Shown here: piece by piece, positions 1 through 64,000 of the stretch
Position numbering within the stretch: position 1 is the first letter of the stretch
Layout of the letters: every line of letters starts with the position of its first letter
Assembly: GCF_900167475.1 (NCBI RefSeq)
Contig: NZ_LT796768.1
Coordinates: 682,001-746,000 of the forward strand
Direction: 5' to 3'
Source of the DNA: Aeromicrobium choanae
GTDB lineage: Bacteria; Actinomycetota; Actinomycetes; Propionibacteriales; Nocardioidaceae
Length of the DNA stretch: 64,000 nucleotides
Made by a program: the position numbers and the translations under genes
Notes under the pieces: generated by a model
Told to the model about the DNA's origin: nothing
Database searches by the model: none
What the model saw: the letters and a program-made list of their open reading frames with translations, nothing else

Positions 1-173
1 AAGGTCGAGAAGAACTCCCGGGTCAGCACCATGAAGTAGATGTGCTCGTCCCACACGACGCACGCGGCGTTGTCGTCGGTGAACTCCGGCTTGAGGCTGG
101 CGCCCAGCGCCGTGTAGAACGCCTTCGCGCGGTCGAGGTCGGAGGTGGGCAGGTTCACGAAGATGTCGGTCAT
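1..173 (-). CDS. VOC (glyoxalase/bleomycin-resistance fold) family protein, 5' part only
   Basis: Only the N-terminal 57 or so residues lie in the window; the gene runs off the left edge. It begins MTDIFVNLPTSDLDRAKAFY, the first beta-alpha unit usual in VOC proteins of the lactoylglutathione-lyase-like type, followed by a GASLKPEFTDD turn and a strand ending CVVWDEHIYFMVL. VOC proteins bind a metal and act on small molecules or sequester antibiotics; the substrate cannot be read from this fragment. It is the last gene of a minus-strand run after the BASS transporter and a small unknown protein. Confidence 0.85.
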   Translation of the reverse strand, partial: MTDIFVNLPTSDLDRAKAFYTALGASLKPEFTDDNAACVVWDEHIYFMVLTREFFST

Positions 174-256
174 GATCGAACTCCAGTCGATGACGAGCGG
201 CCCAGCGCCGTCTGCGGAGTGCCGTGATCCCACACTTGCAAAAAACAAGCAACTCG

Positions 257-538
257 TCAATGGTGCTGCGATCGCTTGATGCGCCGAGGTTCGGCGGGCA
301 GCGGCGCCGGCGCGGCGGAGGGCGGCTCCGGCGCGACGACGACCCATCCCCCGGCCTCCTCGGCACGGTGCGCCAGGGCCGGCACGGAGTCGGCGACCTC
401 GACGAGCCAGGCGGCGTCCTCGAAGTCGTCCTCGCCCGCGAACTCGTCGCGGTGGAGCCGGCAGGCGATGCCCTCGGCCCCGAGCACGGAGGCGAAGGCC
501 TCGGCGTCGTCGCGTTCGTCGAAGTGCACGTCAGCCAT
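257..538 (-). CDS. small acidic protein of unknown function
   Basis: A 93-residue acidic protein that I cannot assign. It starts MADVHFDERDDAEAFASVLG, has alternating helix and strand character (a helix DAEAFASVLGAEG, strands IACRLHRDEF and AAWLVEVAD) and a proline/alanine-rich tail ending KRSQHH. The shape recalls small RraB- or DUF2007-like domains, but that is only an impression. Its ATG overlaps the end of the upstream transporter gene by 8 bp, so the two are probably translated together. Codon use matches neighbouring genes. Confidence 0.65.
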   Translation of the reverse strand: MADVHFDERDDAEAFASVLGAEGIACRLHRDEFAGEDDFEDAAWLVEVADSVPALAHRAEEAGGWVVVAPEPPSAAPAPLPAEPRRIKRSQHH

Positions 539-1421
539 GGTGCGACGGTAGCGTCCGGGCCTCCGTCCGCGGCAGGATCCACCGGGTGAGCGCGAGGCCC
601 CACAGCGCCGCCATCACGAACATCACCAGGCCGTAGACGGCCGCCGGCACCGAGAGCTCCACACTGTCGAGCACCTCGACCGCCACGTAGATCGCCAGCG
701 TGGCGTTGTGCACGCCGATCTCGAACGAGCACGCCACCGCCTGTCGCTCGGTGACGCCCGCCCAGGCGGGCACCACGAACCCGATGACCAGGCTCGCGGC
801 GCAGAAGATCGCGACCGCCAGGCCGACCGAGGCCGCGTAGTCCCCCACGTTCGAGCGCTGGTCGACGACGATGCCCACGATGATGATGAACAGCACCAGC
901 GCGGAGCCGATCCGGACGGGCTTGTCCATGCGGTCGGCGAAGTCCGGGCTCTTGGCCCGCACCCACATGCCGAGCACGACCGGGATGAGCACGATGGCGA
1001 AGACCTCGACCACCTTGCGGTACTGCAGGGTGACCTCGTCCCCGAGGTCGAAGTAGGCCATCGCCAGGTTCGTGACGATCGGCAGTGAGACGATCGCGAC
1101 GACCGAGTTGATGGCGGTCAGCGTGATGTTCAGGGCGACATCGCCGCGGAAGAGGTGGCTGAACAGGTTCGCGGTGCTGCCGCCGGGCGAGGCGGCCAGG
1201 AGCAGCATGCCCACCGCGAGCACGGGCGGCAGGTCGAGCGCCAGCACGAGCCCGAAGCACACGACCGGCAGCAGCACGAGCTGGCACAGCAGGGCGATCG
1301 CGACGGCCTTCGGCGACCTCCGCACCCGCGCGAAGTCCGCGACGGTCAGCGACAGCCCGAGACCGAACATGATGATCCCGAGGGCGATCGGCAGGCCCAC
1401 GGTCGACAGCATCGAATCCAT
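531..1421 (-). CDS. bile acid:sodium symporter (BASS/SBF) family transporter
   Basis: An integral membrane protein of 296 residues with nine to ten hydrophobic segments, beginning MDSMLSTVGLPIALGIIMFG. It contains the family hallmarks: the LLAASPGGSTANLFSHL stretch, where the PGG-S-xN motif lines the sodium site, and a second conserved region EIGVHNATLAI in the C-terminal half. BASS proteins import organic anions with sodium; the substrate is unknown here. The ATG is preferred over an upstream GTG at 1430 because a TAGGGT -10 box ends 7 nt before it, the leaderless arrangement common in this window. A CRP-like site abuts that -10 box. Confidence 0.88.
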   Translation of the reverse strand: MDSMLSTVGLPIALGIIMFGLGLSLTVADFARVRRSPKAVAIALLCQLVLLPVVCFGLVLALDLPPVLAVGMLLLAASPGGSTANLFSHLFRGDVALNITLTAINSVVAIVSLPIVTNLAMAYFDLGDEVTLQYRKVVEVFAIVLIPVVLGMWVRAKSPDFADRMDKPVRIGSALVLFIIIVGIVVDQRSNVGDYAASVGLAVAIFCAASLVIGFVVPAWAGVTERQAVACSFEIGVHNATLAIYVAVEVLDSVELSVPAAVYGLVMFVMAALWGLALTRWILPRTEARTLPSHHG

Positions 1422-1434
1422 GGCCGACACCCTA

Positions 1435-1450
1435 CGTGACGGGTGTCACA
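1435..1450. promoter_or_regulatory. CRP/GlxR-like operator (CGTGAcgggtgTCACA)
   Basis: The palindrome GTGA-N6-TCAC matches the CRP consensus TGTGA-N6-TCACA with one mismatch. It directly touches the -10 box (1429-1434) of the BASS transporter gene, with its centre about 21 bp upstream of the presumed leaderless start, so bound protein should block RNA polymerase. It lies between that gene and the kinase-like gene upstream. Confidence 0.6.
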
Positions 1451-1462
1451 TTCCGGGTCGGT

Positions 1463-2224
1463 TCAGAGTGCGGCGCGGATGGCCGGCAGGCGGGCCTCGA
1501 AGGCGGCCAGCCGGTCGCGCGTGCGCTGCGGCTCGCCCTTGCGCGCGAGGTTGAGCATGCCGGGGTCACCCCGCTCGATGCCGGCGGCGATGCGCTCGGT
1601 GGCGGTGGTCATCCGGGCGACCACCGCGTCCAGCAGCGCCATCGGTCCCCACTCGGCGTACGTGTCGACCACGAGGTCCAGTCGCCGGACGACGTCCTCG
1701 AGCGGGATCTCGCGGTAGAGCGGGATCGCCGTCCAGCACAGGAAGGCGAGGTCGTCGATGCGCTGCCCCGGCCCGGCCAGGTCCCAGTCGATCATCGCCA
1801 CGAAGTGCCCGCTCTGGATGATCCAGTTGTAGGCGCCGGGATCGTTGTGGCAGATGATCTCGTCATCGCCCAGCTCGACCTCACCGGCCTGGCGCCACGT
1901 GCGCGGGCCGTCGGGGCGAAACTCCTCGACGATGTCGTGGAAGTCGCGCAGCCACGCCACCGCCTCGACGAGCACCGTGTCCAGCACCACCTCGTCGTCG
2001 ACGGGCACGCCGCGACCCTCGATGTACGAGACGATCTCGCGGTCGTCCTCGTCCAGTCCTGAGACGTGCGGGATGCCGCCGAGGCCCTCGTCGGCGAGCC
2101 AGCCCAGCAGCTCGTGGACGGCAGGCGTCCAGGGTCCCGTGGGGCGCCGGACGGTGCGGCCCACGCGCCACACGCCGCCGGAGCCACCGGGGAGGTGTTC
2201 GGGGATCTCTTCACCACGTGCCAC
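1463..2224 (-). CDS. aminoglycoside phosphotransferase (APH) / choline-kinase-fold protein
   Basis: A kinase-like fold protein of about 253 residues. The N-terminus has the glycine-rich LPGGSGGVWRVG loop, then RRPTGPWTPAVHELL. The catalytic loop is CHNDPGAYNWI (HND, with Asp as base and Asn as metal ligand), followed by the metal-binding IDWDLAGPG. Members of the APH superfamily phosphorylate small hydroxylated compounds; many actinobacterial paralogs are not resistance genes, so no drug is claimed. The start is uncertain: GTG at 2224 gives the usual short lead before LPGG, and further GTGs lie at 2242-2248. The start region faces the start of the YibE/F gene only 9 bp away. Confidence 0.85.
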   Translation of the reverse strand: MARGEEIPEHLPGGSGGVWRVGRTVRRPTGPWTPAVHELLGWLADEGLGGIPHVSGLDEDDREIVSYIEGRGVPVDDEVVLDTVLVEAVAWLRDFHDIVEEFRPDGPRTWRQAGEVELGDDEIICHNDPGAYNWIIQSGHFVAMIDWDLAGPGQRIDDLAFLCWTAIPLYREIPLEDVVRRLDLVVDTYAEWGPMALLDAVVARMTTATERIAAGIERGDPGMLNLARKGEPQRTRDRLAAFEARLPAIRAAL

Positions 2225-2233
2225 GCTGGCATC

Positions 2234-3445
2234 GTGACACACCACCACGCGATCGAGCCTGCCGAGGGACCGCCCCGACCCCGCCTCGCGTGGTCGCTGA
2301 CCGCCGCGGTGCTCGCCGTGGCCCTCGTGGCCTTCGGCGCCGTGGCCGCCCTGTGGCCCGACCCCGACGACGTCCCGCAGGGCGCCGACCCGTACGGCGC
2401 GGTCGCGATCCTCGACGCCACCGTCACCGAGGTCACCCCGTTCGACTGCAACAGCACGGGCACGGGCCCCGACAACATCCCCATGGTCGAGGGCTCGTGC
2501 GCGAACGTCACGGCCGAGACCGAGCGCGGGACGTCGGCGGTGTTCACCCTCGATCCGACGCGCTACGTCGGCGGAGCGGTGCAGGAGGGCGACGACATCC
2601 GCGTCATCGAGGTCGCCCCCGACGGCCAGCAGCCCACGTACGAGTTCTACGACCACCAGCGCGGTCCCCAGCTGATGATCCTGGCGATCGTGTTCGCGAT
2701 CCTCGTCGCCGTGGTGGGCCGTTGGCGCGGACTGTTCGCCCTCGTCGGCATCGGCATCACCCTGCTCGTGCTGCTGCGGTTCGTGCTGCCGGCACTGCTG
2801 GCCGACCAGCCGCCGATCGCGGTGGCGGTGGCGGGCTCGACCGTCATCATGCTGGCCGTGCTCTACCTGGCCCACGGCGTGTCGATCCGCACCACCGCCG
2901 CCCTGTTCGGCACCCTGTTCGGCATCGGCTTCACGGCCCTCGTCGGCGCGATGTCGACGGACTGGGCCCACCTGACCGGGGTCGGGTCCGAGGACGACCA
3001 CCTGCTGCTCGCCACGGCGCCGCAGATGAGTCTGGCGGGTGTCGTCGCGGCGTCGATGGTGATCGCCGGACTCGGCGTGCTCAACGACGTCACCGTCACG
3101 CAGGCGAGCGCGGTGTGGGAGATGCGGGCCCTCAAGCCCACGGCCGGCCGCGCCGAGCTGTTCGGCTCGGCCATGCGCATCGGCCGCGACCACATCGCCT
3201 CGAGCGTCTACACGCTCGTCTTCGCGTACGCCGGAACGGCGATGACCACGCTGCTGCTGATCTCGGCCTACCAGCGCCCGCTGCTCGAGGTCGCCGTCAC
3301 CGAGGGGATCGCGCAGGAGGTGGTGCGCACCCTCGTGGGCGCGATCGGCCTCGTGCTGGCCGTGCCCATCACCACGGTGATCGCCGTGTGGCTCGCGCCC
3401 GCCCGCATCGCTGAGCGTGACCTTTCCGGGGTCAACACGCCGTGA
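2234..3445 (+). CDS. YibE/F family membrane protein
   Basis: A 403-residue polytopic protein starting at GTG (VTHHHAIEPAEG). One membrane segment (LTAAVLAVALVAFGAVAAL) leads to an extracytoplasmic domain of about 110 residues with two cysteines (FDCNST, SCANV), then seven or so hydrophobic helices. The family-typical stretch near GLGVLNDVTVTQASAVWEM is present and is the most conserved part of YibE/F proteins. Their function is not established. The gene is divergent from the kinase-like gene with start codons only about 9 bp apart. Confidence 0.88.
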   Translation: MTHHHAIEPAEGPPRPRLAWSLTAAVLAVALVAFGAVAALWPDPDDVPQGADPYGAVAILDATVTEVTPFDCNSTGTGPDNIPMVEGSCANVTAETERGTSAVFTLDPTRYVGGAVQEGDDIRVIEVAPDGQQPTYEFYDHQRGPQLMILAIVFAILVAVVGRWRGLFALVGIGITLLVLLRFVLPALLADQPPIAVAVAGSTVIMLAVLYLAHGVSIRTTAALFGTLFGIGFTALVGAMSTDWAHLTGVGSEDDHLLLATAPQMSLAGVVAASMVIAGLGVLNDVTVTQASAVWEMRALKPTAGRAELFGSAMRIGRDHIASSVYTLVFAYAGTAMTTLLLISAYQRPLLEVAVTEGIAQEVVRTLVGAIGLVLAVPITTVIAVWLAPARIAERDLSGVNTP

Positions 3446-3472
3446 AGCACCCCGCGAACGTCACGCTCAGCG
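3409..3472. terminator. bidirectional hairpin terminator embedded in two convergent genes
   Basis: A perfect 13-bp inverted repeat, CGCTGAGCGTGAC at 3409-3421 and its complement at 3460-3472, encloses further GGGG/CCCC pairing. The left arm is coding sequence of the YibE/F gene; the right arm overlaps the last codons of the ATP-grasp gene. The position between converging genes suggests a shared terminator. Confidence 0.6.
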
Positions 3473-4333
3473 CTCCAGACGCGCCCTGATCGCGGCGGCG
3501 AAGCGCTCCGCCGCACCCGGGACGAGGTCGAGGTAGAGGCACGGCTCGACGGCCTCGATCTCCATGACCACCGGGCCTGCCGGGCCCGGCACCAGGTCGA
3601 CGCGCACGTAGAGCGGCAGGCCGAAGCGCGCGGCCAGCTCGCCGTGGGCGGCGTTCGCCAGGTCGAGGTACTCCGGTGCCGCATCGCCGGCGGTGACGAG
3701 GTCCTCGTCGTGCATGATCGCGGCCTCGGAGGCCGGGTCGTCGGGGTCGAGCAGCGCGGCCGTGCCCTGCTCGCGCAGGACCGGCTTCTTGTGCAGCACG
3801 TGCGAGACCTCGCCGCCGATGAAGACCACGGCCGTCTCGCCCGCGGCGTCGACACCCTCGACGTACGGCTGGACCATCGCGACGCGACCCGACGCGTTGA
3901 TCTGCGAGATCAGCTCACGCGCGTCGTCGTGGTGATCGGGGTCGAAGCGGCCCGTGTCGCGCCCGCCGGCCGAGACCGTGGGCTTCACGACGACCTCGCC
4001 ACGCAGCTGCGGCGCCTCGGCCCCGGGCACCACGTACGCGGTGGGCACCGTGGGCACACCGAGCGCGCCGAGGTAGGCCTTGTCCGAGTTGAAGGCGACC
4101 AGGTCGGGGGCATTCGAGACACGGTCGCCGAGCGAGCGCACCCACACGACGAACGCCTCGCGCTGGATCGTGTAGTCCCAGGCCGACCGGATGACGACGT
4201 GGTCGTAGGCCGACCAGTCGACGTCGGGGTCGTTCCAGACGACGAACTCCGCGCCCACGAGGCGCGCGGCCTCGTGGTCGTCCTCGAACCCGTCAGCGAG
4301 TCTGTCGCAGGTGGCGAAGGCGATGCGTGCCAC
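3467..4333 (-). CDS. ATP-grasp domain protein (RimK/glutathione-synthetase-like ligase)
   Basis: A 288-residue protein with an N-terminal pre-ATP-grasp part (MARIAFATCDRLADGFEDD, VIRSAWDYTIQ) and a C-terminal ATP-grasp fold: VVKPTVSAGGRDTGRF is the lysine strand with glycine-rich loop, MVQPYVEGVDAAGETAVVFI carries the adenine-binding and acidic strands, and YVRVDLVPGPAGPVVMEIEAVEPCLY supplies the metal-binding acidic residues. Such enzymes join a carboxylate to an amine or thiol using ATP, as in DcsG-like or glutathione-synthetase-like proteins. The substrate is unknown. The gene follows the DUF4287 gene with no spacing. Confidence 0.85.
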   Translation of the reverse strand: MARIAFATCDRLADGFEDDHEAARLVGAEFVVWNDPDVDWSAYDHVVIRSAWDYTIQREAFVVWVRSLGDRVSNAPDLVAFNSDKAYLGALGVPTVPTAYVVPGAEAPQLRGEVVVKPTVSAGGRDTGRFDPDHHDDARELISQINASGRVAMVQPYVEGVDAAGETAVVFIGGEVSHVLHKKPVLREQGTAALLDPDDPASEAAIMHDEDLVTAGDAAPEYLDLANAAHGELAARFGLPLYVRVDLVPGPAGPVVMEIEAVEPCLYLDLVPGAAERFAAAIRARLER

Positions 4334-4543
4334 TCAGAGGCCCCGTTCCTTGCGGAACACCGCGACCACTGCATTGGCATGCCCATGCCCGAACCCGAAG
4401 TCGTTCTTCAGGAACGCGACCTGCTCCATGTGCTTGGCGGTCACGACCGACTCCAACTGGCGCATCCAGTGCTCGATGGGCTCGCCGTACTTCTTCTCGA
4501 TCGCCGGGAAGTAGGAGGCGGGGCCCTTCACGTCCTCACTCAT
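4334..4543 (-). CDS. DUF4287 domain-containing protein
   Basis: A 69-residue protein beginning MSEDVKGPASYFPAIEKKYG, then EPIEHWMRQLESV and KHMEQVAFLKNDFGFGHGHANAVV. This is the whole of the DUF4287 family pattern (helical, with the GFGHGHANA motif); function is unknown. A TAGGCT -10 box lies 7 nt before the ATG, so the transcript is probably leaderless. The downstream ATP-grasp gene begins immediately at its stop codon, so the two are cotranscribed. Confidence 0.88.
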   Translation of the reverse strand: MSEDVKGPASYFPAIEKKYGEPIEHWMRQLESVVTAKHMEQVAFLKNDFGFGHGHANAVVAVFRKERGL

Positions 4544-4557
4544 GGCCCCGAGCCTAG

Positions 4558-4785
4558 TCAGTCCCCCGTGCTCCGGGATCCGAACTCCAGCCCCTGGGCG
4601 GCGAGCGCCTCGCCGAGCAGGCGCACGGCCTTCGGACCCACGCCGTGCAGGGCCAGGAGCTCGGACTCGGTGAGCCCGGCGACCTGCTCCAGCGAGGTGA
4701 TGCCCTGCGCGGCGAGAGCGTTCGTCGCGGGGCGCCCGATCGACGCGGGAAGACCGCTGGGTCGGGGTGCATCGGGGTTCGTCAT
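4558..4785 (-). CDS. helix-hairpin-helix domain protein, 75 residues
   Basis: A short protein ([20 protein letters not shown]) made almost wholly of a helix-hairpin-helix unit: ALAAQGITSLEQVAGLTESE followed by LLALHGVGPKAVRLLGEALA. The GVGPKA hairpin resembles the non-sequence-specific DNA-binding HhH of DNA repair proteins and of the C-terminal domain of RNA polymerase alpha. Alone it may bind DNA, but no partner is evident. Its ATG overlaps the stop of the upstream YchJ-like gene as ATGA, which indicates coupled translation. Confidence 0.8.
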   Translation of the reverse strand: MTNPDAPRPSGLPASIGRPATNALAAQGITSLEQVAGLTESELLALHGVGPKAVRLLGEALAAQGLEFGSRSTGD

Positions 4786-5096
4786 CTGACCTCTCCGTCC
4801 AGGTAGTACCAACGATCGTCCTCGCGCACGAACGTCGACCGCTCGTGCAGGATCTCGAGCTCGCCGTCGGCGATGTAGGTCGCGCGGAACTCCACGACTC
4901 CCCTGTCGTCCTGCGGTTCGCCGGCGTCGGTGTCCACGATCTGGAGCCCGCGCCAGCGCGGGTTGTCGGAGAGGTCCAGCTCGGCGGGACGGGTCGAGGG
5001 GTGCCAGGTGGCGAGCAGCCAGTCGCGGTCGGCGCGCCTGAACGCCTCGAACCGCGAGCGCATGAGCGCCTCGGCGGTCTGTGGCTGGTCCGTCAC
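4782..5096 (-). CDS. YchJ/UPF0225-like protein lacking the N-terminal zinc motif
   Basis: A 104-residue NTF2-like protein. The core [56 protein letters not shown] and WYYLDGEVR follows the UPF0225/YchJ pattern closely. The CPC-type zinc cysteines that normally precede this core are absent. The GTG at 5096 is chosen because the residues upstream look like read-through of non-coding DNA. The function of the family is unknown. It is cotranscribed with the HhH protein. Confidence 0.78.
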
Positions 5097-5142
5097 GACT
5101 CCAGCCTCGCACGGCTCCAACCTCGCACGGCACAATCGCGGC

Positions 5143-5478
5143 ATGGACGTGATGCGCTCGATCAGCCTGTTCGCCGTGGCCGCGGTCGCCGAGATCGGCG
5201 GCGCATGGCTGATCTGGCAGGGCGTCCGCGAGCACCGCGGCGTGATGTGGATGGGACTGGGCGTCGTCGCGCTCGGGCTCTACGGGTTCGTGGCCACGCT
5301 GCAGCCCGACGCGAACTTCGGCCGCATCCTGGCCGCCTACGGCGGCGTCTTCGTGGCGGGGTCGCTGGCCTGGGGGATGCTGTTCGACGGCTTCCGGCCG
5401 GACCGCTGGGACCTTGCCGGCGCCGCGATCTGCCTGGCTGGCGTGGCCGTGATCATGTACGCGCCGCGCAGCGCCTGA
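5143..5478 (+). CDS. YnfA family (UPF0060) membrane protein
   Basis: A 111-residue protein with four transmembrane helices: [55 protein letters not shown] and [18 protein letters not shown]. The AEIGGAWL segment and [13 protein letters not shown] are diagnostic for UPF0060, a small-multidrug-resistance-like family. Efflux activity is suggested for some members but is not proven generally. The gene stands alone between divergent and convergent neighbours. Confidence 0.92.
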
Positions 5479-5482
5479 CGCG

Positions 5483-6082
5483 TCAGACCGAGAGCGAGCG
5501 GAGCAGGTTCCCCATGAGCTCCCACAGCACGTGGTGCTCGGGGTCCTTCACCACCTGATCCATTCCCGCGAGCTCCAGCATCATGTAGCCGTGGAGCGCG
5601 CTCCACCACTGCGCCGCCACCGCCTTCGGGTCGTCGGGGCGCAGTCGGCCTGCGTCCATCGCCCGCTCCACGAAGGTCACCAGCTGCCGGAACGCCGCGT
5701 ACGCCACGTCCGCGTCGGGCCCCTGGCCGCCGAGACCCCGCACGCTGATCGCCCCGAACATCACCGCGTAGAGATGAGGGTTCTGGAGGGCGTTCTCGCG
5801 GTAGGCCACTGCGGCCGCCAGCAGATCGGCCGCGGGGTCGTCGGTCCTGTCGACGGCACCCACCCGGTCGATGAGGCGACGGAATCCCTCGGTCGCGACA
5901 GCGTCGACCACCCCGCCCATGCTCCCGAAGTGCGTGTAGACGGCCATCGTGGACGTACCCGCGCCGTTGGCCAGCCGGCGGGTCGACAGCGCCGAGGGTC
6001 CCTCCTCGTCGAGGATCCGCGCCGCCTCCTCAAGGAGCCGCGCACGGACGGCAGGCGCCTCCGGGCCCGGTACAGAACTCAT
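5483..6082 (-). CDS. TetR family transcriptional regulator
   Basis: About 199 residues. The N-terminal HTH is standard TetR: ARLLEEAARILDEEGPSALS, TRRLANGAGTSTMAVYTHFG. The C-terminal ligand-binding part resembles the WHG/TetR_C_33 type (FVERAMDAGRLRPDDPKAVA, WWSALHGYMMLELAG). The ATG at 6082 is used; an in-frame ATG at 6094 would start next to the operator. The gene is divergent from a carotenoid oxygenase with two palindromes in the 80-bp space, so it most likely represses both itself and that enzyme. Confidence 0.9.
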   Translation of the reverse strand: MSSVPGPEAPAVRARLLEEAARILDEEGPSALSTRRLANGAGTSTMAVYTHFGSMGGVVDAVATEGFRRLIDRVGAVDRTDDPAADLLAAAVAYRENALQNPHLYAVMFGAISVRGLGGQGPDADVAYAAFRQLVTFVERAMDAGRLRPDDPKAVAAQWWSALHGYMMLELAGMDQVVKDPEHHVLWELMGNLLRSLSV

Positions 6083-6096
6083 ACTCGACAGCATGA

Positions 6097-6131
6097 CATA
6101 ACAGCGTTATGGTCGTCGATAACAGTGTTAT
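6097..6131. promoter_or_regulatory. twin TetR-type operators
   Basis: Two palindromes with the same half-sites: CATAAC-AGC-GTTATG at 6097-6111 is perfect, and ATAAC-AGT-GTTAT lies at 6119-6131. Their centres are 21 bp apart, two helical turns, so two dimers would bind on the same face of the DNA. They fill the space between the divergent TetR and carotenoid-oxygenase genes. Confidence 0.8.
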
Positions 6132-6164
6132 GCGGCTCGGGCGCGCGTCACCAGGAGAGACGTC

Positions 6165-7652
6165 ATGACCGAGACCATCCACCCCACCACCGAGTCCGCC
6201 AACCGGTACCTCCGCGACAACTTCGCGCCGGTGCGCGAGGAGCTCACCGCCACCGACCTCACCGTCACCGGTCGCCTGCCCGACCACCTCGACGGCCGCT
6301 ACCTGCGCATCGGCCCCAACCCGCTCGACGACCCCGGCGACCAGCACCACTGGTTCCTCGGCGAGGGCATGGTGCACGGCGTGCGGATCCGAGACGGGCA
6401 CGCCGAGTGGTACCGCAACCGCTGGGTGCGCTCGGCCGCCGTCGCCGACAGCCTGGGCGAGCCGCACCGTGGGACGCCCGGCGAGCGCGACTTCGCCGCG
6501 AACACGAACGTGCTGGAGCACCACGGCCGCACCCTGGCGCTCGTCGAGGCCGGGGCACCTCCCTACGAGCTGACCCACGACCTCGACACGGTCGGGCCGT
6601 GCGACTTCGGCGGCACCCTGCCGAGCATCCCCGGCCGCCCGGGCTACGCCGCGCACCCCCACCGCGACCCGGGCACCGGCGAGCTGCACGCCCTCTCCTA
6701 CAACTGGACGGCCGGAAATCGCGTGGCCTACTCGGTGCTCGGGAACGACGGTCGCATCAGGCGGAGCGTCGACGTCGAGGTGCACGGCAGCCCGATGATG
6801 CACGACTTCGCCCTCACCGAGCGTCACGTCGTGATCCTCGACCTGCCCGTCACGTTCGACATCGCCACGGCCACCGAGGACGTGCCGCGCCTCGTCCGGC
6901 CCCTCGTGCGCGGGCTGCTCAACCGCGTCATCGGGCGCAACCCGCTGCCCGAGCCGGTGATCGCGCGGATCGCCCGCGGCGGCGACGCGGTCTCCCTCCC
7001 CTACCGCTGGAACCCCGACTACCCGGCGAGGATCGGGATCATGCCGCGCGACGGCGACAGCGCCTCCGTCCGCTGGTTCGAGATCGCGCCCTGCTACGTG
7101 TTCCACACCCTCAACGCGTACGACGACGGCGACACCGTGGTGGTCGACGTGATCCGCCACCCGACGATGTTCGCGACCGTGCTGAACGGGCCGAACGAGG
7201 GACCCGCGGTCCTCACCCGGTTCACCCTCGACCTGCGGACGGGACAGGCCCGCGAGACCGGCATCGACCAGCGCTCGCAGGAGTTCCCGCGGCACGACGA
7301 GCGGCTCACGGGACGGCGGCACCGTTATGGCTGGGCGGTCGGCTTCGAGGACGGCGCGCCGGGCGACACGCTGCTGCGTCACGACCTCGACACCGGCTCC
7401 ACGGAGTCGCGCCGCCTCGGCGCGGGCCTGGAGGCGAGCGAGTTCTGCTTCGTGCCGAACCCCGACGGCACGGCCGAGGACGACGGCGTGCTGATGGGCT
7501 ACGTGCACGACCGCGCGGAGGGGCGCAGCCAGCTGCGGGTGCTCGACGCAGCGACGCTCGACGACGTGGCCACCGTGCACCTGCCCGGCCGGGTGCCGGC
7601 CGGCTTCCACGGGAACTGGGCCCCGGAGGGCGCCGACCTCGCGGACGTGTGA
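6165..7652 (+). CDS. carotenoid/lignostilbene oxygenase family protein
   Basis: A 495-residue seven-bladed beta-propeller dioxygenase. All four iron-binding histidines are visible: His164 (AAHPHRDP), His213 (MMHDFA), His314 (VFHTLN) and His482 (GFHGNW). The start GRLPDHLDGRYLRIGPNPL is the family signature. Such enzymes cleave a conjugated double bond in carotenoids, apocarotenoids or stilbenes; no carotenoid genes lie nearby, so a stilbene-like or environmental substrate is equally likely. A Shine-Dalgarno AGGAGAG precedes the ATG. Control by the divergent TetR protein through the twin operators is expected, perhaps relieved by the substrate. Confidence 0.92.
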   Translation: MTETIHPTTESANRYLRDNFAPVREELTATDLTVTGRLPDHLDGRYLRIGPNPLDDPGDQHHWFLGEGMVHGVRIRDGHAEWYRNRWVRSAAVADSLGEPHRGTPGERDFAANTNVLEHHGRTLALVEAGAPPYELTHDLDTVGPCDFGGTLPSIPGRPGYAAHPHRDPGTGELHALSYNWTAGNRVAYSVLGNDGRIRRSVDVEVHGSPMMHDFALTERHVVILDLPVTFDIATATEDVPRLVRPLVRGLLNRVIGRNPLPEPVIARIARGGDAVSLPYRWNPDYPARIGIMPRDGDSASVRWFEIAPCYVFHTLNAYDDGDTVVVDVIRHPTMFATVLNGPNEGPAVLTRFTLDLRTGQARETGIDQRSQEFPRHDERLTGRRHRYGWAVGFEDGAPGDTLLRHDLDTGSTESRRLGAGLEASEFCFVPNPDGTAEDDGVLMGYVHDRAEGRSQLRVLDAATLDDVATVHLPGRVPAGFHGNWAPEGADLADV

Positions 7653-7654
7653 GG

Positions 7655-8017
7655 TCAGTCGGCCGACGTGGCTCGGGCGGCCCGACCGCCGACCACGGCG
7701 GCGTGGATCGCGAGCCCGAGGATGGCGGCGCACCCGCCGAGCACCACCGTGATCAGTGCTGCCTCCGGCATCGGGAGGAGGCATGCCGCGGCGACGGCCG
7801 CGGAGGTGATCGCCGCTGCCTTGGTCGGTCGCTCGGCCCGCTGGTGAGCGGCCAGCCACGCCTCGTCGCTCGCCATGGTGCTCGGCGTGCGGATGCCGAC
7901 GAGGGCGTTGCGCTCCAGTCGTCCCGCGGCTGCGGCGCGCGCCATCCACCACAGCAGGGCGGCGACGCCGAGCATCACGAGGCCGACCACGGCCCGGCCC
8001 AACATCTCCTCGGTCAC
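7655..8017 (-). CDS. SdpI family membrane protein
   Basis: A 120-residue protein with three hydrophobic segments and the SdpI/YhfL-type core GIRTPSTMASDEAWLAAHQR between the first and second. In Bacillus SdpI confers immunity to the SdpC toxin, but most relatives are uncharacterised membrane proteins and no toxin gene is nearby. The GTG start follows a TACGGT -10 box by 6 nt, consistent with a leaderless message. Confidence 0.85.
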   Translation of the reverse strand: MTEEMLGRAVVGLVMLGVAALLWWMARAAAAGRLERNALVGIRTPSTMASDEAWLAAHQRAERPTKAAAITSAAVAAACLLPMPEAALITVVLGGCAAILGLAIHAAVVGGRAARATSAD

Positions 8018-8125
8018 CCGTCCACCGTAGGCGACGAACGATGATGCCTTTCGCCCCGCTCAGGTACCCGAATGCCTCATCGTTCGTCCCCTGCGGGCTG
8101 GGCCGCGCGGACGTAGGGTCGTCGC

Positions 8126-8633
8126 GTGGACGACGACGCGTTCGAGACGCTGATGGCCTCGGTGGACCAGCCGCTCGTGGTGGTGACGACAGCCGCCGAG
8201 GACGAGCGCGGGATGCCTCGTCGGGTTCCACGCGCAGTCCAGCATCGACTCCGAGCACTACAGCGTGTGGCTGTCCAAGGCGAACCACACCTACCGCACC
8301 GGCCTGCGCGCGACCCACTTCGCCGTGCACTTCCTCACCGACCGCGACCTCGCGCTGGCCGAGCGGTTCGGCACCACCTGCAGTGCCGAGACCGACAAGT
8401 TCGACGGCCTCGACGTGGACACCGACGAGCACGGGGTCCCGCTGCTGCGCGACTGCCCCAACCGCATCGTGCTCGAGCGGATCGCCCTGCTCGACGACGG
8501 CGGCGATCACGTGTGCCTGGCGTCGCGCGTCGTGTCGGCCCACGCGGGCGACCCGTTCACGCCGCTGCGCGTGTCGGCGGCCGACCACCTCGAGCCCGGC
8601 CACCCGGCCGAGAGCCGCGCCGTGCACCCCTGA
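8126..8633 (+). pseudogene. flavin reductase domain protein, frameshifted
   Basis: The reading frame opens with GTG (MDDDAFETLMASVDQPLVVV, then TTAAEDER), breaks at about 8206-8213, and continues in another frame as GCLVGFHAQSSIDSEHYSVW, followed by LSKANHTYRTGL. This is the continuous flavin-reductase (FMN-binding split-barrel) pattern with its conserved LVGFHAQ and SIDSEHYSVWLSKANHTY segments. Restoring two bases in the GCGCG run before GGATGCC rejoins the frames. It is either a recent inactivating deletion or a sequencing error in a GC repeat. The C-terminal part looks unharmed, and a TAGGGT -10 box 6 nt before the GTG is intact. Confidence 0.8.
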
Positions 8634-8636
8634 CCG

Positions 8637-9026
8637 TCAGGACTCCAGCAGGGCCGCCAGCGCGTCGAGGTCCTTCGCGATCGTGCGGGCGTCCTGCTCA
8701 AACTCCTCGTCCGAGAGGTCGAGCTGACGGACGGTGAAGACCACCTCGGCGCCGTCGGGGTGGGCGAGGACCCGGAGCGGATTCGTGACCGTCGCGCCGG
8801 ACGGCAGCGTCACGTCGTGGTCGAGGATGCCGAAGGAGTTCCGCGGGACGAAGCGCACGCGCACCTCCCCCATCGGCGACTGCACCACGAGGTGGTCGTC
8901 CTTCACCTCGACGTCCGCTTCCGCAAGCCCGGAGGCCCAGCGCGGCAAGTTGGCGGGGGCGACCGCGAACTCGTACACGTCCTGCGGCGAAGCGGCGATG
9001 ACCCGGCTGACGTGGCGAGACTCCAT
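8637..9026 (-). CDS. DUF2505/SRPBCC family protein
   Basis: A 129-residue START-like (SRPBCC) domain protein: MESRHVSRVIAASPQDVYEF, VAPANLPRWASGLAEADVE, then an antiparallel sheet (VQSPMGEVRVRFVPRNSFG, VFTVRQLDLSDEEFEQDA) and a closing helix TIAKDLDALAALLES. Such folds bind hydrophobic ligands or act as cyclases; nothing indicates the ligand. An alternative ATG lies 12 nt upstream. It converges with the flavin-reductase pseudogene, separated by 3 bp. Confidence 0.78.
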   Translation of the reverse strand: MESRHVSRVIAASPQDVYEFAVAPANLPRWASGLAEADVEVKDDHLVVQSPMGEVRVRFVPRNSFGILDHDVTLPSGATVTNPLRVLAHPDGAEVVFTVRQLDLSDEEFEQDARTIAKDLDALAALLES

Positions 9027-9065
9027 ACCGTGCAGCATGCCACCGACTGGGAGAAGAATGGACCC

Positions 9066-9389
9066 GTGATCATGCGGCGGTGGCGGGGTGCGGTCAGGGC
9101 GGACGACGCTGACGCCTACCTCGCCCACCAGGACGACACCGGCGTACGCGAGTACCGCGCCACCCCGGGCAACCGCGGGGTCTTCGTGCTGCGAAGGCCG
9201 CTCGGCAACCTCGTCGAGGTGGTCACGCTCTCGCTCTGGGACTCGATGGACGACGTCCGCCGGTTCGCCGGCGAGCAGCCCGAGGTCGCCGTGTTCTACC
9301 CCGGCGACGACGAGCTGCTCGTTGAGAAGGACCTCCACGTGGACCACTGGGAGGTCACCGGCGCCGACCTCGACCTGGGTCCGGGCTGA
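9066..9389 (+). CDS. antibiotic-biosynthesis-monooxygenase-like (dimeric alpha/beta barrel) protein
   Basis: About 107 residues beginning VIMRRWRGAVRADDADAYLA. The pattern of an N-terminal strand, helix, and SLWDSMDDVRRFAGEQPEVA is that of ABM-like dimeric ferredoxin-fold proteins, which include small monooxygenases and heme-degrading enzymes. Catalytic residues cannot be assigned. ATG at 9072 is an alternative start. It precedes the DUF3052 gene by 4 bp and is probably cotranscribed with it. Confidence 0.7.
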   Translation: MIMRRWRGAVRADDADAYLAHQDDTGVREYRATPGNRGVFVLRRPLGNLVEVVTLSLWDSMDDVRRFAGEQPEVAVFYPGDDELLVEKDLHVDHWEVTGADLDLGPG

Positions 9390-9393
9390 GCGC

Positions 9394-9816
9394 GTGAGCA
9401 CGCGGAGCGTCGCCGAGAAGATGGGCCTGCGAGCGGGCTGGACGGCCCACTTCGTGAACGCTCCCGACGGCGTGCCGGAGTCGATGGGTCTCCCCGACCT
9501 CGAGCTGGTCGCGCTCAGCGGCGAGGTCGACTACCTCCACCTCTTCGTCACGACCCAGCAGCAGATGCGTGACGAGTTCCCGCGACTCGTCCCCCACCTC
9601 GCGCCGCAGGGCAAGCTCTGGCTGTCGTGGCCGAAGGGCCGCCGGCTCGGGACCGACCTGACCCTGCCGACCGTGATCGAGATCGGCTACGACCACGGCC
9701 TCGTGGAGAGCACGTGCCTGTCCGTCGACGCCACCTGGAGCGCGCTGCGCTTCACGCACCCGAAGCCCGGCCGGGAGTACCACAACAGCTTCGGCACCCT
9801 GCCCGACCAGCGCTGA
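9394..9816 (+). CDS. DUF3052 family protein
   Basis: A 140-residue protein beginning VSTRSVAEKMGLRAGWTAHF, with YLHLFVTTQQQMRDEFPRLV, GKLWLSWPKG and STCLSVDATWSALRFTHPKP. This is the DUF3052 pattern, which is common in Actinobacteria and of unknown biochemical role. The GTG start lies 4 bp after the preceding ABM-like gene. A strong hairpin follows its stop codon by 18 bp. Confidence 0.85.
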   Translation: MSTRSVAEKMGLRAGWTAHFVNAPDGVPESMGLPDLELVALSGEVDYLHLFVTTQQQMRDEFPRLVPHLAPQGKLWLSWPKGRRLGTDLTLPTVIEIGYDHGLVESTCLSVDATWSALRFTHPKPGREYHNSFGTLPDQR

Positions 9817-9834
9817 ATCTCCGCCCGACTGGCC

Positions 9835-9884
9835 CGATCTTGTGTCGATTGAGCCCAAATGTGGGCGTCAACGGCACAAGATCG
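9835..9884. repeat. 50-nt imperfect inverted repeat / hairpin
   Basis: Arms of 23 nt (9835-9857 and 9862-9884) pair at 18 positions around a 4-nt AATG loop; the outer ten pairs, CGATCTTGTG with CACAAGATCG, are perfect. It sits just downstream of the DUF3052 gene and at the left border of a gene-decay zone. It may terminate transcription (no U-run follows), or be a remnant of a mobile element end or a dispersed palindromic repeat. Confidence 0.55.
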
Positions 9885-9926
9885 CGAACCGCGACGCACC
9901 AGGCGGCCCGCGTGGCACGATCAGGC

Positions 9927-10330
9927 ATGCTCACCGTCTCGTGACGCTGGTCGATCGCTCTCGCCGCGCTCGCGCTCGTCGCCGTGGTCTCAGCGACCAT
10001 CGACTACCACGAGGTGGAGCTGCCGTTCGACATCCGGTGACTCCCCTTCGGCACTGTCGGCCCGGAGTGGTCACTCGGGGTGGCCACGGCCTGCTGCCTC
10101 ATCGGCACCTTCCTCGCGCCGACACGCCGTCAGTGGTTCAAGGTGTGCGCGGTCGTCGCCGGGGTGCTGTTCTACACCTCGACCTTCCACACCGGCGCTG
10201 GCGAGTCGAACGAGTTTCCCAGCGTGATCCTGCCCTACCTCCTGCTGGTGCCCCTGAATCTGCTCGTCGGCACCACGTTGGTCCGGGTGGCCGTCGACGG
10301 CGGCAGGCGACCGGAGCGGCAACTCACACA
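9927..10330 (+). pseudogene. small membrane protein remnant with two in-frame TGA codons
   Basis: One frame carries a continuous membrane-protein-like sequence interrupted by TGA at 9942-9944 and 10038-10040. It reads MLTVS*RWSIALAALALVAV, DYHEVELPFDIR*LPFGTVG, WSLGVATACCLIGTFLAPTR and [20 protein letters not shown]. Three or four hydrophobic helices can be seen. The family is not recognised. The frame then runs into the inverted ychF fragment, where its 3' end was probably lost. Simple nonsense decay is the likeliest reading. Confidence 0.6.
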
Positions 10331-10333
10331 TTT

Positions 10334-10465
10334 GAGGCGGAACTCCACCACGTCGCCGTCAACCATGACGTAGTCCTTGCCCTCCATGCGCACCTTGCCG
10401 GCGGCCTTCGCGTCGTTCATCGAGCTGGCAGCGACCAGGTCCCGAAGGACACGATTCCCGGCCCG
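10334..10465 (-). pseudogene. decayed duplicate of the 3' end of ychF
   Basis: On the minus strand it encodes [20 protein letters not shown] followed by [16 protein letters not shown], nearly identical to the C-terminus of the intact YchF at 16549-17637. Over 10334-10440 I count 99 of 107 matching bases with 16558-16664. An extra A near 10334 destroys the natural stop, and a one-base deletion near 10441 shifts the frame upstream. Only the last 40 or so codons remain. It may be the relic of a second ychF copy or of a recombination event. Confidence 0.85.
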
Positions 10466-10777
10466 ATCCGTCACGCGGCCAGCGGCGTCGCCTTCTGGGG
10501 AACGCTGCCGTACGGCTCGAACGTCGGAGGCCGCTCGCTGACCGTCACTGCAGGAACTCGCCGGGGATGCCCGTCGTGTCCGTCACGGCGCCAGCCTAGG
10601 TCGCGACGAAGAGCTCCAGCAGCGCCTGCGCCTGCCGCCGGCGCCAACGGCCATCGCGGGCAGGCCGGGCCGCCCCTCACCTGCGGTGGGTGATGTCCTG
10701 CTCTTCGCCACGCGGCACAGTGGCTGACGGGGGTGCGGTGTCGCAACGGCGCGACCTCCACCGTCCGGAAGGCACAG
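10466..10777. other. gene-poor decay region with gene-end remnants
   Basis: No intact gene is visible. On the minus strand a frame ends ARDGRWRRRQAQALLELFVA-Thr-stop (TAG at 10596-10598), which looks like a C-terminus without its gene. The same TAG is part of a TAGGCT -10-like box, followed after 6 nt by a GTG (10586) that opens a 13-codon frame ([13 protein letters not shown], stop at 10545). These look like leftovers of at least two genes. Confidence 0.4.
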
Positions 10778-11557
10778 GTGCCGAACGTGACCGATCAATC
10801 GCAGGGCCGACTCTCGGATGCGCAGGTCGCCGAGCTGCTCGCGCTGACCAGGGACGTGGACAGCGTCGAGCTCAAGATGACCGTGCCGGACTCGGATCGA
10901 CGCGCTGCCGTGGTGGCCCTGGGGATGGATGCGCTCGATGCCCAGATTCGCCAGGTGTACTTCTTCGACACTCCTGACCTGAGGCTCGACGAGCACGGTG
11001 TCGTCGTCCGGGCCCGCCGAGCGCAGCGGCGGGGAGACGACTCGGTGGTCAAGCTGAGGCCCGTGGCGCCGGCTCACATCCAGGAGGCGTGGGCCTCGGA
11101 CAACCTCGGGGTGGAGGTCGACGCGATGCCCGGGGGCTTCGTCTGCTCGGCGTCCATGAAAGCCACGTGGGAACCGACCCTGGTGAAGGAGGTCGCCTCA
11201 GGCGCGAAGGCGATCCACAAGGCGTACTCCAAGGAGCAACGATCGTTCTTCACGGCCCATGCGCCCGATGGTGTCGAACTGGACGACCTGTCGATCCTCG
11301 GCCCCATCACCGTGCTCAAGCTGAAGCTGCATCCACCCGAGCTGCGCATGCGTCTCGTCGCGGAGCTCTGGCTCTACCCAGATGGCTCTCGGATCCTCGA
11401 GCTCTCGGCCAAGTGCCCGCCGGCGGAGACCTTTCAGGCCGCGGCCGAGCTGAGGGCCTTCCTGGCCATGAAAGGTCTTGACCTGTCGACCGAGCAGCAG
11501 ACGAAGACGAAGACGGCGCTCGAGTACTTCTCCGCCCAGCTTTCGGGGAGTGACTAG
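10778..11557 (+). CDS. CYTH-domain (triphosphate tunnel metalloenzyme-like) protein
   Basis: About 259 residues. A strand DSVELKMTVP (one Glu of the usual ExExK motif is kept, the first is Ser), then QVYFFDTPDLRLDEHGVVVR, SVVKLRPV, a mid-region MKATWEPTLVKEV, and late strands VLKLKL, LVAELWLYPDGSRILELSAK form the CYTH tunnel pattern of charged residues on alternating strands. CYTH proteins hydrolyse or bind triphosphates, including inorganic triphosphate and thiamine triphosphate. GTG at 10778 has a GGAAGG Shine-Dalgarno 5 nt upstream; GTG at 10787 is an alternative. It converges with a CYTH-like/Ppx fusion with a 4-bp overlap, which suggests a shared theme of polyphosphate or triphosphate handling. 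Confidence 0.75.
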   Translation: MPNVTDQSQGRLSDAQVAELLALTRDVDSVELKMTVPDSDRRAAVVALGMDALDAQIRQVYFFDTPDLRLDEHGVVVRARRAQRRGDDSVVKLRPVAPAHIQEAWASDNLGVEVDAMPGGFVCSASMKATWEPTLVKEVASGAKAIHKAYSKEQRSFFTAHAPDGVELDDLSILGPITVLKLKLHPPELRMRLVAELWLYPDGSRILELSAKCPPAETFQAAAELRAFLAMKGLDLSTEQQTKTKTALEYFSAQLSGSD

Positions 11558-13047
11558 CCGAATCTCTCGACCAGCAGGCCGTGTCGCAAGCCGCGATCGC
11601 TGACCGTGAGCGACTCCTTGCCGAACGCGGCGAGCACCGTTCGCACGATGCACGCACCCGCGAGGATGATGTCGGCCCGTTGGGGCTGCAAGCCGATGAT
11701 CGAACGACGCTCGTCACTGGAGCGCGTGCGGTAGAGCTCGATCTGCCGGTCGATCTCGGTCCTGTCGAGCACCGTGCCGTGGACGATGTCGGCGTCGTAC
11801 TCCCCCAGGGCGTGCATGACGGCGGCCATGTTGGTGACAGCGCCACCCATCGCCACGAGCAGGTTCGGTGTCGGCCGGTCGTCGAGCCGGCGGAGGTCCG
11901 CAGCGATCGCTGCGAACGCCTCGGCCAGGGCGTCTTCAGAGACTGCCGCGGCGAGGCCGTGTGCCTCCGTGTACCGAACAGCGCCCACGTCCACGCTGAA
12001 CCGCTCGTCGACCTGGTCACCGTGCCCGAACGTGAACTGCGAACTCCCGCCGCCGGTCTCGAAGACCACGAGGGAACCCGGTGCCGGTCCGATCCCTGCT
12101 CTCGTCCCGACATAGGCCAGTCGCGCCTCCTCGTCCCCTGAGACGACCTCGATCGTCAGACCACACCTGTTGCGGACGGCGGCGATGAGGTCCTCGCTGT
12201 TCGAGGCGATCCGCATGCCGGCGGTGCCCACCGCGACTGTTTCCGCGGCGCCTGCCTGTGCGGCCTCGTCCGCCATGGCGACGATGGCCTCCACCGTCCG
12301 TCCCATGGGGTCCGGGCTGAGTCGGTCGGTCTCGTGCAGGCCTTCCCCGAGCCGCGTGACCCGTGCGCGGTCGGCGACCGTCCGCCAGCGTCCGTCAGCG
12401 TCTCGTTCGCCGAGGTGGAACTTGACCGAGTTGGTGCCCACGTCGATGACGCCATAGCGCTCCGTGCCGAGTCGCAGGAGCGACTTGAGACCGCGCGGGA
12501 AGCTCACGTTGGGCATCGGTGGCAACCCGAGCTCGCGGAGTGCGGCCATCACCATGGCCGGGTCCTCGGACTCGATCGCGATGGTGCGGGTCGATCCCTC
12601 CCCGCTGCCCACTTCGGTCAGCTCGGCCAGACAACCTCCGATGGTGTGGCGTTCCCGCCTCTTGTGCACGTCGGCCGCGACCACGTCGGGGTGGGGGTGC
12701 ACCAGTTCGTCCATGAACTGGCCCAGCGTGTACATGTCCCGTGCCAGAGGCGGCGACACGACGCCCAGAGCGGCGATGACGGTGCCGACGTCGGCCGAGG
12801 ACAGGGGGAAGCCAGCCTTCATCACCGGGGACCACTGCTGGAGCCCACGCTCGTCCACGGCGACGAGGTGCTTGACGTCCATCAGGTCGTCGCGGATCTT
12901 GACGGTGTCGGTTCCCTCGGCCGACAGCAGGTAGAGCTCGTCGCTCTCCTGAATCCGGTCGGGAGGCGAGAGCATCTGCGCCGACCCGATGTCGACGGCT
13001 GAGGCGGCGAAGCTGCGCCACTCCCATCGCGGGGTCGTCTCGGTCAC
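11554..13047 (-). CDS. fused CYTH-like + Ppx/GppA exopolyphosphatase-like protein
   Basis: About 497 residues in two parts. Residues 1-190 look like a divergent CYTH/TTM barrel: PRWEWRSFA, ELYLLSAEGTDTVKIRDDLM, LQQWSPVMKAGFPL, RRERHTIGGCLAELTEV, TIAIESEDPAMVMAALRELG. From about residue 197 it is a Ppx/GppA phosphatase of the ASKHA fold: YGVIDVGTNSVKFHLGE, VAVGTAGMRIASNSEDL, EVVSGDEEARLAYVGTR. The usual metal-site motif DIGGGSTE reads ETGGGSSQ here, replacing the Asp with Glu and the final Glu with Gln. Ppx enzymes release phosphate from polyphosphate or from guanosine pentaphosphate. Activity, or a binding-only role, is undecided. The start could also be GTG at 13059. Confidence 0.8.
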   Translation of the reverse strand: MTETTPRWEWRSFAASAVDIGSAQMLSPPDRIQESDELYLLSAEGTDTVKIRDDLMDVKHLVAVDERGLQQWSPVMKAGFPLSSADVGTVIAALGVVSPPLARDMYTLGQFMDELVHPHPDVVAADVHKRRERHTIGGCLAELTEVGSGEGSTRTIAIESEDPAMVMAALRELGLPPMPNVSFPRGLKSLLRLGTERYGVIDVGTNSVKFHLGERDADGRWRTVADRARVTRLGEGLHETDRLSPDPMGRTVEAIVAMADEAAQAGAAETVAVGTAGMRIASNSEDLIAAVRNRCGLTIEVVSGDEEARLAYVGTRAGIGPAPGSLVVFETGGGSSQFTFGHGDQVDERFSVDVGAVRYTEAHGLAAAVSEDALAEAFAAIAADLRRLDDRPTPNLLVAMGGAVTNMAAVMHALGEYDADIVHGTVLDRTEIDRQIELYRTRSSDERRSIIGLQPQRADIILAGACIVRTVLAAFGKESLTVSDRGLRHGLLVERFG

Positions 13048-13086
13048 GATCAGGACCACCTCCGACTGGGGACGCTCGACGCCAGA

Positions 13087-14781
13087 CTACGCCGTGAGCT
13101 CGGTGACCCGCCCGGCCTCGACGTGCCAGCGACGGTCGAGACGCACCGTGCTCAGCATGCGACGGTCGTGGGTCACCAGCAGCAGCGCGCCCTCATACGT
13201 CTCGAGCGCCTGCTCCAGCTGCTCGATCGCGGGCAGGTCGAGGTGGTTGGTGGGCTCGTCGAGCACCAGCACGTTGACGCCGCGGCCCTGCAGCAGCGCG
13301 AGTCCGGCGCGGGTGCGCTCGCCGGGCGACAGCTCGCCGACGGGTCGGGTCACATGATCGGCCTTCAGCCCGAACTTCGCCAGCAGGGTGCGCACGTCGG
13401 CCGGCGACATGTCGGGCACGAGCCTCTCGAACACGTCGGTCAGCGTGGCCGCTCCGGTGAACAACGAGCGCGCCTGGTCCACCTCGCCGATCGCGACGGA
13501 CGCACCCAGCCCGACCGTTCCGCTCGTCAGCTCCTGCCGACCCAGCAGCGCCCGCAGCAGCGTTGACTTGCCGGCACCGTTCGGGCCGGTGATGCCGATG
13601 CGCTCGCCGGCGTTGAGCTGCACCGAGACCGGGCCGAGCGTGAACTCCCCCTGCCGCACCGTGGCGTGGTTGAGCGTGGACACCACGGAACTCGAGCGCG
13701 GCGCTGCGCCGATCGTGAACTCCAGCTTCCACTCCTTGCGCGGCTCCTCGACCTCCTCGAGCCGGCTGATGCGGCTCTCCATCTGCCGCACCTTCTGCGC
13801 CTGCTTCTCGCTCGACTCCGACGCGGCCTTGCGGCGAATCTTGTCGTTGTCCGGGTTCTTCTTCATCGCATTGCGCACGCCCTGGCTGGACCACTCGCGC
13901 TGCACGCGGGCGCGCCCGACCAGGTCTGCCTTCCTGGCCGCGAACTCCTCGTACTCGTCGCGCTGGTGCTGGCGGGCGATCTCGCGTTCCTCCAGGTACG
14001 ACTCGTAGCCGCCACCGAACACCCGATTCCTGTGCTGGGCGAGGTCGAGCTCGAGGACGCGGGTCACGCAGCGCGCCAGGAACTCGCGGTCGTGGCTCAC
14101 CAGCACGACGCCGCCGCGCAGGCCCTGCACGAACTTCTCCAGGCGTTCGAGGCCGTCCAGGTCCAGGTCATTCGTGGGCTCGTCGAGCATCACGATGTCG
14201 AACCGCGACAGCAGCAGCGCGGCCAGGCCCACGCGCGCGGCCTGGCCGCCGGACAGCGACGTCATCAGGCTGTCGGGCGAGAGCGCACCGGCGTTCGGGT
14301 CGGCTGAGTCCTCCAGCACGAGCCCCAACTCGGCGAGCACGGCCGGGAGTCGGTCCTCCAGGTCGGCAGCGCCGCTGGCCATCCAGCGGTCGAGCGCCGC
14401 CTGGTAGACGTCGGCGGGGTCGGGCGCGTCAGGAGCGGGAGGTTCGGTGTCGCCCAGCGCCACGGCCGCGGCGTCCATGTCGGTGGTCGCGGCGGCACAG
14501 CCGGTGCGGCGCGCGACGAACTGCGCAATCGTCTCGCCCGGGACCCGCTCGTGCTCCTGCAGCAGACTTCCCACGAACGCGTCGGCCGGCGCGAGCTGCA
14601 CCGTGCCGGCCTGCGGCTCCAGGTCTCCGGCCAGGATGCGCAACAAGGTCGACTTTCCAGCCCCGTTGACACCCACCACGCCGACGACGTCGCCCGGCGC
14701 GACCGTCAGGTCGAGGTCGTCGAAGAGCGTCCGGTGCGCGTGGCCACCGGCCAGTCCGGTGGCGACGAGTGTTGCGGTCAT
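13087..14781 (-). CDS. ABC-F family ATPase
   Basis: A 564-residue soluble protein with two ATP-binding cassettes and no membrane domain. The first Walker A is GVNGAGKST at 37-45, with signature LSGGQAARVGL and Walker B IVMLDEPTNDLD. The second half has GPNGAGKST, signature LSPGERTRAGL and VLVLDEPTNHLD. A charged linker (ARKADLVGRARVQREWS and on) joins them, as in ABC-F translation factors that bind the ribosomal E site. Some ABC-F proteins protect ribosomes from antibiotics and others tune translation; the linker alone does not decide. SD AGAGGAA precedes the ATG. It lies 58 bp after another ABC-F gene in the same direction. Confidence 0.9.
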   Translation of the reverse strand: MTATLVATGLAGGHAHRTLFDDLDLTVAPGDVVGVVGVNGAGKSTLLRILAGDLEPQAGTVQLAPADAFVGSLLQEHERVPGETIAQFVARRTGCAAATTDMDAAAVALGDTEPPAPDAPDPADVYQAALDRWMASGAADLEDRLPAVLAELGLVLEDSADPNAGALSPDSLMTSLSGGQAARVGLAALLLSRFDIVMLDEPTNDLDLDGLERLEKFVQGLRGGVVLVSHDREFLARCVTRVLELDLAQHRNRVFGGGYESYLEEREIARQHQRDEYEEFAARKADLVGRARVQREWSSQGVRNAMKKNPDNDKIRRKAASESSEKQAQKVRQMESRISRLEEVEEPRKEWKLEFTIGAAPRSSSVVSTLNHATVRQGEFTLGPVSVQLNAGERIGITGPNGAGKSTLLRALLGRQELTSGTVGLGASVAIGEVDQARSLFTGAATLTDVFERLVPDMSPADVRTLLAKFGLKADHVTRPVGELSPGERTRAGLALLQGRGVNVLVLDEPTNHLDLPAIEQLEQALETYEGALLLVTHDRRMLSTVRLDRRWHVEAGRVTELTA

Positions 14782-14839
14782 GCGGTGTTCCTCTGGAGTC
14801 GAGCGGCGTGTGGGCAGCGGTTCCGGACAGTCCAGTTTC

Positions 14840-16459
14840 TCAGCGGTCGCGCTGCACGCGTCCCTCGTCCCACACGGGCTCCGAGCTCTCGCGCACCACG
14901 CCGTCGGCCCCGAAGACCAGGAATCGGTCGAAGGTCTTGGCGAACCAACGGTCGTGGGTCACGGCCAGGACGGTGCCCTCGTATGACTCGAGCGCGGACT
15001 GCAGCGCCTCGGCCGACTCCAGGTCGAGGTTGTCGGTGGGCTCGTCGAGCAGCAGCGACGTCGCTCCGCCGAGCTCGAGGCGCAGGATCTGCACCCGCGC
15101 CCTCTGCCCTCCCGAGAGCCGCTCGTACGTGGTCTCGGCCTGCTGCTCCAGCTCGTAGCGACGCAGTGACGACATCGCCGGCCCGCGCTGCAGCGCATGC
15201 TCGGCCCACAGGATGTCCAGGAGCGTGCGGCCCTCGAGCTCGGGGTAGGCGTGGGTCTGTCCGAAGTGACCCGGCACGACCCTCGCGCCGAGCTTCCACG
15301 TACCCGAGTGGTCGACCGGCTGGCCCGCCAGCAGGCGCAGGAAGTGCGACTTGCCCGAGCCGTTCGAGCCGAGCACGGCCACCCGCTCGCCCTGGAACAC
15401 CTCGAGGTCGAACGGCATCATCAGGCCCGTCAGCTCCAGCTTCTCGATGGTGATCGCCCGCACGCCGGTGCGGCCGCCCTTCAGGCGCATCGTGATGTCC
15501 TGATCGCGCGGCGGCTCAGGGGGTGGCCCGATCTCCTCGAACTTCCTCAGCCGGGTCTGCGCCGCGGCGTACCGCGACGCCATCGCATGGCTGACGGCGG
15601 CAGCCTGCTGCAGGCTCACCACCAGCTTCCTCAAGCGAGCGTGCTGCTCGTCCCACCGTTTGCGCAGCTCCTCGAACCGCGCGAAGCGCTGCGTGCGGGC
15701 CTCGTGGAAGGACGCGAAACCGCCTCCGTGCACCCACACGTCGGCCCCGGCCGGCGACGGCTCGACCGACAGGATCTTGTCAGCGGCCTCCGACAGCAGT
15801 TCACGGTCGTGCGAGACCAGCAGCACGGTCTTGCGGGTCTCGCGCAGCTGCTGCTCCAGCCGGCGCTTGGAGGGCACGTCGAGGTAGTTGTCGGGCTCGT
15901 CGAGCAGCAGCACCTCGGCCGGCCCGCGCAGCAACGCCTCCAGCACGACCCGCTTCTGCTCGCCGCCCGACAGCGTCACGGCCTCGCGGTCCATGACGGA
16001 GTAGTACGAGGCACCCAGTGCTTCGATCGTGCACATGTCCCAGGTGTTCTCGTAGTCGTAGCCGTCGGCCTCGGCCCAGTCCGAGAGCGCTTGGGCGTAG
16101 GCCATCTGCGTGGCCTCGTCGTCGTTCGAGGCCAGCGCGGCCTCGGCGGCGTCGACCGCCCGCGCGGCGTTGCGGATCCGGTCGGGCGCCACACTCACCA
16201 GCAGGTCACGCACCGTCGACCCGTCACGAACCGTGCCGACGAACTGCGGCATCACGGCCAGGCCACCGGAGACATTCACGGTGCCCGAGTCGGGCCTCAG
16301 GGAGCCGTCGATCAGCCTGAGCAGCGTCGACTTGCCGGCCCCGTTCGGGCCGACCAGCGCCACGACGGACCCCTCCCCCACGCGGAACGACACGTCACCG
16401 AGCAGCAACCGCCCGTCCGGCAGGACGTATTCCAGGTGTGCGACGTCGACGTGACCCAT
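14840..16459 (-). CDS. ABC-F family ATPase (second of a tandem pair)
   Basis: A 539-residue twin-cassette ABC-F protein, starting MGHVDVAHLEYVLPDGRLLL. Walker A GPNGAGKST at 37-45, signature LSGGEQKRVVLEAL and an unusual Walker B LLLDEPDNYLD in the first half; GSNGSGKSHF, LSGGQRARVQIL and LLLDEPTDNLD in the second. The linker carries a long helical pair (RFARFEELRKRWDEQHARL). It is not a close copy of the neighbouring ABC-F protein, so the pair is old or assembled from different lineages. Ribosome association is expected by family. Confidence 0.9.
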   Translation of the reverse strand: MGHVDVAHLEYVLPDGRLLLGDVSFRVGEGSVVALVGPNGAGKSTLLRLIDGSLRPDSGTVNVSGGLAVMPQFVGTVRDGSTVRDLLVSVAPDRIRNAARAVDAAEAALASNDDEATQMAYAQALSDWAEADGYDYENTWDMCTIEALGASYYSVMDREAVTLSGGEQKRVVLEALLRGPAEVLLLDEPDNYLDVPSKRRLEQQLRETRKTVLLVSHDRELLSEAADKILSVEPSPAGADVWVHGGGFASFHEARTQRFARFEELRKRWDEQHARLRKLVVSLQQAAAVSHAMASRYAAAQTRLRKFEEIGPPPEPPRDQDITMRLKGGRTGVRAITIEKLELTGLMMPFDLEVFQGERVAVLGSNGSGKSHFLRLLAGQPVDHSGTWKLGARVVPGHFGQTHAYPELEGRTLLDILWAEHALQRGPAMSSLRRYELEQQAETTYERLSGGQRARVQILRLELGGATSLLLDEPTDNLDLESAEALQSALESYEGTVLAVTHDRWFAKTFDRFLVFGADGVVRESSEPVWDEGRVQRDR

Positions 16460-16548
16460 GACAGAAGCCTGTCAGGCTGGCTCACCCCTCAGCCCACGGG
16501 TCCGCGAGCATCAGCTCCGTCATCAGCCGAGGGCGGCTGCCAGAGGTT

Positions 16549-17637
16549 CTAGACGTTGAAGCGGAACTCCACCACGTCGCCGTCGGCCATGACGTAGTCC
16601 TTGCCCTCCATCCGGACCTTGCCGGCGGCCTTGGCGTCGTTCATCGAGCCGGCGGCGACCAGGTCGTCGAAGGACACGATCTCGGCCTTGATGAAGCCCT
16701 TTTGGAAGTCGGTGTGGATGACGCCGGCGGCCTCGGGGGCGGTGGCGCCCTTCTTGATCGTCCAGGCGCGCGACTCCTTGGGGCCCGCGGTGAGGTAGGT
16801 CTGCAGGCCGAGGGTGTCGAAGCCGACGCGCGCCAGCTGGTCGAGGCCCGGCTCCTCGATGCCGAGGTCGGCGAGCATCTCGGCGCGCATCTGCTCGGCC
16901 TCCTCGTCGTCGCCCAGCTCGACCAGCTCGGCCTCGCTCTTGGCGTCGAGGAAGACGGCCTCGGCGGGCGCGACGATCTCGCGCATCTTCGCCTTGAGGT
17001 CCTCGTCGGACAGCTCGTCGATGTCGCAGTTGAACACGTAGAGGAAGCGCTTCGCGGTGAGCAGGTGCAGGTCGCGCAGGGCCTCGAGGTCGAGTCCGGC
17101 GTTGCGCACGCCGGTGCCGGCCTCGAGGGCCTCCTTGGCCTTCTTCGCCTCCTCGAACTGCGCCACGAGGGACTTGTCCTTGCGCGACTCCTTGTCGAGG
17201 CGCGGCAGCGCCTTGTCGACGGTCTGGAGGTCGGCCAGGATCAGCTCGATCGCGATCGTCTCGATGTCGCTCGCGGGGTTCACGTCGCCGTCGACGTGCG
17301 TGACGTCCTCGTCGCGGAACACGCGGGTCACCTGGCAGATCGCGTCGGAGTCGCGGATGTGGGACAGGAACTTGTTGCCCATGCCCTCGCCCTCGGACGC
17401 ACCGCGCACGATGCCGGCGATGTCCACGAACTCGACCGTGGCCGGCAGGATCCGCTCGGAGCCGAAGATCTCGGCCAGCTTCTCCAGGCGGGAGTCGGGG
17501 ACGCCGACCACTCCGACGTTCGGCTCGATCGTCGCGAACGGGTAGTTCGCCGCGAGGACGTCGTTCTTGGTCAGGGCGTTGAAGAGCGTCGACTTGCCGG
17601 CGTTGGGAAGTCCGACGATTCCGATGGTGAGGGCCAC
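16549..17637 (-). CDS. ychF: redox-regulated ATPase YchF (Obg-like)
   Basis: A 362-residue Obg-family P-loop protein, the usual length. G1 is GLPNAGKST at 9-17; the G3-like FVDIAGIVRGASEGEGMGNK follows; the C-terminal TGS domain has GPKESRAWTIKKG, AGVIHTDFQKGFIKAEIV and ends [18 protein letters not shown]. YchF prefers ATP over GTP and associates with ribosomes and stress responses. The GTG start lies 8 nt after a TAGGCT -10 box. A 92%-identical fragment of its 3' end lies about 6.2 kb away at 10334-10465. Confidence 0.97.
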   Translation of the reverse strand: MALTIGIVGLPNAGKSTLFNALTKNDVLAANYPFATIEPNVGVVGVPDSRLEKLAEIFGSERILPATVEFVDIAGIVRGASEGEGMGNKFLSHIRDSDAICQVTRVFRDEDVTHVDGDVNPASDIETIAIELILADLQTVDKALPRLDKESRKDKSLVAQFEEAKKAKEALEAGTGVRNAGLDLEALRDLHLLTAKRFLYVFNCDIDELSDEDLKAKMREIVAPAEAVFLDAKSEAELVELGDDEEAEQMRAEMLADLGIEEPGLDQLARVGFDTLGLQTYLTAGPKESRAWTIKKGATAPEAAGVIHTDFQKGFIKAEIVSFDDLVAAGSMNDAKAAGKVRMEGKDYVMADGDVVEFRFNV

Positions 17638-17715
17638 GGGGAACCAGCCTACTGCCGCGAGTCCAAGGCGGAGGAATCCCCATGTCGCTCAGGTGTAACT
17701 CCGTGATACCTTTCG

Positions 17716-17731
17716 CGTGACCAGCGTCACA
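17716..17731. promoter_or_regulatory. CRP/GlxR-like operator (CGTGAccagcgTCACA)
   Basis: GTGA-N6-TCAC, one mismatch from TGTGA-N6-TCACA, centred about 25 bp before the GTG of the secreted lipase gene and in the divergent space to ychF. The same kind of site precedes the second lipase gene at 60268. Confidence 0.6.
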
Positions 17732-17748
17732 TTACTTGGGAGTACCCC

Positions 17749-19035
17749 GTGTTCCGTTCCGCAAGATTCCTCGGCCTCGCAGCCGCCGGCGCCCTCGTCG
17801 CCGGCCTCGCCGCGGCCCCGCAGGCCACCGCCGCGCCCACCTTCTACGACCCGCCCTCGGACCTCCCGGCCGGCAAGGGCACGGTCATCCGCACCGAGCC
17901 GATGAAGCTCGCGCTGACCTTCAACGGCCTCTACCTCCCGGGCAAGGCCACGCGGATCATGTACACCTCCACCGACGAGGCCGGCGCGCCCGCCGCCGTG
18001 AGCGGCGCGTACATCGAGCCGACGAAGAAGTGGACCGGCACCGGCCCCCGCCCGCTCGTCGCGGTCGCCGCCGGCACCCAGGGCCAGGGCGACGCGTGCG
18101 CGCCCTCCAAGTCGCTGGAGACCTTCCTCAACGTCGAGGGCGACGAGTTCGGCATCGGCTACGAGATCCCGAGCATCCACGACTTCCTCAACCGCGGCAT
18201 GGCCGTCGTGCTGACCGACTACATCGGCCTGGGCACCACCGACCGCGTGCACACCTACACGAACCGCCTCGACATGGGTCAGGCCCTGCTCGACGCCGCC
18301 CGCGCCGCGCTGAAGCTGCCCGACACGTCGGTCACGACGTCCTCGCCGATCGGCCTCTACGGCTACTCCCAGGGTGGCGGCGCGGCCGGCTCCGCGGCCG
18401 AGCTCGCTCCCACCTACGCTCCCGAGCTGAACCTCAAGGGCGCCTACGCCGGAGCTCCCCCGGCGAACCTGGTCGAGGTGCTGAAGTCCGCTGACGGCAC
18501 CGACCTCACGGGCGTCATCGCGTACGCGATCAACGGCATCACGCCCTACCACCCCGAGCTGCAGGGTGCGCTCGACACGCTCGCGACGCCGGCCGGCAAG
18601 GAGGCGCTGGAGAAGGTCAAGACCCAGTGCATCGGCGGCACGCTGTTCTCGTACGGGTTCCAGAAGACCTCGAAGTGGACCACCACGGGCCAGTCGCTCT
18701 ACGACATCCTCAAGGCCGACCCCGCCCTGCGCGCCCCGGTCGACGCCCAGCGCATCGGCCGGCTCAAGCCCAACGTGCCGGTGCAGGTGCTGACGGGCAC
18801 CAAGGACGACATCGTCGACCACGCGCAGGCCAAGCAACTGGCGAAGGACTGGTGCGCGAAGGGCGTGAACGTCACCTACACCCCCGTGGTGCAGCTCGTC
18901 GGCACCGGCGGCACGGCCCTCAACCACCTCGGTCCGGCGATCACCCGCCTGGGTCAGACCCACGACTGGCTCGCCGACCGTCTGACGGGCAAGACCGTGA
19001 GGTCGAACTGCAGCTCCCTGTGGCTGCTGCCCTGA
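17749..19035 (+). CDS. secreted lipase of the LIP (PF03583) family
   Basis: A 428-residue exported alpha/beta hydrolase. The first 28 or so residues are a Sec signal peptide (FLGLAAAGALVAGLAAAPQA, cleavage near TAA). The nucleophile is Ser207 in GLYGYSQGGGA; the oxyanion region GTQGQGDACAPSK, a late Asp in TGTKDDIVDHA and His in GGTALNHLGPA complete the triad. Cysteines near the C-terminus (SNCSSLWLLP) may form a disulfide. LIP enzymes cleave triglycerides or other esters outside the cell. A paralog lies at 59051-60268 and both carry a CRP-like site upstream. The start is GTG with a GGGAG ribosome site. Confidence 0.9.
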   Translation: MFRSARFLGLAAAGALVAGLAAAPQATAAPTFYDPPSDLPAGKGTVIRTEPMKLALTFNGLYLPGKATRIMYTSTDEAGAPAAVSGAYIEPTKKWTGTGPRPLVAVAAGTQGQGDACAPSKSLETFLNVEGDEFGIGYEIPSIHDFLNRGMAVVLTDYIGLGTTDRVHTYTNRLDMGQALLDAARAALKLPDTSVTTSSPIGLYGYSQGGGAAGSAAELAPTYAPELNLKGAYAGAPPANLVEVLKSADGTDLTGVIAYAINGITPYHPELQGALDTLATPAGKEALEKVKTQCIGGTLFSYGFQKTSKWTTTGQSLYDILKADPALRAPVDAQRIGRLKPNVPVQVLTGTKDDIVDHAQAKQLAKDWCAKGVNVTYTPVVQLVGTGGTALNHLGPAITRLGQTHDWLADRLTGKTVRSNCSSLWLLP

Positions 19036-19072
19036 CGGCAGCCCGATGAGCCGACCGGGCGATGATCGAGTC

Positions 19073-19831
19073 GTGGAGAGCGACCCGATCATCGCCCGGC
19101 TGCGCGCAGCGGGCTGTGTGTTCGCCGAGCGCGAGGCCGCCTTCGTGCGCCGCCACCTCGTCGATCCCGGTGACGTCGAGCGCGCGGTCACGGCCCGCGT
19201 CGCCGGCGTCCCGCTCGAGCAGGCCGTGGGCGTGGCCGAGTTCGACGGCGTCACCGTCGCGGTCGCCGAGGGGGTGTTCGTCCCGCGCCGCCGGGCCGAG
19301 GCGATCCCCGAGGCGGCAGCCGCCCACCGGCCCGACGCCCGCATCGTCGTCGACCTCGGCTGCGGATCCGGGGCGCTGGCCGCGGCGATGACCCGCCTGC
19401 TGCCTGCCACCCAGGTCCACGCCGTCGACCTCGACCCCACCGCGGTGGTGGTCGCCCGCGCCAACGGCCGACGGTTCGGCTTCACCGCCCACCACGGCTC
19501 CTGGTGGGCCGGGCTCCCGCGCAGCCTGCGCGGACGGGTCGACCTCGCGGTCGGCTACCTCCCCCACGTCCCGAGCGCCCGCGTCGACGGCATCCACCCC
19601 GACTTCCGCGCCCACGAGCCGCGATCGACCGTGGACGGCGGCGGGGACGGCCTCGACCACCTCCGCGCCGTCGTCGCGCCGCTCGCCGCCTGGCTCGCGC
19701 CCGGCGGCGCCTTCGTCACCCTGCTGTCGGTCGAGCAGGCCGCGCACGTCCCCGGCCGCATCGCGTGGCAGGACGACGAGGACGCCGTGCTGGTCCTCGA
19801 TCCGGAGTCGGTGGGATCATGGCTGGCGTGA
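19073..19831 (+). CDS. HemK/PrmC-like methyltransferase
   Basis: About 252 residues (VESDPIIARLRAAGCVFAER). After an N-terminal helical domain with VFVPRRRAEAIPEAAA, the SAM-binding motif is VVDLGCGSGALAAAMTRLLP, then VHAVDLDPTAVVVARANG. In place of the NPPY motif of glutamine N5-methyltransferases it has GYLPHVPSARV, so it is not a true PrmC and its target is uncertain. ATG at 19046 is an alternative start. The stop overlaps the next gene as GTGA. Confidence 0.82.
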   Translation: MESDPIIARLRAAGCVFAEREAAFVRRHLVDPGDVERAVTARVAGVPLEQAVGVAEFDGVTVAVAEGVFVPRRRAEAIPEAAAAHRPDARIVVDLGCGSGALAAAMTRLLPATQVHAVDLDPTAVVVARANGRRFGFTAHHGSWWAGLPRSLRGRVDLAVGYLPHVPSARVDGIHPDFRAHEPRSTVDGGGDGLDHLRAVVAPLAAWLAPGGAFVTLLSVEQAAHVPGRIAWQDDEDAVLVLDPESVGSWLA

Positions 19832-20154
19832 CCGTCATCAAGATCAACGCCATCACCGTGCCCACGTCCGCCGGCGACGAGCTCGCCCACCGCTTCGCCA
19901 AGCGCGCCGGAGCCGTCGACGGACAGGAGGGCTTCGAGGGGTTCGAGCTCCTCAAGCCCACCGACGACCGCGAGCAGTGGCTCGTCGTCACCCGCTGGCG
20001 CGACGAGGAGTCGTTCCAGGCGTGGCTGAGCTCGCCCGCGTTCGGCCACGGGCACCGCTCGGAGTCCGAGCGGTCCGGCGGCGAGGCCCCGAAGCCGGTG
20101 TCCACCCACAGCGAGGTCTGGAGCTACGAGGTGGCCGACCTCTCGCAGGGCTGA
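19828..20154 (+). CDS. MhuD-like antibiotic biosynthesis monooxygenase (heme-degrading type)
   Basis: A 108-residue ferredoxin-fold protein starting VTVIKINAITVPTSAGDELA, with GFEGFELLKPTDDREQWLVV, TRWRDEESFQAWLSSPAF and a tail histidine in FGHGHRSESE. The pattern follows mycobacterial MhuD/IsdG-type enzymes: an Asn near residue 7, a Trp around 66 and a His around 75 that ligates heme. It would open heme to release iron. The GTG start overlaps the stop of the methyltransferase gene, indicating translational coupling; an ATG 9 nt upstream is possible. Confidence 0.82.
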   Translation: MTVIKINAITVPTSAGDELAHRFAKRAGAVDGQEGFEGFELLKPTDDREQWLVVTRWRDEESFQAWLSSPAFGHGHRSESERSGGEAPKPVSTHSEVWSYEVADLSQG

Positions 20155-20158
20155 GCCC

Positions 20159-20608
20159 TCACGACTCGCGCAGGGCGTCGAGGACCTTCTGGACCCGGCG
20201 CTCCCGCGTGTCGTCCTTCTTCGCCTCGGCGACCGAGAGGGCGAGCTCCTTGCGGCGCGAGTAGGCCAGCGCCTCGAAGGCCTCGCGCAGCCCCGCGGCG
20301 GCGAGCGCCTCCGCGAGCACGTCAGGCACGTCCACCTCGCGGGGCGCGTCGTCCAGCTCGATCCGCACGTCCACCTCGTCACCGATCTGCACGCCCAGCG
20401 CCTCGCGCTTGGCCCTGCTGAGGCCGATCAGGTTCTCGTCGCCCATCCGTGCGAGTCGCGCCGGCTCGGTGACCGAGCCGATCGTGATCCGCACGGGGAA
20501 CGACTTCCCGGCGCCGAACGAGGCCACCTGCTCGTCGGTGAGGATCACGGCCGCCGCGGGCCCGCGGGGCTCCAGCGTCGTGCTGATCGCGAGTGTCATC
20601 TTCGGCAT
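20159..20608 (-). CDS. YdeI/DUF1905 family protein
   Basis: A 149-residue protein: an N-terminal DUF1905 beta-barrel (MPKMTLAISTTLEPRGPAAA, FPVRITIGSV, EALGVQIGDEVDVRIELDDA) followed by the YdeI/OmpD-associated helical tail (EVDVPDVLAEALAAAG, LAYSRRKELALSVAEAKKDD). The KE.. and RR.K pattern of the tail is typical. Function is unknown. A strong Shine-Dalgarno AGGAGG lies 4-5 nt before the ATG, in contrast with the leaderless genes around it. Confidence 0.88.
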   Translation of the reverse strand: MPKMTLAISTTLEPRGPAAAVILTDEQVASFGAGKSFPVRITIGSVTEPARLARMGDENLIGLSRAKREALGVQIGDEVDVRIELDDAPREVDVPDVLAEALAAAGLREAFEALAYSRRKELALSVAEAKKDDTRERRVQKVLDALRES

Positions 20609-20718
20609 GGTGCCTCCTGGGTGGGCTGGTGCCTCGATCGTTCCGCGCGGCACCGCGCGGTGTCCACCCTCCGTCCCCACGAGCCGGAACTGTCGGTGCT
20701 CCTCGCCACCATGGCCGC

Positions 20719-21795
20719 ATGGCCACCTTCCCCAGCCTGACCGCGCTGCTCGTCCTGCTCCTGGTCGCCGGCCTCGCCGGTGCGCTCGGCTACCTCCTCG
20801 GCACCCGCACGCGCACCGCGTCGGCGCACGACGTCGAGATCGCCACCGCCGCCACCTCCCGCGCCGTCGCGCCCGTCCGCGAGAGCCTCGACCGCTTCGA
20901 CTCGCGCCTGCGCGACCTCGAGTCCAGCCGCATCGAGTGGCACGCCCAGCTGCGCGAGCAGGTCGAGTCGGTGCGCGTCACGGGCGAGGCACTGCGCCGC
21001 GAGACCGCCTCGCTGTCCACGGCCCTGCGCCGGCCCGAGGTGCGGGGCCGCTGGGGCGAGATGCACCTGCGTCGCACCGCCGAGCTCGCCGGCATGACGC
21101 AGCACTGCGACTTCGACCTGCAGGTCACCACCGATGACGGCCGCCTCCGGCCCGACATGGTCGTCCGGCTGGTCGGCGGACGCGACATCGTCGTCGACGC
21201 GAAGGTCCCGCTCGACGCCTTCCTCGACGCCACCGCCAGCGACGATCCCGACGTCCGCGAGGCCCACCTCGACCGGCACGCCCGCCAGCTGCGCGCCCAC
21301 GTCGACCAGCTCGCGGCCAAGTCCTACTGGCGTCAGTTCGACGCGGCGCCCCAGTTCGTGGTGCTGTTCGTGCCCGGCGAGTCCTTCCTCTCGGCGGCCC
21401 TCGAGGCTGACACGGGGCTGCTGGAGCACGCCGCCGAGCGGCAGGTCGTGCTGGCCTCGCCCACCACGCTCGTGGCCCTGCTGCGCACGGTCGCCCTGGC
21501 GTGGACGCAGGAGTCGCTCGCCGAGAACGCCCGCGAGATCCACCGCGTCGCCAGCGAGCTCTACGAGCGGCTGGGCACCGTCGCCGGGCACGTCGACAAG
21601 CTGGGCTCCTCGCTCGAGCGCGCCGTGCGGTCGTACAACGACACGGTCGCCTCGGTGGAGTCCCGCCTGCTCGTCAGCGCCCGCCGGCTGCACGACCTGA
21701 AGGTCGACGACGCCCCGCCGTTCCACCCGCGTGTGATCGAGGCGACACCCCGCGTCATGACGGCGCCCGAGCTGCTCGATGAACTAAGTTCATGA
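20719..21795 (+). CDS. rmuC: DNA recombination protein RmuC homolog
   Basis: A 358-residue protein with one N-terminal membrane helix (SLTALLVLLLVAGLAGALGY), a coiled-coil (VRESLDRFDSRLRDLESSRI and on) and the RmuC nuclease-like domain: RGRWGEMHLRRTAELAGM, RPDMVVRLVGGRDIVVDAKV, FVVLFVPGESFLSAALEAD, RQVVLASPTTLVALLRTVA. The D..V.DAKV residues match the restriction-endonuclease-like core. RmuC limits inversions at short repeats. The stop overlaps the next ATG as ATGA. Confidence 0.93.
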   Translation: MATFPSLTALLVLLLVAGLAGALGYLLGTRTRTASAHDVEIATAATSRAVAPVRESLDRFDSRLRDLESSRIEWHAQLREQVESVRVTGEALRRETASLSTALRRPEVRGRWGEMHLRRTAELAGMTQHCDFDLQVTTDDGRLRPDMVVRLVGGRDIVVDAKVPLDAFLDATASDDPDVREAHLDRHARQLRAHVDQLAAKSYWRQFDAAPQFVVLFVPGESFLSAALEADTGLLEHAAERQVVLASPTTLVALLRTVALAWTQESLAENAREIHRVASELYERLGTVAGHVDKLGSSLERAVRSYNDTVASVESRLLVSARRLHDLKVDDAPPFHPRVIEATPRVMTAPELLDELSS

Positions 21796-22238
21796 CCATG
21801 AGCTCGCCGGCAGCCGGCGCCGTCATGGCCCTGGCCAGGACTCCGGCCGCGGCCTCCAGGTACGACCTGACGCCGCGTGCCACGGTCGTCTGCGCCGTGC
21901 TCACCCTCGCCGCCGTCACCGGGCTCGACCTCATCGACGGGCGCCTCGGCCCTGCCTTCGCCGTCGGCTTCGTCCTGGTGGTCCTCACCGCCGCGGCCGC
22001 GGTGCAGGAGCGCGGGCTGTTCACCGTCGGCGTCCTGCCGCCGGTGCTGCTGGTCGGCGCCCTGCTGCTGCTCGCCTCCACCGTCCCCGACGCGATCGTG
22101 ATCGAGGGGCTGCCCGAGGCCACCGGCGTGTTCGGCCTGACGCTGAACGCCACGATCGCCCACGGCGTGCCCCTGTTGATCGGGCACGCCCTAGCCATCG
22201 CGGTGATCGTGGCGCGGATCCTCAGCGCCCGGCGCTGA
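21792..22238 (+). CDS. DUF6542 membrane protein
   Basis: A 148-residue protein with three or four membrane helices (TVVCAVLTLAAVTGLDLI, FAVGFVLVVLTAAAAVQ, GVLPPVLLVGALLLLAS, IGHALAIAVIVARIL) matching the actinobacterial DUF6542 layout, in which an SRYDLTPRATV-type lead precedes the first helix. The role is unknown. It is coupled to rmuC by an ATGA overlap and converges on the next gene with a 17-bp overlap. Confidence 0.8.
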   Translation: MTMSSPAAGAVMALARTPAAASRYDLTPRATVVCAVLTLAAVTGLDLIDGRLGPAFAVGFVLVVLTAAAAVQERGLFTVGVLPPVLLVGALLLLASTVPDAIVIEGLPEATGVFGLTLNATIAHGVPLLIGHALAIAVIVARILSARR

Positions 22239-22626
22239 TCCCTCTCGCTCCGCCGCCCGACACCCGGCGGGCGACCCACACTCCGACGAACATCAGCGCG
22301 GTGAAGATCGCGATGAGGACGAACGCCGTGGGGACCAGGTTCCCGGGCCGACCGCCCTTCGACAGCAGGATGATCGTCGCGGCCACCGTGGCCGCCGACG
22401 CCACCAGCGGCGTCCACGTGTCGGCGCGACCCGCCCACCCGTGAACGACCGCGCTGACCAGCACCGGAACGCCGGCGACCATGCCGGACATCAGCAGCGT
22501 GAGGAAGAGCAGGCCGGACTCGGGATCATCGGACTCGTCGATGAGGATCGGCAGGTACAGCAGCACTCCCGCGGCCACCACGCACGAGATCACCTTGGTC
22601 AGCAGCAGCGTCTGCTCGCGGCGCAT
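22222..22626 (-). CDS. four-helix membrane protein of unknown function
   Basis: A 134-residue protein beginning MRREQTLLLTKVISCVVAAG. Four hydrophobic segments are visible: ISCVVAAGVLLYLPILI, LFLTLLMSGMVAGVPVLVSA, WTPLVASAATVAATIILL and LVPTAFVLIAIFTALMFVGV, with a basic tail. No family is recognised. Its 3' end overlaps the DUF6542 gene on the other strand. Confidence 0.75.
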   Translation of the reverse strand: MRREQTLLLTKVISCVVAAGVLLYLPILIDESDDPESGLLFLTLLMSGMVAGVPVLVSAVVHGWAGRADTWTPLVASAATVAATIILLSKGGRPGNLVPTAFVLIAIFTALMFVGVWVARRVSGGGARGISAGR

Positions 22627-22750
22627 GGAACTCCCCTTCGCTCGGTACCGGCTCGCCTCTCCCCGAGGCGGCCCCCACCCTACGACCCGGTTGCCCGGCT
22701 GCCGGACCAGACCTACCGTGGCAGGACGACCACTTTCCCGGGGGGAAATC

Positions 22751-24580
22751 ATGCTCGTTCGCCGTTCCGTCGCCGCCCTGTCGGCCCTCACCCTGGCCGC
22801 CGGCGCGGTGGCCCTGCAGTCTCCCGCCCAGGCCCGCGGGGGTCACCACCCCGATCGCCCCACCGCGGCCGGCCCGACGGCCCACGGCTACGGCGGTGCC
22901 GTCAGCTCGGTCGATCGTGACGCCAGCCAGGTCGGACTCTCCGTCCTGAAGTCCGGCGGCAACGCGGCCGACGCCGCGGTGGCCACCGCCGCCGCACTCG
23001 GGGTCACCGAGCCCTACAGCGCCGGCGTCGGCGGAGGCGGCTACTTCGTGTTCCGCGACGGACGCACCGGCAAGGTCTCGACGATCGACGGCCGCGAGAC
23101 CGCTCCCGCGGGCGTCACCCCCACCACGTTCTACGACCCGGCCACCAACCAGCCGCGCCCGTTCGCCGACCTGGTCTCCTCGGGCGTCTCCGTCGGCGTC
23201 CCCGGCACCGTGGCCACGTGGGACAAGGCGACCCGGCTGTTCGGCAAGCGCTCCCTCAAGCGGAACCTCGCGCCGGCCACGTCGCTGGCCGCCCGCGGCT
23301 TCACGGTCGACCAGACGTTCCAGAACCAGACCAAGGACAACGCGACGCGCTTCGCTGCATTCCCGGAGACCGCGCGGCTGTTCCTGCCGGGTGGCCAGCT
23401 GCCGGTCGTGGGCTCACGCTTCCGCAACCCTGATCTCGCGCGGACCTACTCCCTCATCGCGCGGCGCGGGCCGCAGGCGTTCTACCGCGGCGCGCTCGCC
23501 GAGGACATCGCCCGGACCGTCCAGGCTCCGCCCAAGAGCCCCGACACCACGCTGCCGGTGCCGCCCGGGTCGATGACCACGCGCGACCTCGCCGGCTACT
23601 CCGTACGCCTGCAGAAGCCCACGAAGGTGAACTACCGGGGGTACGACGTCTACGGGATGGCGCCCTCGTCGTCCGGCGGCATCGCCGTCGGTGAGGCGCT
23701 CAACATCCTGGAGAACCACCGTCTCGGCGGCGGCTCCCGGATCGGCCAGAGCCTGCACCTCTACCTCGAGGCGTCGGCACGGGCCTTCGCCGACCGTGCC
23801 GCCTACCTCGGCGACCCGGCGTTCGTCGACGTGCCCACGCGCACGCTGCTGAGCCAGCGGTTCGCCGACTCGCGCGACTGCACGATCGATCCGAACCAGG
23901 CGTCCACCCGTCCGGTCCCGGCGGGCGCGCTCGACGGCTCCGGCTGCGCCACGGCGTCCTTCGAGGAGATGCGCGACACCGAGAACGTCTCCACCACGCA
24001 CCTCTCCGTGGTCGACCGGTGGGGCAACGCGGTGGCGTACACGCTCACGATCGAGCAGACCGGCGGATCGGGCATCACCGTCCCCGGTCGCGGGTTCCTG
24101 CTGAACAACGAGCTCACCGACTTCAGCACCACGTACGTCGCGATCGACCCGAACCGGATCGAGCCGGGCAAGCGCCCTCGCTCCTCGATGTCGCCCACGA
24201 TCGTGACGAAGAACGGCCAGGTGCGGTTCGTGGTGGGCTCGCCCGGCGGCGCCACGATCATCACGACCGTGCTGCAGATCCTGATGAACCGGATCGACCT
24301 CGGCATGACCCTGCCCGAGGCGGTCGCGGCTCCGAGGGCGTCGCAGCGCAATGCGGCCACGACCCCGGCCGAGCCGGCGTTCATCGAGCAGTACGAGGAC
24401 GACCTCGCGCCGTTCGGTCAGCGGCTCGTGCCCTCAGGTGACACGTTCACGTCGGCCGCGGAGATCGGCGCGGCAGCCACGATCGAGGTGGATCGCCGAG
24501 GCCTCATCACCGCGGCGGCCGAGCCGCAGCGCCGCGGGGGCGGCACGGCCCTGGTGGTGAAGCCGGTCCGTCGTCGCTGA
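22751..24580 (+). CDS. ggt: gamma-glutamyltransferase, secreted
   Basis: A 609-residue Ntn-hydrolase precursor. The signal peptide is about 28 residues (SVAALSALTLAAGAVALQSP, AQA). The large subunit contains SVDRDASQVGLSVLKSGGNA and AGVGGGGYFVFRDGRTG; autocleavage should occur before Thr415 in ENVSTTHLSVVDRWGNAVAY, followed by the GGSGI oxyanion loop and LLNNELTDF. It transfers or hydrolyses gamma-glutamyl groups of glutathione or polyglutamate outside the membrane. A TACCGT box and a GGGGGGAAA stretch precede the ATG. Length fits the family. Confidence 0.95.
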   Translation: MLVRRSVAALSALTLAAGAVALQSPAQARGGHHPDRPTAAGPTAHGYGGAVSSVDRDASQVGLSVLKSGGNAADAAVATAAALGVTEPYSAGVGGGGYFVFRDGRTGKVSTIDGRETAPAGVTPTTFYDPATNQPRPFADLVSSGVSVGVPGTVATWDKATRLFGKRSLKRNLAPATSLAARGFTVDQTFQNQTKDNATRFAAFPETARLFLPGGQLPVVGSRFRNPDLARTYSLIARRGPQAFYRGALAEDIARTVQAPPKSPDTTLPVPPGSMTTRDLAGYSVRLQKPTKVNYRGYDVYGMAPSSSGGIAVGEALNILENHRLGGGSRIGQSLHLYLEASARAFADRAAYLGDPAFVDVPTRTLLSQRFADSRDCTIDPNQASTRPVPAGALDGSGCATASFEEMRDTENVSTTHLSVVDRWGNAVAYTLTIEQTGGSGITVPGRGFLLNNELTDFSTTYVAIDPNRIEPGKRPRSSMSPTIVTKNGQVRFVVGSPGGATIITTVLQILMNRIDLGMTLPEAVAAPRASQRNAATTPAEPAFIEQYEDDLAPFGQRLVPSGDTFTSAAEIGAAATIEVDRRGLITAAAEPQRRGGGTALVVKPVRRR

Positions 24581-24583
24581 CGC

Positions 24584-25573
24584 TCAGGCCTGCGCCGCGG
24601 CCTTCATGTCGCGGCGCAGCTCGGGCGGCAGCGCGAAGATGAGCGACTCGTCGGCGGTGCGGACGGCCCTGGCGTTGCCGATGCCGCGATCGCCGAGGTA
24701 GCCGAGCACGTCCTGCACGAGGTCGTCGGGGACGGACGCGCCGGAGGTGACGCCCACCGTGCTGACGCCCTCGAGCCACGCCTCGTCGATCTCGGTGATG
24801 TCGTCGATGCGGTAGGACGCCTTGGCGCCGGCCTCGAGGGCGACCTCGACGAGGCGCACCGAGTTCGAGGAGTTCGCCGAGCCCACGACGATCACCAGAT
24901 CGGCGTCCTTGGCGATCTCCTTCACCGCGACCTGGCGGTTCTGGGTGGCGTAGCAGATGTCGTCGCTGGGCGGATCCTCCAGCTGCGGGAACTTCTCGCG
25001 CAGCCGGCGGACGGTCTCCATGGTCTCGTCGACGCTCAGGGTGGTCTGGCTCAGCCAGCTCAGCCGGGTGCCCTCGGGGAACTCCAGCGCGGCCACGTCG
25101 TCGGGGTGCTCGACCAGGGTGATGTGCTCGGGGGCCTCGCCCGCGGTGCCCTCGACCTCCTCGTGACCGGCGTGGCCGATCAGCAGGATGCGGTAGCCGT
25201 CGGAGGCGAAGCGGCGTGCCTCGTGGTGCACCTTGGTCACCAGCGGGCAGGTGGCGTCGATCGTCTTGAGGCTGCGCTCGGACGCCTCGGCGTGGACGGC
25301 CGGCGAGACACCGTGGGCGCTGAAGACGACCGTGGCGCCGTGCGGCACCTCGTCGAGCTCCTCCACGAAGATCGCGCCGCGCGCCGCAAGGTCGTTGACC
25401 ACGTGCTTGTTGTGCACGATCTGCTTGCGGACGTAGACCGGGGCGCCGTAGAGGTCGAGCGCCTTCTCGACGGTGATGACCGCTCGGTCGACGCCCGCGC
25501 AGTAACCGCGCGGGTCGGCCAACAGAACCTGGCCCGACGTTCCGGGCATGCCGAGATTGACCTGAGTGGACAT
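24584..25573 (-). CDS. ispH: 4-hydroxy-3-methylbut-2-enyl diphosphate reductase (IspH/LytB)
   Basis: A 329-residue iron-sulfur enzyme of the last MEP-pathway step, making IPP and DMAPP. The three cluster cysteines are visible: Cys25 in [13 protein letters not shown], one in [13 protein letters not shown] and one in [10 protein letters not shown]. The substrate-binding [17 protein letters not shown] and [14 protein letters not shown] motifs are present. The ATG follows a TAGGCT -10 box by 7 nt, suggesting leaderless expression. It is divergent from xseA, the common arrangement in Actinobacteria. Confidence 0.98.
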
Positions 25574-25638
25574 GACGCCCAGCCTACCGACCCGCCGATG
25601 ACGACCGCAGCGTCGGCGCCGCCTCATAGGGTGGGCGC

Positions 25639-26862
25639 ATGGCCCTGGAGACGAGCGCGGACAACCCGGCTCCCCTGCGCTCCATCTCGTTGGCGCTGCA
25701 AGGCTGGATCGCGCGCCTCGGCGCGGTGTGGGTCGAGGCCGAGGTCGTGCAGCCGAAGCTGAGCGGCAACACGTACTACCTCACCCTGCGCGACCTCACG
25801 GCCACGATGAGCATCAGCGCCATCGCGTTCCGCGGCGTGATCGAGTCCAGCGCCACCCCCGTCACCGACGGCACCCGCGTGATCGTGCACGCCAAGCCGG
25901 AGTTCTACTCCCCGAACGGCCGCCTCTCGCTCAAGGTGCTGGAGATCCGCCCCACCGGCGAGGGCGAGCTGCTCGCGCAGCTCGAGCGGCGCCGTCAGCT
26001 GCTGGCCGCCGAGGGCCTGTTCGAGGCCCGTTGGAAGCGCCCGCTGCCGCTGCTGCCGCGCTCCATCGGGCTGGTCACCGGCAAGGGCTCGGCCGCCGAG
26101 CGCGACGTCCTGCAGAACGTGCACGACCGCTGGCCGGGCGCCTCGATCGTGGTGCGCCACGCACTGATGCAGGGGTCGCAGTCGGCGATGGCCGTCATCG
26201 GGGCCCTGCGCGAGCTCGACGCGGCCGAGCACGTCGACGTCATCGTCATCGCCCGCGGCGGAGGCTCGCTCGAGGACCTGCTCCCGTTCTCCGACGAGGC
26301 GCTCGTGCGGGCCGTCCACGGCGCCACCACTCCCGTCGTCAGCGCGATCGGGCACGAGCCCGACGTCCCCCTGCTCGACCTCGTCGCCGACCTGCGCGCC
26401 TCCACGCCCACCGACGCCGCGAAGCGCGTCGTGCCCCACGTGGGCGACGAGCTGGCCGGGCTGGCCGCCACGCGCGAACGAGCCAGGCAGGCGGTCTCCG
26501 CGCACCTGCACCGTGAGGCGGCGGGGCTCGCCGCCCTGCGCAGCCGTCCCGTGCTCCGCTCCCCCGCGGCCTTCGTCGACGCCCAGCAGGACGTGGTCTC
26601 CGCCCAGCGCGAGCGTGCCCGGCTGGCGATGCGCGCCCGGCTGAACCGGGCCCACGACGAGGTCGGCCACCACCTGGCCCGCGTCCGCGCCCTCTCGCCC
26701 CTGGCCACGATGCAGCGCGGCTACGCCGTCGCGCTCGACCCGTCGGGCCGTGCGGTCACGTCCATGGAGTCGCTCACCCCCGGCGACGACCTCGTCCTCC
26801 ACCTCACCGACGGTCACGCCACCGTCCGCGTCACCGACCTGCAGGAGCACCCGCATGAGTGA
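25639..26862 (+). CDS. xseA: exodeoxyribonuclease VII large subunit
   Basis: A 407-residue protein. The N-terminal OB fold ([40 protein letters not shown]) binds single-stranded DNA; the catalytic domain shows [40 protein letters not shown] and [20 protein letters not shown] with [12 protein letters not shown]; the C-terminal helices include [12 protein letters not shown]. With XseB it degrades single-stranded DNA from both ends. A TAGGGT box ends 6 nt before the ATG. It overlaps xseB by 8 bp. Confidence 0.97.
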
Positions 26863-27085
26863 ACCCACGCCCACCGACCCGTCCGAGCTCTCGTACGAGC
26901 AGGCCCGCGACGAGCTGGTCTCGATCGTCCAGCGTCTCGAGACCGGGGGCACCACCCTCGAGGAGTCGCTGGCGCTGTGGGAGCGCGGCGAGGCGCTCGC
27001 GGAGGCGTGCCAGCGCTGGCTCGACGGCGCGCGCGCCCGGGTGGAGCCGGGTCAGGACGCGAAGGGCTCCAGCGACGCCACGTAG
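26855..27085 (+). CDS. xseB: exodeoxyribonuclease VII small subunit
   Basis: A 76-residue helical protein: [54 protein letters not shown], the classic XseB pattern. Several copies bind one XseA. Its ATG lies inside the end of xseA, and its 3' end overlaps the convergent DUF4245 gene by 34 bp. Confidence 0.96.
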
Positions 27086-27585
27086 TCCTCCACCACGGGG
27101 CGCTCGGCACCGCTGGTCACCACCACGAGGTCCGTGCCCACCACCGCGCCGAAGGTGACGGCGTCGTCGGGGCCGGAGAACACCTGCCACGTGGTGCCGG
27201 CGATCTTCTGCTCGCCGTCGGGCTTGCTGCCGGCCGCGCGGTCCTCCACGAGCCGGGGCAGGTCGTCGGCCTCGCCGATCCGCTGCGTCAGGCCCACGTA
27301 CTCGCCCTCGTCCGTGACCACGTTCAGCTGCCAGCGGTCGTCGATGAGCTCCGCCCGCGTGGCGCGCCAACGCTCGGGCAGCTCAGTGGGCACGAGGGGC
27401 ACGAACCCGGCGCGCACCTCCACGCCCGACGCGGCACCGCGCCAGTCGACCTCGGAGGTGGGGTTGTCGGGCGTCTCGGTGAACAGCCGCCCGACCAGCC
27501 ACAGGCCCAGCACGATGGCACCGAGCACGAGCACCGAGCGCACCACGTCGCCCATCGCCGGATTGCCGCGCGAATACCCGCTCAT
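27052..27585 (-). CDS. DUF4245 membrane-anchored protein
   Basis: A 177-residue protein with one N-terminal membrane helix ([19 protein letters not shown]) and an extracytoplasmic domain: [80 protein letters not shown]. This is the actinobacterial DUF4245 layout, usually beside xseAB or glpX as here. Function is unknown. A CAGGAG ribosome site lies 5 nt before the ATG. Confidence 0.9.
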
Positions 27586-27660
27586 CGTGCTCCTGTCGTG
27601 CCGGAAGGACCGTTCGGTCGCGCTGGCCAGCCTAGCCTTCGAGCCCGATAGGATGACCGC

Positions 27661-28668
27661 GTGGACCGACTGAAGCCCGCTGAGGCCGCCCCCGACCGCA
27701 ACCTCGCCCTGGACCTCGTCCGGGTGACCGAAGCCGGGGCCATGGCCGCCGGCCGTTGGGTCGGGCGAGGCGACAAGAACGGAGCCGACGGGGTCGCGGT
27801 CAACGCGATGCGGTCGATGATCAACACCGTCGAGATGGACGGCGTCGTGGTGATCGGCGAGGGCGAGAAGGACGACGCGCCCATGCTCTACAACGGCGAG
27901 CGCGTCGGCGACGGCACGGGCCCGGAATGCGACGTCGCGGTCGACCCGATCGACGGCACCACCCTCACGGCCAAGAGCCTGCCCAACGCCATCTCGGTCA
28001 TGGCCGTCGCGCCGCGCGGCTCGATGTACGACCCCTCCGCCGTCTTCTACATGGAGAAGCTCATCGCCGGCCCCGAGGCCGCCGACAAGGTCGACATCCG
28101 CCTGCCCGCCGCGGAGAACATCCGCATCGTCGCCAAGGCCAAGGGCCTCGACGTGGAGGACGTCACGGTCTGCGTGCTCGACCGCCCCCGCCACGACGCG
28201 CTCGTCCAGGAGATCCGCGAGACCGGCGCGCGCATCAAGTTCATCGTCGACGGCGACATCGCCGGCGGCATCACGGCCGCCCGGCCCGGCTCCGGCGTCG
28301 ATCTGCTGCTGGGCATCGGCGGCACCCCCGAGGGCATCATCACCGCGGTCGCGATGAAGTGCCTCGGCGGCGTCATCCAGGGCCGCCTCACCCCCGTGGA
28401 CGACGAGGAGCGCCAGCGCGCCATCGACGCCGGCCACGACCTCGATCGGATCCTGTCCACCGAGGACCTCGTCACCGCCGACGACTGCTTCTTCGTGGCC
28501 ACCGGCATCACCACGGGCAACCTGCTGCGTGGCGTGCGCTACGGCGCCGGCAGCGCCACCACCGAGTCCATCGTCATGCGGTCCCGCTCGGGCACGATCC
28601 GCACGATCCGCAGCGAGCACCGCCTGCAGAAGCTGATGGCCTTCTCCTCCATCGACTACGAGCACTGA
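27661..28668 (+). CDS. glpX: class II fructose-1,6-bisphosphatase
   Basis: A 335-residue GlpX enzyme for gluconeogenesis, hydrolysing fructose 1,6-bisphosphate. Lithium-sensitive phosphatase motifs are [15 protein letters not shown] and DPIDGTT at 95-101; [20 protein letters not shown] is the family signature. The GTG start sits 6 nt after a TAGGAT -10 box (27649-27654), a leaderless arrangement. The next gene starts 4 bp after its stop. Confidence 0.97.
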
Positions 28669-28672
28669 GCCG

Positions 28673-29596
28673 ATGGGTCCCGGGCCGGCGCGCGAGGAGT
28701 CCGTCGCGGTCTCCGAGGAGTCGTTCGCGCACCTGCCCAGCGGACTCGACCTGTGCCACCAGACCTTCGGGCACCCCGAGGACGAGCCGGTCCTGCTGGT
28801 CATGGGCCTCGGCGGCCCGATGACGTGGTGGCCCGAGGCGTTCTGCGTGCAGCTCGCCGCCCGCGGCTTCCACGTGATCCGGTTCGACAACCGCGACACC
28901 GGCCGCTCCACCAAGCTGCGCCACCACCGGGTGTCCCGGACCGACATCGTCAAGGCCTACCTCGGCCGCGGCTCGGCTCCGTACGGACTCGACGACCTCG
29001 CCGACGACGCCGCGGCGCTGCTGGACCACCTGGGCATCGACTCGGCCCACGTCGTGGGCGTCTCGATGGGCGGCATGATCGCGCAGACCCTCGCCGTGGA
29101 GCATGCCGACCGCGTCCGCTCGCTCACGTCGATCATGTCCACCACGGGTCGCCGTCGGGTCGGTTGGATCCACCCGCTCGTCATGCGCACGATGCTCGCG
29201 CCGGCCGGCCGCACCCGTCCCGAGTACGCCGAGCTCTCGGTCAGGAACGGCAAGGCCGTGGCCTCGCCCGCGTTCCCGACCCCCGACGACGTGGCCCACG
29301 CCCGCGCCCTGGAGACCTACGACCGGGGCTGGATCGCCAGCGGCGTCTCGCGCCACATGCTCGCCGTGCTCACCCAGCCCGACCGCACCGAGCGCCTCGG
29401 CGCGGTCACGGTGCCCACCCAGGTGATCCACGGCTCGAAGGACCTGCTCGTGCACCGCTCGGGCGGCCGGGCCACCGCCGCGGCCATCGACGGCGCCGAG
29501 CTGCTCGAGATCGCCGGCATGGGCCACGACCTGCCGGCCCAGCTGTACGGGACCTTCGTCGACGCCATCGCGGCCACCGCCGCCCGCGCCCGCTGA
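28673..29596 (+). CDS. alpha/beta hydrolase
   Basis: A 307-residue hydrolase. LLVMGLGGPMTWWPEAFCVQ is the oxyanion strand-loop, FDNRDTGRSTKLRHH the conserved acidic loop, Ser131 in VVGVSMGGMIAQ the nucleophile, HGSKDLLVHRSGG carries the acid and IAGMGHDLP the histidine. It resembles the esterase/non-heme haloperoxidase-like branch; the substrate is unknown. It is probably cotranscribed with glpX given the 4-bp gap. Confidence 0.88.
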   Translation: MGPGPAREESVAVSEESFAHLPSGLDLCHQTFGHPEDEPVLLVMGLGGPMTWWPEAFCVQLAARGFHVIRFDNRDTGRSTKLRHHRVSRTDIVKAYLGRGSAPYGLDDLADDAAALLDHLGIDSAHVVGVSMGGMIAQTLAVEHADRVRSLTSIMSTTGRRRVGWIHPLVMRTMLAPAGRTRPEYAELSVRNGKAVASPAFPTPDDVAHARALETYDRGWIASGVSRHMLAVLTQPDRTERLGAVTVPTQVIHGSKDLLVHRSGGRATAAAIDGAELLEIAGMGHDLPAQLYGTFVDAIAATAARAR

Positions 29597-29647
29597 GCCC
29601 CCGACCTCTCCTCGTCGTGACGAGGTCGGCCCACTAAGGTGCGAGGC

Positions 29648-31042
29648 ATGACCGACAACACTCAGTGGCGCATCGAGCACGACACCATGGGCGAGGTCAA
29701 GGTCCCCGCCGACGCCCTCTATCGCGCCCAGACGCAGCGCGCCGTCGAGAACTTCCCGATCTCCGGAACGCCCATCGAGTCGGCGCAGATCCGCGCGCTG
29801 GCCCAGATCAAGGCCGCCTGCGCGACCGCGAACGCCGAGCTCGGCATCCTCGACCAGGCGATGGCCGACGCGATCGTCGCCGCCGCCGACGAGGTCGCCA
29901 CCGGCGCCCACGACGCGCACTTCCCGATCGACGTCTTCCAGACCGGCTCGGGCACGTCGAGCAACATGAACACGAACGAGGTCATCGCGACCCTCGCGAC
30001 GAGGAACTCGGGCATCGAGGTCCACCCGAACGACCACGTCAACGCCTCGCAGTCGAGCAACGACGTGTTCCCCACGTCCATCCACGTCGCCGCGACCGAG
30101 TCGGCCCTCACGGTGCTCATCCCCGCGCTCGACCACCTCGCGAAGAGCCTCGAGGCCAAGGCCACCGAGTTCGCCGAGGTCGTCAAGTCCGGCCGCACGC
30201 ACCTCATGGACGCCACGCCGGTCACCCTCGGCCAGGAGTTCGCCGGGTACGCCGCGCAGATCCGCCGCGGCATCGAGCGCGTCGAGGCCTCGCTGCCCCG
30301 CACCGCCGAGGTCCCCCTCGGCGGCACCGCCGTGGGCACGGGCATCAACACCCCGAAGGGCTTCCCGCAGCGCGTCATCGAGATCCTCGCCGAGCGCACC
30401 GGCCTGCCCCTGACCGAGGCGCGCGACCACTTCGAGGCGCAGGGCGCCCGCGACGGCCTGGTCGAGATGTCGGGTCAGCTGCGCACGATCGCGGTGAGCC
30501 TGGTCAAGATCAACAACGACCTGCGCTGGATGGGCTCGGGCCCTCGCACGGGTCTCGGCGAGATCCACCTGCCCGACCTGCAGCCCGGCTCGAGCATCAT
30601 GCCGGGCAAGGTCAACCCGGTGCTGCCCGAGGCCACGCTCATGGTGTGCGCCCAGGTCATCGGCAACGACGCCGCGATCGCGTTCGCCGGTGCCTCGGGC
30701 TCGTTCGAGCTCAACGTGATGCTGCCGGTGATCGGCCGCAACATCCTGGAGTCGATGCGCCTGCTGGCCAACGCCTCCACCACGCTGGCCGACCGCTGCA
30801 TCGACGGCATCACCGCCGACGTCGAGCGCTGCCTCGAGCTGGCCGAGTCGAGCCCGTCGGTCGTGACGCCGCTCAACCGCCACATCGGCTACGAGAACGC
30901 CGCCGCGATCGCCAAGAAGTCGGTCAAGGAGCGCAAGACGATCCGCCAGGTCGTGATCGAGGAGGGCTACGTCGAGCGCGGCGACCTCAGCGAGGCCGAC
31001 CTCGACGCCGCCCTCGACGTCATGAGCATGACTCACCCGTGA
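29648..31042 (+). CDS. fumC: fumarate hydratase, class II
   Basis: A 464-residue class II fumarase of the TCA cycle, interconverting fumarate and malate. Motifs: [55 protein letters not shown] and the signature [12 protein letters not shown]. It is an iron-independent tetramer by family. The ATG is 7 nt after a TAAGGT -10 box, a leaderless pattern. A good terminator hairpin follows the stop codon. Confidence 0.97.
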
Positions 31043-31057
31043 CGGCCTGAGCCCGAC

Positions 31058-31091
31058 AACGCCGCCTGCTCCTGCTGGAGCGGGCGGCGTT
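31058..31091 (+). terminator. fumC transcription terminator hairpin
   Basis: AACGCCGCCTGCTCC pairs with GGAGCGGGCGGCGTT around a TGCT loop with a single mismatch, 15 bp downstream of the fumC stop. A short T/C-rich run follows. Confidence 0.75.
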
Positions 31092-31107
31092 CGTCGTTCG
31101 TGGGCGT

Positions 31108-31193
31108 GATCTCGATATCTCGCTGCGCTCGCCAGCTACTCGATCACCGGGTGATCGAGTAGCTCGCGAGGAACGAGCGGCGTATCGAGACCA
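31108..31193. repeat. 86-bp dispersed palindromic repeat element
   Basis: The centre is a perfect 15-bp inverted repeat (AGCTACTCGATCACC, one base, then its complement, 31134-31164). The flanks ATCTCGATATC and GTATCGAGACC extend it imperfectly. The text fits a family of GGTCTCGATAC...GAGTAGC palindromes that I recall as dispersed between genes in Nocardioidaceae and related genomes. It lies between fumC and the convergent DUF2079 gene. Confidence 0.65.
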
Positions 31194-31209
31194 CTGCCGG
31201 GGACGGGCC

Positions 31210-32517
31210 TCAGCCGACCTTGCGGGCGACGACGTAGTTGTCGCGCTCGAAGACGACCTCGTACGAGGCGCCGTGCTCGGCGCCGTGCTGGATCGGGTCG
31301 GTCTGGGTGAGGTTGCGGTCGAAGATGATGTAGTCGGGCACGACGTCGCCGATCGTGCCGAGCCAGTAGGCCTCGTCGTGGCTGCCGGTGAGGTACTTCA
31401 GGACCGCGATGTCGGTCTCGACGACGGCGTCCTCGGGGATCGTGCGGATCGCCTCCTGCATCGCCTCGCGGCGCGGCGACGCCTCCCACGTCTCGGGCTC
31501 GAGCAGCTTGACCACGGGCCCGCCGGCCAGCAGGTATCCGCTGACCGCGGCGCCCAGCACGACGCCCGGCCACTCCAGCCGGGGGCGCTTGCCGATCGCG
31601 TCGATCATCGCGACGAACACGATGGGCATGATGACGATCGAGTAGTGCCACTCGGTGCCCCAGTAGTACTCGACGTCGCCGAGGAATCGCCACAGGAACG
31701 TGGGCGCCGCGACCACGGCCCACGGCGACCACAGCGCCGCGAAGCCCGTGACGCCGAAGGTCAGCAGCAGCGTCAGCAGCTTGCGGTCGGCCTCGGTGGT
31801 GAGCGTCTCCCAGACCCCCACCTCGCCGCCCAGGTTTCCGGTGTAGTCGTAGCCGCCGCCGGTGTTGAAGGCCGGGATGATCACCCACACGACCAGCACG
31901 AGCGCGACGGCGCCGCCCAGGGCGAGCAGCAGTCCGCGCCTCCGCTCGCCGGCGAGCCACAGGGCCACACCCACGGCGGCGACCGTGACGCCCATGTCCT
32001 CCTTGACCAGCAGCAGCGGCAGCGACCACCAGATGACGGCGCTGTACCGCTGCTCCACGAACGCCACGCCCGCCATCGCCAGGATCGGCACCGCGAACGC
32101 GACCTCGTGGAAGTCGGCCACCACGGCGTTGCCGAAGCCGAAGGCCAGCCCGTACATCAGCGCGATGGTCCAACCGACGCGGGTGCCGAGCCGGTCGACC
32201 GCGAGGCGCGTGATCGGCACCACCGACAGGCCGATCAGCAGTCCTTGCGCGACGAGCAGTGTCTGGCCGTACGGGAACAGCCAGTACGCCGGCGCGAGCA
32301 GGGCGTCGATCGGCGAGAAGTGGTCGCCCAGGATGTTGTAGCCCGGGCCCTTCACCGGCACGATCGGCGCCTCGAACCGCGAGTAGGCCTTGACGGCCTG
32401 CTCGAAGATCGCGTTGTCCCACGAGTTCACGGTCAGGCGCCGCCACGACAGCAGCGAGACCAGGCTGTAGAGCAGGCCGACGACCGCGGCCCACGCCCAA
32501 GGCATCCATCGGTTCAC
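31210..32517 (-). CDS. DUF2079 polytopic membrane protein
   Basis: A 435-residue membrane protein (MNRWMPWAWAAVVGLLYSLV) with about nine helices. The family landmarks SWDNAIFEQAVKAYSRFEAP, GDHFSPIDALLAPAYWLFPY and YGLAFGFGNAVVADFHEVAF are all present; the C-terminal soluble part has DAVVETDIAVLKYLTGSHDE and IIFDRNLT. DUF2079 proteins look like GT-C glycosyltransferases, with an acidic DN...E motif near the first loop; a role in polysaccharide or lipid glycosylation is inferred only. GTG at 32517 is chosen as it lies 7 nt after a TACGGT -10 box. Confidence 0.9.
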   Translation of the reverse strand: MNRWMPWAWAAVVGLLYSLVSLLSWRRLTVNSWDNAIFEQAVKAYSRFEAPIVPVKGPGYNILGDHFSPIDALLAPAYWLFPYGQTLLVAQGLLIGLSVVPITRLAVDRLGTRVGWTIALMYGLAFGFGNAVVADFHEVAFAVPILAMAGVAFVEQRYSAVIWWSLPLLLVKEDMGVTVAAVGVALWLAGERRRGLLLALGGAVALVLVVWVIIPAFNTGGGYDYTGNLGGEVGVWETLTTEADRKLLTLLLTFGVTGFAALWSPWAVVAAPTFLWRFLGDVEYYWGTEWHYSIVIMPIVFVAMIDAIGKRPRLEWPGVVLGAAVSGYLLAGGPVVKLLEPETWEASPRREAMQEAIRTIPEDAVVETDIAVLKYLTGSHDEAYWLGTIGDVVPDYIIFDRNLTQTDPIQHGAEHGASYEVVFERDNYVVARKVG

Positions 32518-32627
32518 GCTCGACACCGTACCGGTCGGTAACCCTTGGTTGCGGCTCGTTCGCCGTCCGTCTCGCCAGCGGGGGCTCCTGAGTGCTCCCG
32601 TGACACGTGGGACGTATCGTCGGGGCC

Positions 32628-34070
32628 ATGAGCCGGACCCGGATGATCACGATGGCGCTGGCCTCGCTGCTGGCCCTGGCGCTGCTCGCGCTCGTCATCG
32701 TGGTGAACGTCCGCTCGGCGCCCGAGACCACTGCCCCGGAGGCCACCGAGGAGGCCACCGGCGAACAGCCGCAGGTGGCGGTCGACGGAGTCGCCACCAT
32801 GCGGCTCACCGTCCCCACCGACGACTTCGCCACCGAGCCCGCGGCCCCGTGCAGCGACCTCGTCACGAGCACCGACGACCCCCAGTCCGTCGAGCTGGCC
32901 GTCACCGGCGCCGACGGCGCCGTGCAGGGACTCGACGCCGAGGTCCGGGTCTCCCCCACGGCCAACCCGTTCAACGGCCTCAAGCGCCCCTACACCCTCG
33001 AGCTGGCCGACCCCGCCTCCGTGCTCGGGCTCCCCGCCTCGCGCGACTGGGCGCTGCTCGACGAGTTCGCCGACCGGTCCCTTCTGCGCACGACCTCCGC
33101 GATGGAGATCGCCCGGCGCCTGGGGATCGACTGGGTGCCGCGGCTCGTCCCGGCGAACCTCGAGATCAACGGCACGCCCTGCGGTCTCTACTCGTTCGGC
33201 GAGCTCCCCACCGCGCAGGAGGGTCGCGCCGATCTCGCCGACGACGACGTCCTGCTGCTGGCCGACGCGCGTGACCTCGAGGGTCCGCGCTTCCGCACCG
33301 AGCGGGGCCTGCAGGTCCACGTCGTCGAGCCGGAGGCAGCCGACCCGCAGGACGTCGCCGCCGAATTCCAGGCCGTCGAGGACCTGCTCTACGACCCGGC
33401 CTTCCCCGACAACGGCTACCGCGACCGCATCGACGTCGACTCGTTCGTGGACTGGTACCTGCTGAACGAGGTGACCAAGAACCTGGGCAGCCCGCTCTAC
33501 GACGACGTGTACTTCGTGCTGCGCGGCGACGGCACCCTGGCGATGGGGCCGCCGTGGGACTTCTCGGCCTCGCAGGGCAACCGCAGGAACGGGTCGTGGC
33601 GCCTCGACCATCCGAAGGGATGGTGGCTCCAGCGGTCCTGGTACGCCATCAGCGACGACCCCGCGTGGCGTCGCGCGTTCTCGCCCACGCAGGTCTGGAA
33701 CGAGCGCGAGGGTCACTACTTCAACGTGCTGATGTCCGATCCCGACTTCGCCGGCCGGGTGGCGCAGCGGTGGTCCGAGGTCTCCGACGACCTGTCCACC
33801 ATCGGCGACTTCGTCGACGAGCGCGCGACCGTGATCGCCGACGACGCGGTCGACAACTTCAGCCCGCCGGAGGTCGACGGGCCCGGTCTGCCCGTGGCCG
33901 CCGGTGCCCTCGACGACGACCCCGAGGTGTACGTGTTCGCCAACTCCGACCCGGCCGTCGACGTACGCGAGGGCTGGCGGAACGAGGTCGACCTGCTGCG
34001 ACGCTGGCTGGAGCGCCGGGTCGCGTGGCTCGACGGGGAGTTCGCGGAGCAGGCTCCCTCAGGACGCTGA
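32628..34070 (+). CDS. CotH kinase family protein, membrane-anchored or secreted
   Basis: A 480-residue protein. An N-terminal signal/anchor helix (ITMALASLLALALLALVIVV) is followed by a variable linker and the CotH fold: NPFNGLKRPYTLELAD, FADRSLLRTTSAMEIARRLG, CGLYSFGEL, VDWYLLNEVTKNLGSPLYDD, VYFVLRGDGTLAMGPPWDFS. The last segment corresponds to the active-site region of spore-coat CotH, an atypical protein kinase; the DWD-like triad reads PWDFS here. The target is unknown, perhaps a cell-wall protein. A TATCGT -10 box lies 7 nt before the ATG. Confidence 0.85.
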   Translation: MSRTRMITMALASLLALALLALVIVVNVRSAPETTAPEATEEATGEQPQVAVDGVATMRLTVPTDDFATEPAAPCSDLVTSTDDPQSVELAVTGADGAVQGLDAEVRVSPTANPFNGLKRPYTLELADPASVLGLPASRDWALLDEFADRSLLRTTSAMEIARRLGIDWVPRLVPANLEINGTPCGLYSFGELPTAQEGRADLADDDVLLLADARDLEGPRFRTERGLQVHVVEPEAADPQDVAAEFQAVEDLLYDPAFPDNGYRDRIDVDSFVDWYLLNEVTKNLGSPLYDDVYFVLRGDGTLAMGPPWDFSASQGNRRNGSWRLDHPKGWWLQRSWYAISDDPAWRRAFSPTQVWNEREGHYFNVLMSDPDFAGRVAQRWSEVSDDLSTIGDFVDERATVIADDAVDNFSPPEVDGPGLPVAAGALDDDPEVYVFANSDPAVDVREGWRNEVDLLRRWLERRVAWLDGEFAEQAPSGR

Positions 34071-34835
34071 GTCGTCCTGCTCGGGCAGGCCCACGTCGAC
34101 CGCCTGCTGGTCGGCGATCGACCGCGCCGCCCGGACCAGGGCGGCGTTGTCCGGGGTGACCGAGCCGTCCGGCAGCCGCAGGGTGTCCTCCAGCCCGATG
34201 CGGGCCTGCAGGCCGAGCCGCAGGGCATGTCGCAGCGCCGGCCAGGCGGAGTGCGCCTCGCCGTGCAGGAGCACCGGAATGTCGGGCGCGACCGCGCGCA
34301 CCCGGTCGAGCATCTCCTGGGCGAGGATGACGACCTGCGCGTCGCCGATCCCCTCGGGCAGCTCGAGCAGGACCCGCACGGCATGGTCACGCAGGGGCGA
34401 CACGGCCCACTCCCGGACGTCCTCGACCGTCCACAGGCCGGCCTCGACGGCGATGCCTCGCTCGAGCAGCGCCGCGGTCACCGCCTCGGACCCCGACTCG
34501 TGCCAGTTGACCGAGGCCAGGTCGGGCAGGACGCTCCAGCGGCGGACCGCCGCCACCCGTGCGGCGGGGTCGCGCAGCGCCCACGCGCCGGTGGTGACGC
34601 CGATCGGCCTCGAGGGGAGGACGAACCGGGCCGCGGTGATCACCGCGTCGACGGCATCGGGATCGAGGGTGTCGAGACCGTCGACGTCCTTGGGGTGCAG
34701 GTGGACGCCGTCGGCTCCGGCACGCAGCACCGCCGCGATGTCCGAGGCGATCTCGACCGGCGTGACGGGAAGTGCCGGATGAGCGGCGGGTGGACGCGCG
34801 CCGTTGATGCAGGCCTGGATCAACGGCGGGCCCAT
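34059..34835 (-). CDS. BKACE family (3-keto-5-aminohexanoate cleavage-like) enzyme
   Basis: A 258-residue TIM-barrel protein: MGPPLIQACINGARPPAAHP, VLRAGADGVHLHPKDVDGLD (the HLHPKD metal site), VLPSRPIGVTTGAWALRD, LLHGEAHSAWPALRHAL, GLQARIGLEDTLRLPDGSVT. BKACE enzymes condense a beta-keto acid with acetyl-CoA in a zinc-dependent, retro-Claisen manner. The protein is a little shorter than the usual 270-310 residues. It follows ndk by 4 bp and overlaps the cotH-like gene tail-to-tail by 12 bp. Confidence 0.82.
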   Translation of the reverse strand: MGPPLIQACINGARPPAAHPALPVTPVEIASDIAAVLRAGADGVHLHPKDVDGLDTLDPDAVDAVITAARFVLPSRPIGVTTGAWALRDPAARVAAVRRWSVLPDLASVNWHESGSEAVTAALLERGIAVEAGLWTVEDVREWAVSPLRDHAVRVLLELPEGIGDAQVVILAQEMLDRVRAVAPDIPVLLHGEAHSAWPALRHALRLGLQARIGLEDTLRLPDGSVTPDNAALVRAARSIADQQAVDVGLPEQDDSAS

Positions 34836-34839
34836 GGGG

Positions 34840-35247
34840 TCACAACCCCGGGAACCACAGGCTCGTCTCGCGCGCCGCGGACTCCTCGGAGTCCGACGCG
34901 TGCACGAGGTTCTCGCGGTTCGACAGCGACAGGTCGCCCCGGATCGTGCCGGGCGCCGCCTTGCGGCCGTCGGTGACGCCGTTGAGGGCACGCACGACCT
35001 CGATCGCCTCGTCGCCCTCGAGCACGAGGGCCACGAGGGGCCCGGAGACCGCGAAGTCCCGCAGCGGCGGGTACCAGGGCTGCTCGGTGTGCTCGGCGTA
35101 GTGGGCGTCGGCCATCTCGGCGTCGATCGCCCGGTGCTCCATCGCCACGATGCGCAGTCCCTTGGCCTCGTACCGTGAGAGCACGGCCCCCACGAGGCCC
35201 CGGGCCACGGCATCGGGTTTGATGAGAACAAGCGTGCGCTGCGTCAT
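34840..35247 (-). CDS. ndk: nucleoside diphosphate kinase
   Basis: A 135-residue NDP kinase. RTLVLIKPDAVARGLVG is the start, His116 in ENLVHASDSEES the phosphorylated residue, and PGTIRGDLSLSNRENLVHAS the signature. It balances NTP pools using ATP. The ATG is 6 nt after a TAGGTT -10 box at 35254-35259, a leaderless promoter. In many actinomycetes ndk follows valS-folC-DUF4233; here those genes lie 8-14 kb away. Confidence 0.98.
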   Translation of the reverse strand: MTQRTLVLIKPDAVARGLVGAVLSRYEAKGLRIVAMEHRAIDAEMADAHYAEHTEQPWYPPLRDFAVSGPLVALVLEGDEAIEVVRALNGVTDGRKAAPGTIRGDLSLSNRENLVHASDSEESAARETSLWFPGL

Positions 35248-35285
35248 GTGCCCAACCTATCCTCCGCGCTCGCCAAGGAGTTCCC

Positions 35286-36962
35286 ATGGTCGACAGCACC
35301 CACACCACCACCCCCGCCTGGTGGCGGGACGCCGTGATCTACCAGGTCTACCCCCGCTCGTGGGCGGACTCCGACGGCGACGGCATCGGCGACCTGCCGG
35401 GCATCACGGCACGCCTGGACCACCTCGTCGCGCTCGGCGTCGACGCCGTCTGGCTGTCGCCGTTCTACACGAGCCCGCAGAACGATGCCGGCTACGACGT
35501 GGCCGACTACCGCGACGTCGATCCGCTGTTCGGCACGCTCGCCGACTTCGACGCGCTGGCCGCCCGCGCCCACGACCTGGGCCTGCGCGTCATCGTCGAC
35601 CTGGTCCCCAACCACTCGTCCGACCAGCACGCCTGGTTCCAGGCGGCGCTGGCAGCCGAGCCCGGCAGCCCCGAGCGCGCGCGCTACATCTTCCACGACG
35701 GCCTCGGCGAGAACGGCGACCTCCCGCCGAACAACTGGGAGAGCAACTTCGGCGGCCCGGCCTGGACCCGCCTGCAGAAGCCCGACGGCACGCCCGGCCA
35801 GTGGTACCTGCACCTGTTCGACCCGAGCCAGCCCGACTTCGACTGGAACAACCCCGAGGTCCAGGAGGAGTTCCGCTCGATCCTGCGCTTCTGGCTCGAC
35901 CGCGGCGTCGACGGCTTCCGCATCGACGTGGCCCACGGCCTGCACAAGGAGCCCGGCCTGCCGGACGCGCCGGAGGACTACGACCTCGCGAACCACCCGA
36001 CCTCGGCTCAGCCCATGTGGGACAAGCCCGCGGTCCACGAGGTGTACCGCGACTGGCGCCGCCTCGTCGACGAGTACCGCGTCGAGGGCCAGGACGCCGA
36101 CCGCATCCTGGTGGCCGAGGCGTGGGTCGTCCCGCCCGAGTCGCTGGCGAAGTACGTCCGGCCGGACGAGCTGCACCAGTCGTTCAACTTCGGCTACCTC
36201 ATGACTCCGTGGAGGGCGCAGCACCAGCGAGAGGCCATCACCTCCGCGCTCGAGGCCACCGCGGCCGTCGGCGCGCCTCAGACGTGGGTGCTGTCGAACC
36301 ACGACGTGCCGCGTCACGCGTCACGACTCTCGTACGACATCGAGCGCGCGACCCGCGTGCTGGGCATCGGTCCCGACGATCCGCAGCCCGACGCCGAGCT
36401 CGGCCTGCGCCGCGCGCGGGCCGCCACGGGAGTCATGCTCGCGCTGCCGGGATCGGCCTACCTCTACCAGGGCGAGGAGCTCGGCCTGCCCGAGGCCACG
36501 ACCCTGCCCGACGACGTCCGCCAGGACCCGACCTTCGTGCGCACGAACGGCAAGGACGTCGGCCGCGACGGCTGCCGCGTTCCCGTGCCGTGGCACGCCG
36601 ACCAGCCCGCGTTCGGGTTCTCCCCCTCCGGCCGCAGCTGGCTGCCGCAGCCGGAGGTCTACGGCGACCTCGCGCCCAACCGCCAGGACGGCGTCGCGGG
36701 CAGCACGCTGGAGTTCTACCGGCGCCTGCTCACCGTGCGCCGCAAGTACGGCCTCGGGCGTGGCGAGCTGCACTGGCAGGAGGGCTCCGACGACCTCCTG
36801 GCGTTCACGGTGGCCGGCTCCGGCGGTCGCCGGGTGCAGGTGGTGACGAACTTCGGCGAGGCGCCGCTCGACCTGCCCCACGGCGAGCTGCTCGCGGTGA
36901 GCGGTCCCCTCGACGGGCACCGCCTGCCGACGGACACCACGGCCTGGATCGCGCCCGGCTGA
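35286..36962 (+). CDS. GH13 alpha-glucosidase / trehalose- or oligo-glucosidase
   Basis: A 558-residue glycoside hydrolase family 13 protein without signal peptide, so cytoplasmic. Conserved regions are DLVPNHSS (I), GFRIDVAHGL with the nucleophile Asp (II), ILVAEAW with the acid Glu (III) and LSNHDVPRH with the third Asp (IV); the start is DAVIYQVYPRSWADSDGDGI. The composition is that of alpha-glucosidases acting on maltose, isomaltose or related sugars. It stands just upstream of the sugar importer and probably hydrolyses its cargo. AAGGAG precedes the ATG by 6 nt. It is divergent from ndk. Confidence 0.92.
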   Translation: MVDSTHTTTPAWWRDAVIYQVYPRSWADSDGDGIGDLPGITARLDHLVALGVDAVWLSPFYTSPQNDAGYDVADYRDVDPLFGTLADFDALAARAHDLGLRVIVDLVPNHSSDQHAWFQAALAAEPGSPERARYIFHDGLGENGDLPPNNWESNFGGPAWTRLQKPDGTPGQWYLHLFDPSQPDFDWNNPEVQEEFRSILRFWLDRGVDGFRIDVAHGLHKEPGLPDAPEDYDLANHPTSAQPMWDKPAVHEVYRDWRRLVDEYRVEGQDADRILVAEAWVVPPESLAKYVRPDELHQSFNFGYLMTPWRAQHQREAITSALEATAAVGAPQTWVLSNHDVPRHASRLSYDIERATRVLGIGPDDPQPDAELGLRRARAATGVMLALPGSAYLYQGEELGLPEATTLPDDVRQDPTFVRTNGKDVGRDGCRVPVPWHADQPAFGFSPSGRSWLPQPEVYGDLAPNRQDGVAGSTLEFYRRLLTVRRKYGLGRGELHWQEGSDDLLAFTVAGSGGRRVQVVTNFGEAPLDLPHGELLAVSGPLDGHRLPTDTTAWIAPG

Positions 36963-37013
36963 CCTCCGCCCCGTACGCCGACTTGCGGCGTTCTTCCGCC
37001 CGCCGTAGTTTCG

Positions 37014-37029
37014 TGTGAGCGGCGTCACA
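37014..37029. promoter_or_regulatory. perfect CRP consensus site (TGTGAgcggcgTCACA)
   Basis: An exact TGTGA-N6-TCACA site in the space between the GH13 gene and the sugar-binding lipoprotein gene, about 50 bp before the start of the latter. The position suits catabolite-type control of the importer operon. Confidence 0.75.
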
Positions 37030-37074
37030 TTTCCACGAGTCGCACGCCGCGGGCTCTCGGGGGAAGGTCGGGTG

Positions 37075-38367
37075 GTGCACGTGACGAGACGATCGAAGAA
37101 CACGCGCCGAGGAGTCGGTCTGGCTGCGGCCGCGACCCTCATGGCGACCCTGGCTGCCTGCGGCGGCGGTGACGAGGGCGGCGTCCCCACCATCAACCTG
37201 TTCGGCGGCGCGTCCGCCACCGGTTTCCAGGACCTGATCGACGGCTGCAACGAGCAGGCCGACGGGAAGTGGAAGATCGAGGGCAACCTCGTCCCCAGCG
37301 ACGCCGACGGCCAGCGCGAGCAGATGGTCCGGCGCCTCGCCGCAGGTGACGCCGGCATGGACGTGATCGGCATGGACGTCGTCTGGACCGCCGAGTTCGC
37401 CGAGGCCGGCTGGATCCTCCCCCTCACCGACGAGCAGCGGGCCGAGGCGTCCGAGGGCACGCTCGCCGTGCCGCTCGAGACGGCCACGTGGAAGGACAAG
37501 CTCTACGCGATCCCGAAGCACACCAACGCGCAGCTCATGTGGTACCGCAAGTCGCTCGTCGACAAGGTGGGCAACGGCGAGCCGCCGAAGACGTGGGACG
37601 AGATGTTCGCCATGGCCGAGAAGCTCAAGGCCGAGGGCGATCCGTATGAGATCGGCTTCACCGGCGCCCGCTACGAGGGCCTGGTCGTCGGGTTCAACAC
37701 GATCCTCTCCTCGTTCGGCGGCACGATCGTCAACGAGGACAGCACCGAGACCACGATCGACGACAAGACCGTGCAGGCGCTGGACCTCCTGAACAAGCTC
37801 GCGACGTCGGGCCTGTCGAACGCGTCGCTGTCGAACTCGCAGGAGCCCGAGGTCTTCGCCCAGCTCCAGAACGGCGCCTCCGCGTTCAGCCTCAACTGGC
37901 CCTACGTCCTCAGTGCCATGCGCGAGGCCAGCCCCGAGATCGCCGAGGACCTCGCGTTCGCGCCGTTCCCGGCCACGGTCGAGGGCCAGCCGTCCAAGGT
38001 CACGGTCGGCGGCATGAACTTCGCGATCAGCAAGTTCAGCGAGCACCCGGAGGAGTCGTTCGAGGCGGCCATGTGCCTGCGCTCCCCCGAGAACCAGCTG
38101 AAGCACTCGCTGACGGCCGGTGAGCCGCCCGTCATCGAGTCGGTGTTCGAGGAGGCGGAGTTCAAGGAGGCCTACCCGCAGGGTCAGGTGCTGCTGGACT
38201 CGCTCGAGTCGGCCAGCTCGCGACCGATCTCGCCGGTCTACCAGAACATCTCGACGATCATCTCCTCCACGCTCTCGCCCCCGTCGAGCATCGACGGCGA
38301 GAACACCGCCGAGGAGCTCGACACCGCGATCAACGACGCCATCGAGGGGAAGGGGATCCTGCCATGA
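37075..38367 (+). CDS. sugar ABC importer substrate-binding lipoprotein (LpqY-like)
   Basis: A 430-residue extracellular solute-binding protein. A basic N-terminus (VTRRSKNTRRGVGLAAAATL) leads to a lipobox LAAC, so it is lipid-anchored. The mature protein has the family-1 binding fold: TINLFGGASATGFQDLIDGC, MDVIGMDVVWTAEFAEAGWI, HTNAQLMWYRKSLVDKVGN, QNGASAFSLNWPYV, VGGMNFAISKFSEHPEE. In the LpqY-SugABC system of mycobacteria the ligand is trehalose; here trehalose or another alpha-glucoside is inferred from the GH13 neighbour. GTG at 37075 has GGGAAGG 7 nt upstream; GTG at 37081 is possible. A perfect CRP site lies upstream. Confidence 0.9.
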   Translation: MHVTRRSKNTRRGVGLAAAATLMATLAACGGGDEGGVPTINLFGGASATGFQDLIDGCNEQADGKWKIEGNLVPSDADGQREQMVRRLAAGDAGMDVIGMDVVWTAEFAEAGWILPLTDEQRAEASEGTLAVPLETATWKDKLYAIPKHTNAQLMWYRKSLVDKVGNGEPPKTWDEMFAMAEKLKAEGDPYEIGFTGARYEGLVVGFNTILSSFGGTIVNEDSTETTIDDKTVQALDLLNKLATSGLSNASLSNSQEPEVFAQLQNGASAFSLNWPYVLSAMREASPEIAEDLAFAPFPATVEGQPSKVTVGGMNFAISKFSEHPEESFEAAMCLRSPENQLKHSLTAGEPPVIESVFEEAEFKEAYPQGQVLLDSLESASSRPISPVYQNISTIISSTLSPPSSIDGENTAEELDTAINDAIEGKGILP

Positions 38368-39299
38368 CCACGACCGCACCGGTCGGGACCGGCACGGACG
38401 ACGACAGCGCCGAGATCGCGCGCCAGCGCTACAGCGAGGGCAAGAAGGCCGAGCGCCGGCTGGGCCTGATGCTCGTGGCGCCCGCCGTGATCCTCATGGT
38501 GGCCGTGACGGCGTACCCGATCGGCTACGCGATCTGGCTGTCGCTGTTCCGCGCCGACCTGCGCACTCCCGACGACAACAAGTTCGTCGGGCTGGACAAC
38601 TACGTCACGGTCCTCACCAGCGACATCTGGTGGAGCGCCTTCGGGTTCACCCTCCTGCTGACCGTGGTCAGCGTGGTCTTCGAGCTCATCCTGGGCATGG
38701 GGCTGGCCCTCGTGATGCACCGGACGATCGTCGGCCGCGGCCTGATCCGCACCTCGGCCCTGGTGCCCTACGCGATCGTCACGGTCGTCGCGGCGTTCAG
38801 CTGGCGCTTCGCCTGGAGCCAGGACATCGGCTGGCTGGCCGGGGACAGCGCGCCCCTCACCGGCCACTGGTCCTCGTTCTGGATCATCGTGCTGGCCGAG
38901 GTCTGGAAGACCATCCCCTTCATGGCACTGCTGCTGATGGCCGGGCTGGCGCTCGTTCCCGAGGACCTGCTCAAGGCGGCCTCGATCGACGGCGCCTCCC
39001 CGTGGCAGCGGTTCTGGAAGGTGACGGTGCCGCTCATCAAGCCGTCGATCCTGGTCGCGGTGCTGTTCCGCACGCTGGACGCCTTCCGCGTCTTCGACAA
39101 CATCTATGTGCTGACCAGCGGAGCCAACGACACCTCGAGTGTGTCGATCGTGGCGTACAACAACCTGATCCGAGGCCTGAACCTGGGCATCGGCTCCACG
39201 ATGTCGGTGCTGATCTTCATCACCATCGCGATCATCGCGGTGATCTTCGTGAAGCTGTTCGGCGCCGCGGCGCCGGGCTCCGATGAAGGGAGGCGATGA
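38364..39299 (+). CDS. sugA: sugar ABC transporter permease (SugA/MalF-like)
   Basis: A 311-residue integral membrane protein with six helices. [20 protein letters not shown] is the first; the EAA loop lies in [20 protein letters not shown] with [14 protein letters not shown], which docks to the ATPase. It forms the pore with the next permease. The ATG overlaps the stop of the binding-protein gene by ATGA. The symbol is by analogy of order and family only. Confidence 0.9.
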
Positions 39300-40141
39300 C
39301 GATGAGCACGGCAGTGGAGACCCCGAAGCGCAAGGCGATCTGGTGGGGCGTCAATGCGATCGTCCTGATCTACGCGTTCATCCCGGTCCTGTGGATCATC
39401 TCGCTGTCGGTCAAGCCCGACGCCATCCTCAACGACGGCAGCTTCTTCCCGAGCCAGTACACCGGGGAGCACTACGAGGCGATCTTCCAGAACGACAGCT
39501 TCACCCGCGCCCTGATCAACTCGATCGGCATCTGCCTGATCTCGACGTTCATCGCGATCGTCGTGGGCACGATGGCGGCCTACGCCGTGGCCCGCCTGGA
39601 CTTCCCGGGCAAGAAGTTCGTCGTGGGTGCCTCGCTGATGATCGCGATGTTCCCGCAGATCGCCCTGGTGACGCCGCTGTTCAAGATCCTCACCGGCATC
39701 GGGCTGTTCGACACCTGGCTCGGCCTGATCATCCCCTACATCACGTTCGCCCTCCCGCTGGCGATCTACACCCTGAGCGCCTTCTTCCGCGAGATCCCCT
39801 GGGAGCTGGAGAAGGCGGCCAAGATGGACGGCGCGACGCCCTACCAGGCGTTCCGCAAGGTGATCGCTCCGCTGGCGATGCCCGGCGTCTTCACCACGGC
39901 CATCCTGGTCTTCATCTCCTGCTGGAACGACTTCCTGTTCGCCATCTCGCTGACCTCCAGTGAGCGCTCTCGCACCGTGCCGGCGGCCCTGAGCTACTTC
40001 ACCGGCGCCACGACGTTCGAGAAGCCGACCCAGGCGATCGCCGCAGCAGCAGTGGTCATCACCATCCCGATCGTCATCTTCGTCCTCTTCTTCCAGCGCC
40101 GGATCGTTGCCGGCCTCACCAGCGGCGCCGTCAAGGGCTGA
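39296..40141 (+). CDS. sugB: sugar ABC transporter permease (SugB/MalG-like)
   Basis: A 281-residue permease with six helices ([60 protein letters not shown] and others) and the EAA loop [40 protein letters not shown] near the end is typical of the MalG class. It overlaps the preceding permease by ATGA. Confidence 0.9.
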
Positions 40142-40167
40142 CTCCACCGTTTCAGAAGGGAAACATC

Positions 40168-41331
40168 ATGGCTGAAATCGTTCTGGACCACGTGGTCAAG
40201 CGGTACCCCGACGGAGCCCTCGCCGTGGAGGACTTCAACCTCGAGATCGCCGACGGCGAGTTCATCATCCTCGTGGGCCCGTCCGGCTGCGGCAAGTCCA
40301 CCACCCTGAACATGATCGCGGGGCTGGAGGACATCACCACCGGTGACCTCAAGATCGACGGCACGGTCGTCAACGACAAGGCGCCGAAGGACCGCGACAT
40401 CGCCATGGTGTTCCAGTCCTACGCGCTGTATCCGCACATGACCGTCTACGAGAACATGGCGTTCCCGCTGACCCTGGCCGGCGTGGACAAGTCCACGATC
40501 AAGGAGAAGGTCGGCGAGGCCGCGCGGATGCTCGAGCTGGAGCAGCACCTCGACCGCAAGCCGTCCAACCTGTCGGGCGGCCAGCGTCAGCGCGTCGCCA
40601 TGGGTCGCGCGATCGTGCGCAGCCCGAAGGCGTTCCTCATGGACGAGCCGCTGTCGAACCTCGACGCCAAGCTGCGCGTGCAGATGCGCACGCAGGTCGC
40701 CCGGATCCAGAAGACCCTCGCCACCACCACGGTCTACGTCACGCACGACCAGACCGAGGCCATGACGCTCGGCGACCGGGTCGTGGTGATGCGCGCCGGC
40801 AAGATCCAGCAGGTGGGCTCGCCGACCGACCTCTACGACAACCCGAACAACCTGTTCGTCGCGGGCTTCATCGGCAGCCCGTCGATGAACTTCCTGCCGG
40901 CCACGATCGAGGGCGAGTCGCTGTCGACCTCCATCGGCGAGCTGCCGATCCCCGACGCCTACCGTCCGGCCCTGCGCTCGGGCAGCGCGAGCCGCGACGT
41001 CATCGTCGGCATCCGGCCCGAGCACTTCGAGGACGCCTCGCTCGTGGCGTCGGACGTGGCCGGTGCGCGGGTCGACGTGAACGTCGACCTCGTGGAGCAG
41101 ATGGGCTCGGACGTGTACGCCTACTTCACGGTGCAGGGCGGCGCGGCGAACGCCGATCTCGACGACCTGGCCAAGGACACCGGCCAGGACATGGCGGGCG
41201 AGGGCACGCAGGTCAACGCCCGGCTCAGCGCCGAGTCGAAGGTCGCCGGCGGCCAGAACGCCGAGCTGTTCGTCGACTCCAGCAAGATCCAGGTGTTCGA
41301 CGCCCAGTCCGGCGAGAACATCGCCCACTGA
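40168..41331 (+). CDS. sugC: sugar ABC transporter ATP-binding protein (SugC/MsmK/UgpC-like)
   Basis: A 387-residue ATPase. Walker A GPSGCGKST at 37-45, signature LSGGQRQRVAMGRAIVRSPK, Walker B FLMDEPLSNLDAKLRVQMRT and switch VTHDQTEAMTLGDRVVVM. The C-terminal TOBE region (VAGFIGSPSMNFLPATIEGE, VIVGIRPEHFEDASL) is present, as in MalK. A Shine-Dalgarno AGAAGGGAAA precedes the ATG. It ends the importer operon, followed by a hairpin. Confidence 0.95.
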   Translation: MAEIVLDHVVKRYPDGALAVEDFNLEIADGEFIILVGPSGCGKSTTLNMIAGLEDITTGDLKIDGTVVNDKAPKDRDIAMVFQSYALYPHMTVYENMAFPLTLAGVDKSTIKEKVGEAARMLELEQHLDRKPSNLSGGQRQRVAMGRAIVRSPKAFLMDEPLSNLDAKLRVQMRTQVARIQKTLATTTVYVTHDQTEAMTLGDRVVVMRAGKIQQVGSPTDLYDNPNNLFVAGFIGSPSMNFLPATIEGESLSTSIGELPIPDAYRPALRSGSASRDVIVGIRPEHFEDASLVASDVAGARVDVNVDLVEQMGSDVYAYFTVQGGAANADLDDLAKDTGQDMAGEGTQVNARLSAESKVAGGQNAELFVDSSKIQVFDAQSGENIAH

Positions 41332-41345
41332 GACCCGGGGCGGGC

Positions 41346-41374
41346 GCGGCGCAGGTCAGCGGGACTTGCGCCGC
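41346..41374. terminator. hairpin between sugC and the ParB-like gene
   Basis: GCGGCGCA (41346-41353) pairs perfectly with TGCGCCGC (41367-41374), extended inside by a GTC/GAC pair. It lies 15 bp after the sugC stop and overlaps the 3' end of the convergent ParB-like gene, so it may serve both. Confidence 0.55.
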
Positions 41375-42216
41375 CGCCGCTTGCCCGCGGCCACCTGCTT
41401 CATGATGTCGCGGTCCCACGCGTGCTCGCGGATCAGCCGGTACCGCTCCCCCGCCACGCGCATGTAGGCGTCGCCCTCGGTCTCGTCCTCGCCCTTGAGG
41501 CCGGCCTCCGCGATGAGCTCGAGCACCGGGACGAACTCCTCGTCCATCCAGCGCTGCGCCATGGTCTTCTTGTCCATCAGCTGGGCCTCGGCCTGCATCG
41601 TCCGCGCGGCCCACGCCTCCACCATCTCGGCCAGCACGCCGTAGCCGTGGGGCTTGGTCACGCGGACCTTGTCGCGCACCCCGGTGGGCAGCGGGACGCG
41701 CTGCAGGAAGATCTTGCGCCAGTGCTTCAGCTCGAGGTCCTCGCGGCGGCCGATGTCGCGCGGCTCCAGCAGGGTCTGCACCTCGGTGACCTCGGCCTCG
41801 ATGAGGCGCAGCCGCAGGGCGCGCGCCACCGACACGCGATGGTGGCCGTCGCGCACGAAGTAGTAGTCGCCCAGCTTGTAGACGTCGATCGGCGGGATCT
41901 CCTCACCGATCCGGCTGGCGCGCGCGATCCGCTCCCAGCGCGCCCGGCTCTTGTCCGAGGTGGGCCGGAACCGCCGGTCGAAGTCGCGCACCTTGTCGAC
42001 CGAGCCGATGATTGCGTCGAGCGGGATCAGGTGCAGCCCGATCCTGCGCTCGCCGCGCCGGCCGAGCGCGTCGACCACCTCGTCGAACGAGAGCGCGCGA
42101 GTGCCCTCGCCCCCCTCGCCACGCAGGCGCGCGGCCAGGGCGGACAGCGTCTGCAGGCGCCGGGCCCGCAGGAAGTCGCTCTCGGCGTCGATCCGGGGAG
42201 AGCCGGACTCAGCCAT
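41356..42216 (-). CDS. ParB-like N-terminal domain protein
   Basis: A 286-residue protein. The ParB/sulfiredoxin-like motif is IPLDAIIGSVDKVRDFDRRF, EEIPPIDVYKLGDYYFVRDG, HHRVSVARALRLRLIEAEV, where GHHR replaces the usual GE/RHR box; a coiled, charged C-terminus ends KRRRRKSR. Many actinobacterial paralogs of this shape are annotated as ParB but lack the HTH of true partition proteins. DNA or nucleotide (CTP) binding is inferred. It overlaps the metallophosphoesterase gene by 8 bp. Confidence 0.8.
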   Translation of the reverse strand: MAESGSPRIDAESDFLRARRLQTLSALAARLRGEGGEGTRALSFDEVVDALGRRGERRIGLHLIPLDAIIGSVDKVRDFDRRFRPTSDKSRARWERIARASRIGEEIPPIDVYKLGDYYFVRDGHHRVSVARALRLRLIEAEVTEVQTLLEPRDIGRREDLELKHWRKIFLQRVPLPTGVRDKVRVTKPHGYGVLAEMVEAWAARTMQAEAQLMDKKTMAQRWMDEEFVPVLELIAEAGLKGEDETEGDAYMRVAGERYRLIREHAWDRDIMKQVAAGKRRRRKSR

Positions 42217-42880
42217 GACCGCCCACCGGGTCGAGCACCGACTCGATCTCGAGGAGCTTGTACGGCACGACGTTGCGGATCGTGGTGCCGCCGACGAGAC
42301 GGTCGGGCTGGGGCTGGCCGAACGGGTGGATGTGCCCGTGCAGGTGCCACGTGGGCCGTAGCGTCTCGATCACCTCGTGCAGCGCCTCGAAGCCGTGGTG
42401 GGGCGGGTCGTCGCCGTCGCCGAGCCCGCGCGGCGGCGAGTGGGTGAGCAGGACGTCGACCCCTCCCCCGCGCTTGGCGGCCACCTTCATCAGGCGCTTG
42501 GCCCGCTTGGCGAACTCGTCCTGGGTGTACTGGTTGGGGCCTTCGTTGTAGCGGATGCTGCCGCCGAGGCCCGCGACGCGCAGGCCGGCCACGTCGACCA
42601 CCGACTCGTCGGCGTTGACGCCGCCGAGGGGGCGCGGATCCTCCTGGGGCAGGCCGTTGCTGGTCAGCCAGCCGCGGAATCCCGAGAGCGGCGCCTCCAC
42701 CGCGGGGTCGTGGTTGCCCGGGACGAACACGACGGGCACGTCGAGCATCGAGGACAGGAACTCCAGGTAGTCCCAGGGAAGGTCGCCCGCGCCGAGCACG
42801 ACGTCGGGGCGCAGCCGACGGACGCCGGCATCGTGGATCACCGGCGAGATCTCGTCAGCGACCACGAGCACGCGCACCAT
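42209..42880 (-). CDS. calcineurin-type metallophosphoesterase
   Basis: A 223-residue phosphoesterase. Metal-site motifs are visible: VLVVADEIS (D at the first site, replacing the usual D-x-H), GAGDLPWDYL, FVPGNHDPAV, LLTHSPPRGLGD and HLHGHIHPFGQPQP. The first motif lacks its His, as in some related families. The substrate is unknown. The ATG follows a TACGGT -10 box by 6 nt, with a CRP-like site 31 bp upstream of the start. The gene is cotranscribed with the ParB-like gene. Confidence 0.85.
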   Translation of the reverse strand: MVRVLVVADEISPVIHDAGVRRLRPDVVLGAGDLPWDYLEFLSSMLDVPVVFVPGNHDPAVEAPLSGFRGWLTSNGLPQEDPRPLGGVNADESVVDVAGLRVAGLGGSIRYNEGPNQYTQDEFAKRAKRLMKVAAKRGGGVDVLLTHSPPRGLGDGDDPPHHGFEALHEVIETLRPTWHLHGHIHPFGQPQPDRLVGGTTIRNVVPYKLLEIESVLDPVGGHG

Positions 42881-42903
42881 GGCTCCACCGTACCGGGGAA
42901 CAT

Positions 42904-42919
42904 GGTGAGCCAGGTCACA
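42904..42919. promoter_or_regulatory. CRP/GlxR-like operator (GGTGAgccaggTCACA)
   Basis: GTGA-N6-TCAC with one mismatch from the consensus, centred about 31 bp upstream of the presumed leaderless start of the metallophosphoesterase gene, in the -35 region. Confidence 0.55.
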
Positions 42920-42933
42920 TCGCGAGACTCGTC

Positions 42934-43269
42934 CTACTCCTCCGCGGCGGCCCAGCGGGCCTTGTCGGCCGCGATCTTGCGGCCGAGGAAGAACGCGCCG
43001 AGCCACAGCGCGGCGAACATCAGGCCGATGAAGAACATGATCGGCACGAGGAACCCCGTGAGGATCGTGGCCACCTGGATCCCGTGACCGACCCAGTAGG
43101 CCCACGGGTGCCGCAGCAGCCCCGCCACGACGAGGCACAGCACGGCCAGGCCGCCACCGATCAGCGAGGCCAGCGGCGCCGAGACGTCCTCCACCGCGAT
43201 CATCACGGGGATGGACAGGCCCAGGATGATCGCCTGGAGCGACAGCATCGCCGCGCACATGTGCCTCAC
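42934..43269 (-). CDS. DUF4233 membrane protein
   Basis: A 111-residue protein with four helices (LSLQAIILGLSIPVMIAV, LIGGGLAVLCLVVAGLL, WVGHGIQVATILTGFLVPIM, MFFIGLMFAALWLGAFFLG). DUF4233 genes nearly always follow folC in Actinobacteria, as here with an ATGA overlap. The role is unknown. Confidence 0.93.
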   Translation of the reverse strand: MRHMCAAMLSLQAIILGLSIPVMIAVEDVSAPLASLIGGGLAVLCLVVAGLLRHPWAYWVGHGIQVATILTGFLVPIMFFIGLMFAALWLGAFFLGRKIAADKARWAAAEE

Positions 43270-44609
43270 TGCGACTCACCGCCACGCAGGAGGGTGCGGG
43301 CCTCGCCCACCGTGACGACCGACCCCGTGACGATCACGCCGCCGGAGCCGATCGAGTCGCCGAAGTCCTCCCCGGACGCGTCAGCGAGGCCGATGGCCCG
43401 CTCGAGCGCGTCGTCGAGCCGCGGCACGACGGTGATCCGCTCGGGCCCGAAGACCCCGCTCGCGACCTCGGCGAGGTCGGCGGCCGCGAGCGACCGCTCG
43501 GTGCTGTTCTGCGTGCAGACGAGGTGGGCCACCACGGGCTCGAGCTCGCGCAGGATCTCCTCGGCGTCCTTGTCGGCCATGATGCCGACGACGCCGATGA
43601 GCGGGCTGAACGCGAACTCCTCGCTGATCGACTCGACCATGGCCCGCACACCGTGCGGGTTGTGGGCCGCGTCCAGGACGACGGTGGGACTGCGGCGCAC
43701 GACCTCGAGCCGGCCCGGGGAGGTGACGGCGCCGAAGCCCGTGCGGATCAGGTCGGGATCGAGCTCGGCGTCGCCGGTGAAGACCTCGACGGCGGCCAGC
43801 GCGAGCGCGGCGTTGCGGGCCTGGAACGCCCCGTGCAGGGGCAGCAGGATGTCCTCGTACCGGCCCTTGACGCCCTGGATCGTGAGCACCTGGCCGCCGA
43901 CGGCGGCCGTGCGGGACTCGACCCCGAAGTCGGCACCCTCGAGCACGAGCATCGAGCCGACCTCGTTGGCGCGGCCCATGATGACCTCGAGGACCTCCTC
44001 GGGCTGCGAGGCGAGCACGGTGCGCGAGCCGGGCTTGATGATCCCCGCCTTCTCCACCGCGATGTCGGCGGGCGTGTCGCCCAGGAAGGAGGCGTGGTCG
44101 ACGTCGATCGGAGTGATCACGGCGACCGACGCGTCGGCGACGCTCGTGGCGTCCCACGCGCCGCCCATGCCGACCTCGACGACGGCGACGTCGACGGGCG
44201 CGTCGGCGAACGCCGCGTAGCCCATCGCCACGAGCATCTCGAAGAAGCTCAAGGGGTGCGGCTGGCCCTGGTCGACGAGGTCGGCGTAGATCGCCACGTC
44301 GGCGTAGGCGTCGACGAAGAGTTCGTCCGAGAGCGGCTCGCCGTCCACGCAGATCCGCTCGTTGATGCGCTGCAGGTGCGGGCTCGTGAAGCGGCCCGTG
44401 CGCAGGTCGAGGGCGCGCAGCAGGGCGTCGATCATGCGGCTGGTCGAGGTCTTGCCGTTGGTCCCGGTCAGCTGGATCACCGGCTGGGCGCTCTGCGGAT
44501 CGCCCATCAGCTCGCAGATGGCGCGGATCCGGTCGAGCGACGGCTCGAGCCGCGTCTCGGGCCAGCGGGACAGCAGGGCGAGCTCGACATCGGGGTAGGT
44601 GGGCCTCAT
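43266..44609 (-). CDS. folC: bifunctional folylpolyglutamate/dihydrofolate synthase
   Basis: A 447-residue Mur-ligase-family enzyme. The P-loop is GTNGKTS at 49-55, followed by TGRFTSPHLQRINERICVDG; AVVEVGMGGAWDATSVADAS and VITPIDVDHASFLGDTPADI carry the Mg-binding and omega-loop residues; DAAHNPHGVRAM is the C-terminal signature. It adds glutamate tails to folates. Expression starts divergently from an MMPL transporter, with a stem-loop between. The folC-DUF4233 pair is separated from ndk by the sugar importer. Confidence 0.96.
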   Translation of the reverse strand: MRPTYPDVELALLSRWPETRLEPSLDRIRAICELMGDPQSAQPVIQLTGTNGKTSTSRMIDALLRALDLRTGRFTSPHLQRINERICVDGEPLSDELFVDAYADVAIYADLVDQGQPHPLSFFEMLVAMGYAAFADAPVDVAVVEVGMGGAWDATSVADASVAVITPIDVDHASFLGDTPADIAVEKAGIIKPGSRTVLASQPEEVLEVIMGRANEVGSMLVLEGADFGVESRTAAVGGQVLTIQGVKGRYEDILLPLHGAFQARNAALALAAVEVFTGDAELDPDLIRTGFGAVTSPGRLEVVRRSPTVVLDAAHNPHGVRAMVESISEEFAFSPLIGVVGIMADKDAEEILRELEPVVAHLVCTQNSTERSLAAADLAEVASGVFGPERITVVPRLDDALERAIGLADASGEDFGDSIGSGGVIVTGSVVTVGEARTLLRGGESQ

Positions 44610-44658
44610 CGTCCCCAGTATCCCAGCCCGGGCATCGCGCGGCGCCACAGGCGTTTGT

Positions 44659-44696
44659 CGCGTCACTGCTGGGGCTCCCGGGCCTGCAGTGACGCG
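44659..44696. repeat. inverted repeat in the folC/MMPL divergent space
   Basis: CGCGTCACTGC (44659-44669) and GCAGTGACGCG (44686-44696) are perfect 11-bp arms around a GC-rich 16-nt centre. It occupies the middle of the 160-bp divergent space. It could be an operator for both genes or a dispersed palindrome; no -10 box is obvious within it. Confidence 0.55.
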
Positions 44697-44769
44697 TGGT
44701 TGGAACGGTTTCGAGAATCGGGGTCTTCCCCCATGGTCAGGCACCGCCGGACGGTCACAGACTGAACGA

Positions 44770-46896
44770 ATGAACCGTCAGATCGCGGGCTGGATCACCC
44801 ATCGCTGGGTCAAGTGGGTCGTGCTGGCCCTCATGCTGGTCATCCTCGGCGGCCTCGGCTCGTTCGGGGCCAAGCTCACGAGCGTGCAGGACAACGACAT
44901 CGCCTCGTGGCTGCCCGACGAGGCCGAGTCGACCCAGGTGATCCAGCAGGCGGGCTCCTTCTACGACGAGAACATGGCGCCCGCGATCGTGCTGCTGACG
45001 TCGGACGAGCCGCTGACCCCGGCCGACCTGGCCGCCGCCCAGGAGGCCGCCACCGCGATCGGCGCGCTCGAGGACGTGCCGGTCGGCGAGGTCGCGGGGC
45101 CGATCCCCAGCGAGGACGGGGTGGCCGCGCAGCTGATCGTGCCCATCACCCTCGACGAGGAGGGCTGGGAGGAGCTGCCCGACTGGATCGACGACGTGAC
45201 CGAGGCGACGGAGGACGCGGTCGAGGGCACCGACCTGCGGGTCGACGTGGGCGGCCCGGCCGCGCTCGGCGCCGACCAGGCCGAGGCGTTCGCCGGCATC
45301 GACGGGATCCTCCTGGCGGCCGCTGTGGGCGTCGTCGTCGTGATGCTGCTGCTGACGTACCGCAGCCCGATCCTGTGGCTGATCCCGTTGTTCTGCGGCC
45401 TGATGAGCGTCTTCGCCTCGCAGGGGCTGGTCTACCTGCTGGCCAAGTACGGCGGCCTGACGGTGAACGGCCAGAGCGCCGGCATCCTCAGCGTGCTCGT
45501 GCTGGGCGCGGGCATCGACTACGCGCTGCTGATCGTGGCGCGGTACCGCGAGGAGCTCCGTCGCTACGAGGACCGCCACGAGGCGATGGCGCACGCCCTG
45601 CACCGGGCCGCGCCCGCCGTGTTCGCCAGCGGCAGCACCGTGATCATCGGCCTGCTGTGCCTGCTCTTCGCGCAGATGAACTCCACCGCCGGGCTCGGCC
45701 CGGTGGGCGCCGCGGGCATCGCCGTGGCCCTGCTGGCCATGCTGGTCCTGCTGCCCGCGCTGCTGGTGATCTTCGGCCGCTGGGTGTTCTGGCCCTTCGT
45801 CCCGCACTTCGGCGACCCGGAGCGCACCGACACCGGCTTCTGGGCGAAGGTCGGCACGCGGATCGCCCGGGCGCCCCGCGCGGTCTGGGTCGTGACCAGC
45901 CTCGTCCTCGTGGCGCTGTCGTTCGGCATCGTGAAGCTCGACGCGACGGGCCTGAGCAACGCCGAGGCGTTCACCACCACCCAGCCCTCGGTGGTCGCCG
46001 AGGAGCGCATCGCCGAGCACTTCCCGGCGGGGGCGGGCGACCCGCTCCAGATCATCTCCAACGCCGACCAGGTCGCCGAGGTTCGCGAGGTCGTCGCCGG
46101 GGTCGAGGGCGTGGACCCTGCCACGGTCACCGAGCCGCAGGTCGCGGACGGCCTGGCGTACTTCGAGGCCACCCTGAGCGTCCCGAGCGACTCCGACGCG
46201 GCGAAGACCGCCGTGCAGGACACGCGCACGGCGCTCGACGACGTGGAGGGCGCCGATGCGCTCGTCGGCGGCAACACCGCACTCAACCTCGACGTCCAGG
46301 AGGCGTCGTCGGCCGACAACCGGCTGATCATCCCGATCATCCTGCTCGTCGTGCTGCTGGTCCTCATGCTCCTGCTGCGGTCCATCGCCGCGCCATTGAT
46401 CCTGCTGCTGACGGTCGTGCTGTCGTTCGCGGCGGCCATGGGCATCAGCGCGCTGGTGTTCCACTACGTGTTCGACTTCGCGGGGGCCGACTCGTCGTTC
46501 CCCCTCTTCGCGTTCGTGTTCCTGGTGGCGCTGGGCATCGACTACAACATCTTCCTGATGACCCGCGTGCGCGAGGAGGCGCTGCTGCACGGGACGCGCC
46601 GAGGTGCGCTGATCGGGCTCGCGGCCACCGGTGGCGTGATCACCTCGGCCGGCCTCGTGCTGGCGGGCACGTTCGCCGCGCTGGCCACCCTGCCGATCGT
46701 GTTCCTGGCCGAGCTGGGCTTCGCCGTCGCGATCGGCGTCCTGCTCGACACGATCATCGTCCGCTCGGTGCTGGTCACGGCGCTGAACCTCGACATCGGC
46801 AAGTCGATCTGGTGGCCCAGCCGGCTCGGCCGGACCGACGGCGCCGAGCCGCCGGAGCCTCAGCGCGAGGAGAAGTCCCCCGCGAGCATCGCGTAG
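44770..46896 (+). CDS. MMPL/RND-family transporter
   Basis: A 708-residue protein with the MmpL duplication: helix 1 (WVKWVVLALMLVILGGLGSF), an extracytoplasmic domain (SVQDNDIASWLPDEAESTQV and on), helices 2-6 with GAGIDYALLIVARYREELRR, a second extracytoplasmic domain and a second helix block with ALGIDYNIFLMTRVREEALL. The two GxDY motifs carry the proton-relay Asp and Tyr. Such proteins export lipids or drugs; which one here is unknown. It has no MmpS-like partner in sight. The 3' end overlaps the convergent NUDIX-GNAT gene by 37 bp. Confidence 0.93.
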   Translation: MNRQIAGWITHRWVKWVVLALMLVILGGLGSFGAKLTSVQDNDIASWLPDEAESTQVIQQAGSFYDENMAPAIVLLTSDEPLTPADLAAAQEAATAIGALEDVPVGEVAGPIPSEDGVAAQLIVPITLDEEGWEELPDWIDDVTEATEDAVEGTDLRVDVGGPAALGADQAEAFAGIDGILLAAAVGVVVVMLLLTYRSPILWLIPLFCGLMSVFASQGLVYLLAKYGGLTVNGQSAGILSVLVLGAGIDYALLIVARYREELRRYEDRHEAMAHALHRAAPAVFASGSTVIIGLLCLLFAQMNSTAGLGPVGAAGIAVALLAMLVLLPALLVIFGRWVFWPFVPHFGDPERTDTGFWAKVGTRIARAPRAVWVVTSLVLVALSFGIVKLDATGLSNAEAFTTTQPSVVAEERIAEHFPAGAGDPLQIISNADQVAEVREVVAGVEGVDPATVTEPQVADGLAYFEATLSVPSDSDAAKTAVQDTRTALDDVEGADALVGGNTALNLDVQEASSADNRLIIPIILLVVLLVLMLLLRSIAAPLILLLTVVLSFAAAMGISALVFHYVFDFAGADSSFPLFAFVFLVALGIDYNIFLMTRVREEALLHGTRRGALIGLAATGGVITSAGLVLAGTFAALATLPIVFLAELGFAVAIGVLLDTIIVRSVLVTALNLDIGKSIWWPSRLGRTDGAEPPEPQREEKSPASIA

Positions 46897-47840
46897 ACGC
46901 CGGTGTCGGCCCAGGCGCCCTTGAACCACATGTCCTGACGGAAGAACGCCTCCTCCCGCAGGCCCAGGCGCCGGCACAGGGCCACCGAGGCGTCGTTGCG
47001 GGGGTCGAGCTCGGCGATGACGCGGTGCAGGCGCATCCGTTCGAAGGCGAGCTCGAGCAGTGCGCGGGCGCCCTCCTCGGCGAACCCCAGCCCCTGGAAG
47101 TCCGGATGGAGACCCCACCCGATCTCGGCGGTGAGGTGGTCGACGCTGCGCAGGCTCAGGTAGAGATGCCCGATCATGCGTCCGTCGCTGCGGAGCTCGA
47201 CGGGGATCTCCAGGTAGTCGCCGTCCCGCTCCAGATCGGTGTGCGCCGACCACTCCGCCACCTTGGCGGCCATCTCCTCGCGGCTGCGCGGCTCGAACAG
47301 CATGAAGCGAGCGACGTCCTCGCGGGACTGGTAGGCGTGGAAGGCGTCCACGTCGTCCAACGTGATCGGCCGCAGCCGCAGCCGCGCCGTCTCGATCGGC
47401 TCGGTGAAGCGGAAGGGCCGGAAGTGCGAGCGGACCTCGGGCACCTCGAGCATGCGCCGCGCCAGCGGGGCCAGGCGCTCGCCGAGCGCCCGGGCCTCGT
47501 CGCGGGTGAACCAGCGCGCCTCCGCGATCTCGGCCGCCGCCGTGACCTCGCCGTCGAGGCGCAGCGCGAACACCTCCGCCACGAGGTGGTGACCCGGCTC
47601 GTTCGCGGCGTCTGCCTCGAACCGGCCCCACGCCGTGAGGTCGTCCGGGGCGACCTCGACGAGCAGCTCCTCGGCCAGCTCGCGCACGAGCGCCGGCACT
47701 GCGTCCTCGCCCGGCTCGGGCTTGCCACCGGGCTGCATGAACACCTCCGAGCCACGCTTGCGGACCATGAGGATCCGCCCCTGCGCGTCGGTGGTGAACG
47801 CCGCGACCACGTGGATCGTCGGCCTGTCGTCCTCCCTCAT
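46860..47840 (-). CDS. NUDIX hydrolase fused to GNAT acetyltransferase
   Basis: A 326-residue protein in two domains. Residues 1-150: IHVVAAFTTDAQGRILMVRK, the Nudix box GKPEPGEDAVPALVRELAEE with GX5EX7REUXEE spacing kept, and EARWFTRDEARALGERLAPL. Residues 155-326: IETARLRLRPITLDDVDAFH, EIGWGLHPDFQGLGFAEEGA (acetyl-CoA-binding Q-x-x-G-x-G/A region) and VIAELDPRNDASVALCRRLG, a RimJ-type GNAT. The first half should hydrolyse a nucleoside-diphosphate-linked compound, the second acetylate an amine. Substrates are unknown. ATG at 47840 is chosen; an ATG 21 nt upstream is possible. Confidence 0.85.
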   Translation of the reverse strand: MREDDRPTIHVVAAFTTDAQGRILMVRKRGSEVFMQPGGKPEPGEDAVPALVRELAEELLVEVAPDDLTAWGRFEADAANEPGHHLVAEVFALRLDGEVTAAAEIAEARWFTRDEARALGERLAPLARRMLEVPEVRSHFRPFRFTEPIETARLRLRPITLDDVDAFHAYQSREDVARFMLFEPRSREEMAAKVAEWSAHTDLERDGDYLEIPVELRSDGRMIGHLYLSLRSVDHLTAEIGWGLHPDFQGLGFAEEGARALLELAFERMRLHRVIAELDPRNDASVALCRRLGLREEAFFRQDMWFKGAWADTGVYAMLAGDFSSR

Positions 47841-47988
47841 CTGATCGCCTCCGGTCCCCATCCTGCTCGACCACGGGCCGGGGCCGGTCACCCGACCGGC
47901 CCAGGACGCACCCGCCGCGGGTTGGCTAGGTTGACACTCGTGCGGCTGCGGAGCCGCCCGCGACCCGGAGCGAGGGAGGGATCGACCC

Positions 47989-49368
47989 ATGGACGACGCC
48001 GACCTCCGGAGCTGGGGACCCGCGCTCGTGTCGACGGATCCCGATGTCATGGCGAGCTACTCGCGGGACCAGTCCCGGTTTACCGAGCACGCGCTGCCGG
48101 AGGCCGTCCTCGCGCCCGCGAGCACCGAGGAGGTCGCCGAGGTCCTGCGCGAGGCCGCTCGACGGGGGCTGGCGGTCGTGACCCGCGGCGCTGGAACTGG
48201 TCTCAGCGGCGCGGCCAACGCCCAGCGCGGATCGATCGTGCTCTCGACCCACCGGCTCGACTCCATCGTCTCCATCGACCCCGACGAGCAGATCGCCGTG
48301 GTCCAGCCGGGCGTCGTCACCGGCCACCTACGCGCCGCGGTGGCGGAGCACGGCCTCTTCTACCCGCCGGACCCGGGCAGCGTCGACAGCTGCACCATCG
48401 GGGGGAACGTCGCCACGAACGCCGGTGGCATGTGCTGCGTCAAGTACGGCGTCACGCGCGACTTCGTCCGTGGGCTGGAGGTGGTCCTGGCCGACGGCTC
48501 GATCATGCGGACCGGCCGCCGGACCGCCAAGGGCGTCGCCGGCTACGACCTCACCTCGTTGCTGGTCGGCTCGGAGGGCACGCTCGGCGTGATCACCGAG
48601 ATCACCGTGCGACTCGTGCCGCGGCCCGCGCCCCCCACCACCGTGCTGGCCACGTTCAGCACGCTCGCCGCGGCCGGGGCCGCGGTCCAGCAGCTGACCA
48701 GGGCGGGCGTGCGGCTGTCGCTGCTGGAGATCATGGACCGCACCACGCTGAGCGCCATCGAGTCGATGAGCCCGCTCGGCTTCGACACCGGCACCGCCGC
48801 GATCCTGCTCGCCCAGAGCGACGACCCCGACAGCGCCTCGATCGCGGCCCTCGCCGCTGACGTCTGCCGTGCCTCAGGCGCCGAGGACGCGGTCGTCAGC
48901 GACGACGGCCGCGAGGCAGACCTGCTCCTCCAGGCGCGACGGCTGGCACTCCCGGCACTGGAGCGGCTCGGCGACTGGCTGCTGGACGACGTCTGCGTGC
49001 CCCGGACCCGCATCGTCGACCTCATCACCTCCGTCGAGGACATCGCCGCGCGTGAGGACCTGGTGATCGGCGTCTTCGGCCATGCCGGGGACGGGAACAT
49101 GCATCCGACGATCATCTACGACGAGGGTCGACCCGACAGCCGCGCCGCCGCGCTCCGCGCCTTCGACCAGATCACCGCACGCGCCCTCGAGCTGGGCGGG
49201 ACGATCACCGGCGAGCACGGCGTCGGAACCCTCAAGCGGGCCTGGCTCGGGACCGAGCTCGACGCCTCCGCCGCGCGCGCCCACCGCCTCGTCAAGCAGG
49301 CGTTCGACCCGGACGGCATCCTCAACCCCGGAATCGCGATCCCCGAGCCGTGGAGCCCGATCGCCTGA
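47989..49368 (+). CDS. FAD-linked oxidase (GlcD / D-lactate or 2-hydroxyacid dehydrogenase-like)
   Basis: A 459-residue flavoprotein: PCMH-type FAD domain (VVTRGAGTGLSGAANAQRGS, CTIGGNVATNAGGMCCVKYG, GYDLTSLLVGSEGTLGVITE) and a C-terminal FAD-oxidase domain (IGVFGHAGDGNMHPTIIYDE, GTITGEHGVGTLKRAWLGTE). Family members oxidise glycolate, D-lactate or 2-hydroxyglutarate. No GlcE/GlcF partner follows, so it resembles the single-subunit type. SD GGGAGGGA lies 8 nt before the ATG. valS is downstream. Confidence 0.9.
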   Translation: MDDADLRSWGPALVSTDPDVMASYSRDQSRFTEHALPEAVLAPASTEEVAEVLREAARRGLAVVTRGAGTGLSGAANAQRGSIVLSTHRLDSIVSIDPDEQIAVVQPGVVTGHLRAAVAEHGLFYPPDPGSVDSCTIGGNVATNAGGMCCVKYGVTRDFVRGLEVVLADGSIMRTGRRTAKGVAGYDLTSLLVGSEGTLGVITEITVRLVPRPAPPTTVLATFSTLAAAGAAVQQLTRAGVRLSLLEIMDRTTLSAIESMSPLGFDTGTAAILLAQSDDPDSASIAALAADVCRASGAEDAVVSDDGREADLLLQARRLALPALERLGDWLLDDVCVPRTRIVDLITSVEDIAAREDLVIGVFGHAGDGNMHPTIIYDEGRPDSRAAALRAFDQITARALELGGTITGEHGVGTLKRAWLGTELDASAARAHRLVKQAFDPDGILNPGIAIPEPWSPIA

Positions 49369-49405
49369 CCGTGCTCCCGCGGCGGATGTCACCGGCGATG
49401 CCACG

Positions 49406-49411
49406 TAGAAT
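49406..49411 (+). promoter_or_regulatory. valS -10 box (TAGAAT), leaderless promoter
   Basis: TAGAAT lies 8 nt before the GTG start of valS, leaving no room for a Shine-Dalgarno sequence. This is the pattern of leaderless mRNA and is one of at least 17 such cases in the window. Confidence 0.7.
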
Positions 49412-49419
49412 CGACGACC

Positions 49420-51996
49420 GTGACCACTGCACAGAACCGCGTCCCGGAGAAGCCCGTCCTCGAAGGCCTCGAGGAGAAGTGGGTGGACGTATGGGCCGAG
49501 CAGGGGACGTACGCGTTCGACCGCACCAAGACGCGCGACGAGGTGTACTCGATCGACACCCCGCCGCCCACCGTCTCGGGCTCGCTGCACGTGGGTCACG
49601 TCTTCAGCTACACCCACACCGATCTCATGGCGCGCTTCAAGCGCATGCGTGGCCTCGAGGTGTTCTACCCGATGGGCTGGGACGACAACGGCCTGCCCAC
49701 CGAGCGCCGCGTGCAGAACTACTACGGCGTGCGCTGCGATCCCTCGCTGCCGTACGAGCCCGACTTCACTCCCCCGGCCAAGCCCGACCCGAAGAAGCAG
49801 ATCCCGATCAGCCGGCGCAACTTCATCGAGCTGTGCAACGAGCTGGTCGTGCGCGACGAGCAGGTCTTCGAGAAGCTGTGGCGCACGCTCGGTCTCTCGG
49901 TGGACTGGTCGCAGACGTACACGACCATCGGCCACGACGCCCAGGTCACCAGCCAGCGCGCGTTCCTGCGCAACCTGTCGCGCGGCGAGGCCTACAGCCA
50001 GGACGCGCCGACCATGTGGGACGTCACCTACCAGACCGCGGTGGCCCAGGCCGAGCTCGAGGCACGCGACTACCCCGGCCACTACTACCGCGTGGCCTAC
50101 CACCTCGCCGACGGCCAGAAGGTGTTCATCGAGACCACCCGTCCCGAGCTGACCCCGGCCGCCGTGGCGCTCATCGCGCACCCCGACGACGAGCGCTACC
50201 AGCACCTGTTCGGCACGACCGCCCACTCGCCGCTCTTCGGCGTCGAGGTGCCCGTCCTGGCGCACACGCTGGCCGATCCCGAGAAGGGCTCGGGCATCGT
50301 CCACTGCTGCACCTTCGGCGATCTCACCGACGTGCAGTGGTGGCGCGAGTTCGACCTGCCCAACCGCACGGTCATCGGGCGCGACGGCCGCATCCTGCGC
50401 GAGGTTCCCGAGTGGATCGCCGGCGGTCCGGGCGAGAGCGTCTACGCCGAGCTGGCCGGGAAGACCACCTTCAGCGCGCGCGAGGCCATCGCGGCCGCGC
50501 TCGCGGAGTCGGGCGACCTCGAGGGCGAGCCCACGCCCACCCAGCGCATGGCGAACTTCTACGAGCGTGGCGACAAGCCGCTCGAGATCGTCTCGACCCG
50601 CCAGTGGTACATCAAGAACGGCGGCCGCGACGCCGAGCTGCGCCAGCACCTGGTCGCGCTCGGTGACGACATCGACTGGCACCCCGGCTACATGCAGTCG
50701 CGCTACGCGAACTGGATCGAGGGACTCAACGGCGACTGGCTGGTCAGCCGCCAGCGCTTCTTCGGCATCCCGTTCCCCGTCTGGTACCTGCTCGACGAGG
50801 ACGGCGAGCCCGACCACGACAACCCGATCCTCGCGCCCGAGTACGACCTGCCGGTGGATCCCGCGTCGCAGGCCCCGGCCGGCTTCGACGAGTCCCAGCG
50901 CGGCCAGCCGGGCGGCTTCATCGCCGATCCCGACGTGCTCGACACGTGGGCCACGTCGTCCCTGAGCCCCCAGCTCGTGTGCGGGTGGGAGCGCGACCTC
51001 GACCTGTTCGAGCGCACCTTCCCGATGGACCTGCGCCCGCAGGGCCACGACATCATCCGCACGTGGCTCTTCTCCTCCGTGGTCCGCTCCAACCAGGAGT
51101 TCGGCACCGTGCCGTGGAAGCACGCCGCCCTCTCGGGCTTCGTGGTCGATCCCGATCGCAAGAAGATGAGCAAGTCCAAGGGCAACGTGGTCGTCCCGGA
51201 CGAGATCCTCGAGAAGTTCGGCGCCGACGCGGTGCGCTGGCGAGCCGCGGGCGCCCGCCCGGGTGCGGACTCGCCCTTCGACGAGACGCAGATGAAGGTC
51301 GGTCGCCGGCTCGCGATGAAGGTGCTCAACGCCAGCAAGTTCGTCGTCGCCCCGGTCGAGCAGTACGGCCTCGGCGCCGACGCCTCCCTGCTCGACCCCT
51401 CCCTCGTCACCGAGCCGCTCGACCGGGCACTGCTCACGGGCCTGCGCGACGTCGTGGAGACCGCCACCGCGCACTTCGAGGCCTACGACTACGCCTCGGC
51501 GCTCGAGGTCACCGAGAAGTTCTTCTGGGACTTCTGCGACGACTACCTCGAGCTCGTGAAGGAGCGCGCCCGCGCCGAGGACGCCTCCGGCACCTCGGCC
51601 AAGGCCACCTTCGTGCTGGCGCTCTCGGTGCAGCTGCGCCTGCTCGCGCCGTTCCTGCCCTACGTCACCGAAGAGGTCTGGTCGTGGTGGCAGGAGGGGT
51701 CGATCCACCGCTCCGCGTGGCCGACCGCCGACGACCTCGCGATCGAGGTCTTCGACGCCCGCCTGCTCGCGATCGCGGGCGAGGCGCTGGCCGGCATCCG
51801 TGGCGCGAAGTCCACGGCGAAGGTCAGCCAGCGCACCGAGGTCACGCAGGTGGAGATCTCCGGCGACGCCGCCACGCTCGACCTGCTCGCCGGGGCGCTG
51901 CCCGACGTGCGGGCGGCCGGTCGCGTCGTCGGCGAGGTCGTCACCACCGCCGGCGAGGGCTCGCTGAAGGTCGACGCCACGCTGGCGGAGTCCTGA
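49420..51996 (+). CDS. valS: valyl-tRNA synthetase
   Basis: An 858-residue class I synthetase. HVGH at 57-60 (the HIGH motif, in [17 protein letters not shown]) and KMSKS at 582-586 are the catalytic signatures. The editing domain lies between them ([20 protein letters not shown]). The anticodon-binding helices follow and there is only a short C-terminal segment ([19 protein letters not shown] and on), giving the compact type common in Actinobacteria. It charges tRNA-Val. Starts with GTG, leaderless. Confidence 0.98.
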
Positions 51997-52051
51997 CCGC
52001 GTAAACTCCCAGCGAAAGCCACAGAGTCCCACACGCAGGTCGGGAGGTCAC

Positions 52052-52819
52052 GTGTACGCCGCTGAACGTCAGGTGCTGCTGGCCGAGCGCCTCAGCCGCC
52101 ACGGGCGGCTCTCGGTGAACGAGGTGGCCGCGGAGCTGTCGGTGTCCACCGAGACCATCCGTCGCGACCTCGATGTCCTGGAGCGCGCCGGGACCGCCAC
52201 GCGCGTGCACGGGGGCGCGGTGCTCTCGACGGCGTACGCCCGGATCGAGGCCAGCCTCGCCCAGCGCACGGGCGAGCGGCCCGAGCTGAAGTCGCGCATC
52301 GCGGCGGCCGCCCTGGAGTTCCTGCCCGGCACCGGCGGCAGCATCCTGCTGGACGGCGGCAGCACGGTGGCGCACCTGGCCGAGGTCCTGCCGGCCGATC
52401 GCCACCTGACGGTGCTGACGCACAGCGTCGCCATCGCCCACCTGCTAGTCGGCCATGACGGGATCGCGCTGCACACGCTGGGCGGTCGGGTGCGCGAGGT
52501 CACCGGGGTGGCCGTGGGCCAGACCACCGTGGAGGCGCTGCGCGGCACGCGCGCCGACGTGGCCTTCATCGGCACGAACGGGATCGCCGCCGACCACGGC
52601 TTCAGCACGCCCGACTCGGAGGAGGCCGCCGTCAAGCGCGCCCTCTTCGGATCGGCCCGCACCCGCGTCGTGCTCGCCGACTCCACGAAGTTCGGCCCGC
52701 ACCGCGTGTTCTCCTTCGCCGAGCTCGGCGACGCCTCCGCCGTGGTCACCGACGACGGCATCACCGGGCGCGACCGCGCGATGCTCGAGGACGCCGGCGT
52801 CGAGGTCGTCGTCGCCTGA
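52052..52819 (+). CDS. DeoR/GlpR family transcriptional regulator
   Basis: A 255-residue regulator. The HTH is ERQVLLAERLSRHGRLSVNE, VAAELSVSTETIRRDLDVLE, RAGTATRVHGGAVL; the sugar-phosphate-binding domain contains GGSILLDGGSTVAHLAEVLP, FIGTNGIAADHGFSTPDSEE and RTRVVLADSTKFGPHRVFSF. DeoR proteins respond to sugar phosphates and repress sugar-use genes. No target gene is next to it; the following gene converges. A GGGAGG ribosome site precedes the GTG. Confidence 0.9.
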   Translation: MYAAERQVLLAERLSRHGRLSVNEVAAELSVSTETIRRDLDVLERAGTATRVHGGAVLSTAYARIEASLAQRTGERPELKSRIAAAALEFLPGTGGSILLDGGSTVAHLAEVLPADRHLTVLTHSVAIAHLLVGHDGIALHTLGGRVREVTGVAVGQTTVEALRGTRADVAFIGTNGIAADHGFSTPDSEEAAVKRALFGSARTRVVLADSTKFGPHRVFSFAELGDASAVVTDDGITGRDRAMLEDAGVEVVVA

Positions 52820-52822
52820 CCG

Positions 52823-53980
52823 CTACTCGGCGGGCTGGGTGGCGAAGTCGATGCCGGAGTTCTGCAGGCGGTTGACCAGCGCGGCGCCCATCGCGACGGC
52901 GGTGGTGGTCTGGCCGGAGACCTCGGGCAGGTCGTCGTAGGCCAGGGACATCGCCGACTCGGCGAGCATCTTGGCGGTCTCGGTGTAGCCCGGATCGCCG
53001 CCGCGGACCGTGGTGACCACCTTGGTGTCGCCGCTGAGTCCCACCAGGGTGAGAGTGAACCACGACTTGGCGCGCTGCTCCTCGCTCGGACCGTCGCCGG
53101 CCGCCTTGAGCTTGACCAGCAGGGCCCGCACCGGCGGGATCTGCGCGCCCACCGCCACCGCGCCGAGCACGGGGGCGGCCAGCGCCATCATCCGGCGGGT
53201 CCTGAAGTGGGCGTGGTGCTCGTAGGTGAACTCCGGGCCGTAGCGCTCGAGCGCCCGTGCCGACCGCAGCACGATCTGCGGGTCGATCGTCGGCAGTGGC
53301 ACCCCGAACCCCTTGACCGGCGGCTCGGCGCGACCGACGCGTCCGCCGCCGCGCACCCGGCGGCCCGTGGGCCGTCCCTCGCGGGCGCGGCGCTGCTTGG
53401 CGGCGGCCTTGGAGCCGCGGAACTGGCCGATCTGCCCCAGCGCCGAGTGGTAGGTGCCCGCCGAGAACGACGCCTTCGCGCGGATGTAGCCCTTGATGGT
53501 GATGGGGGCGTCGGCGGGGAGCTGCTGCACCGTGTGGAAGACGCCCAGGTCGTACGGGATCGAGTCGAAGCCACAGGCGTGCACGAGCCGGGCGCCGGAG
53601 GCCACCGCGGTCTCGTGGTACTTCAGGTACATCTCGTCGACGAACTGCGGCTCGCCCGTCAGGTCGACGTAGTCGATGCCGGCCTCCGCCGCGGCCTTGA
53701 CCGCCGGCTCGCCGTGCTCGAGGTAGGGCCCGACGGTGCTGATGAGGACACGCGTGCCGGCGGCCATCGTCGCCATCGAGGCATCGTCGGCCAGATCGGC
53801 GACGACGATCGCGGGGGCCTCACGCCCGGTGGCCGCGATGCGCGCCGCCACCTGCTCGAGCTTCGCGCGCGAGCGGCCCGCGATCGCCCACGTGGCGTCG
53901 GCGGGCAGGTGGACGGCGAGGTAGTCGGCGGTGAGACCGCCGGTGAACCCGGTGGCCCCGAAGAGCGTGAGATCGACCAT
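52823..53980 (-). CDS. saccharopine dehydrogenase / trans-acting enoyl reductase family protein
   Basis: A 385-residue oxidoreductase with an N-terminal NADP-binding Rossmann fold: LTLFGATGFTGGLTADYLAV, RVLISTVGPYLEHGEPAVKA, GIDYVDLTGEPQFVDEMYLK, HACGFDSIPYDLGVFHTVQQ. It matches the actinobacterial branch annotated as trans-acting enoyl reductase (Rv2449c-like), some of which reduce double bonds in lipid precursors made by polyketide synthases. No PKS is near, so the substrate is open. It is convergent with the DeoR gene. Confidence 0.88.
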   Translation of the reverse strand: MVDLTLFGATGFTGGLTADYLAVHLPADATWAIAGRSRAKLEQVAARIAATGREAPAIVVADLADDASMATMAAGTRVLISTVGPYLEHGEPAVKAAAEAGIDYVDLTGEPQFVDEMYLKYHETAVASGARLVHACGFDSIPYDLGVFHTVQQLPADAPITIKGYIRAKASFSAGTYHSALGQIGQFRGSKAAAKQRRAREGRPTGRRVRGGGRVGRAEPPVKGFGVPLPTIDPQIVLRSARALERYGPEFTYEHHAHFRTRRMMALAAPVLGAVAVGAQIPPVRALLVKLKAAGDGPSEEQRAKSWFTLTLVGLSGDTKVVTTVRGGDPGYTETAKMLAESAMSLAYDDLPEVSGQTTTAVAMGAALVNRLQNSGIDFATQPAE

Positions 53981-54000
53981 GGGTCGACGCTATACCGGGG

Positions 54001-55269
<1,269 letters not shown>

Positions 55270-55300
55270 GCGAGTAGTTTCCTGTCGTTTCCGAACGGTC

Positions 55301-55333
55301 CCCCCACGATGCCACACCTGCTCATCGTGGGGG
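55301..55333. terminator. hairpin between clpP2 and clpX
   Basis: CCCCCACGATG (55301-55311) and CATCGTGGGGG (55323-55333) form a perfect 11-bp stem with an 11-nt loop. Lying between the clpP2 stop and the clpX start, it may reduce read-through or stabilise the clpP message. No clear T-run follows. Confidence 0.6.
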
Positions 55334-55367
55334 ACCCGTCACCGGCGTTTGAGTCGGGCCGTGTCGC

Positions 55368-55967
55368 TCAGACCGGGAGCTTGAGGGTGTCGAGCACCTG
55401 GTCGATGATCCCGTACTCGACAGCACCGGCGGCCGTCAGGATCTTGTCGCGCTCGACGTCGCGGCTGACCTCCTCGGCGGTCTTGTTCGAGGCCTCGGCG
55501 AGCATCTTCTCCAGCAGCTCGCGCATCCGGATGATCTCGTTGGCCTGGATCTCGAGGTCGGAGATCTGGCCGCCCGTGCCCTCGGTGTAGGGCTGGTGGA
55601 TGAGGATCCGGCTGTTCGGCAGCGCGAAGCGCTTGCCCGGCGTGCCCGCGGCCAGCAGCACCGCGGCGGCCGAGGCGGCCTGGCCCAGGCAGAACGTCTG
55701 CACGTCGGGCTTGATGTAGCGCATCGTGTCGTAGATCGCCGTGAGCGCCGTGAAGGAGCCGCCCGGGCTGTTGATGTAGATGCTGATGTCCCGGTCGGGG
55801 TCCATCGACTGCAGGCACAGCAGCTGGGCCGTGACCGCGTTGGCGACGTCGTCGCTGATCGGGGTGCCGAGGAAGATGATGCGATCCTCGAACAGTTTCG
55901 TGTACGGGTCGATGCGGCGGAAGCCGTAGGACGTGCGCTCTTCCCACTGCGGCATGTAATAGCTCAT
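55368..55967 (-). CDS. clpP2: ATP-dependent Clp protease proteolytic subunit ClpP2
   Basis: A 199-residue serine peptidase. The triad is Ser99 ([14 protein letters not shown]), His124 (LIHQPYTEG) and Asp174 (VERDKIL). The N-terminal stretch [20 protein letters not shown] is typical of the second ClpP of actinomycetes. It forms mixed tetradecamers with ClpP1. It overlaps clpP1 by ATGA. Confidence 0.97.
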
Positions 55968-56551
55968 CGCACGTCTCCTGCCGTGTTGACGATCTCGTCG
56001 ATCAATCCGTACTCCTTGGCCTGCGCGGGCGTGAACCAGCGGTCGCGGTCGGCGTCGGCCTCGATCTGCTCGACGCTCTGGCCGGTGTGCTGGGCCTGCA
56101 GCTGGTTGAGCTGCTTCTTCAGCAGGATCGACTGCTCGGCCTGGATCTTGACGTCGGACGCGGAGCCGCCGATGCCGCCCGAGGGCTGGTGCATCATGAT
56201 CCGCGTGTGGGGCAGCGCGTAGCGCTTGCCCGCGGTGCCGGCGGCGAGCAGGAACTGGCCCATGGAGGCGGCCAGGCCCATGCCGACGGTGACGATGTCA
56301 TTGGAGATGAACTGCATCGTGTCGTACATCGCCATGCCCGCGTCGACGGAGCCGCCGGGGCTGTTGATGTAGAAGTAGATGTCGGCCTCGGGGTCCTCGG
56401 CGTTGAGCAGCAGCAGCTGCGCGCAGATCGCGTTCGCGTTCTGGTCGCGGACCTCCGAACCGAGGAAGACGATGCGTTCCTTCAGCAGACGGTTGTAGAT
56501 GTGCCCGTCGAGATCGGAGGGACCCGCCTCGACGGCCATCTGGGGGCTCAT
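55964..56551 (-). CDS. clpP1: ATP-dependent Clp protease proteolytic subunit ClpP1
   Basis: A 195-residue peptidase from ATG 56551 ([20 protein letters not shown]). The triad is Ser96 ([14 protein letters not shown]), His121 ([11 protein letters not shown]) and Asp170 (DRDRWFT). It is cotranscribed with clpP2. An in-frame GTG lies at 56563. A ClgR-type operator was looked for upstream and not convincingly found. Confidence 0.97.
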
Positions 56552-56635
56552 GGGTGCGTTCACGTCATTGACCCTAGACCGCGGAACCGACGCAGACACG
56601 CGCCCGACCCCCGTGTTCGCCATCGGCGTACAGGG

Positions 56636-57112
56636 TCAGTGGGCCACGTGCGCGTCGACCTCGGCCGAGATGGCCGCGAGCGTGCGGTCCATGCCGGCGA
56701 GCAGCTCCTCGTCGTGACTCTCGATCCCGCCGAGTGCCAGCGTGGCCACGAGGCGGCTGACCAGGCTGCGTCGGCCCCCTGCCAGGTCGCGTCGCAGGGT
56801 CAGGCGGGTGCCACCGTCCTCGGGGTCGAGGCGGTAGCTCCAGCGCGCGGCCGGGCCGTAGACCTGGAACGCCAGCCGCTGCGGGCGCACCACGTCGACA
56901 TAGCGGCTCACGGTGGGCCAGACGAACGCCTTGCGCTTGTTGAGGTTGAGCGAGACCTGGTTGTGGCTGAGCCGGCGGGGGTAGAAGAACTGCCGCCACG
57001 TCTCGGGGCTCCAGCGACGCATGCGCCGCTGGTCCTTCAGCACGTCCCAGACCTTCTCGGGCGGGCCGGCGACGAGCAGGGACGTCTCGAGGGGCGGGAC
57101 TCCCCCGCTCAG
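56636..57112 (-). CDS. SRPBCC family protein, probable CTG start
   Basis: A START-like domain protein. From a CTG at 57112 it reads LSGGVPPLETSLLVAGPPEK, VWDVLKDQRRMRRWSPETWR, QFFYPRRLSHNQVSLNLNKR and ends with a helix EELLAGMDRTLAAISAEVDA. The domain needs the first 23 residues, but no ATG, GTG or TTG precedes the GTG at 57043, which would remove the first strand. The CTG overlaps the stop of the upstream paralog as CTGA, the geometry of coupled starts. It is a diverged copy of that upstream gene. Confidence 0.7.
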   Translation of the reverse strand: MSGGVPPLETSLLVAGPPEKVWDVLKDQRRMRRWSPETWRQFFYPRRLSHNQVSLNLNKRKAFVWPTVSRYVDVVRPQRLAFQVYGPAARWSYRLDPEDGGTRLTLRRDLAGGRRSLVSRLVATLALGGIESHDEELLAGMDRTLAAISAEVDAHVAH

Positions 57113-57591
57113 GCTTTTCCCACGAGGTCACTGCCCTCGGCCGCGGCCTTGATGCGCTCGAGGGTCTGGCGGATGCCCGCCTCGAGCTCGTCCTCGAAGT
57201 TCTCGGTGCCGCCCAGGACGCGCCGGGTGAGGAAGTTGGACAGCGACGAGACGCCGTGGGGCGCGTGACGACTCTCGGTGAGGCGGGTGCCCGTGGCGGT
57301 GGCCTCGAGGTCGTAGGACCAGATCGTGCCGTTCTCGGCGATCTTGAACGCGAACCGCTTCCCGGGCACGAACTCCTTGACCTTCGAGCGCGTGGGCCAG
57401 AACAGCGGGCCCCGCCGGTTCACGTTGATCGTGGTGGTGCCCACGCCGACGGGTCCCTTGCCGCGGACGATCATCTTGCGGCACTGCGGACTCCACCGGG
57501 GCATGTGGTCCGGGTTGCTCACCAGCTCCCACACGCGCTCGGGGGGTGCCTCGATGTCGATGGTCGCCGAGATCTCGTCACGGTTGGCCAT
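57109..57591 (-). CDS. SRPBCC family protein
   Basis: A 160-residue polyketide-cyclase-like protein: MANRDEISATIDIEAPPERV, WELVSNPDHMPRWSPQCRKM, GVGTTTINVNRRGPLFWPTR, ESRHAPHGVSSLSNFLTRRV. Lipid or polyketide-like ligands are usual. ATG 57591 is preferred as GGAG lies 7 nt upstream. A CRP-like site and a GTGACA/TGTCAC palindrome lie 50-90 bp upstream. The downstream paralog starts at its stop. Confidence 0.85.
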   Translation of the reverse strand: MANRDEISATIDIEAPPERVWELVSNPDHMPRWSPQCRKMIVRGKGPVGVGTTTINVNRRGPLFWPTRSKVKEFVPGKRFAFKIAENGTIWSYDLEATATGTRLTESRHAPHGVSSLSNFLTRRVLGGTENFEDELEAGIRQTLERIKAAAEGSDLVGKA

Positions 57592-57639
57592 GCTGCTCTC
57601 CTTCGTCGCGGTCACTGCTCGGCGCGAGCCTAGTCGACC

Positions 57640-57679
57640 GTGACACCAGAACTGTCACATGGGGGTGATCCCGCTCACA
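57640..57679. promoter_or_regulatory. operator region: GTGACA-N7-TGTCAC palindrome plus CRP-like site
   Basis: Two palindromes in a row: GTGACA at 57640-57645 with TGTCAC at 57653-57658, and GGTGAtcccgcTCACA at 57664-57679, which matches the CRP consensus with one mismatch. A further CGCTCAC/GTGAGCG palindrome overlaps the latter to 57688. They lie upstream of the SRPBCC pair and downstream of the esterase gene. Confidence 0.55.
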
Positions 57680-57695
57680 GTGTGAGCGATGCCGC

Positions 57696-58934
57696 TCAGG
57701 ACTCCAGCGCCCGCGTGCGCCGCGGACGCGAGGTCACCCACGTGACGAGCCAGTCCGCGATCCGCGGATGGTTCAGCAGCGCCTGGTGGTGGGTCGAGGG
57801 CAGGTACTCGAGCCGGGCGTGCGCCACGACCGGGCCCCTGCGGCCGATGCCGGCCGAGGAGGAGAAGTGCACGATCATGTCGCCCAGCACCGTGCTGAGG
57901 AGGTGACGCTGTGTGGCCCCGATGGTGGCGGCCACGAAGTGGTACTCCGCGTGCGCCAGCGGCGCGGCGGCGATCCGGTCGAGGCCCCACCGGGCCGTGA
58001 GGTCCTGGCCCTCCCACTCGTCGGCGGTGATGTAGCCGTGGCGCAGGTCGACGATGCCGGCCGAGCGCGAGTCCAGGATCGCGCCGAACGGCGTGGACTG
58101 CGGCCAGATCCGCAGGATGCGCGAGCCGAGGTGCGCGGCCTTCTCCAGGTTCGCGCCGGCGTGCGGCGTCCCGAGGCAGACCACGTCGCTCACGCGGTGG
58201 GCCCACTGGTGCCCGGACACCGTGGCGCGGTTGGTGGCGGCGCGGACGACCAGTCCGCCCATCGAGTGACCCACGAGCGTGATGCGGTGGACCGCCACCG
58301 GCCACGCCTCGACGAGCTGCTCCAGCAGCTCGTCGAGGTGCTGGCCGTTCTCCGAGACGTGCAGGCCGGTGTTGTAGCGCAGGAGCACCGGGGTCGCGTC
58401 GGTGTCGGCGGCGACGCGGTCGGCGTACGTGGGCCGTTCGCGGCTGCTGCGCGACCAGGACTCGTCGTTCTCGCACAGGCCGTGCACGAAGACCACGAGG
58501 TGACCCGTGGCATCGGGGTACGCCTGGCGCAGCTTCCAGGGCGTGGCGGGGATGTCCGTGCCGTCGTGGCGCAGCGACATCGTGATCGCCTGCGGGTCGC
58601 CCAGCAGCCGCAGCTCGTCGCCCACCAGCCCGTTGACGGCGGATCGCACCTGACGTCCGAGCCGGGAGTCGTCGACCGGCGCGCCCACGCCGCGGGCGGC
58701 CAGCGCGCGGGCGGCCCCACCGGAGAGCCGCAGGGCGCCGGAGATGCCACCGTAGATCGAGCCCGCGACCGCGTCGTGCACGGACTCGGGCACCCGGCTT
58801 CCGACCAGGCGCGTCGCCCGGAAGGCACGGCGGGCGATCGCTCCGTGGACCTCGCGCACCGTGCCGAGGACGAGCCGGTCGCCATACTCGAGGGCCAGCG
58901 CGGCGACATCGGTGGTGCGCGCCGTGGAGGACAT
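57696..58934 (-). CDS. alpha/beta hydrolase (PGAP1/lipase-like)
   Basis: A 412-residue esterase-like protein without a clear signal peptide. An N-terminal helical region (MSSTARTTDVAALALEYGDR) precedes the hydrolase fold: HLVVFVHGLCENDESW with the HG oxyanion motif, Ser224 in TLVGHSMGGLVVRAA as nucleophile, VVCLGTPHAGANLEKAAHLG after it. HYxF-like residues include HAEYHFVAATIG and the late His in YLPSTHHQALLNHP. It probably acts on a lipid ester. It reads in the direction of the SRPBCC genes. Confidence 0.85.
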   Translation of the reverse strand: MSSTARTTDVAALALEYGDRLVLGTVREVHGAIARRAFRATRLVGSRVPESVHDAVAGSIYGGISGALRLSGGAARALAARGVGAPVDDSRLGRQVRSAVNGLVGDELRLLGDPQAITMSLRHDGTDIPATPWKLRQAYPDATGHLVVFVHGLCENDESWSRSSRERPTYADRVAADTDATPVLLRYNTGLHVSENGQHLDELLEQLVEAWPVAVHRITLVGHSMGGLVVRAATNRATVSGHQWAHRVSDVVCLGTPHAGANLEKAAHLGSRILRIWPQSTPFGAILDSRSAGIVDLRHGYITADEWEGQDLTARWGLDRIAAAPLAHAEYHFVAATIGATQRHLLSTVLGDMIVHFSSSAGIGRRGPVVAHARLEYLPSTHHQALLNHPRIADWLVTWVTSRPRRTRALES

Positions 58935-59050
58935 GGACCCATGGTGCCGTACGCCCTCGCATCGCAGGCGCGCGATCTCGTCCCGTGAACGCAGCCGCCC
59001 CCGCGAGCCGGAGCTCGCGGGGGCGGTGTCGCACCGTGGACGGACGGACC

Positions 59051-60268
59051 TCAGAAGATCCAGCCGCAGTTCGAGGCGAAGGCCTTTCCGGCGACGATGT
59101 CGTTGAAGAACCCGACGGCCTGGCCGCTGCCCTCGTAGCCGGAGGCCACGTGGGTGGGGGCGAACAGGGTGCTGTAGGAGATCTTCGAGCCCTTGGCGCA
59201 CCAGTCCTTGGAGGCCTGCTTCACCGTCGAGTTCGGGATGACGTCGTCGGCCCACGAGGACGTGACCTTGAACGGGACGCCGATCTTCTTCGAACCGAGC
59301 TTCAGCTGGCTGAGGCGGCTCGCGATGTCGGCCCGCGACAGGTAGGACGTGATCGTCTTGCCCTCCTTGGTCAGCGTCTTGGTGTCGAGCCATCCGCTGG
59401 GCAGGCTCTCGGGCAGGCAGCCGTAGGCGGTGTCCGCGCCGTCGAGCAGCTTCTGTCCCGCCTCGTTCGTCAGGGCGCGAATGCCCAGCTCGGGGTACGT
59501 GACGTCGAGCATCTTGACCGCGAACAGCATGAACGTCTGGTAGGCGCTGTGCTCGATGTTCCTCGCGACCGCACCCAGGTCGACCGTGGGCGCCGTGGCG
59601 TGGCCACCCTTGATCTTCAGCTCGGGCGCATAGGTCGGGGCCAGCTCCAGGGCGCCCGCCGTGGCGCCGCCGCCCTCGGAGAAGCCCTGGAGGAAGACCG
59701 GAGCGGTCTTGGAATAGCCGAGGTTCTGCGCGGCACGCACGACGTCGAGCGCGTTCTGGCCCAGCGCGATGTTGTTGGCGTACGGGTGGGTGCCCGGCGT
59801 GCCGAGGCCCTCGTAGTCGGTCATCGCGACGGCGTAGCCGGCGTCGTAGAACTGCTTGAGCCAGTTCCCGTCGTACAGCCGGGCCGTCTCGATCAGCTTG
59901 CTCGGGGCGCACTTGTCGTTGAGCCCCTGCGTGCCGGGGCTCAGCGAGATGATCGGACGCTCACCACCCTTGGTCCAGGCTGCCTTCGGGACGATGACCG
60001 TGCCCGTGACGGCGGTCTTGGCTCCGCGGGCGCCGGTGGAGACGTACTGGACCTTCGTGACCGTGGCATCGGCCTTGTTCAGGCCGAGGTTGTCGAAGGC
60101 GTACGTGCCGGGTGCCTGCTTGAGGATCGCGCCGGGGGCGCCGGAGACGGTGGCCGGCGGGGTGTAGACGTCCTCGGCGGCGTGCGCGGGTGAGGACATG
60201 GTCGTCACCGCGAGCGTGACGACGACGGTCGCCGCGAAGGTCGCGGCAAGGGGGCGTGGATTCTTCAC
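59051..60268 (-). CDS. secreted lipase of the LIP (PF03583) family, paralog
   Basis: A 405-residue exported hydrolase. The signal peptide is MKNPRPLAATFAATVVVTLA followed by VTTMSSPAHA. The nucleophile is Ser197 in FLQGFSEGGGATAG; PGTQGLNDKCAPSK is the oxyanion region and TDYEGLGTPGTHPYANNIAL is family-typical. The C-terminus FASNCGWIF has a cysteine as in the paralog at 17749-19035. The catalytic Asp lies in TSSWADDVIPN and a His in APTHVASGYEG. Upstream are a TGTAAC/GTTACA operator and a CRP-like site. It probably releases fatty acids from external lipids. Confidence 0.9.
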   Translation of the reverse strand: MKNPRPLAATFAATVVVTLAVTTMSSPAHAAEDVYTPPATVSGAPGAILKQAPGTYAFDNLGLNKADATVTKVQYVSTGARGAKTAVTGTVIVPKAAWTKGGERPIISLSPGTQGLNDKCAPSKLIETARLYDGNWLKQFYDAGYAVAMTDYEGLGTPGTHPYANNIALGQNALDVVRAAQNLGYSKTAPVFLQGFSEGGGATAGALELAPTYAPELKIKGGHATAPTVDLGAVARNIEHSAYQTFMLFAVKMLDVTYPELGIRALTNEAGQKLLDGADTAYGCLPESLPSGWLDTKTLTKEGKTITSYLSRADIASRLSQLKLGSKKIGVPFKVTSSWADDVIPNSTVKQASKDWCAKGSKISYSTLFAPTHVASGYEGSGQAVGFFNDIVAGKAFASNCGWIF

Positions 60269-60313
60269 ATTCTCTCCTGAGGGTCCTTGGTCGCCGCCGA
60301 GGGGAGGAACGAC

Positions 60314-60349
60314 CTGTAACTTCTAGTTACATGTAACAAGGAGTTACAG
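60314..60349. promoter_or_regulatory. four-half-site operator (TGTAAC/GTTACA)
   Basis: TGTAACT-TCT-AGTTACA (60315-60331, perfect) is followed at once by TGTAAC-AAGGA-GTTACA (60332-60348). Outer arms CTGTAACT and AGTTACAG also pair. The four half-sites suggest two dimers of a TetR-type repressor about 50-80 bp before the lipase start. The regulator is not encoded nearby. Confidence 0.75.
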
Positions 60350-60354
60350 TTCCG

Positions 60355-60370
60355 TGTGAGGTGGCTCACG
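60355..60370. promoter_or_regulatory. CRP/GlxR-like operator (TGTGAggtggcTCACG)
   Basis: One mismatch from TGTGA-N6-TCACA, immediately upstream of the TetR-type operator and about 95 bp before the lipase start. Such a position is compatible with activation. Confidence 0.6.
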
Positions 60371-60423
60371 TCAAGCCCCTGTCCCCGTGGGTGGACACGC
60401 CCCGCGAGAACGCCCGGAAATGA

Positions 60424-60458
60424 GAAGAACCGGCACCCCAGCGGGGTACCGGTTCTTC
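60424..60458 (-). terminator. trigger-factor transcription terminator
   Basis: GAAGAACCGGxxCCCC pairs with GGGGxxCCGGTTCTTC around an AGC loop (60440-60442): a long stem with internal TA/CA mismatch only. It lies 27 bp beyond the tig stop on the minus strand. Confidence 0.8.
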
Positions 60459-60485
60459 CGGGCGGTGGGACGAGCCCACCGACGA

Positions 60486-61865
60486 TCACTGCGAGTCGGA
60501 CTCGGACTCGGTCTCGTCCTCGTCGCCACCGATCGTGCCGTCGGCGCGCAGGTTGGCCAGGTCGACGCCGTTGCCGGACTTGTCGGTGACCTTCGCCGAC
60601 TCCACCAGCGCGGCGAGCGCCTTGCCGCGCAGCACCTCGCTGATCATCTCGGGCACGTGGTTGTGCTCCATGATGTGCTGGATGTAGGAGTTCGGGTCCT
60701 CGCCGGACTGCTGGGCACGGCGCATGATGTGCTGGCTCAGCTCGTCGTTGTCGAGCGGGTACTCGTTCTCCTCGACCAGCTGGTCCAGGACGAACTGCGC
60801 CACGATCGACTCGCGGACGTCGCGCTCGAGCTCGGCCTCGAACTCCTCGACGGTCTTGCCGTCCTCTTGGTCGGTGAGGTAGTCCTCCAGGGTCAGGCCG
60901 GCCATCGCGAGCTGCTGGTCCATCTGCTGGCGACGGTTGGTCAGCTCGCCCTCGGCGAGGCCCTCGGGCATCGGGGCGTCGATCTTGCTGACGAGCTCCT
61001 CGAGGACGAGGTCGCGGGCCTCGGCGGCCTGCTCGATCCGCTTGCCGCGGGTCAGGCGCTCGACGAGGTCGGCACGGAACTCGTCCATCGTGTCGAAGTC
61101 CGACGCCATCTGGGCGAACTCGTCGTCGAGCTCGGGCAGCTCGGTCTGGCGCACGTCCTGCAGCTTGACGGTGACGTCCACCTCCTCGCCGGCGAGGTCG
61201 CCGCCGACCAGCGTGGTGGAGAAGGTCGCCGACTCGCCCTTCGACAGGCCGGTGACGGCCTCGTCGAGGCCGTCGAGCATGGTGGCCTTGCCGATGACGT
61301 AGGGCAGGCCCTCGGCCTGGGCCTCGTCGATGAGCGAGCCGTCCTTGCGCGCGGCCGACAGGTCGATGGTGATCGAGTCACCGTCGGCGGCCGGGCGGTC
61401 GACCTCGCTGAACGTGGCGAAGCGCTCACGGAGCTGGTCGAGCTGCTCGGCGACGTCGTCGTCGCCGACCTCGATGTCCTCGACCGTCACGGCGATCTCG
61501 GACGCGTCGGGGATCTCGAGCTGGGGACGCACGTCGAGCTCGGCGGTGACCTCGATGGTCTCGCCGTCCTCGAACTTGGTCAGGTCGATCTCGGGCTGGC
61601 CGAGCGGCGTGGTCTTGGTCTCCTGCAGGGCCTGCGCGTACCAGCCCTGGAGGGCCGAGTTCAGGGCCTCGTCGAGGACGGCACCGCGGCCGACGCGCTG
61701 GTCGATGATCGCCGAGGGGACCTTGCCCTTGCGGAATCCGGGGACCTGGATCTGCGCACCGATGGTCTTGTAGGCCTTGTCGAGGTTCGGCTTGAACTCC
61801 TCGAACGGCACCTCGATGGTCAGCTTGACCCGGGTGGGGCTCAGCGATTCGGTGCTGCTCTTCAC
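60486..61865 (-). CDS. tig: trigger factor (ribosome-associated chaperone/PPIase)
   Basis: A 459-residue chaperone. The N-terminal ribosome-binding domain has VQVPGFRKGKVPSAIIDQRV-like text (IQVPGFRKGKVPSAIIDQRV), the FKBP-type PPIase lies in VDRPAADGDSITIDLSA to VKLQDVRQTELPELDDEFAQ, and the C-terminal helical arms include RRAQQSGEDPNSYIQHIMEH. The tail is acidic (GGDEDETESESDSQ). GTG start. It binds nascent chains at the tunnel exit. Placement ahead of the clp genes, in the same direction, is common in bacteria. Confidence 0.97.
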   Translation of the reverse strand: MKSSTESLSPTRVKLTIEVPFEEFKPNLDKAYKTIGAQIQVPGFRKGKVPSAIIDQRVGRGAVLDEALNSALQGWYAQALQETKTTPLGQPEIDLTKFEDGETIEVTAELDVRPQLEIPDASEIAVTVEDIEVGDDDVAEQLDQLRERFATFSEVDRPAADGDSITIDLSAARKDGSLIDEAQAEGLPYVIGKATMLDGLDEAVTGLSKGESATFSTTLVGGDLAGEEVDVTVKLQDVRQTELPELDDEFAQMASDFDTMDEFRADLVERLTRGKRIEQAAEARDLVLEELVSKIDAPMPEGLAEGELTNRRQQMDQQLAMAGLTLEDYLTDQEDGKTVEEFEAELERDVRESIVAQFVLDQLVEENEYPLDNDELSQHIMRRAQQSGEDPNSYIQHIMEHNHVPEMISEVLRGKALAALVESAKVTDKSGNGVDLANLRADGTIGGDEDETESESDSQ

Positions 61866-61999
61866 GTGATGACTCCTGCGTCGTTGGGCTCGTGGCAAGC
61901 CCACGGAGTCCTCACGCAGGCCAGCGTCCAGTCTACGGGGCGCCCGTGGTGGCGGGTCAAACGGGCTGCCGCCGGGCGGCCTACACTGATCCGTGCCCA

Positions 62000-62076
62000 C
62001 GGGATGTGGCGCAGCTTGGTAGCGCACCTGCTTTGGGAGCAGGGGGCCGCAGGTTCAAATCCTGTCATCCCGACCA
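62000..62076 (+). tRNA. tRNA-Pro (anticodon UGG)
   Basis: The acceptor stem CGGGATG pairs with CATCCCG; the anticodon arm CCTGC-TTTGGGA-GCAGG has TGG at the anticodon positions, for proline. The T arm CAGGTTCAAATCCTG is regular and the 3' CCA is encoded. A TACACT -10-like box lies at 61982-61987. Confidence 0.97.
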
Positions 62077-62131
62077 GGTCCCGAACGGGACGAGCCCGGC
62101 CGATCTCGGTGCGGGCACCTAGGCTGTCTGC

Positions 62132-62572
62132 ATGACGACCGACGCGGTGACCGGACGGGTCGTCCACGCCCGCGTGGTCGACGAGCCGCTCGACGTGGCC
62201 GAGCACCTGGCCGCCGTCACCGGACCCGCGACCGGCGCCACCGACGTGTTCGTCGGCACCATCCGCGACCACGACCCCGACGTCGCCGGCGCCGTGGCGC
62301 GCCTCGAGTACGAGGCGCACCCTGACGCCGAGGGCATGCTGGCCGCGCTGGCCGGCAAGGTCGCGCTGAACACCGGCGCCACCGTCGCCGTCTCGCACCG
62401 GCACGGCTCGCTCGGCGTCGGCGACGTCGCCGTGGTGATCGCCAGCGCCGCCCCCCACCGCCGGGAGGCCCTCGAGTCCACCCGCGCGCTGATCGAGCTG
62501 ATCAAGACCGAGGTCCCGATCTGGAAGCGTCAGACCGACACCGAGGGCCGGTCGGACTGGGTCGGCCTGTGA
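62132..62572 (+). CDS. moaE: molybdopterin synthase catalytic subunit MoaE
   Basis: A 146-residue protein. TDVFVGTIRDHDPDVAGAVA, LEYEAHPDAEGMLAALAGKV, AVSHRHGSLGVGDVAVVIA and the catalytic lysine region ELIKTEVPIWKRQT match MoaE. With MoaD it inserts sulfur into precursor Z to make molybdopterin. The ATG follows a TAGGCT -10 box by 6 nt. The stop overlaps the moaA start as GTGA. Confidence 0.96.
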   Translation: MTTDAVTGRVVHARVVDEPLDVAEHLAAVTGPATGATDVFVGTIRDHDPDVAGAVARLEYEAHPDAEGMLAALAGKVALNTGATVAVSHRHGSLGVGDVAVVIASAAPHRREALESTRALIELIKTEVPIWKRQTDTEGRSDWVGL

Positions 62573-63546
62573 CCCTCGTCGACGGCTTCGGCCGCGTGCA
62601 CCGCGACCTGCGGATCTCCCTCACCGACAAGTGCTCGCTGCGCTGCACCTACTGCATGCCCGCCGAGGGCGTCCCGTGGATCGAGCGCGACAGCATCCTC
62701 ACGACCGACGAGCTGGAGCGGATCGCGCGCGTGTGCGTCGATCTCGGGGTCACGAGCATCCGGCTGACCGGCGGCGAGCCGCTCGTGCGCAAGGACGCCG
62801 TCGAGGTCGTCCGCCGTCTCGCCGCGCTCGGTCCCGAGGTCTCGATGACCACCAACGGCCTGCGCCTCGCCGAGCTCGCCCAGCCCCTGCGCGAGGCCGG
62901 GCTGGCGCGGCTCAACATCTCGATCGACACCCTCGACCGCGAGCGGTTCGCCCAGCTCACCCGCCGCGACCGGCTGGACGACGTGCTGGCGGGCATCGAG
63001 GCGGCGCGCGTCGCCGGATTCACGCCACTCAAGCTCAACGCCGTCGCGATGCGCGGCGTGAACGAGGACGAGCTGGTCGACCTGGTGGAGTTCGCCGTGG
63101 GCCAGGGTGCGCAGCTGCGGTTCATCGAGCAGATGCCGCTCGACGCGGGTCACACGTGGGACCGCGCCGCGATGCTCACCGGCGACGAGATCCTCGAGCG
63201 GCTGCGCACGCGCTTCCGGCTGGAGCCGATCCCCGGCCGGGGCTCCTCCCCCGCCGACACGTGGACGCTCGACGGCGGCCCCGGCTCGGTCGGCGTCATC
63301 GCCTCGGTCACGGCGCCGTTCTGCGCCGCCTGCGACCGGATCCGGATCACCGCCGACGGGCACGTGCGCAACTGCCTCTTCGCGCGTGACGAGTCAGACC
63401 TCGTGCCGGTCCTGCGCGGCGGCGGCAGCGACGAGGACCTGGTGCGGATCATCAGCGGCTCGATCGCCGCCAAGCGCGCAGGCCACGGGATCGACTCCCC
63501 CACCTTCGTGCAGCCCGACCGCCCCATGAGCGCCATCGGCGGCTGA
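62569..63546 (+). CDS. moaA: GTP 3',8-cyclase MoaA
   Basis: A 325-residue radical-SAM enzyme. The N-terminal cluster cysteines are Cys22, Cys26 and Cys29 (TDKCSLRCTYCMPA); the second cluster is in APFCAACDRIRITADGHVRN with CLF. LTGGEPLVRKDAVEVVRR and STDTL-like IDTLDRERFAQL are present. The C-terminus ends SAIGG, the conserved double Gly needed for cyclisation. It starts the pathway from GTP. It is coupled to moaE; moaC is not in this window. Confidence 0.97.
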   Translation: MTLVDGFGRVHRDLRISLTDKCSLRCTYCMPAEGVPWIERDSILTTDELERIARVCVDLGVTSIRLTGGEPLVRKDAVEVVRRLAALGPEVSMTTNGLRLAELAQPLREAGLARLNISIDTLDRERFAQLTRRDRLDDVLAGIEAARVAGFTPLKLNAVAMRGVNEDELVDLVEFAVGQGAQLRFIEQMPLDAGHTWDRAAMLTGDEILERLRTRFRLEPIPGRGSSPADTWTLDGGPGSVGVIASVTAPFCAACDRIRITADGHVRNCLFARDESDLVPVLRGGGSDEDLVRIISGSIAAKRAGHGIDSPTFVQPDRPMSAIGG

Positions 63547-63556
63547 GCCGCGCGGG

Positions 63557-63799
63557 TCAGCCGCCGGCGTAGGGCGGCAGCACGTCGACGGGGCCGCCGG
63601 CCGGGACGGGCGCCGACCGGTCGGTCGTGCGGGTGCCGTCCACCAGGACCGAGCAGCGCGTCAGCACCGGCCCGAGGTCCTCGAACCTCGCGGTCAACGC
63701 GTCCAGGACGTCGCCGACCGTGGCGGCCTCGACCGTCGTCTCGGACGTGCCCGCCGCCTCACGGGCGGCGGCGAAGAGTCGCACTCGCACGGGCTGCAT
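63557..63799 (-). CDS. moaD: MoaD/ThiS-family sulfur-carrier protein
   Basis: An 80-residue ubiquitin-fold protein (MQPVRVRLFAAAREAAGTSE) ending in PPYAGG, the C-terminal Gly-Gly that becomes a thiocarboxylate. With MoaE it forms molybdopterin synthase. It is transcribed toward moaA on the other strand. A TAGTTT box ends 6 nt before the ATG. Confidence 0.93.
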   Translation of the reverse strand: MQPVRVRLFAAAREAAGTSETTVEAATVGDVLDALTARFEDLGPVLTRCSVLVDGTRTTDRSAPVPAGGPVDVLPPYAGG

Positions 63800-63860
63800 G
63801 CAGCCAAACTATCGTCCACGCGGTCTGGCCACGATCCGACGAACGGGTAGCGTCGACCCG

Positions 63861-64000
63861 GTGGACCCCTCCAGCCTTCCCGAGCTCCTCGCCGCGCGCG
63901 TGCGCGGCCGCGCTCCGGCCTGCGGAGGCACCCGCGTCATCGCGATCGACGGTCGCAGCGGATCGGGCAAGACGGCGCTCGCGCTGGACCTCGCCGACCA
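63861..64000 (+). CDS. P-loop kinase-like (uridine-kinase-like) protein, 5' part only
   Basis: The first 46 codons are in the window: VDPSSLPELLAARVRGRAPA, CGGTRVIAIDGRSGSGKTAL. The Walker A is GRSGSGKT at 31-38, of the type found in uridine kinase and pantothenate kinase relatives. It runs off the right edge. A TAGCGT -10 box ends 7 nt before the GTG start. Confidence 0.8.
   Translation, partial: MDPSSLPELLAARVRGRAPACGGTRVIAIDGRSGSGKTALALDLAD

Follow-up and report, generated by a model that had tools for sequence, protein, structure and literature searches.

The window, the whole 64,000-nucleotide stretch of the Aeromicrobium choanae genome that was analyzed, contains two convergent genes whose stop codons overlap. 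One, on the minus strand (11554..13047), encodes a 497-aa protein in which an N-terminal TTM-like domain precedes a Ppx/GppA domain (which, for ease of description, we call the fusion). The other, on the plus strand (10778..11557, with an inferred start codon), encodes a stand-alone TTM-fold protein of 259 aa, the partner. The coordinates given for the fusion gene in an earlier, sequence-only reading of this DNA enclose a single open frame of 497 codons, which lies on the minus strand (the reading had not stated one) and starts with a GTG at 13047, although a GTG in the same frame at 13059 could serve instead; when translated, the plus-strand frame over the same coordinates is broken by stops. 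The joining of a TTM-like domain to Ppx/GppA in one chain is a real gene: a chance open reading frame or an assembly error is ruled out because 27 other fusions exist and because full-length homologues share 47–60% identity with the window protein. We rejected a known defense system as the identity of the pair, since PADLOC gave no match for either protein at 0.01. A scan for promoters and terminators found none, and a search of viral contigs gave no lead.

The assignment of the rest of the chain to Ppx/GppA by the sequence-only reading is confirmed. The domain spans residues 197–497 (11557..12459, minus strand); Pfam PF02541 (Ppx-GppA) matches residues 217–494 at 3.3e-46 (158.4 bits, the cut-off being 27), and the predicted model has the exopolyphosphatase fold (VIA-align to 1t6d_A, Z 36.2, rmsd 2.5, 299 aligned). 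The catalytic Asp7, Arg86, and Glu114 of DrPPX have counterparts in all 28 fusions, D202, R279, and E307. Both D202 (12442..12444, minus strand; the Mg-binding Asp7) and E307 (12127..12129, minus strand; the catalytic Glu114) are also kept in 19/19 ordinary Ppx domains from relatives, a sample that holds the best-scoring locus, one per genome, from 58 genomes searched and in which paralogues are under-sampled. The position of Asp136, residue 330 here, is acidic in every fusion (Asp in 26, Glu in 2), and the window protein itself carries Glu. In a midpoint-rooted tree of 47 rows, the 28 fusion Ppx domains fall in one clade with a support of 0.82.

The loop that contains E330 and Q337 (12037..12060, minus strand) reads VVFETGGGSSQFTF in the window protein and [D/E]xGGGS[S/T]Q across the 28 fusions, the window gene counted. 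Comparison with homologues bears out that ETGGGSSQ is a true departure from DxGGGSTE, as had been proposed, yet the two changes that the sequence-only reading singled out fare differently. Replacement of the last Glu (Glu143 of DrPPX) by Gln is family-wide, with Gln in 28/28 fusions versus Glu in 19/19 ordinary Ppx. Replacement of the metal-binding Asp by Glu is confined to the window gene and one 93%-identical relative, and we rejected it as a defining change of the family. Thus, the conservation of ETGGGSSQ among collected homologues holds for its Gln but not for its Glu.

This loop is shared with the NTPDases/apyrases (GDA1_CD39). All 28 fusions have their GGxS[S/T]Q, which we take to be apyrase conserved region 4. 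In 23/28 fusions GGGS[S/T]Q is followed by x-T-F, and in alignments NTPDase1 and NTPDase2 from the PDB have GGASTQ or GGSSTQ at the loop, then I-T-F. The ASKHA core of the Ppx domain is likewise common to both (VIA-align Z 17.8–20.6), but there is no significant sequence match (profile E 2.9–3.1), and the fusion differs from NTPDases as part of a two-gene bacterial module with TTM-like domains. The available text of PMC5803232, PMC8004787, and PMC12489842 does not give a role for the NTPDase loop Gln, and a text search for the loop motif returned no phosphatase paper by title or abstract.

The N-terminal domain, residues 1–193 (12469..13047, minus strand), is less readily classified. In the AlphaFold2 model of the whole fusion, DSSP assigns it eight strands in TTM order, with residues 16–19 and 21–24 poorly predicted. 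A BFVD search of viral structures, with the whole fusion as query, retrieved a capping enzyme and five proteins named as CYTH (E 2.5e-5 to 8e-4), which the Ppx half is unlikely to account for; the TM-scores of the CYTH-named matches on target are modest (0.16–0.50). A PDB fold search with the whole fusion gave no CYTH chain among the 50 matches listed, which is no counter-evidence to the fold because Ppx and NTPDase chains fill that list. Among sequence methods, no Pfam/NCBIfam model covers residues 1–193, Pfam CYTH (PF01928) matched 0/28 fusion members, hhalign comparisons were not significant with either 29 classical CYTH rows (p 0.19) or the partner (p 0.12–0.17), and a profile search of the PDB gave no match up to E 10.

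Where CYTH proteins have their hallmark ExExK, the N-terminal domain has RxExR in 33/33 rows (R7-W-E9-W-R11, 13015..13029, minus strand), the first Glu being replaced by Arg. Invariant in the same 33 rows are E9, R11, K50, R52, K59, K129, R131, E142, and E159. K50-x-R52 (12892..12900, minus strand) is the counterpart of the phosphate-gripping RxR, and the five kept basic residues, K50, R52, K59, K129, and R131, correspond by motif order, not by superposition, to R56, R58, K69, K110, and R112 of SaTTM, which grip triphosphate according to the available part of PMC8233210. In the same source, metal 2 is bound by the second Glu of the TTM ExE; the equivalent position 161 is Glu in only 13/33 rows. 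Together, the predicted barrel and the invariant residues point to a TTM (CYTH-like) fold. The earlier suggestion of a CYTH/TTM-like domain in the N-terminal ~190 residues is partly supported: the predicted eight-strand fold and the conserved residues speak for it, but Pfam/NCBIfam, CYTH profile comparison, and ExExK do not bear it out.

For the partner, the evidence of a tunnel fold is firmer. Its predicted model (pLDDT 79) has the tunnel fold, matching AtTTM3 in Foldseek at 1.3e-9 and 2gfg_A in VIA-align with Z 15.7 (rmsd 2.9, 184 aligned), and hhalign against classical CYTH is significant (6e-6 over 74 columns). Pfam PF01928 scores the window partner at 15.1 bits, under the cut-off of 23.2; 11/17 partner homologues match this model with E values of 0.1 or less (best 0.00094), and the partner's profile had no match in the PDB up to E 10. 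The partner keeps all basic residues counted in 20 rows, and both metal motifs are broken in 20/20, to xxExK and ExS. With residues numbered from 10784, the counterpart of ExExK is S27-V-E29-L-K31 (10862..10876, plus strand), where position 27 is S/A/G/T and E29 and K31 are invariant. The counterpart of ExE, metal-binding according to PMC8233210, is E206-L-S208 (11399..11407, plus strand), both residues invariant, with Ser in place of the second Glu, the ligand of metal 2. Neither this gene nor its TTM fold figured in the sequence-only reading.

Chance adjacency of the two genes can be rejected. The partner is present in 28/28 fusion-bearing genomes or records (22/22 in the window's family, for which 341 genomes were searched, 4/4 others, plus Cellulomonas and Cupriavidus), and gene orders differ, the partner lying outside 9/28 of the fetched fusion stretches but elsewhere in those genomes. 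The partner occurs without a detected fusion in 11 further genomes of the 341, some of which could hide a fusion, as the genome searches scored part of the candidates (at most 9 or 7 per genome). Since none of these fusion-bearing genomes or records lacked the partner, the pair probably works as a single machine that handles polyphosphate or triphosphate. Fusions were seen not only in the window's family but also in other genera, at least one further class of the phylum, and a betaproteobacterial replicon; thus, this is not a local oddity.

To our knowledge, few bacterial proteins are known to handle polyphosphate. The statement that CYTH domains occur fused to exopolyphosphatase is said to go back to Iyer and Aravind in 2002. 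It appears as one sentence in the available text of PMC8233210, where the pair of domain kinds is the same as here and the proteins may or may not belong to the protein family of this fusion. As far as that text goes, the pairing is already in print, and the window's fusion is a variant of it. The literature searched, as far as its text was available, yielded no characterized protein with a TTM-like plus Ppx/GppA fusion, in line with the sequence-only reading, which was aware of none, although the pairing itself had been mentioned.

Several known systems resemble the pair in part. With Ppx/GppA proteins (PF02541; DrPPX, Aquifex aeolicus Ppx, Escherichia coli PPX, GppA), the fusion has in common the fold, similarity over the whole domain, and the catalytic Asp/Arg/Glu/Asp set; it differs by the loop Gln, by its constant partner gene, and by an N-terminal tunnel domain, whereas most PPX have C-terminal domains 3 and 4 instead. 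Among CYTH/TTM proteins (AtTTM3, SaTTM, Bacillus halodurans BH2851, YgiF), the partner finds its likeness by a solid fold match and the N-terminal domain by predicted strand order and tunnel residues, but ExExK and ExE are broken in both, and the latter domain is unrecognized by Pfam. The YgiF-type TTM-CHAD polyphosphatases likewise join a polyphosphate-degrading domain to a polyphosphate-binding module, and CHAD raises YgiF activity (PMC6537752, available text). In the fusion, which lacks CHAD, these roles are probably swapped, the TTM-like domain being the binder and Ppx the enzyme.

We tentatively favor, as a reading that falls a little short of probable, a two-gene module in which degenerate tunnels capture the end of a polyphosphate or a triphosphate and an NTPDase-like Ppx domain hydrolyzes it. 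The suggestion of the sequence-only reading that one chain could bind a polyphosphate end and process it thus stays the leading hypothesis. The partner gene would supply a stand-alone TTM-fold protein; in the fusion, a TTM-fold domain that has diverged further would be linked to a Ppx/GppA hydrolase. Since the basic residues are kept but hallmark metal ligands, chiefly those for metal 2, are lost, each tunnel would grip a polyphosphate by its chain end, or else a short polyphosphate or a nucleotide triphosphate, with little or no hydrolysis of its own. A tunnel lacking the textbook ligands might still use metal in another way. The Ppx domain, which keeps Asp202, Arg279, Glu307, and nearly always Asp330 and in which Gln337 replaces the exopolyphosphatase Glu as in NTPDases, would be a working phosphoanhydride hydrolase with NTPDase-like chemistry, acting on the chain that the tunnels present. 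The partner would be required, perhaps bound to the tunnel domain of the fusion. In keeping with this reading, the host carries a polyphosphate kinase (PF02503) and two further Ppx/GppA genes. That the pair is an undescribed two-component system, in which free and fused degenerate tunnels jointly thread or cap the chain and feed it to the NTPDase-like Ppx, is possible, on the doubtful side.

In such a system, both tunnels would have been converted from enzyme to gripping module; the family of the fused tunnel is missing from Pfam. A constant tunnel pair around a re-tuned exopolyphosphatase would be a new binding module and would show what TTM folds do after loss of the second metal. The change of the loop Glu to Gln would be a natural experiment at the catalytic position that separates Ppx from NTPDases.

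We weighed four other explanations. The Gln may simply cripple the fusion's Ppx domain, because the E143A substitution at this position in Deinococcus radiodurans PPX lowers kcat/Km from 2.28 to 0.04. A dead or very slow Ppx could then serve as a sensor, a polyphosphate or (p)ppGpp switch acting on membrane transport. Such a role would agree with the SulP-type sulfate permease gene that adjoins the fusion in 7/25 loci (two Pfam-confirmed) and with the P-type cation ATPase genes that, in several genomes, adjoin a partner gene unaccompanied by the fusion or distant from it (one Pfam-confirmed). Yet such transporter neighbors occur in a minority of cases, and none turned up next to the window's fusion gene. 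Moreover, the invariance of D202, R279, and E307 and of an acidic residue at 330 is more than a dead domain needs, and the loop Gln is the NTPDase residue. We consider a sensor somewhat unlikely.

The NTPDase-type loop could also mean that the enzyme domain is a nucleotide (NTP/NDP) phosphohydrolase, with polyphosphate uninvolved. There is precedent in two mycobacterial Ppx-GppA proteins that hydrolyze ATP and ADP, one of them without detectable polyphosphate activity (PMC3411833, available text). This seems unlikely here, as exopolyphosphatases are nearest in both fold and sequence and the NTPDase profile match, at E about 3, is not significant.

Exopolyphosphatases can leave short chains. 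In a relay of two enzymes, Ppx would shorten long chains, and the tripolyphosphate left over would be hydrolyzed by one tunnel or both in the manner of classical TTM enzymes, of which SaTTM is a tripolyphosphatase (PMC8233210, available text). Glu29, Glu206 (the first of ExE), and every basic residue counted are indeed kept in the partner, but the second Glu of ExE, the metal 2 ligand, is Ser in 20/20 partners and unconserved in the N-terminal domain, and the first Glu of ExExK is missing from both proteins, which makes such a relay distinctly unlikely. Finally, it is very improbable that the tunnel proteins synthesize polyphosphate like the VTC4 polymerase, with Ppx as the counter-activity: VTC proteins do turn up in the structural comparison of the partner (3g3r_B, Z 8.9, rmsd 4.7, 191 aligned), and, as far as the source text goes, different TTM subunits are combined in VTC complexes, but other TTM proteins match far better (Z 14.1–15.7), and a polyphosphate kinase is already present in the host.

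The N-terminal domain also exists apart from Ppx, a point against the favored module. Three weak or partial matches to it, L078 (E 1.6e-4), L083 (7.9e-6), and L128 (6.3e-10; a partial match, lying in an ORF that other ORFs overlap), all of them devoid of a Ppx domain, were excluded from all counts. Five proteins carry the domain without Ppx, and the partner is present in only one of their five genomes.

The single gene at 13047-11554 on the minus strand (497 codons) encodes a fusion protein whose C-terminal 300 residues are Ppx/GppA (PF02541, 3.3e-46), as the sequence-only reading had said, and the nearest PDB relatives of this part are exopolyphosphatases from Aquifex and others. The first ~193 residues match no family in Pfam or NCBIfam. 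Our literature search found no characterised fusion of this kind, and the separately encoded partner protein discussed here has no name to search by. CYTH domains fused to exopolyphosphatase are already in print, in one sentence of PMC8233210, which cites Iyer and Aravind 2002. The present case is a protein homologous to the Ppx/GppA family with one defining residue changed, together with proteins of predicted TTM fold (the fusion's N-terminal domain and the partner) that fail the CYTH hallmarks. Directly upstream of the fusion, and codirectional with it, lie two ABC-F-like ATPase genes (13087-14781 and 14840-16459, minus strand; translations read by eye).

The loop ETGGGSSQ of the Ppx domain (E330 to Q337), the counterpart of DxGGGSTE in ordinary Ppx, is presumably apyrase conserved region 4. 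Its last residue is Gln in 28/28 fusions versus Glu in all 19 of the ordinary Ppx proteins that were retrieved from relatives' genomes. Its first acidic residue is Asp in 26 fusions and Glu in two, the window's and that of a relative 93% identical to it. Thus, of the altered metal motif proposed earlier, the Glu-to-Gln change characterizes the fusions as a group, but the Asp-to-Glu change is confined to this pair. Because NTPDase1 and NTPDase2 chains in the PDB have GGASTQITF or GGSSTQITF at the loop, where the window has GGGSSQFTF, and because the x-T-F tail occurs in 23/28 fusions, the change is toward the NTPDase type of loop rather than a random decay. The PDB title of 4BRD names a Q193E variant of NTPDase1, whose Q193 we take to be the same Gln. 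The counterparts of Asp7, Arg86 and Glu114, named as catalytic positions of D. radiodurans PPX (DrPPX) in PMC11234463, are retained in 28/28 fusions. The strongest rival to a working Ppx domain is a dead enzyme acting as a sensor. It is favored by the DrPPX E143A mutant, in which alanine stands at the fusion's Gln position and kcat/Km is 0.04 instead of 2.28; the paper's table lists no Gln mutant (PMC11234463).

The N-terminal domain had been described as CYTH-like, a claim favored by predicted strand order and conserved residues but not by sequence searches: the Pfam CYTH model matches 0/28 fusions, and in profile comparisons neither CYTH proteins nor the partner matched the domain significantly. 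An AlphaFold2 model built on 24 fusions (mean pLDDT 87.4, pTM 0.60) predicts strands at 7-13, 31-42, 48-52, 55-64 and 70-79, two helices, strands at 122-136, 139-148 and 151-160, and a helix, which we read as the TTM order. Two fusions (L076 5148-6557 and L077 5187-6617) align without the helical stretch of roughly 25 residues between strands five and six. Foldseek of the whole fusion model against viral proteins returned, along with NTPDase-, Hsp70- and RNase H-like folds, a capping enzyme and five CYTH-named proteins, whose best E is 2.5e-5 and whose TM-scores on the target span 0.16-0.50. The query was the whole model and the matches carry no aligned range, but it is most probably the N-terminal half that matches the CYTH-named proteins and the capping enzyme. 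Residues R7, E9, R11, K50, R52, K59, K129, R131, E142 and E159 are present in 33/33 rows of the N-domain alignment. In the known TTM protein SaTTM, R56, R58, K69, K110 and R112 grip the triphosphate, and ExExK and ExE bind the metals, with the second Glu of ExE as a ligand of metal 2 (PMC8233210). By motif order rather than superposition, we pair those five basic residues with K50, R52, K59, K129 and R131, and the conserved set fits a TTM fold. Arg replaces the first Glu of ExExK in 33/33 rows, and at the second acidic position of ExE just 13/33 rows have Glu.

The partner gene (10778-11557, plus strand) lies tail to tail with the fusion, their stop codons overlapping. Its product matches the Pfam CYTH model (PF01928) below threshold (15.1 bits versus a cut-off of 23.2), and the host genome contains no other match to this model. 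An AlphaFold2 model on 17 homologues (pLDDT 79.2, pTM 0.74) matches the known TTM proteins AtTTM3 (1.3e-9) and B. halodurans BH2851 (Z 15.7, rmsd 2.9, 184 aligned), and the partner profile matches 29 classical CYTH rows, drawn from 29 of 30 fetched loci, at 6e-6 over 74 columns. In 20/20 partner sequences the first position of ExExK holds S, A, G or T in place of Glu, Ser has taken the place of the second Glu of ExE, and the basic residues R76, R78, K90, R92 and K181 (numbered from 10784) are kept.

Full-length fusions number 28, the window's included: 22 among 341 genomes of its own family (a 23rd match, in G554, is weak, lacks the Ppx domain and was left out), four in genomes G742, G1164, G1173 and G1193, one in Cellulomonas humilata and one on plasmid pMTS1 of Cupriavidus sp. 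P-10. They are rare in even draws, with N-domain matches in 3/393 genomes of the class and, counting stand-alone and weak matches, 6/396 of the phylum; the searches score part of the first-look candidates, so that these counts are lower bounds. Within the family, all 22 fusion-bearing genomes also have the partner, 11 further genomes carry only the partner, no genome carries only the fusion, and 308 lack both. The partner also accompanies the four further fusions (4/4) and those of Cellulomonas and Cupriavidus. It is close to the fusion in 19/28 fetched stretches (18/25 in the first set, 1/3 in the second). By our reading of the gene tables the two are immediate neighbors in 15 loci (5 convergent, 6 partner-first, 4 fusion-first); in L062 and L069 a SulP permease gene alone separates them, and in L073 and L074 a few kilobases do. 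Because gene order changes and the hosts are distant, these data argue for a pair kept together by function rather than block inheritance, although related genomes are not independent.

This constant company suggests that fusion and partner form a complex or share a substrate. The nearest working analogy is YgiF, a TTM joined to a polyphosphate-binding CHAD domain (PMC6537752). Probably, the two phosphate-gripping tunnels, lacking the second metal, would hold a chain end intact for cleavage by the Ppx domain with its NTPDase-like loop. The host has a polyphosphate kinase (PF02503) and two more Ppx/GppA genes, and therefore the fusion module would be an extra, specialized activity. The two Ppx/GppA genes (C1:1113890-1114804 and 784073-785029, the latter match containing one TAG) share 28-29% identity with the Ppx domain of the fusion.

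Outside the window's class, five N-domain proteins stand alone (L080 5469-6086, L081 5798-6400, L082 5837-6439, L126 6067-6648 and L127 5906-6487), and one of their five genomes has the partner. A CYTH gene directly adjoins three: those of L081 and L126 exceed the Pfam cut-off, and that of L127 (6478-6963), read by translation, is near-identical to L126's. In L081 a histidine-phosphatase-superfamily gene also adjoins. On a Nostoc plasmid (L028), in a fetched stretch whose annotated genes include no recognizable fusion, a partner-like gene (9869-10720) adjoins a gene annotated hypothetical (11539-13173), which has a match to the model of the DyP-type peroxidase C-terminal domain.

SulP sulfate-permease-like genes adjoin the fusion in 7/25 loci: the two intervening ones (L062 6991-8742 and L069 6910-8679, both Pfam-confirmed) and those of L066, L070, L072, L075 and L077. 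Genes for P-type cation ATPase, DUF1269, DUF6325 or SHOCT proteins, possibly a stress cassette, occur near the partner or fusion in L158, L152, L153, L154 and L155 and in L068, L070 and L074, Pfam-confirmed in L158 and L068 and assigned by likeness in the others.
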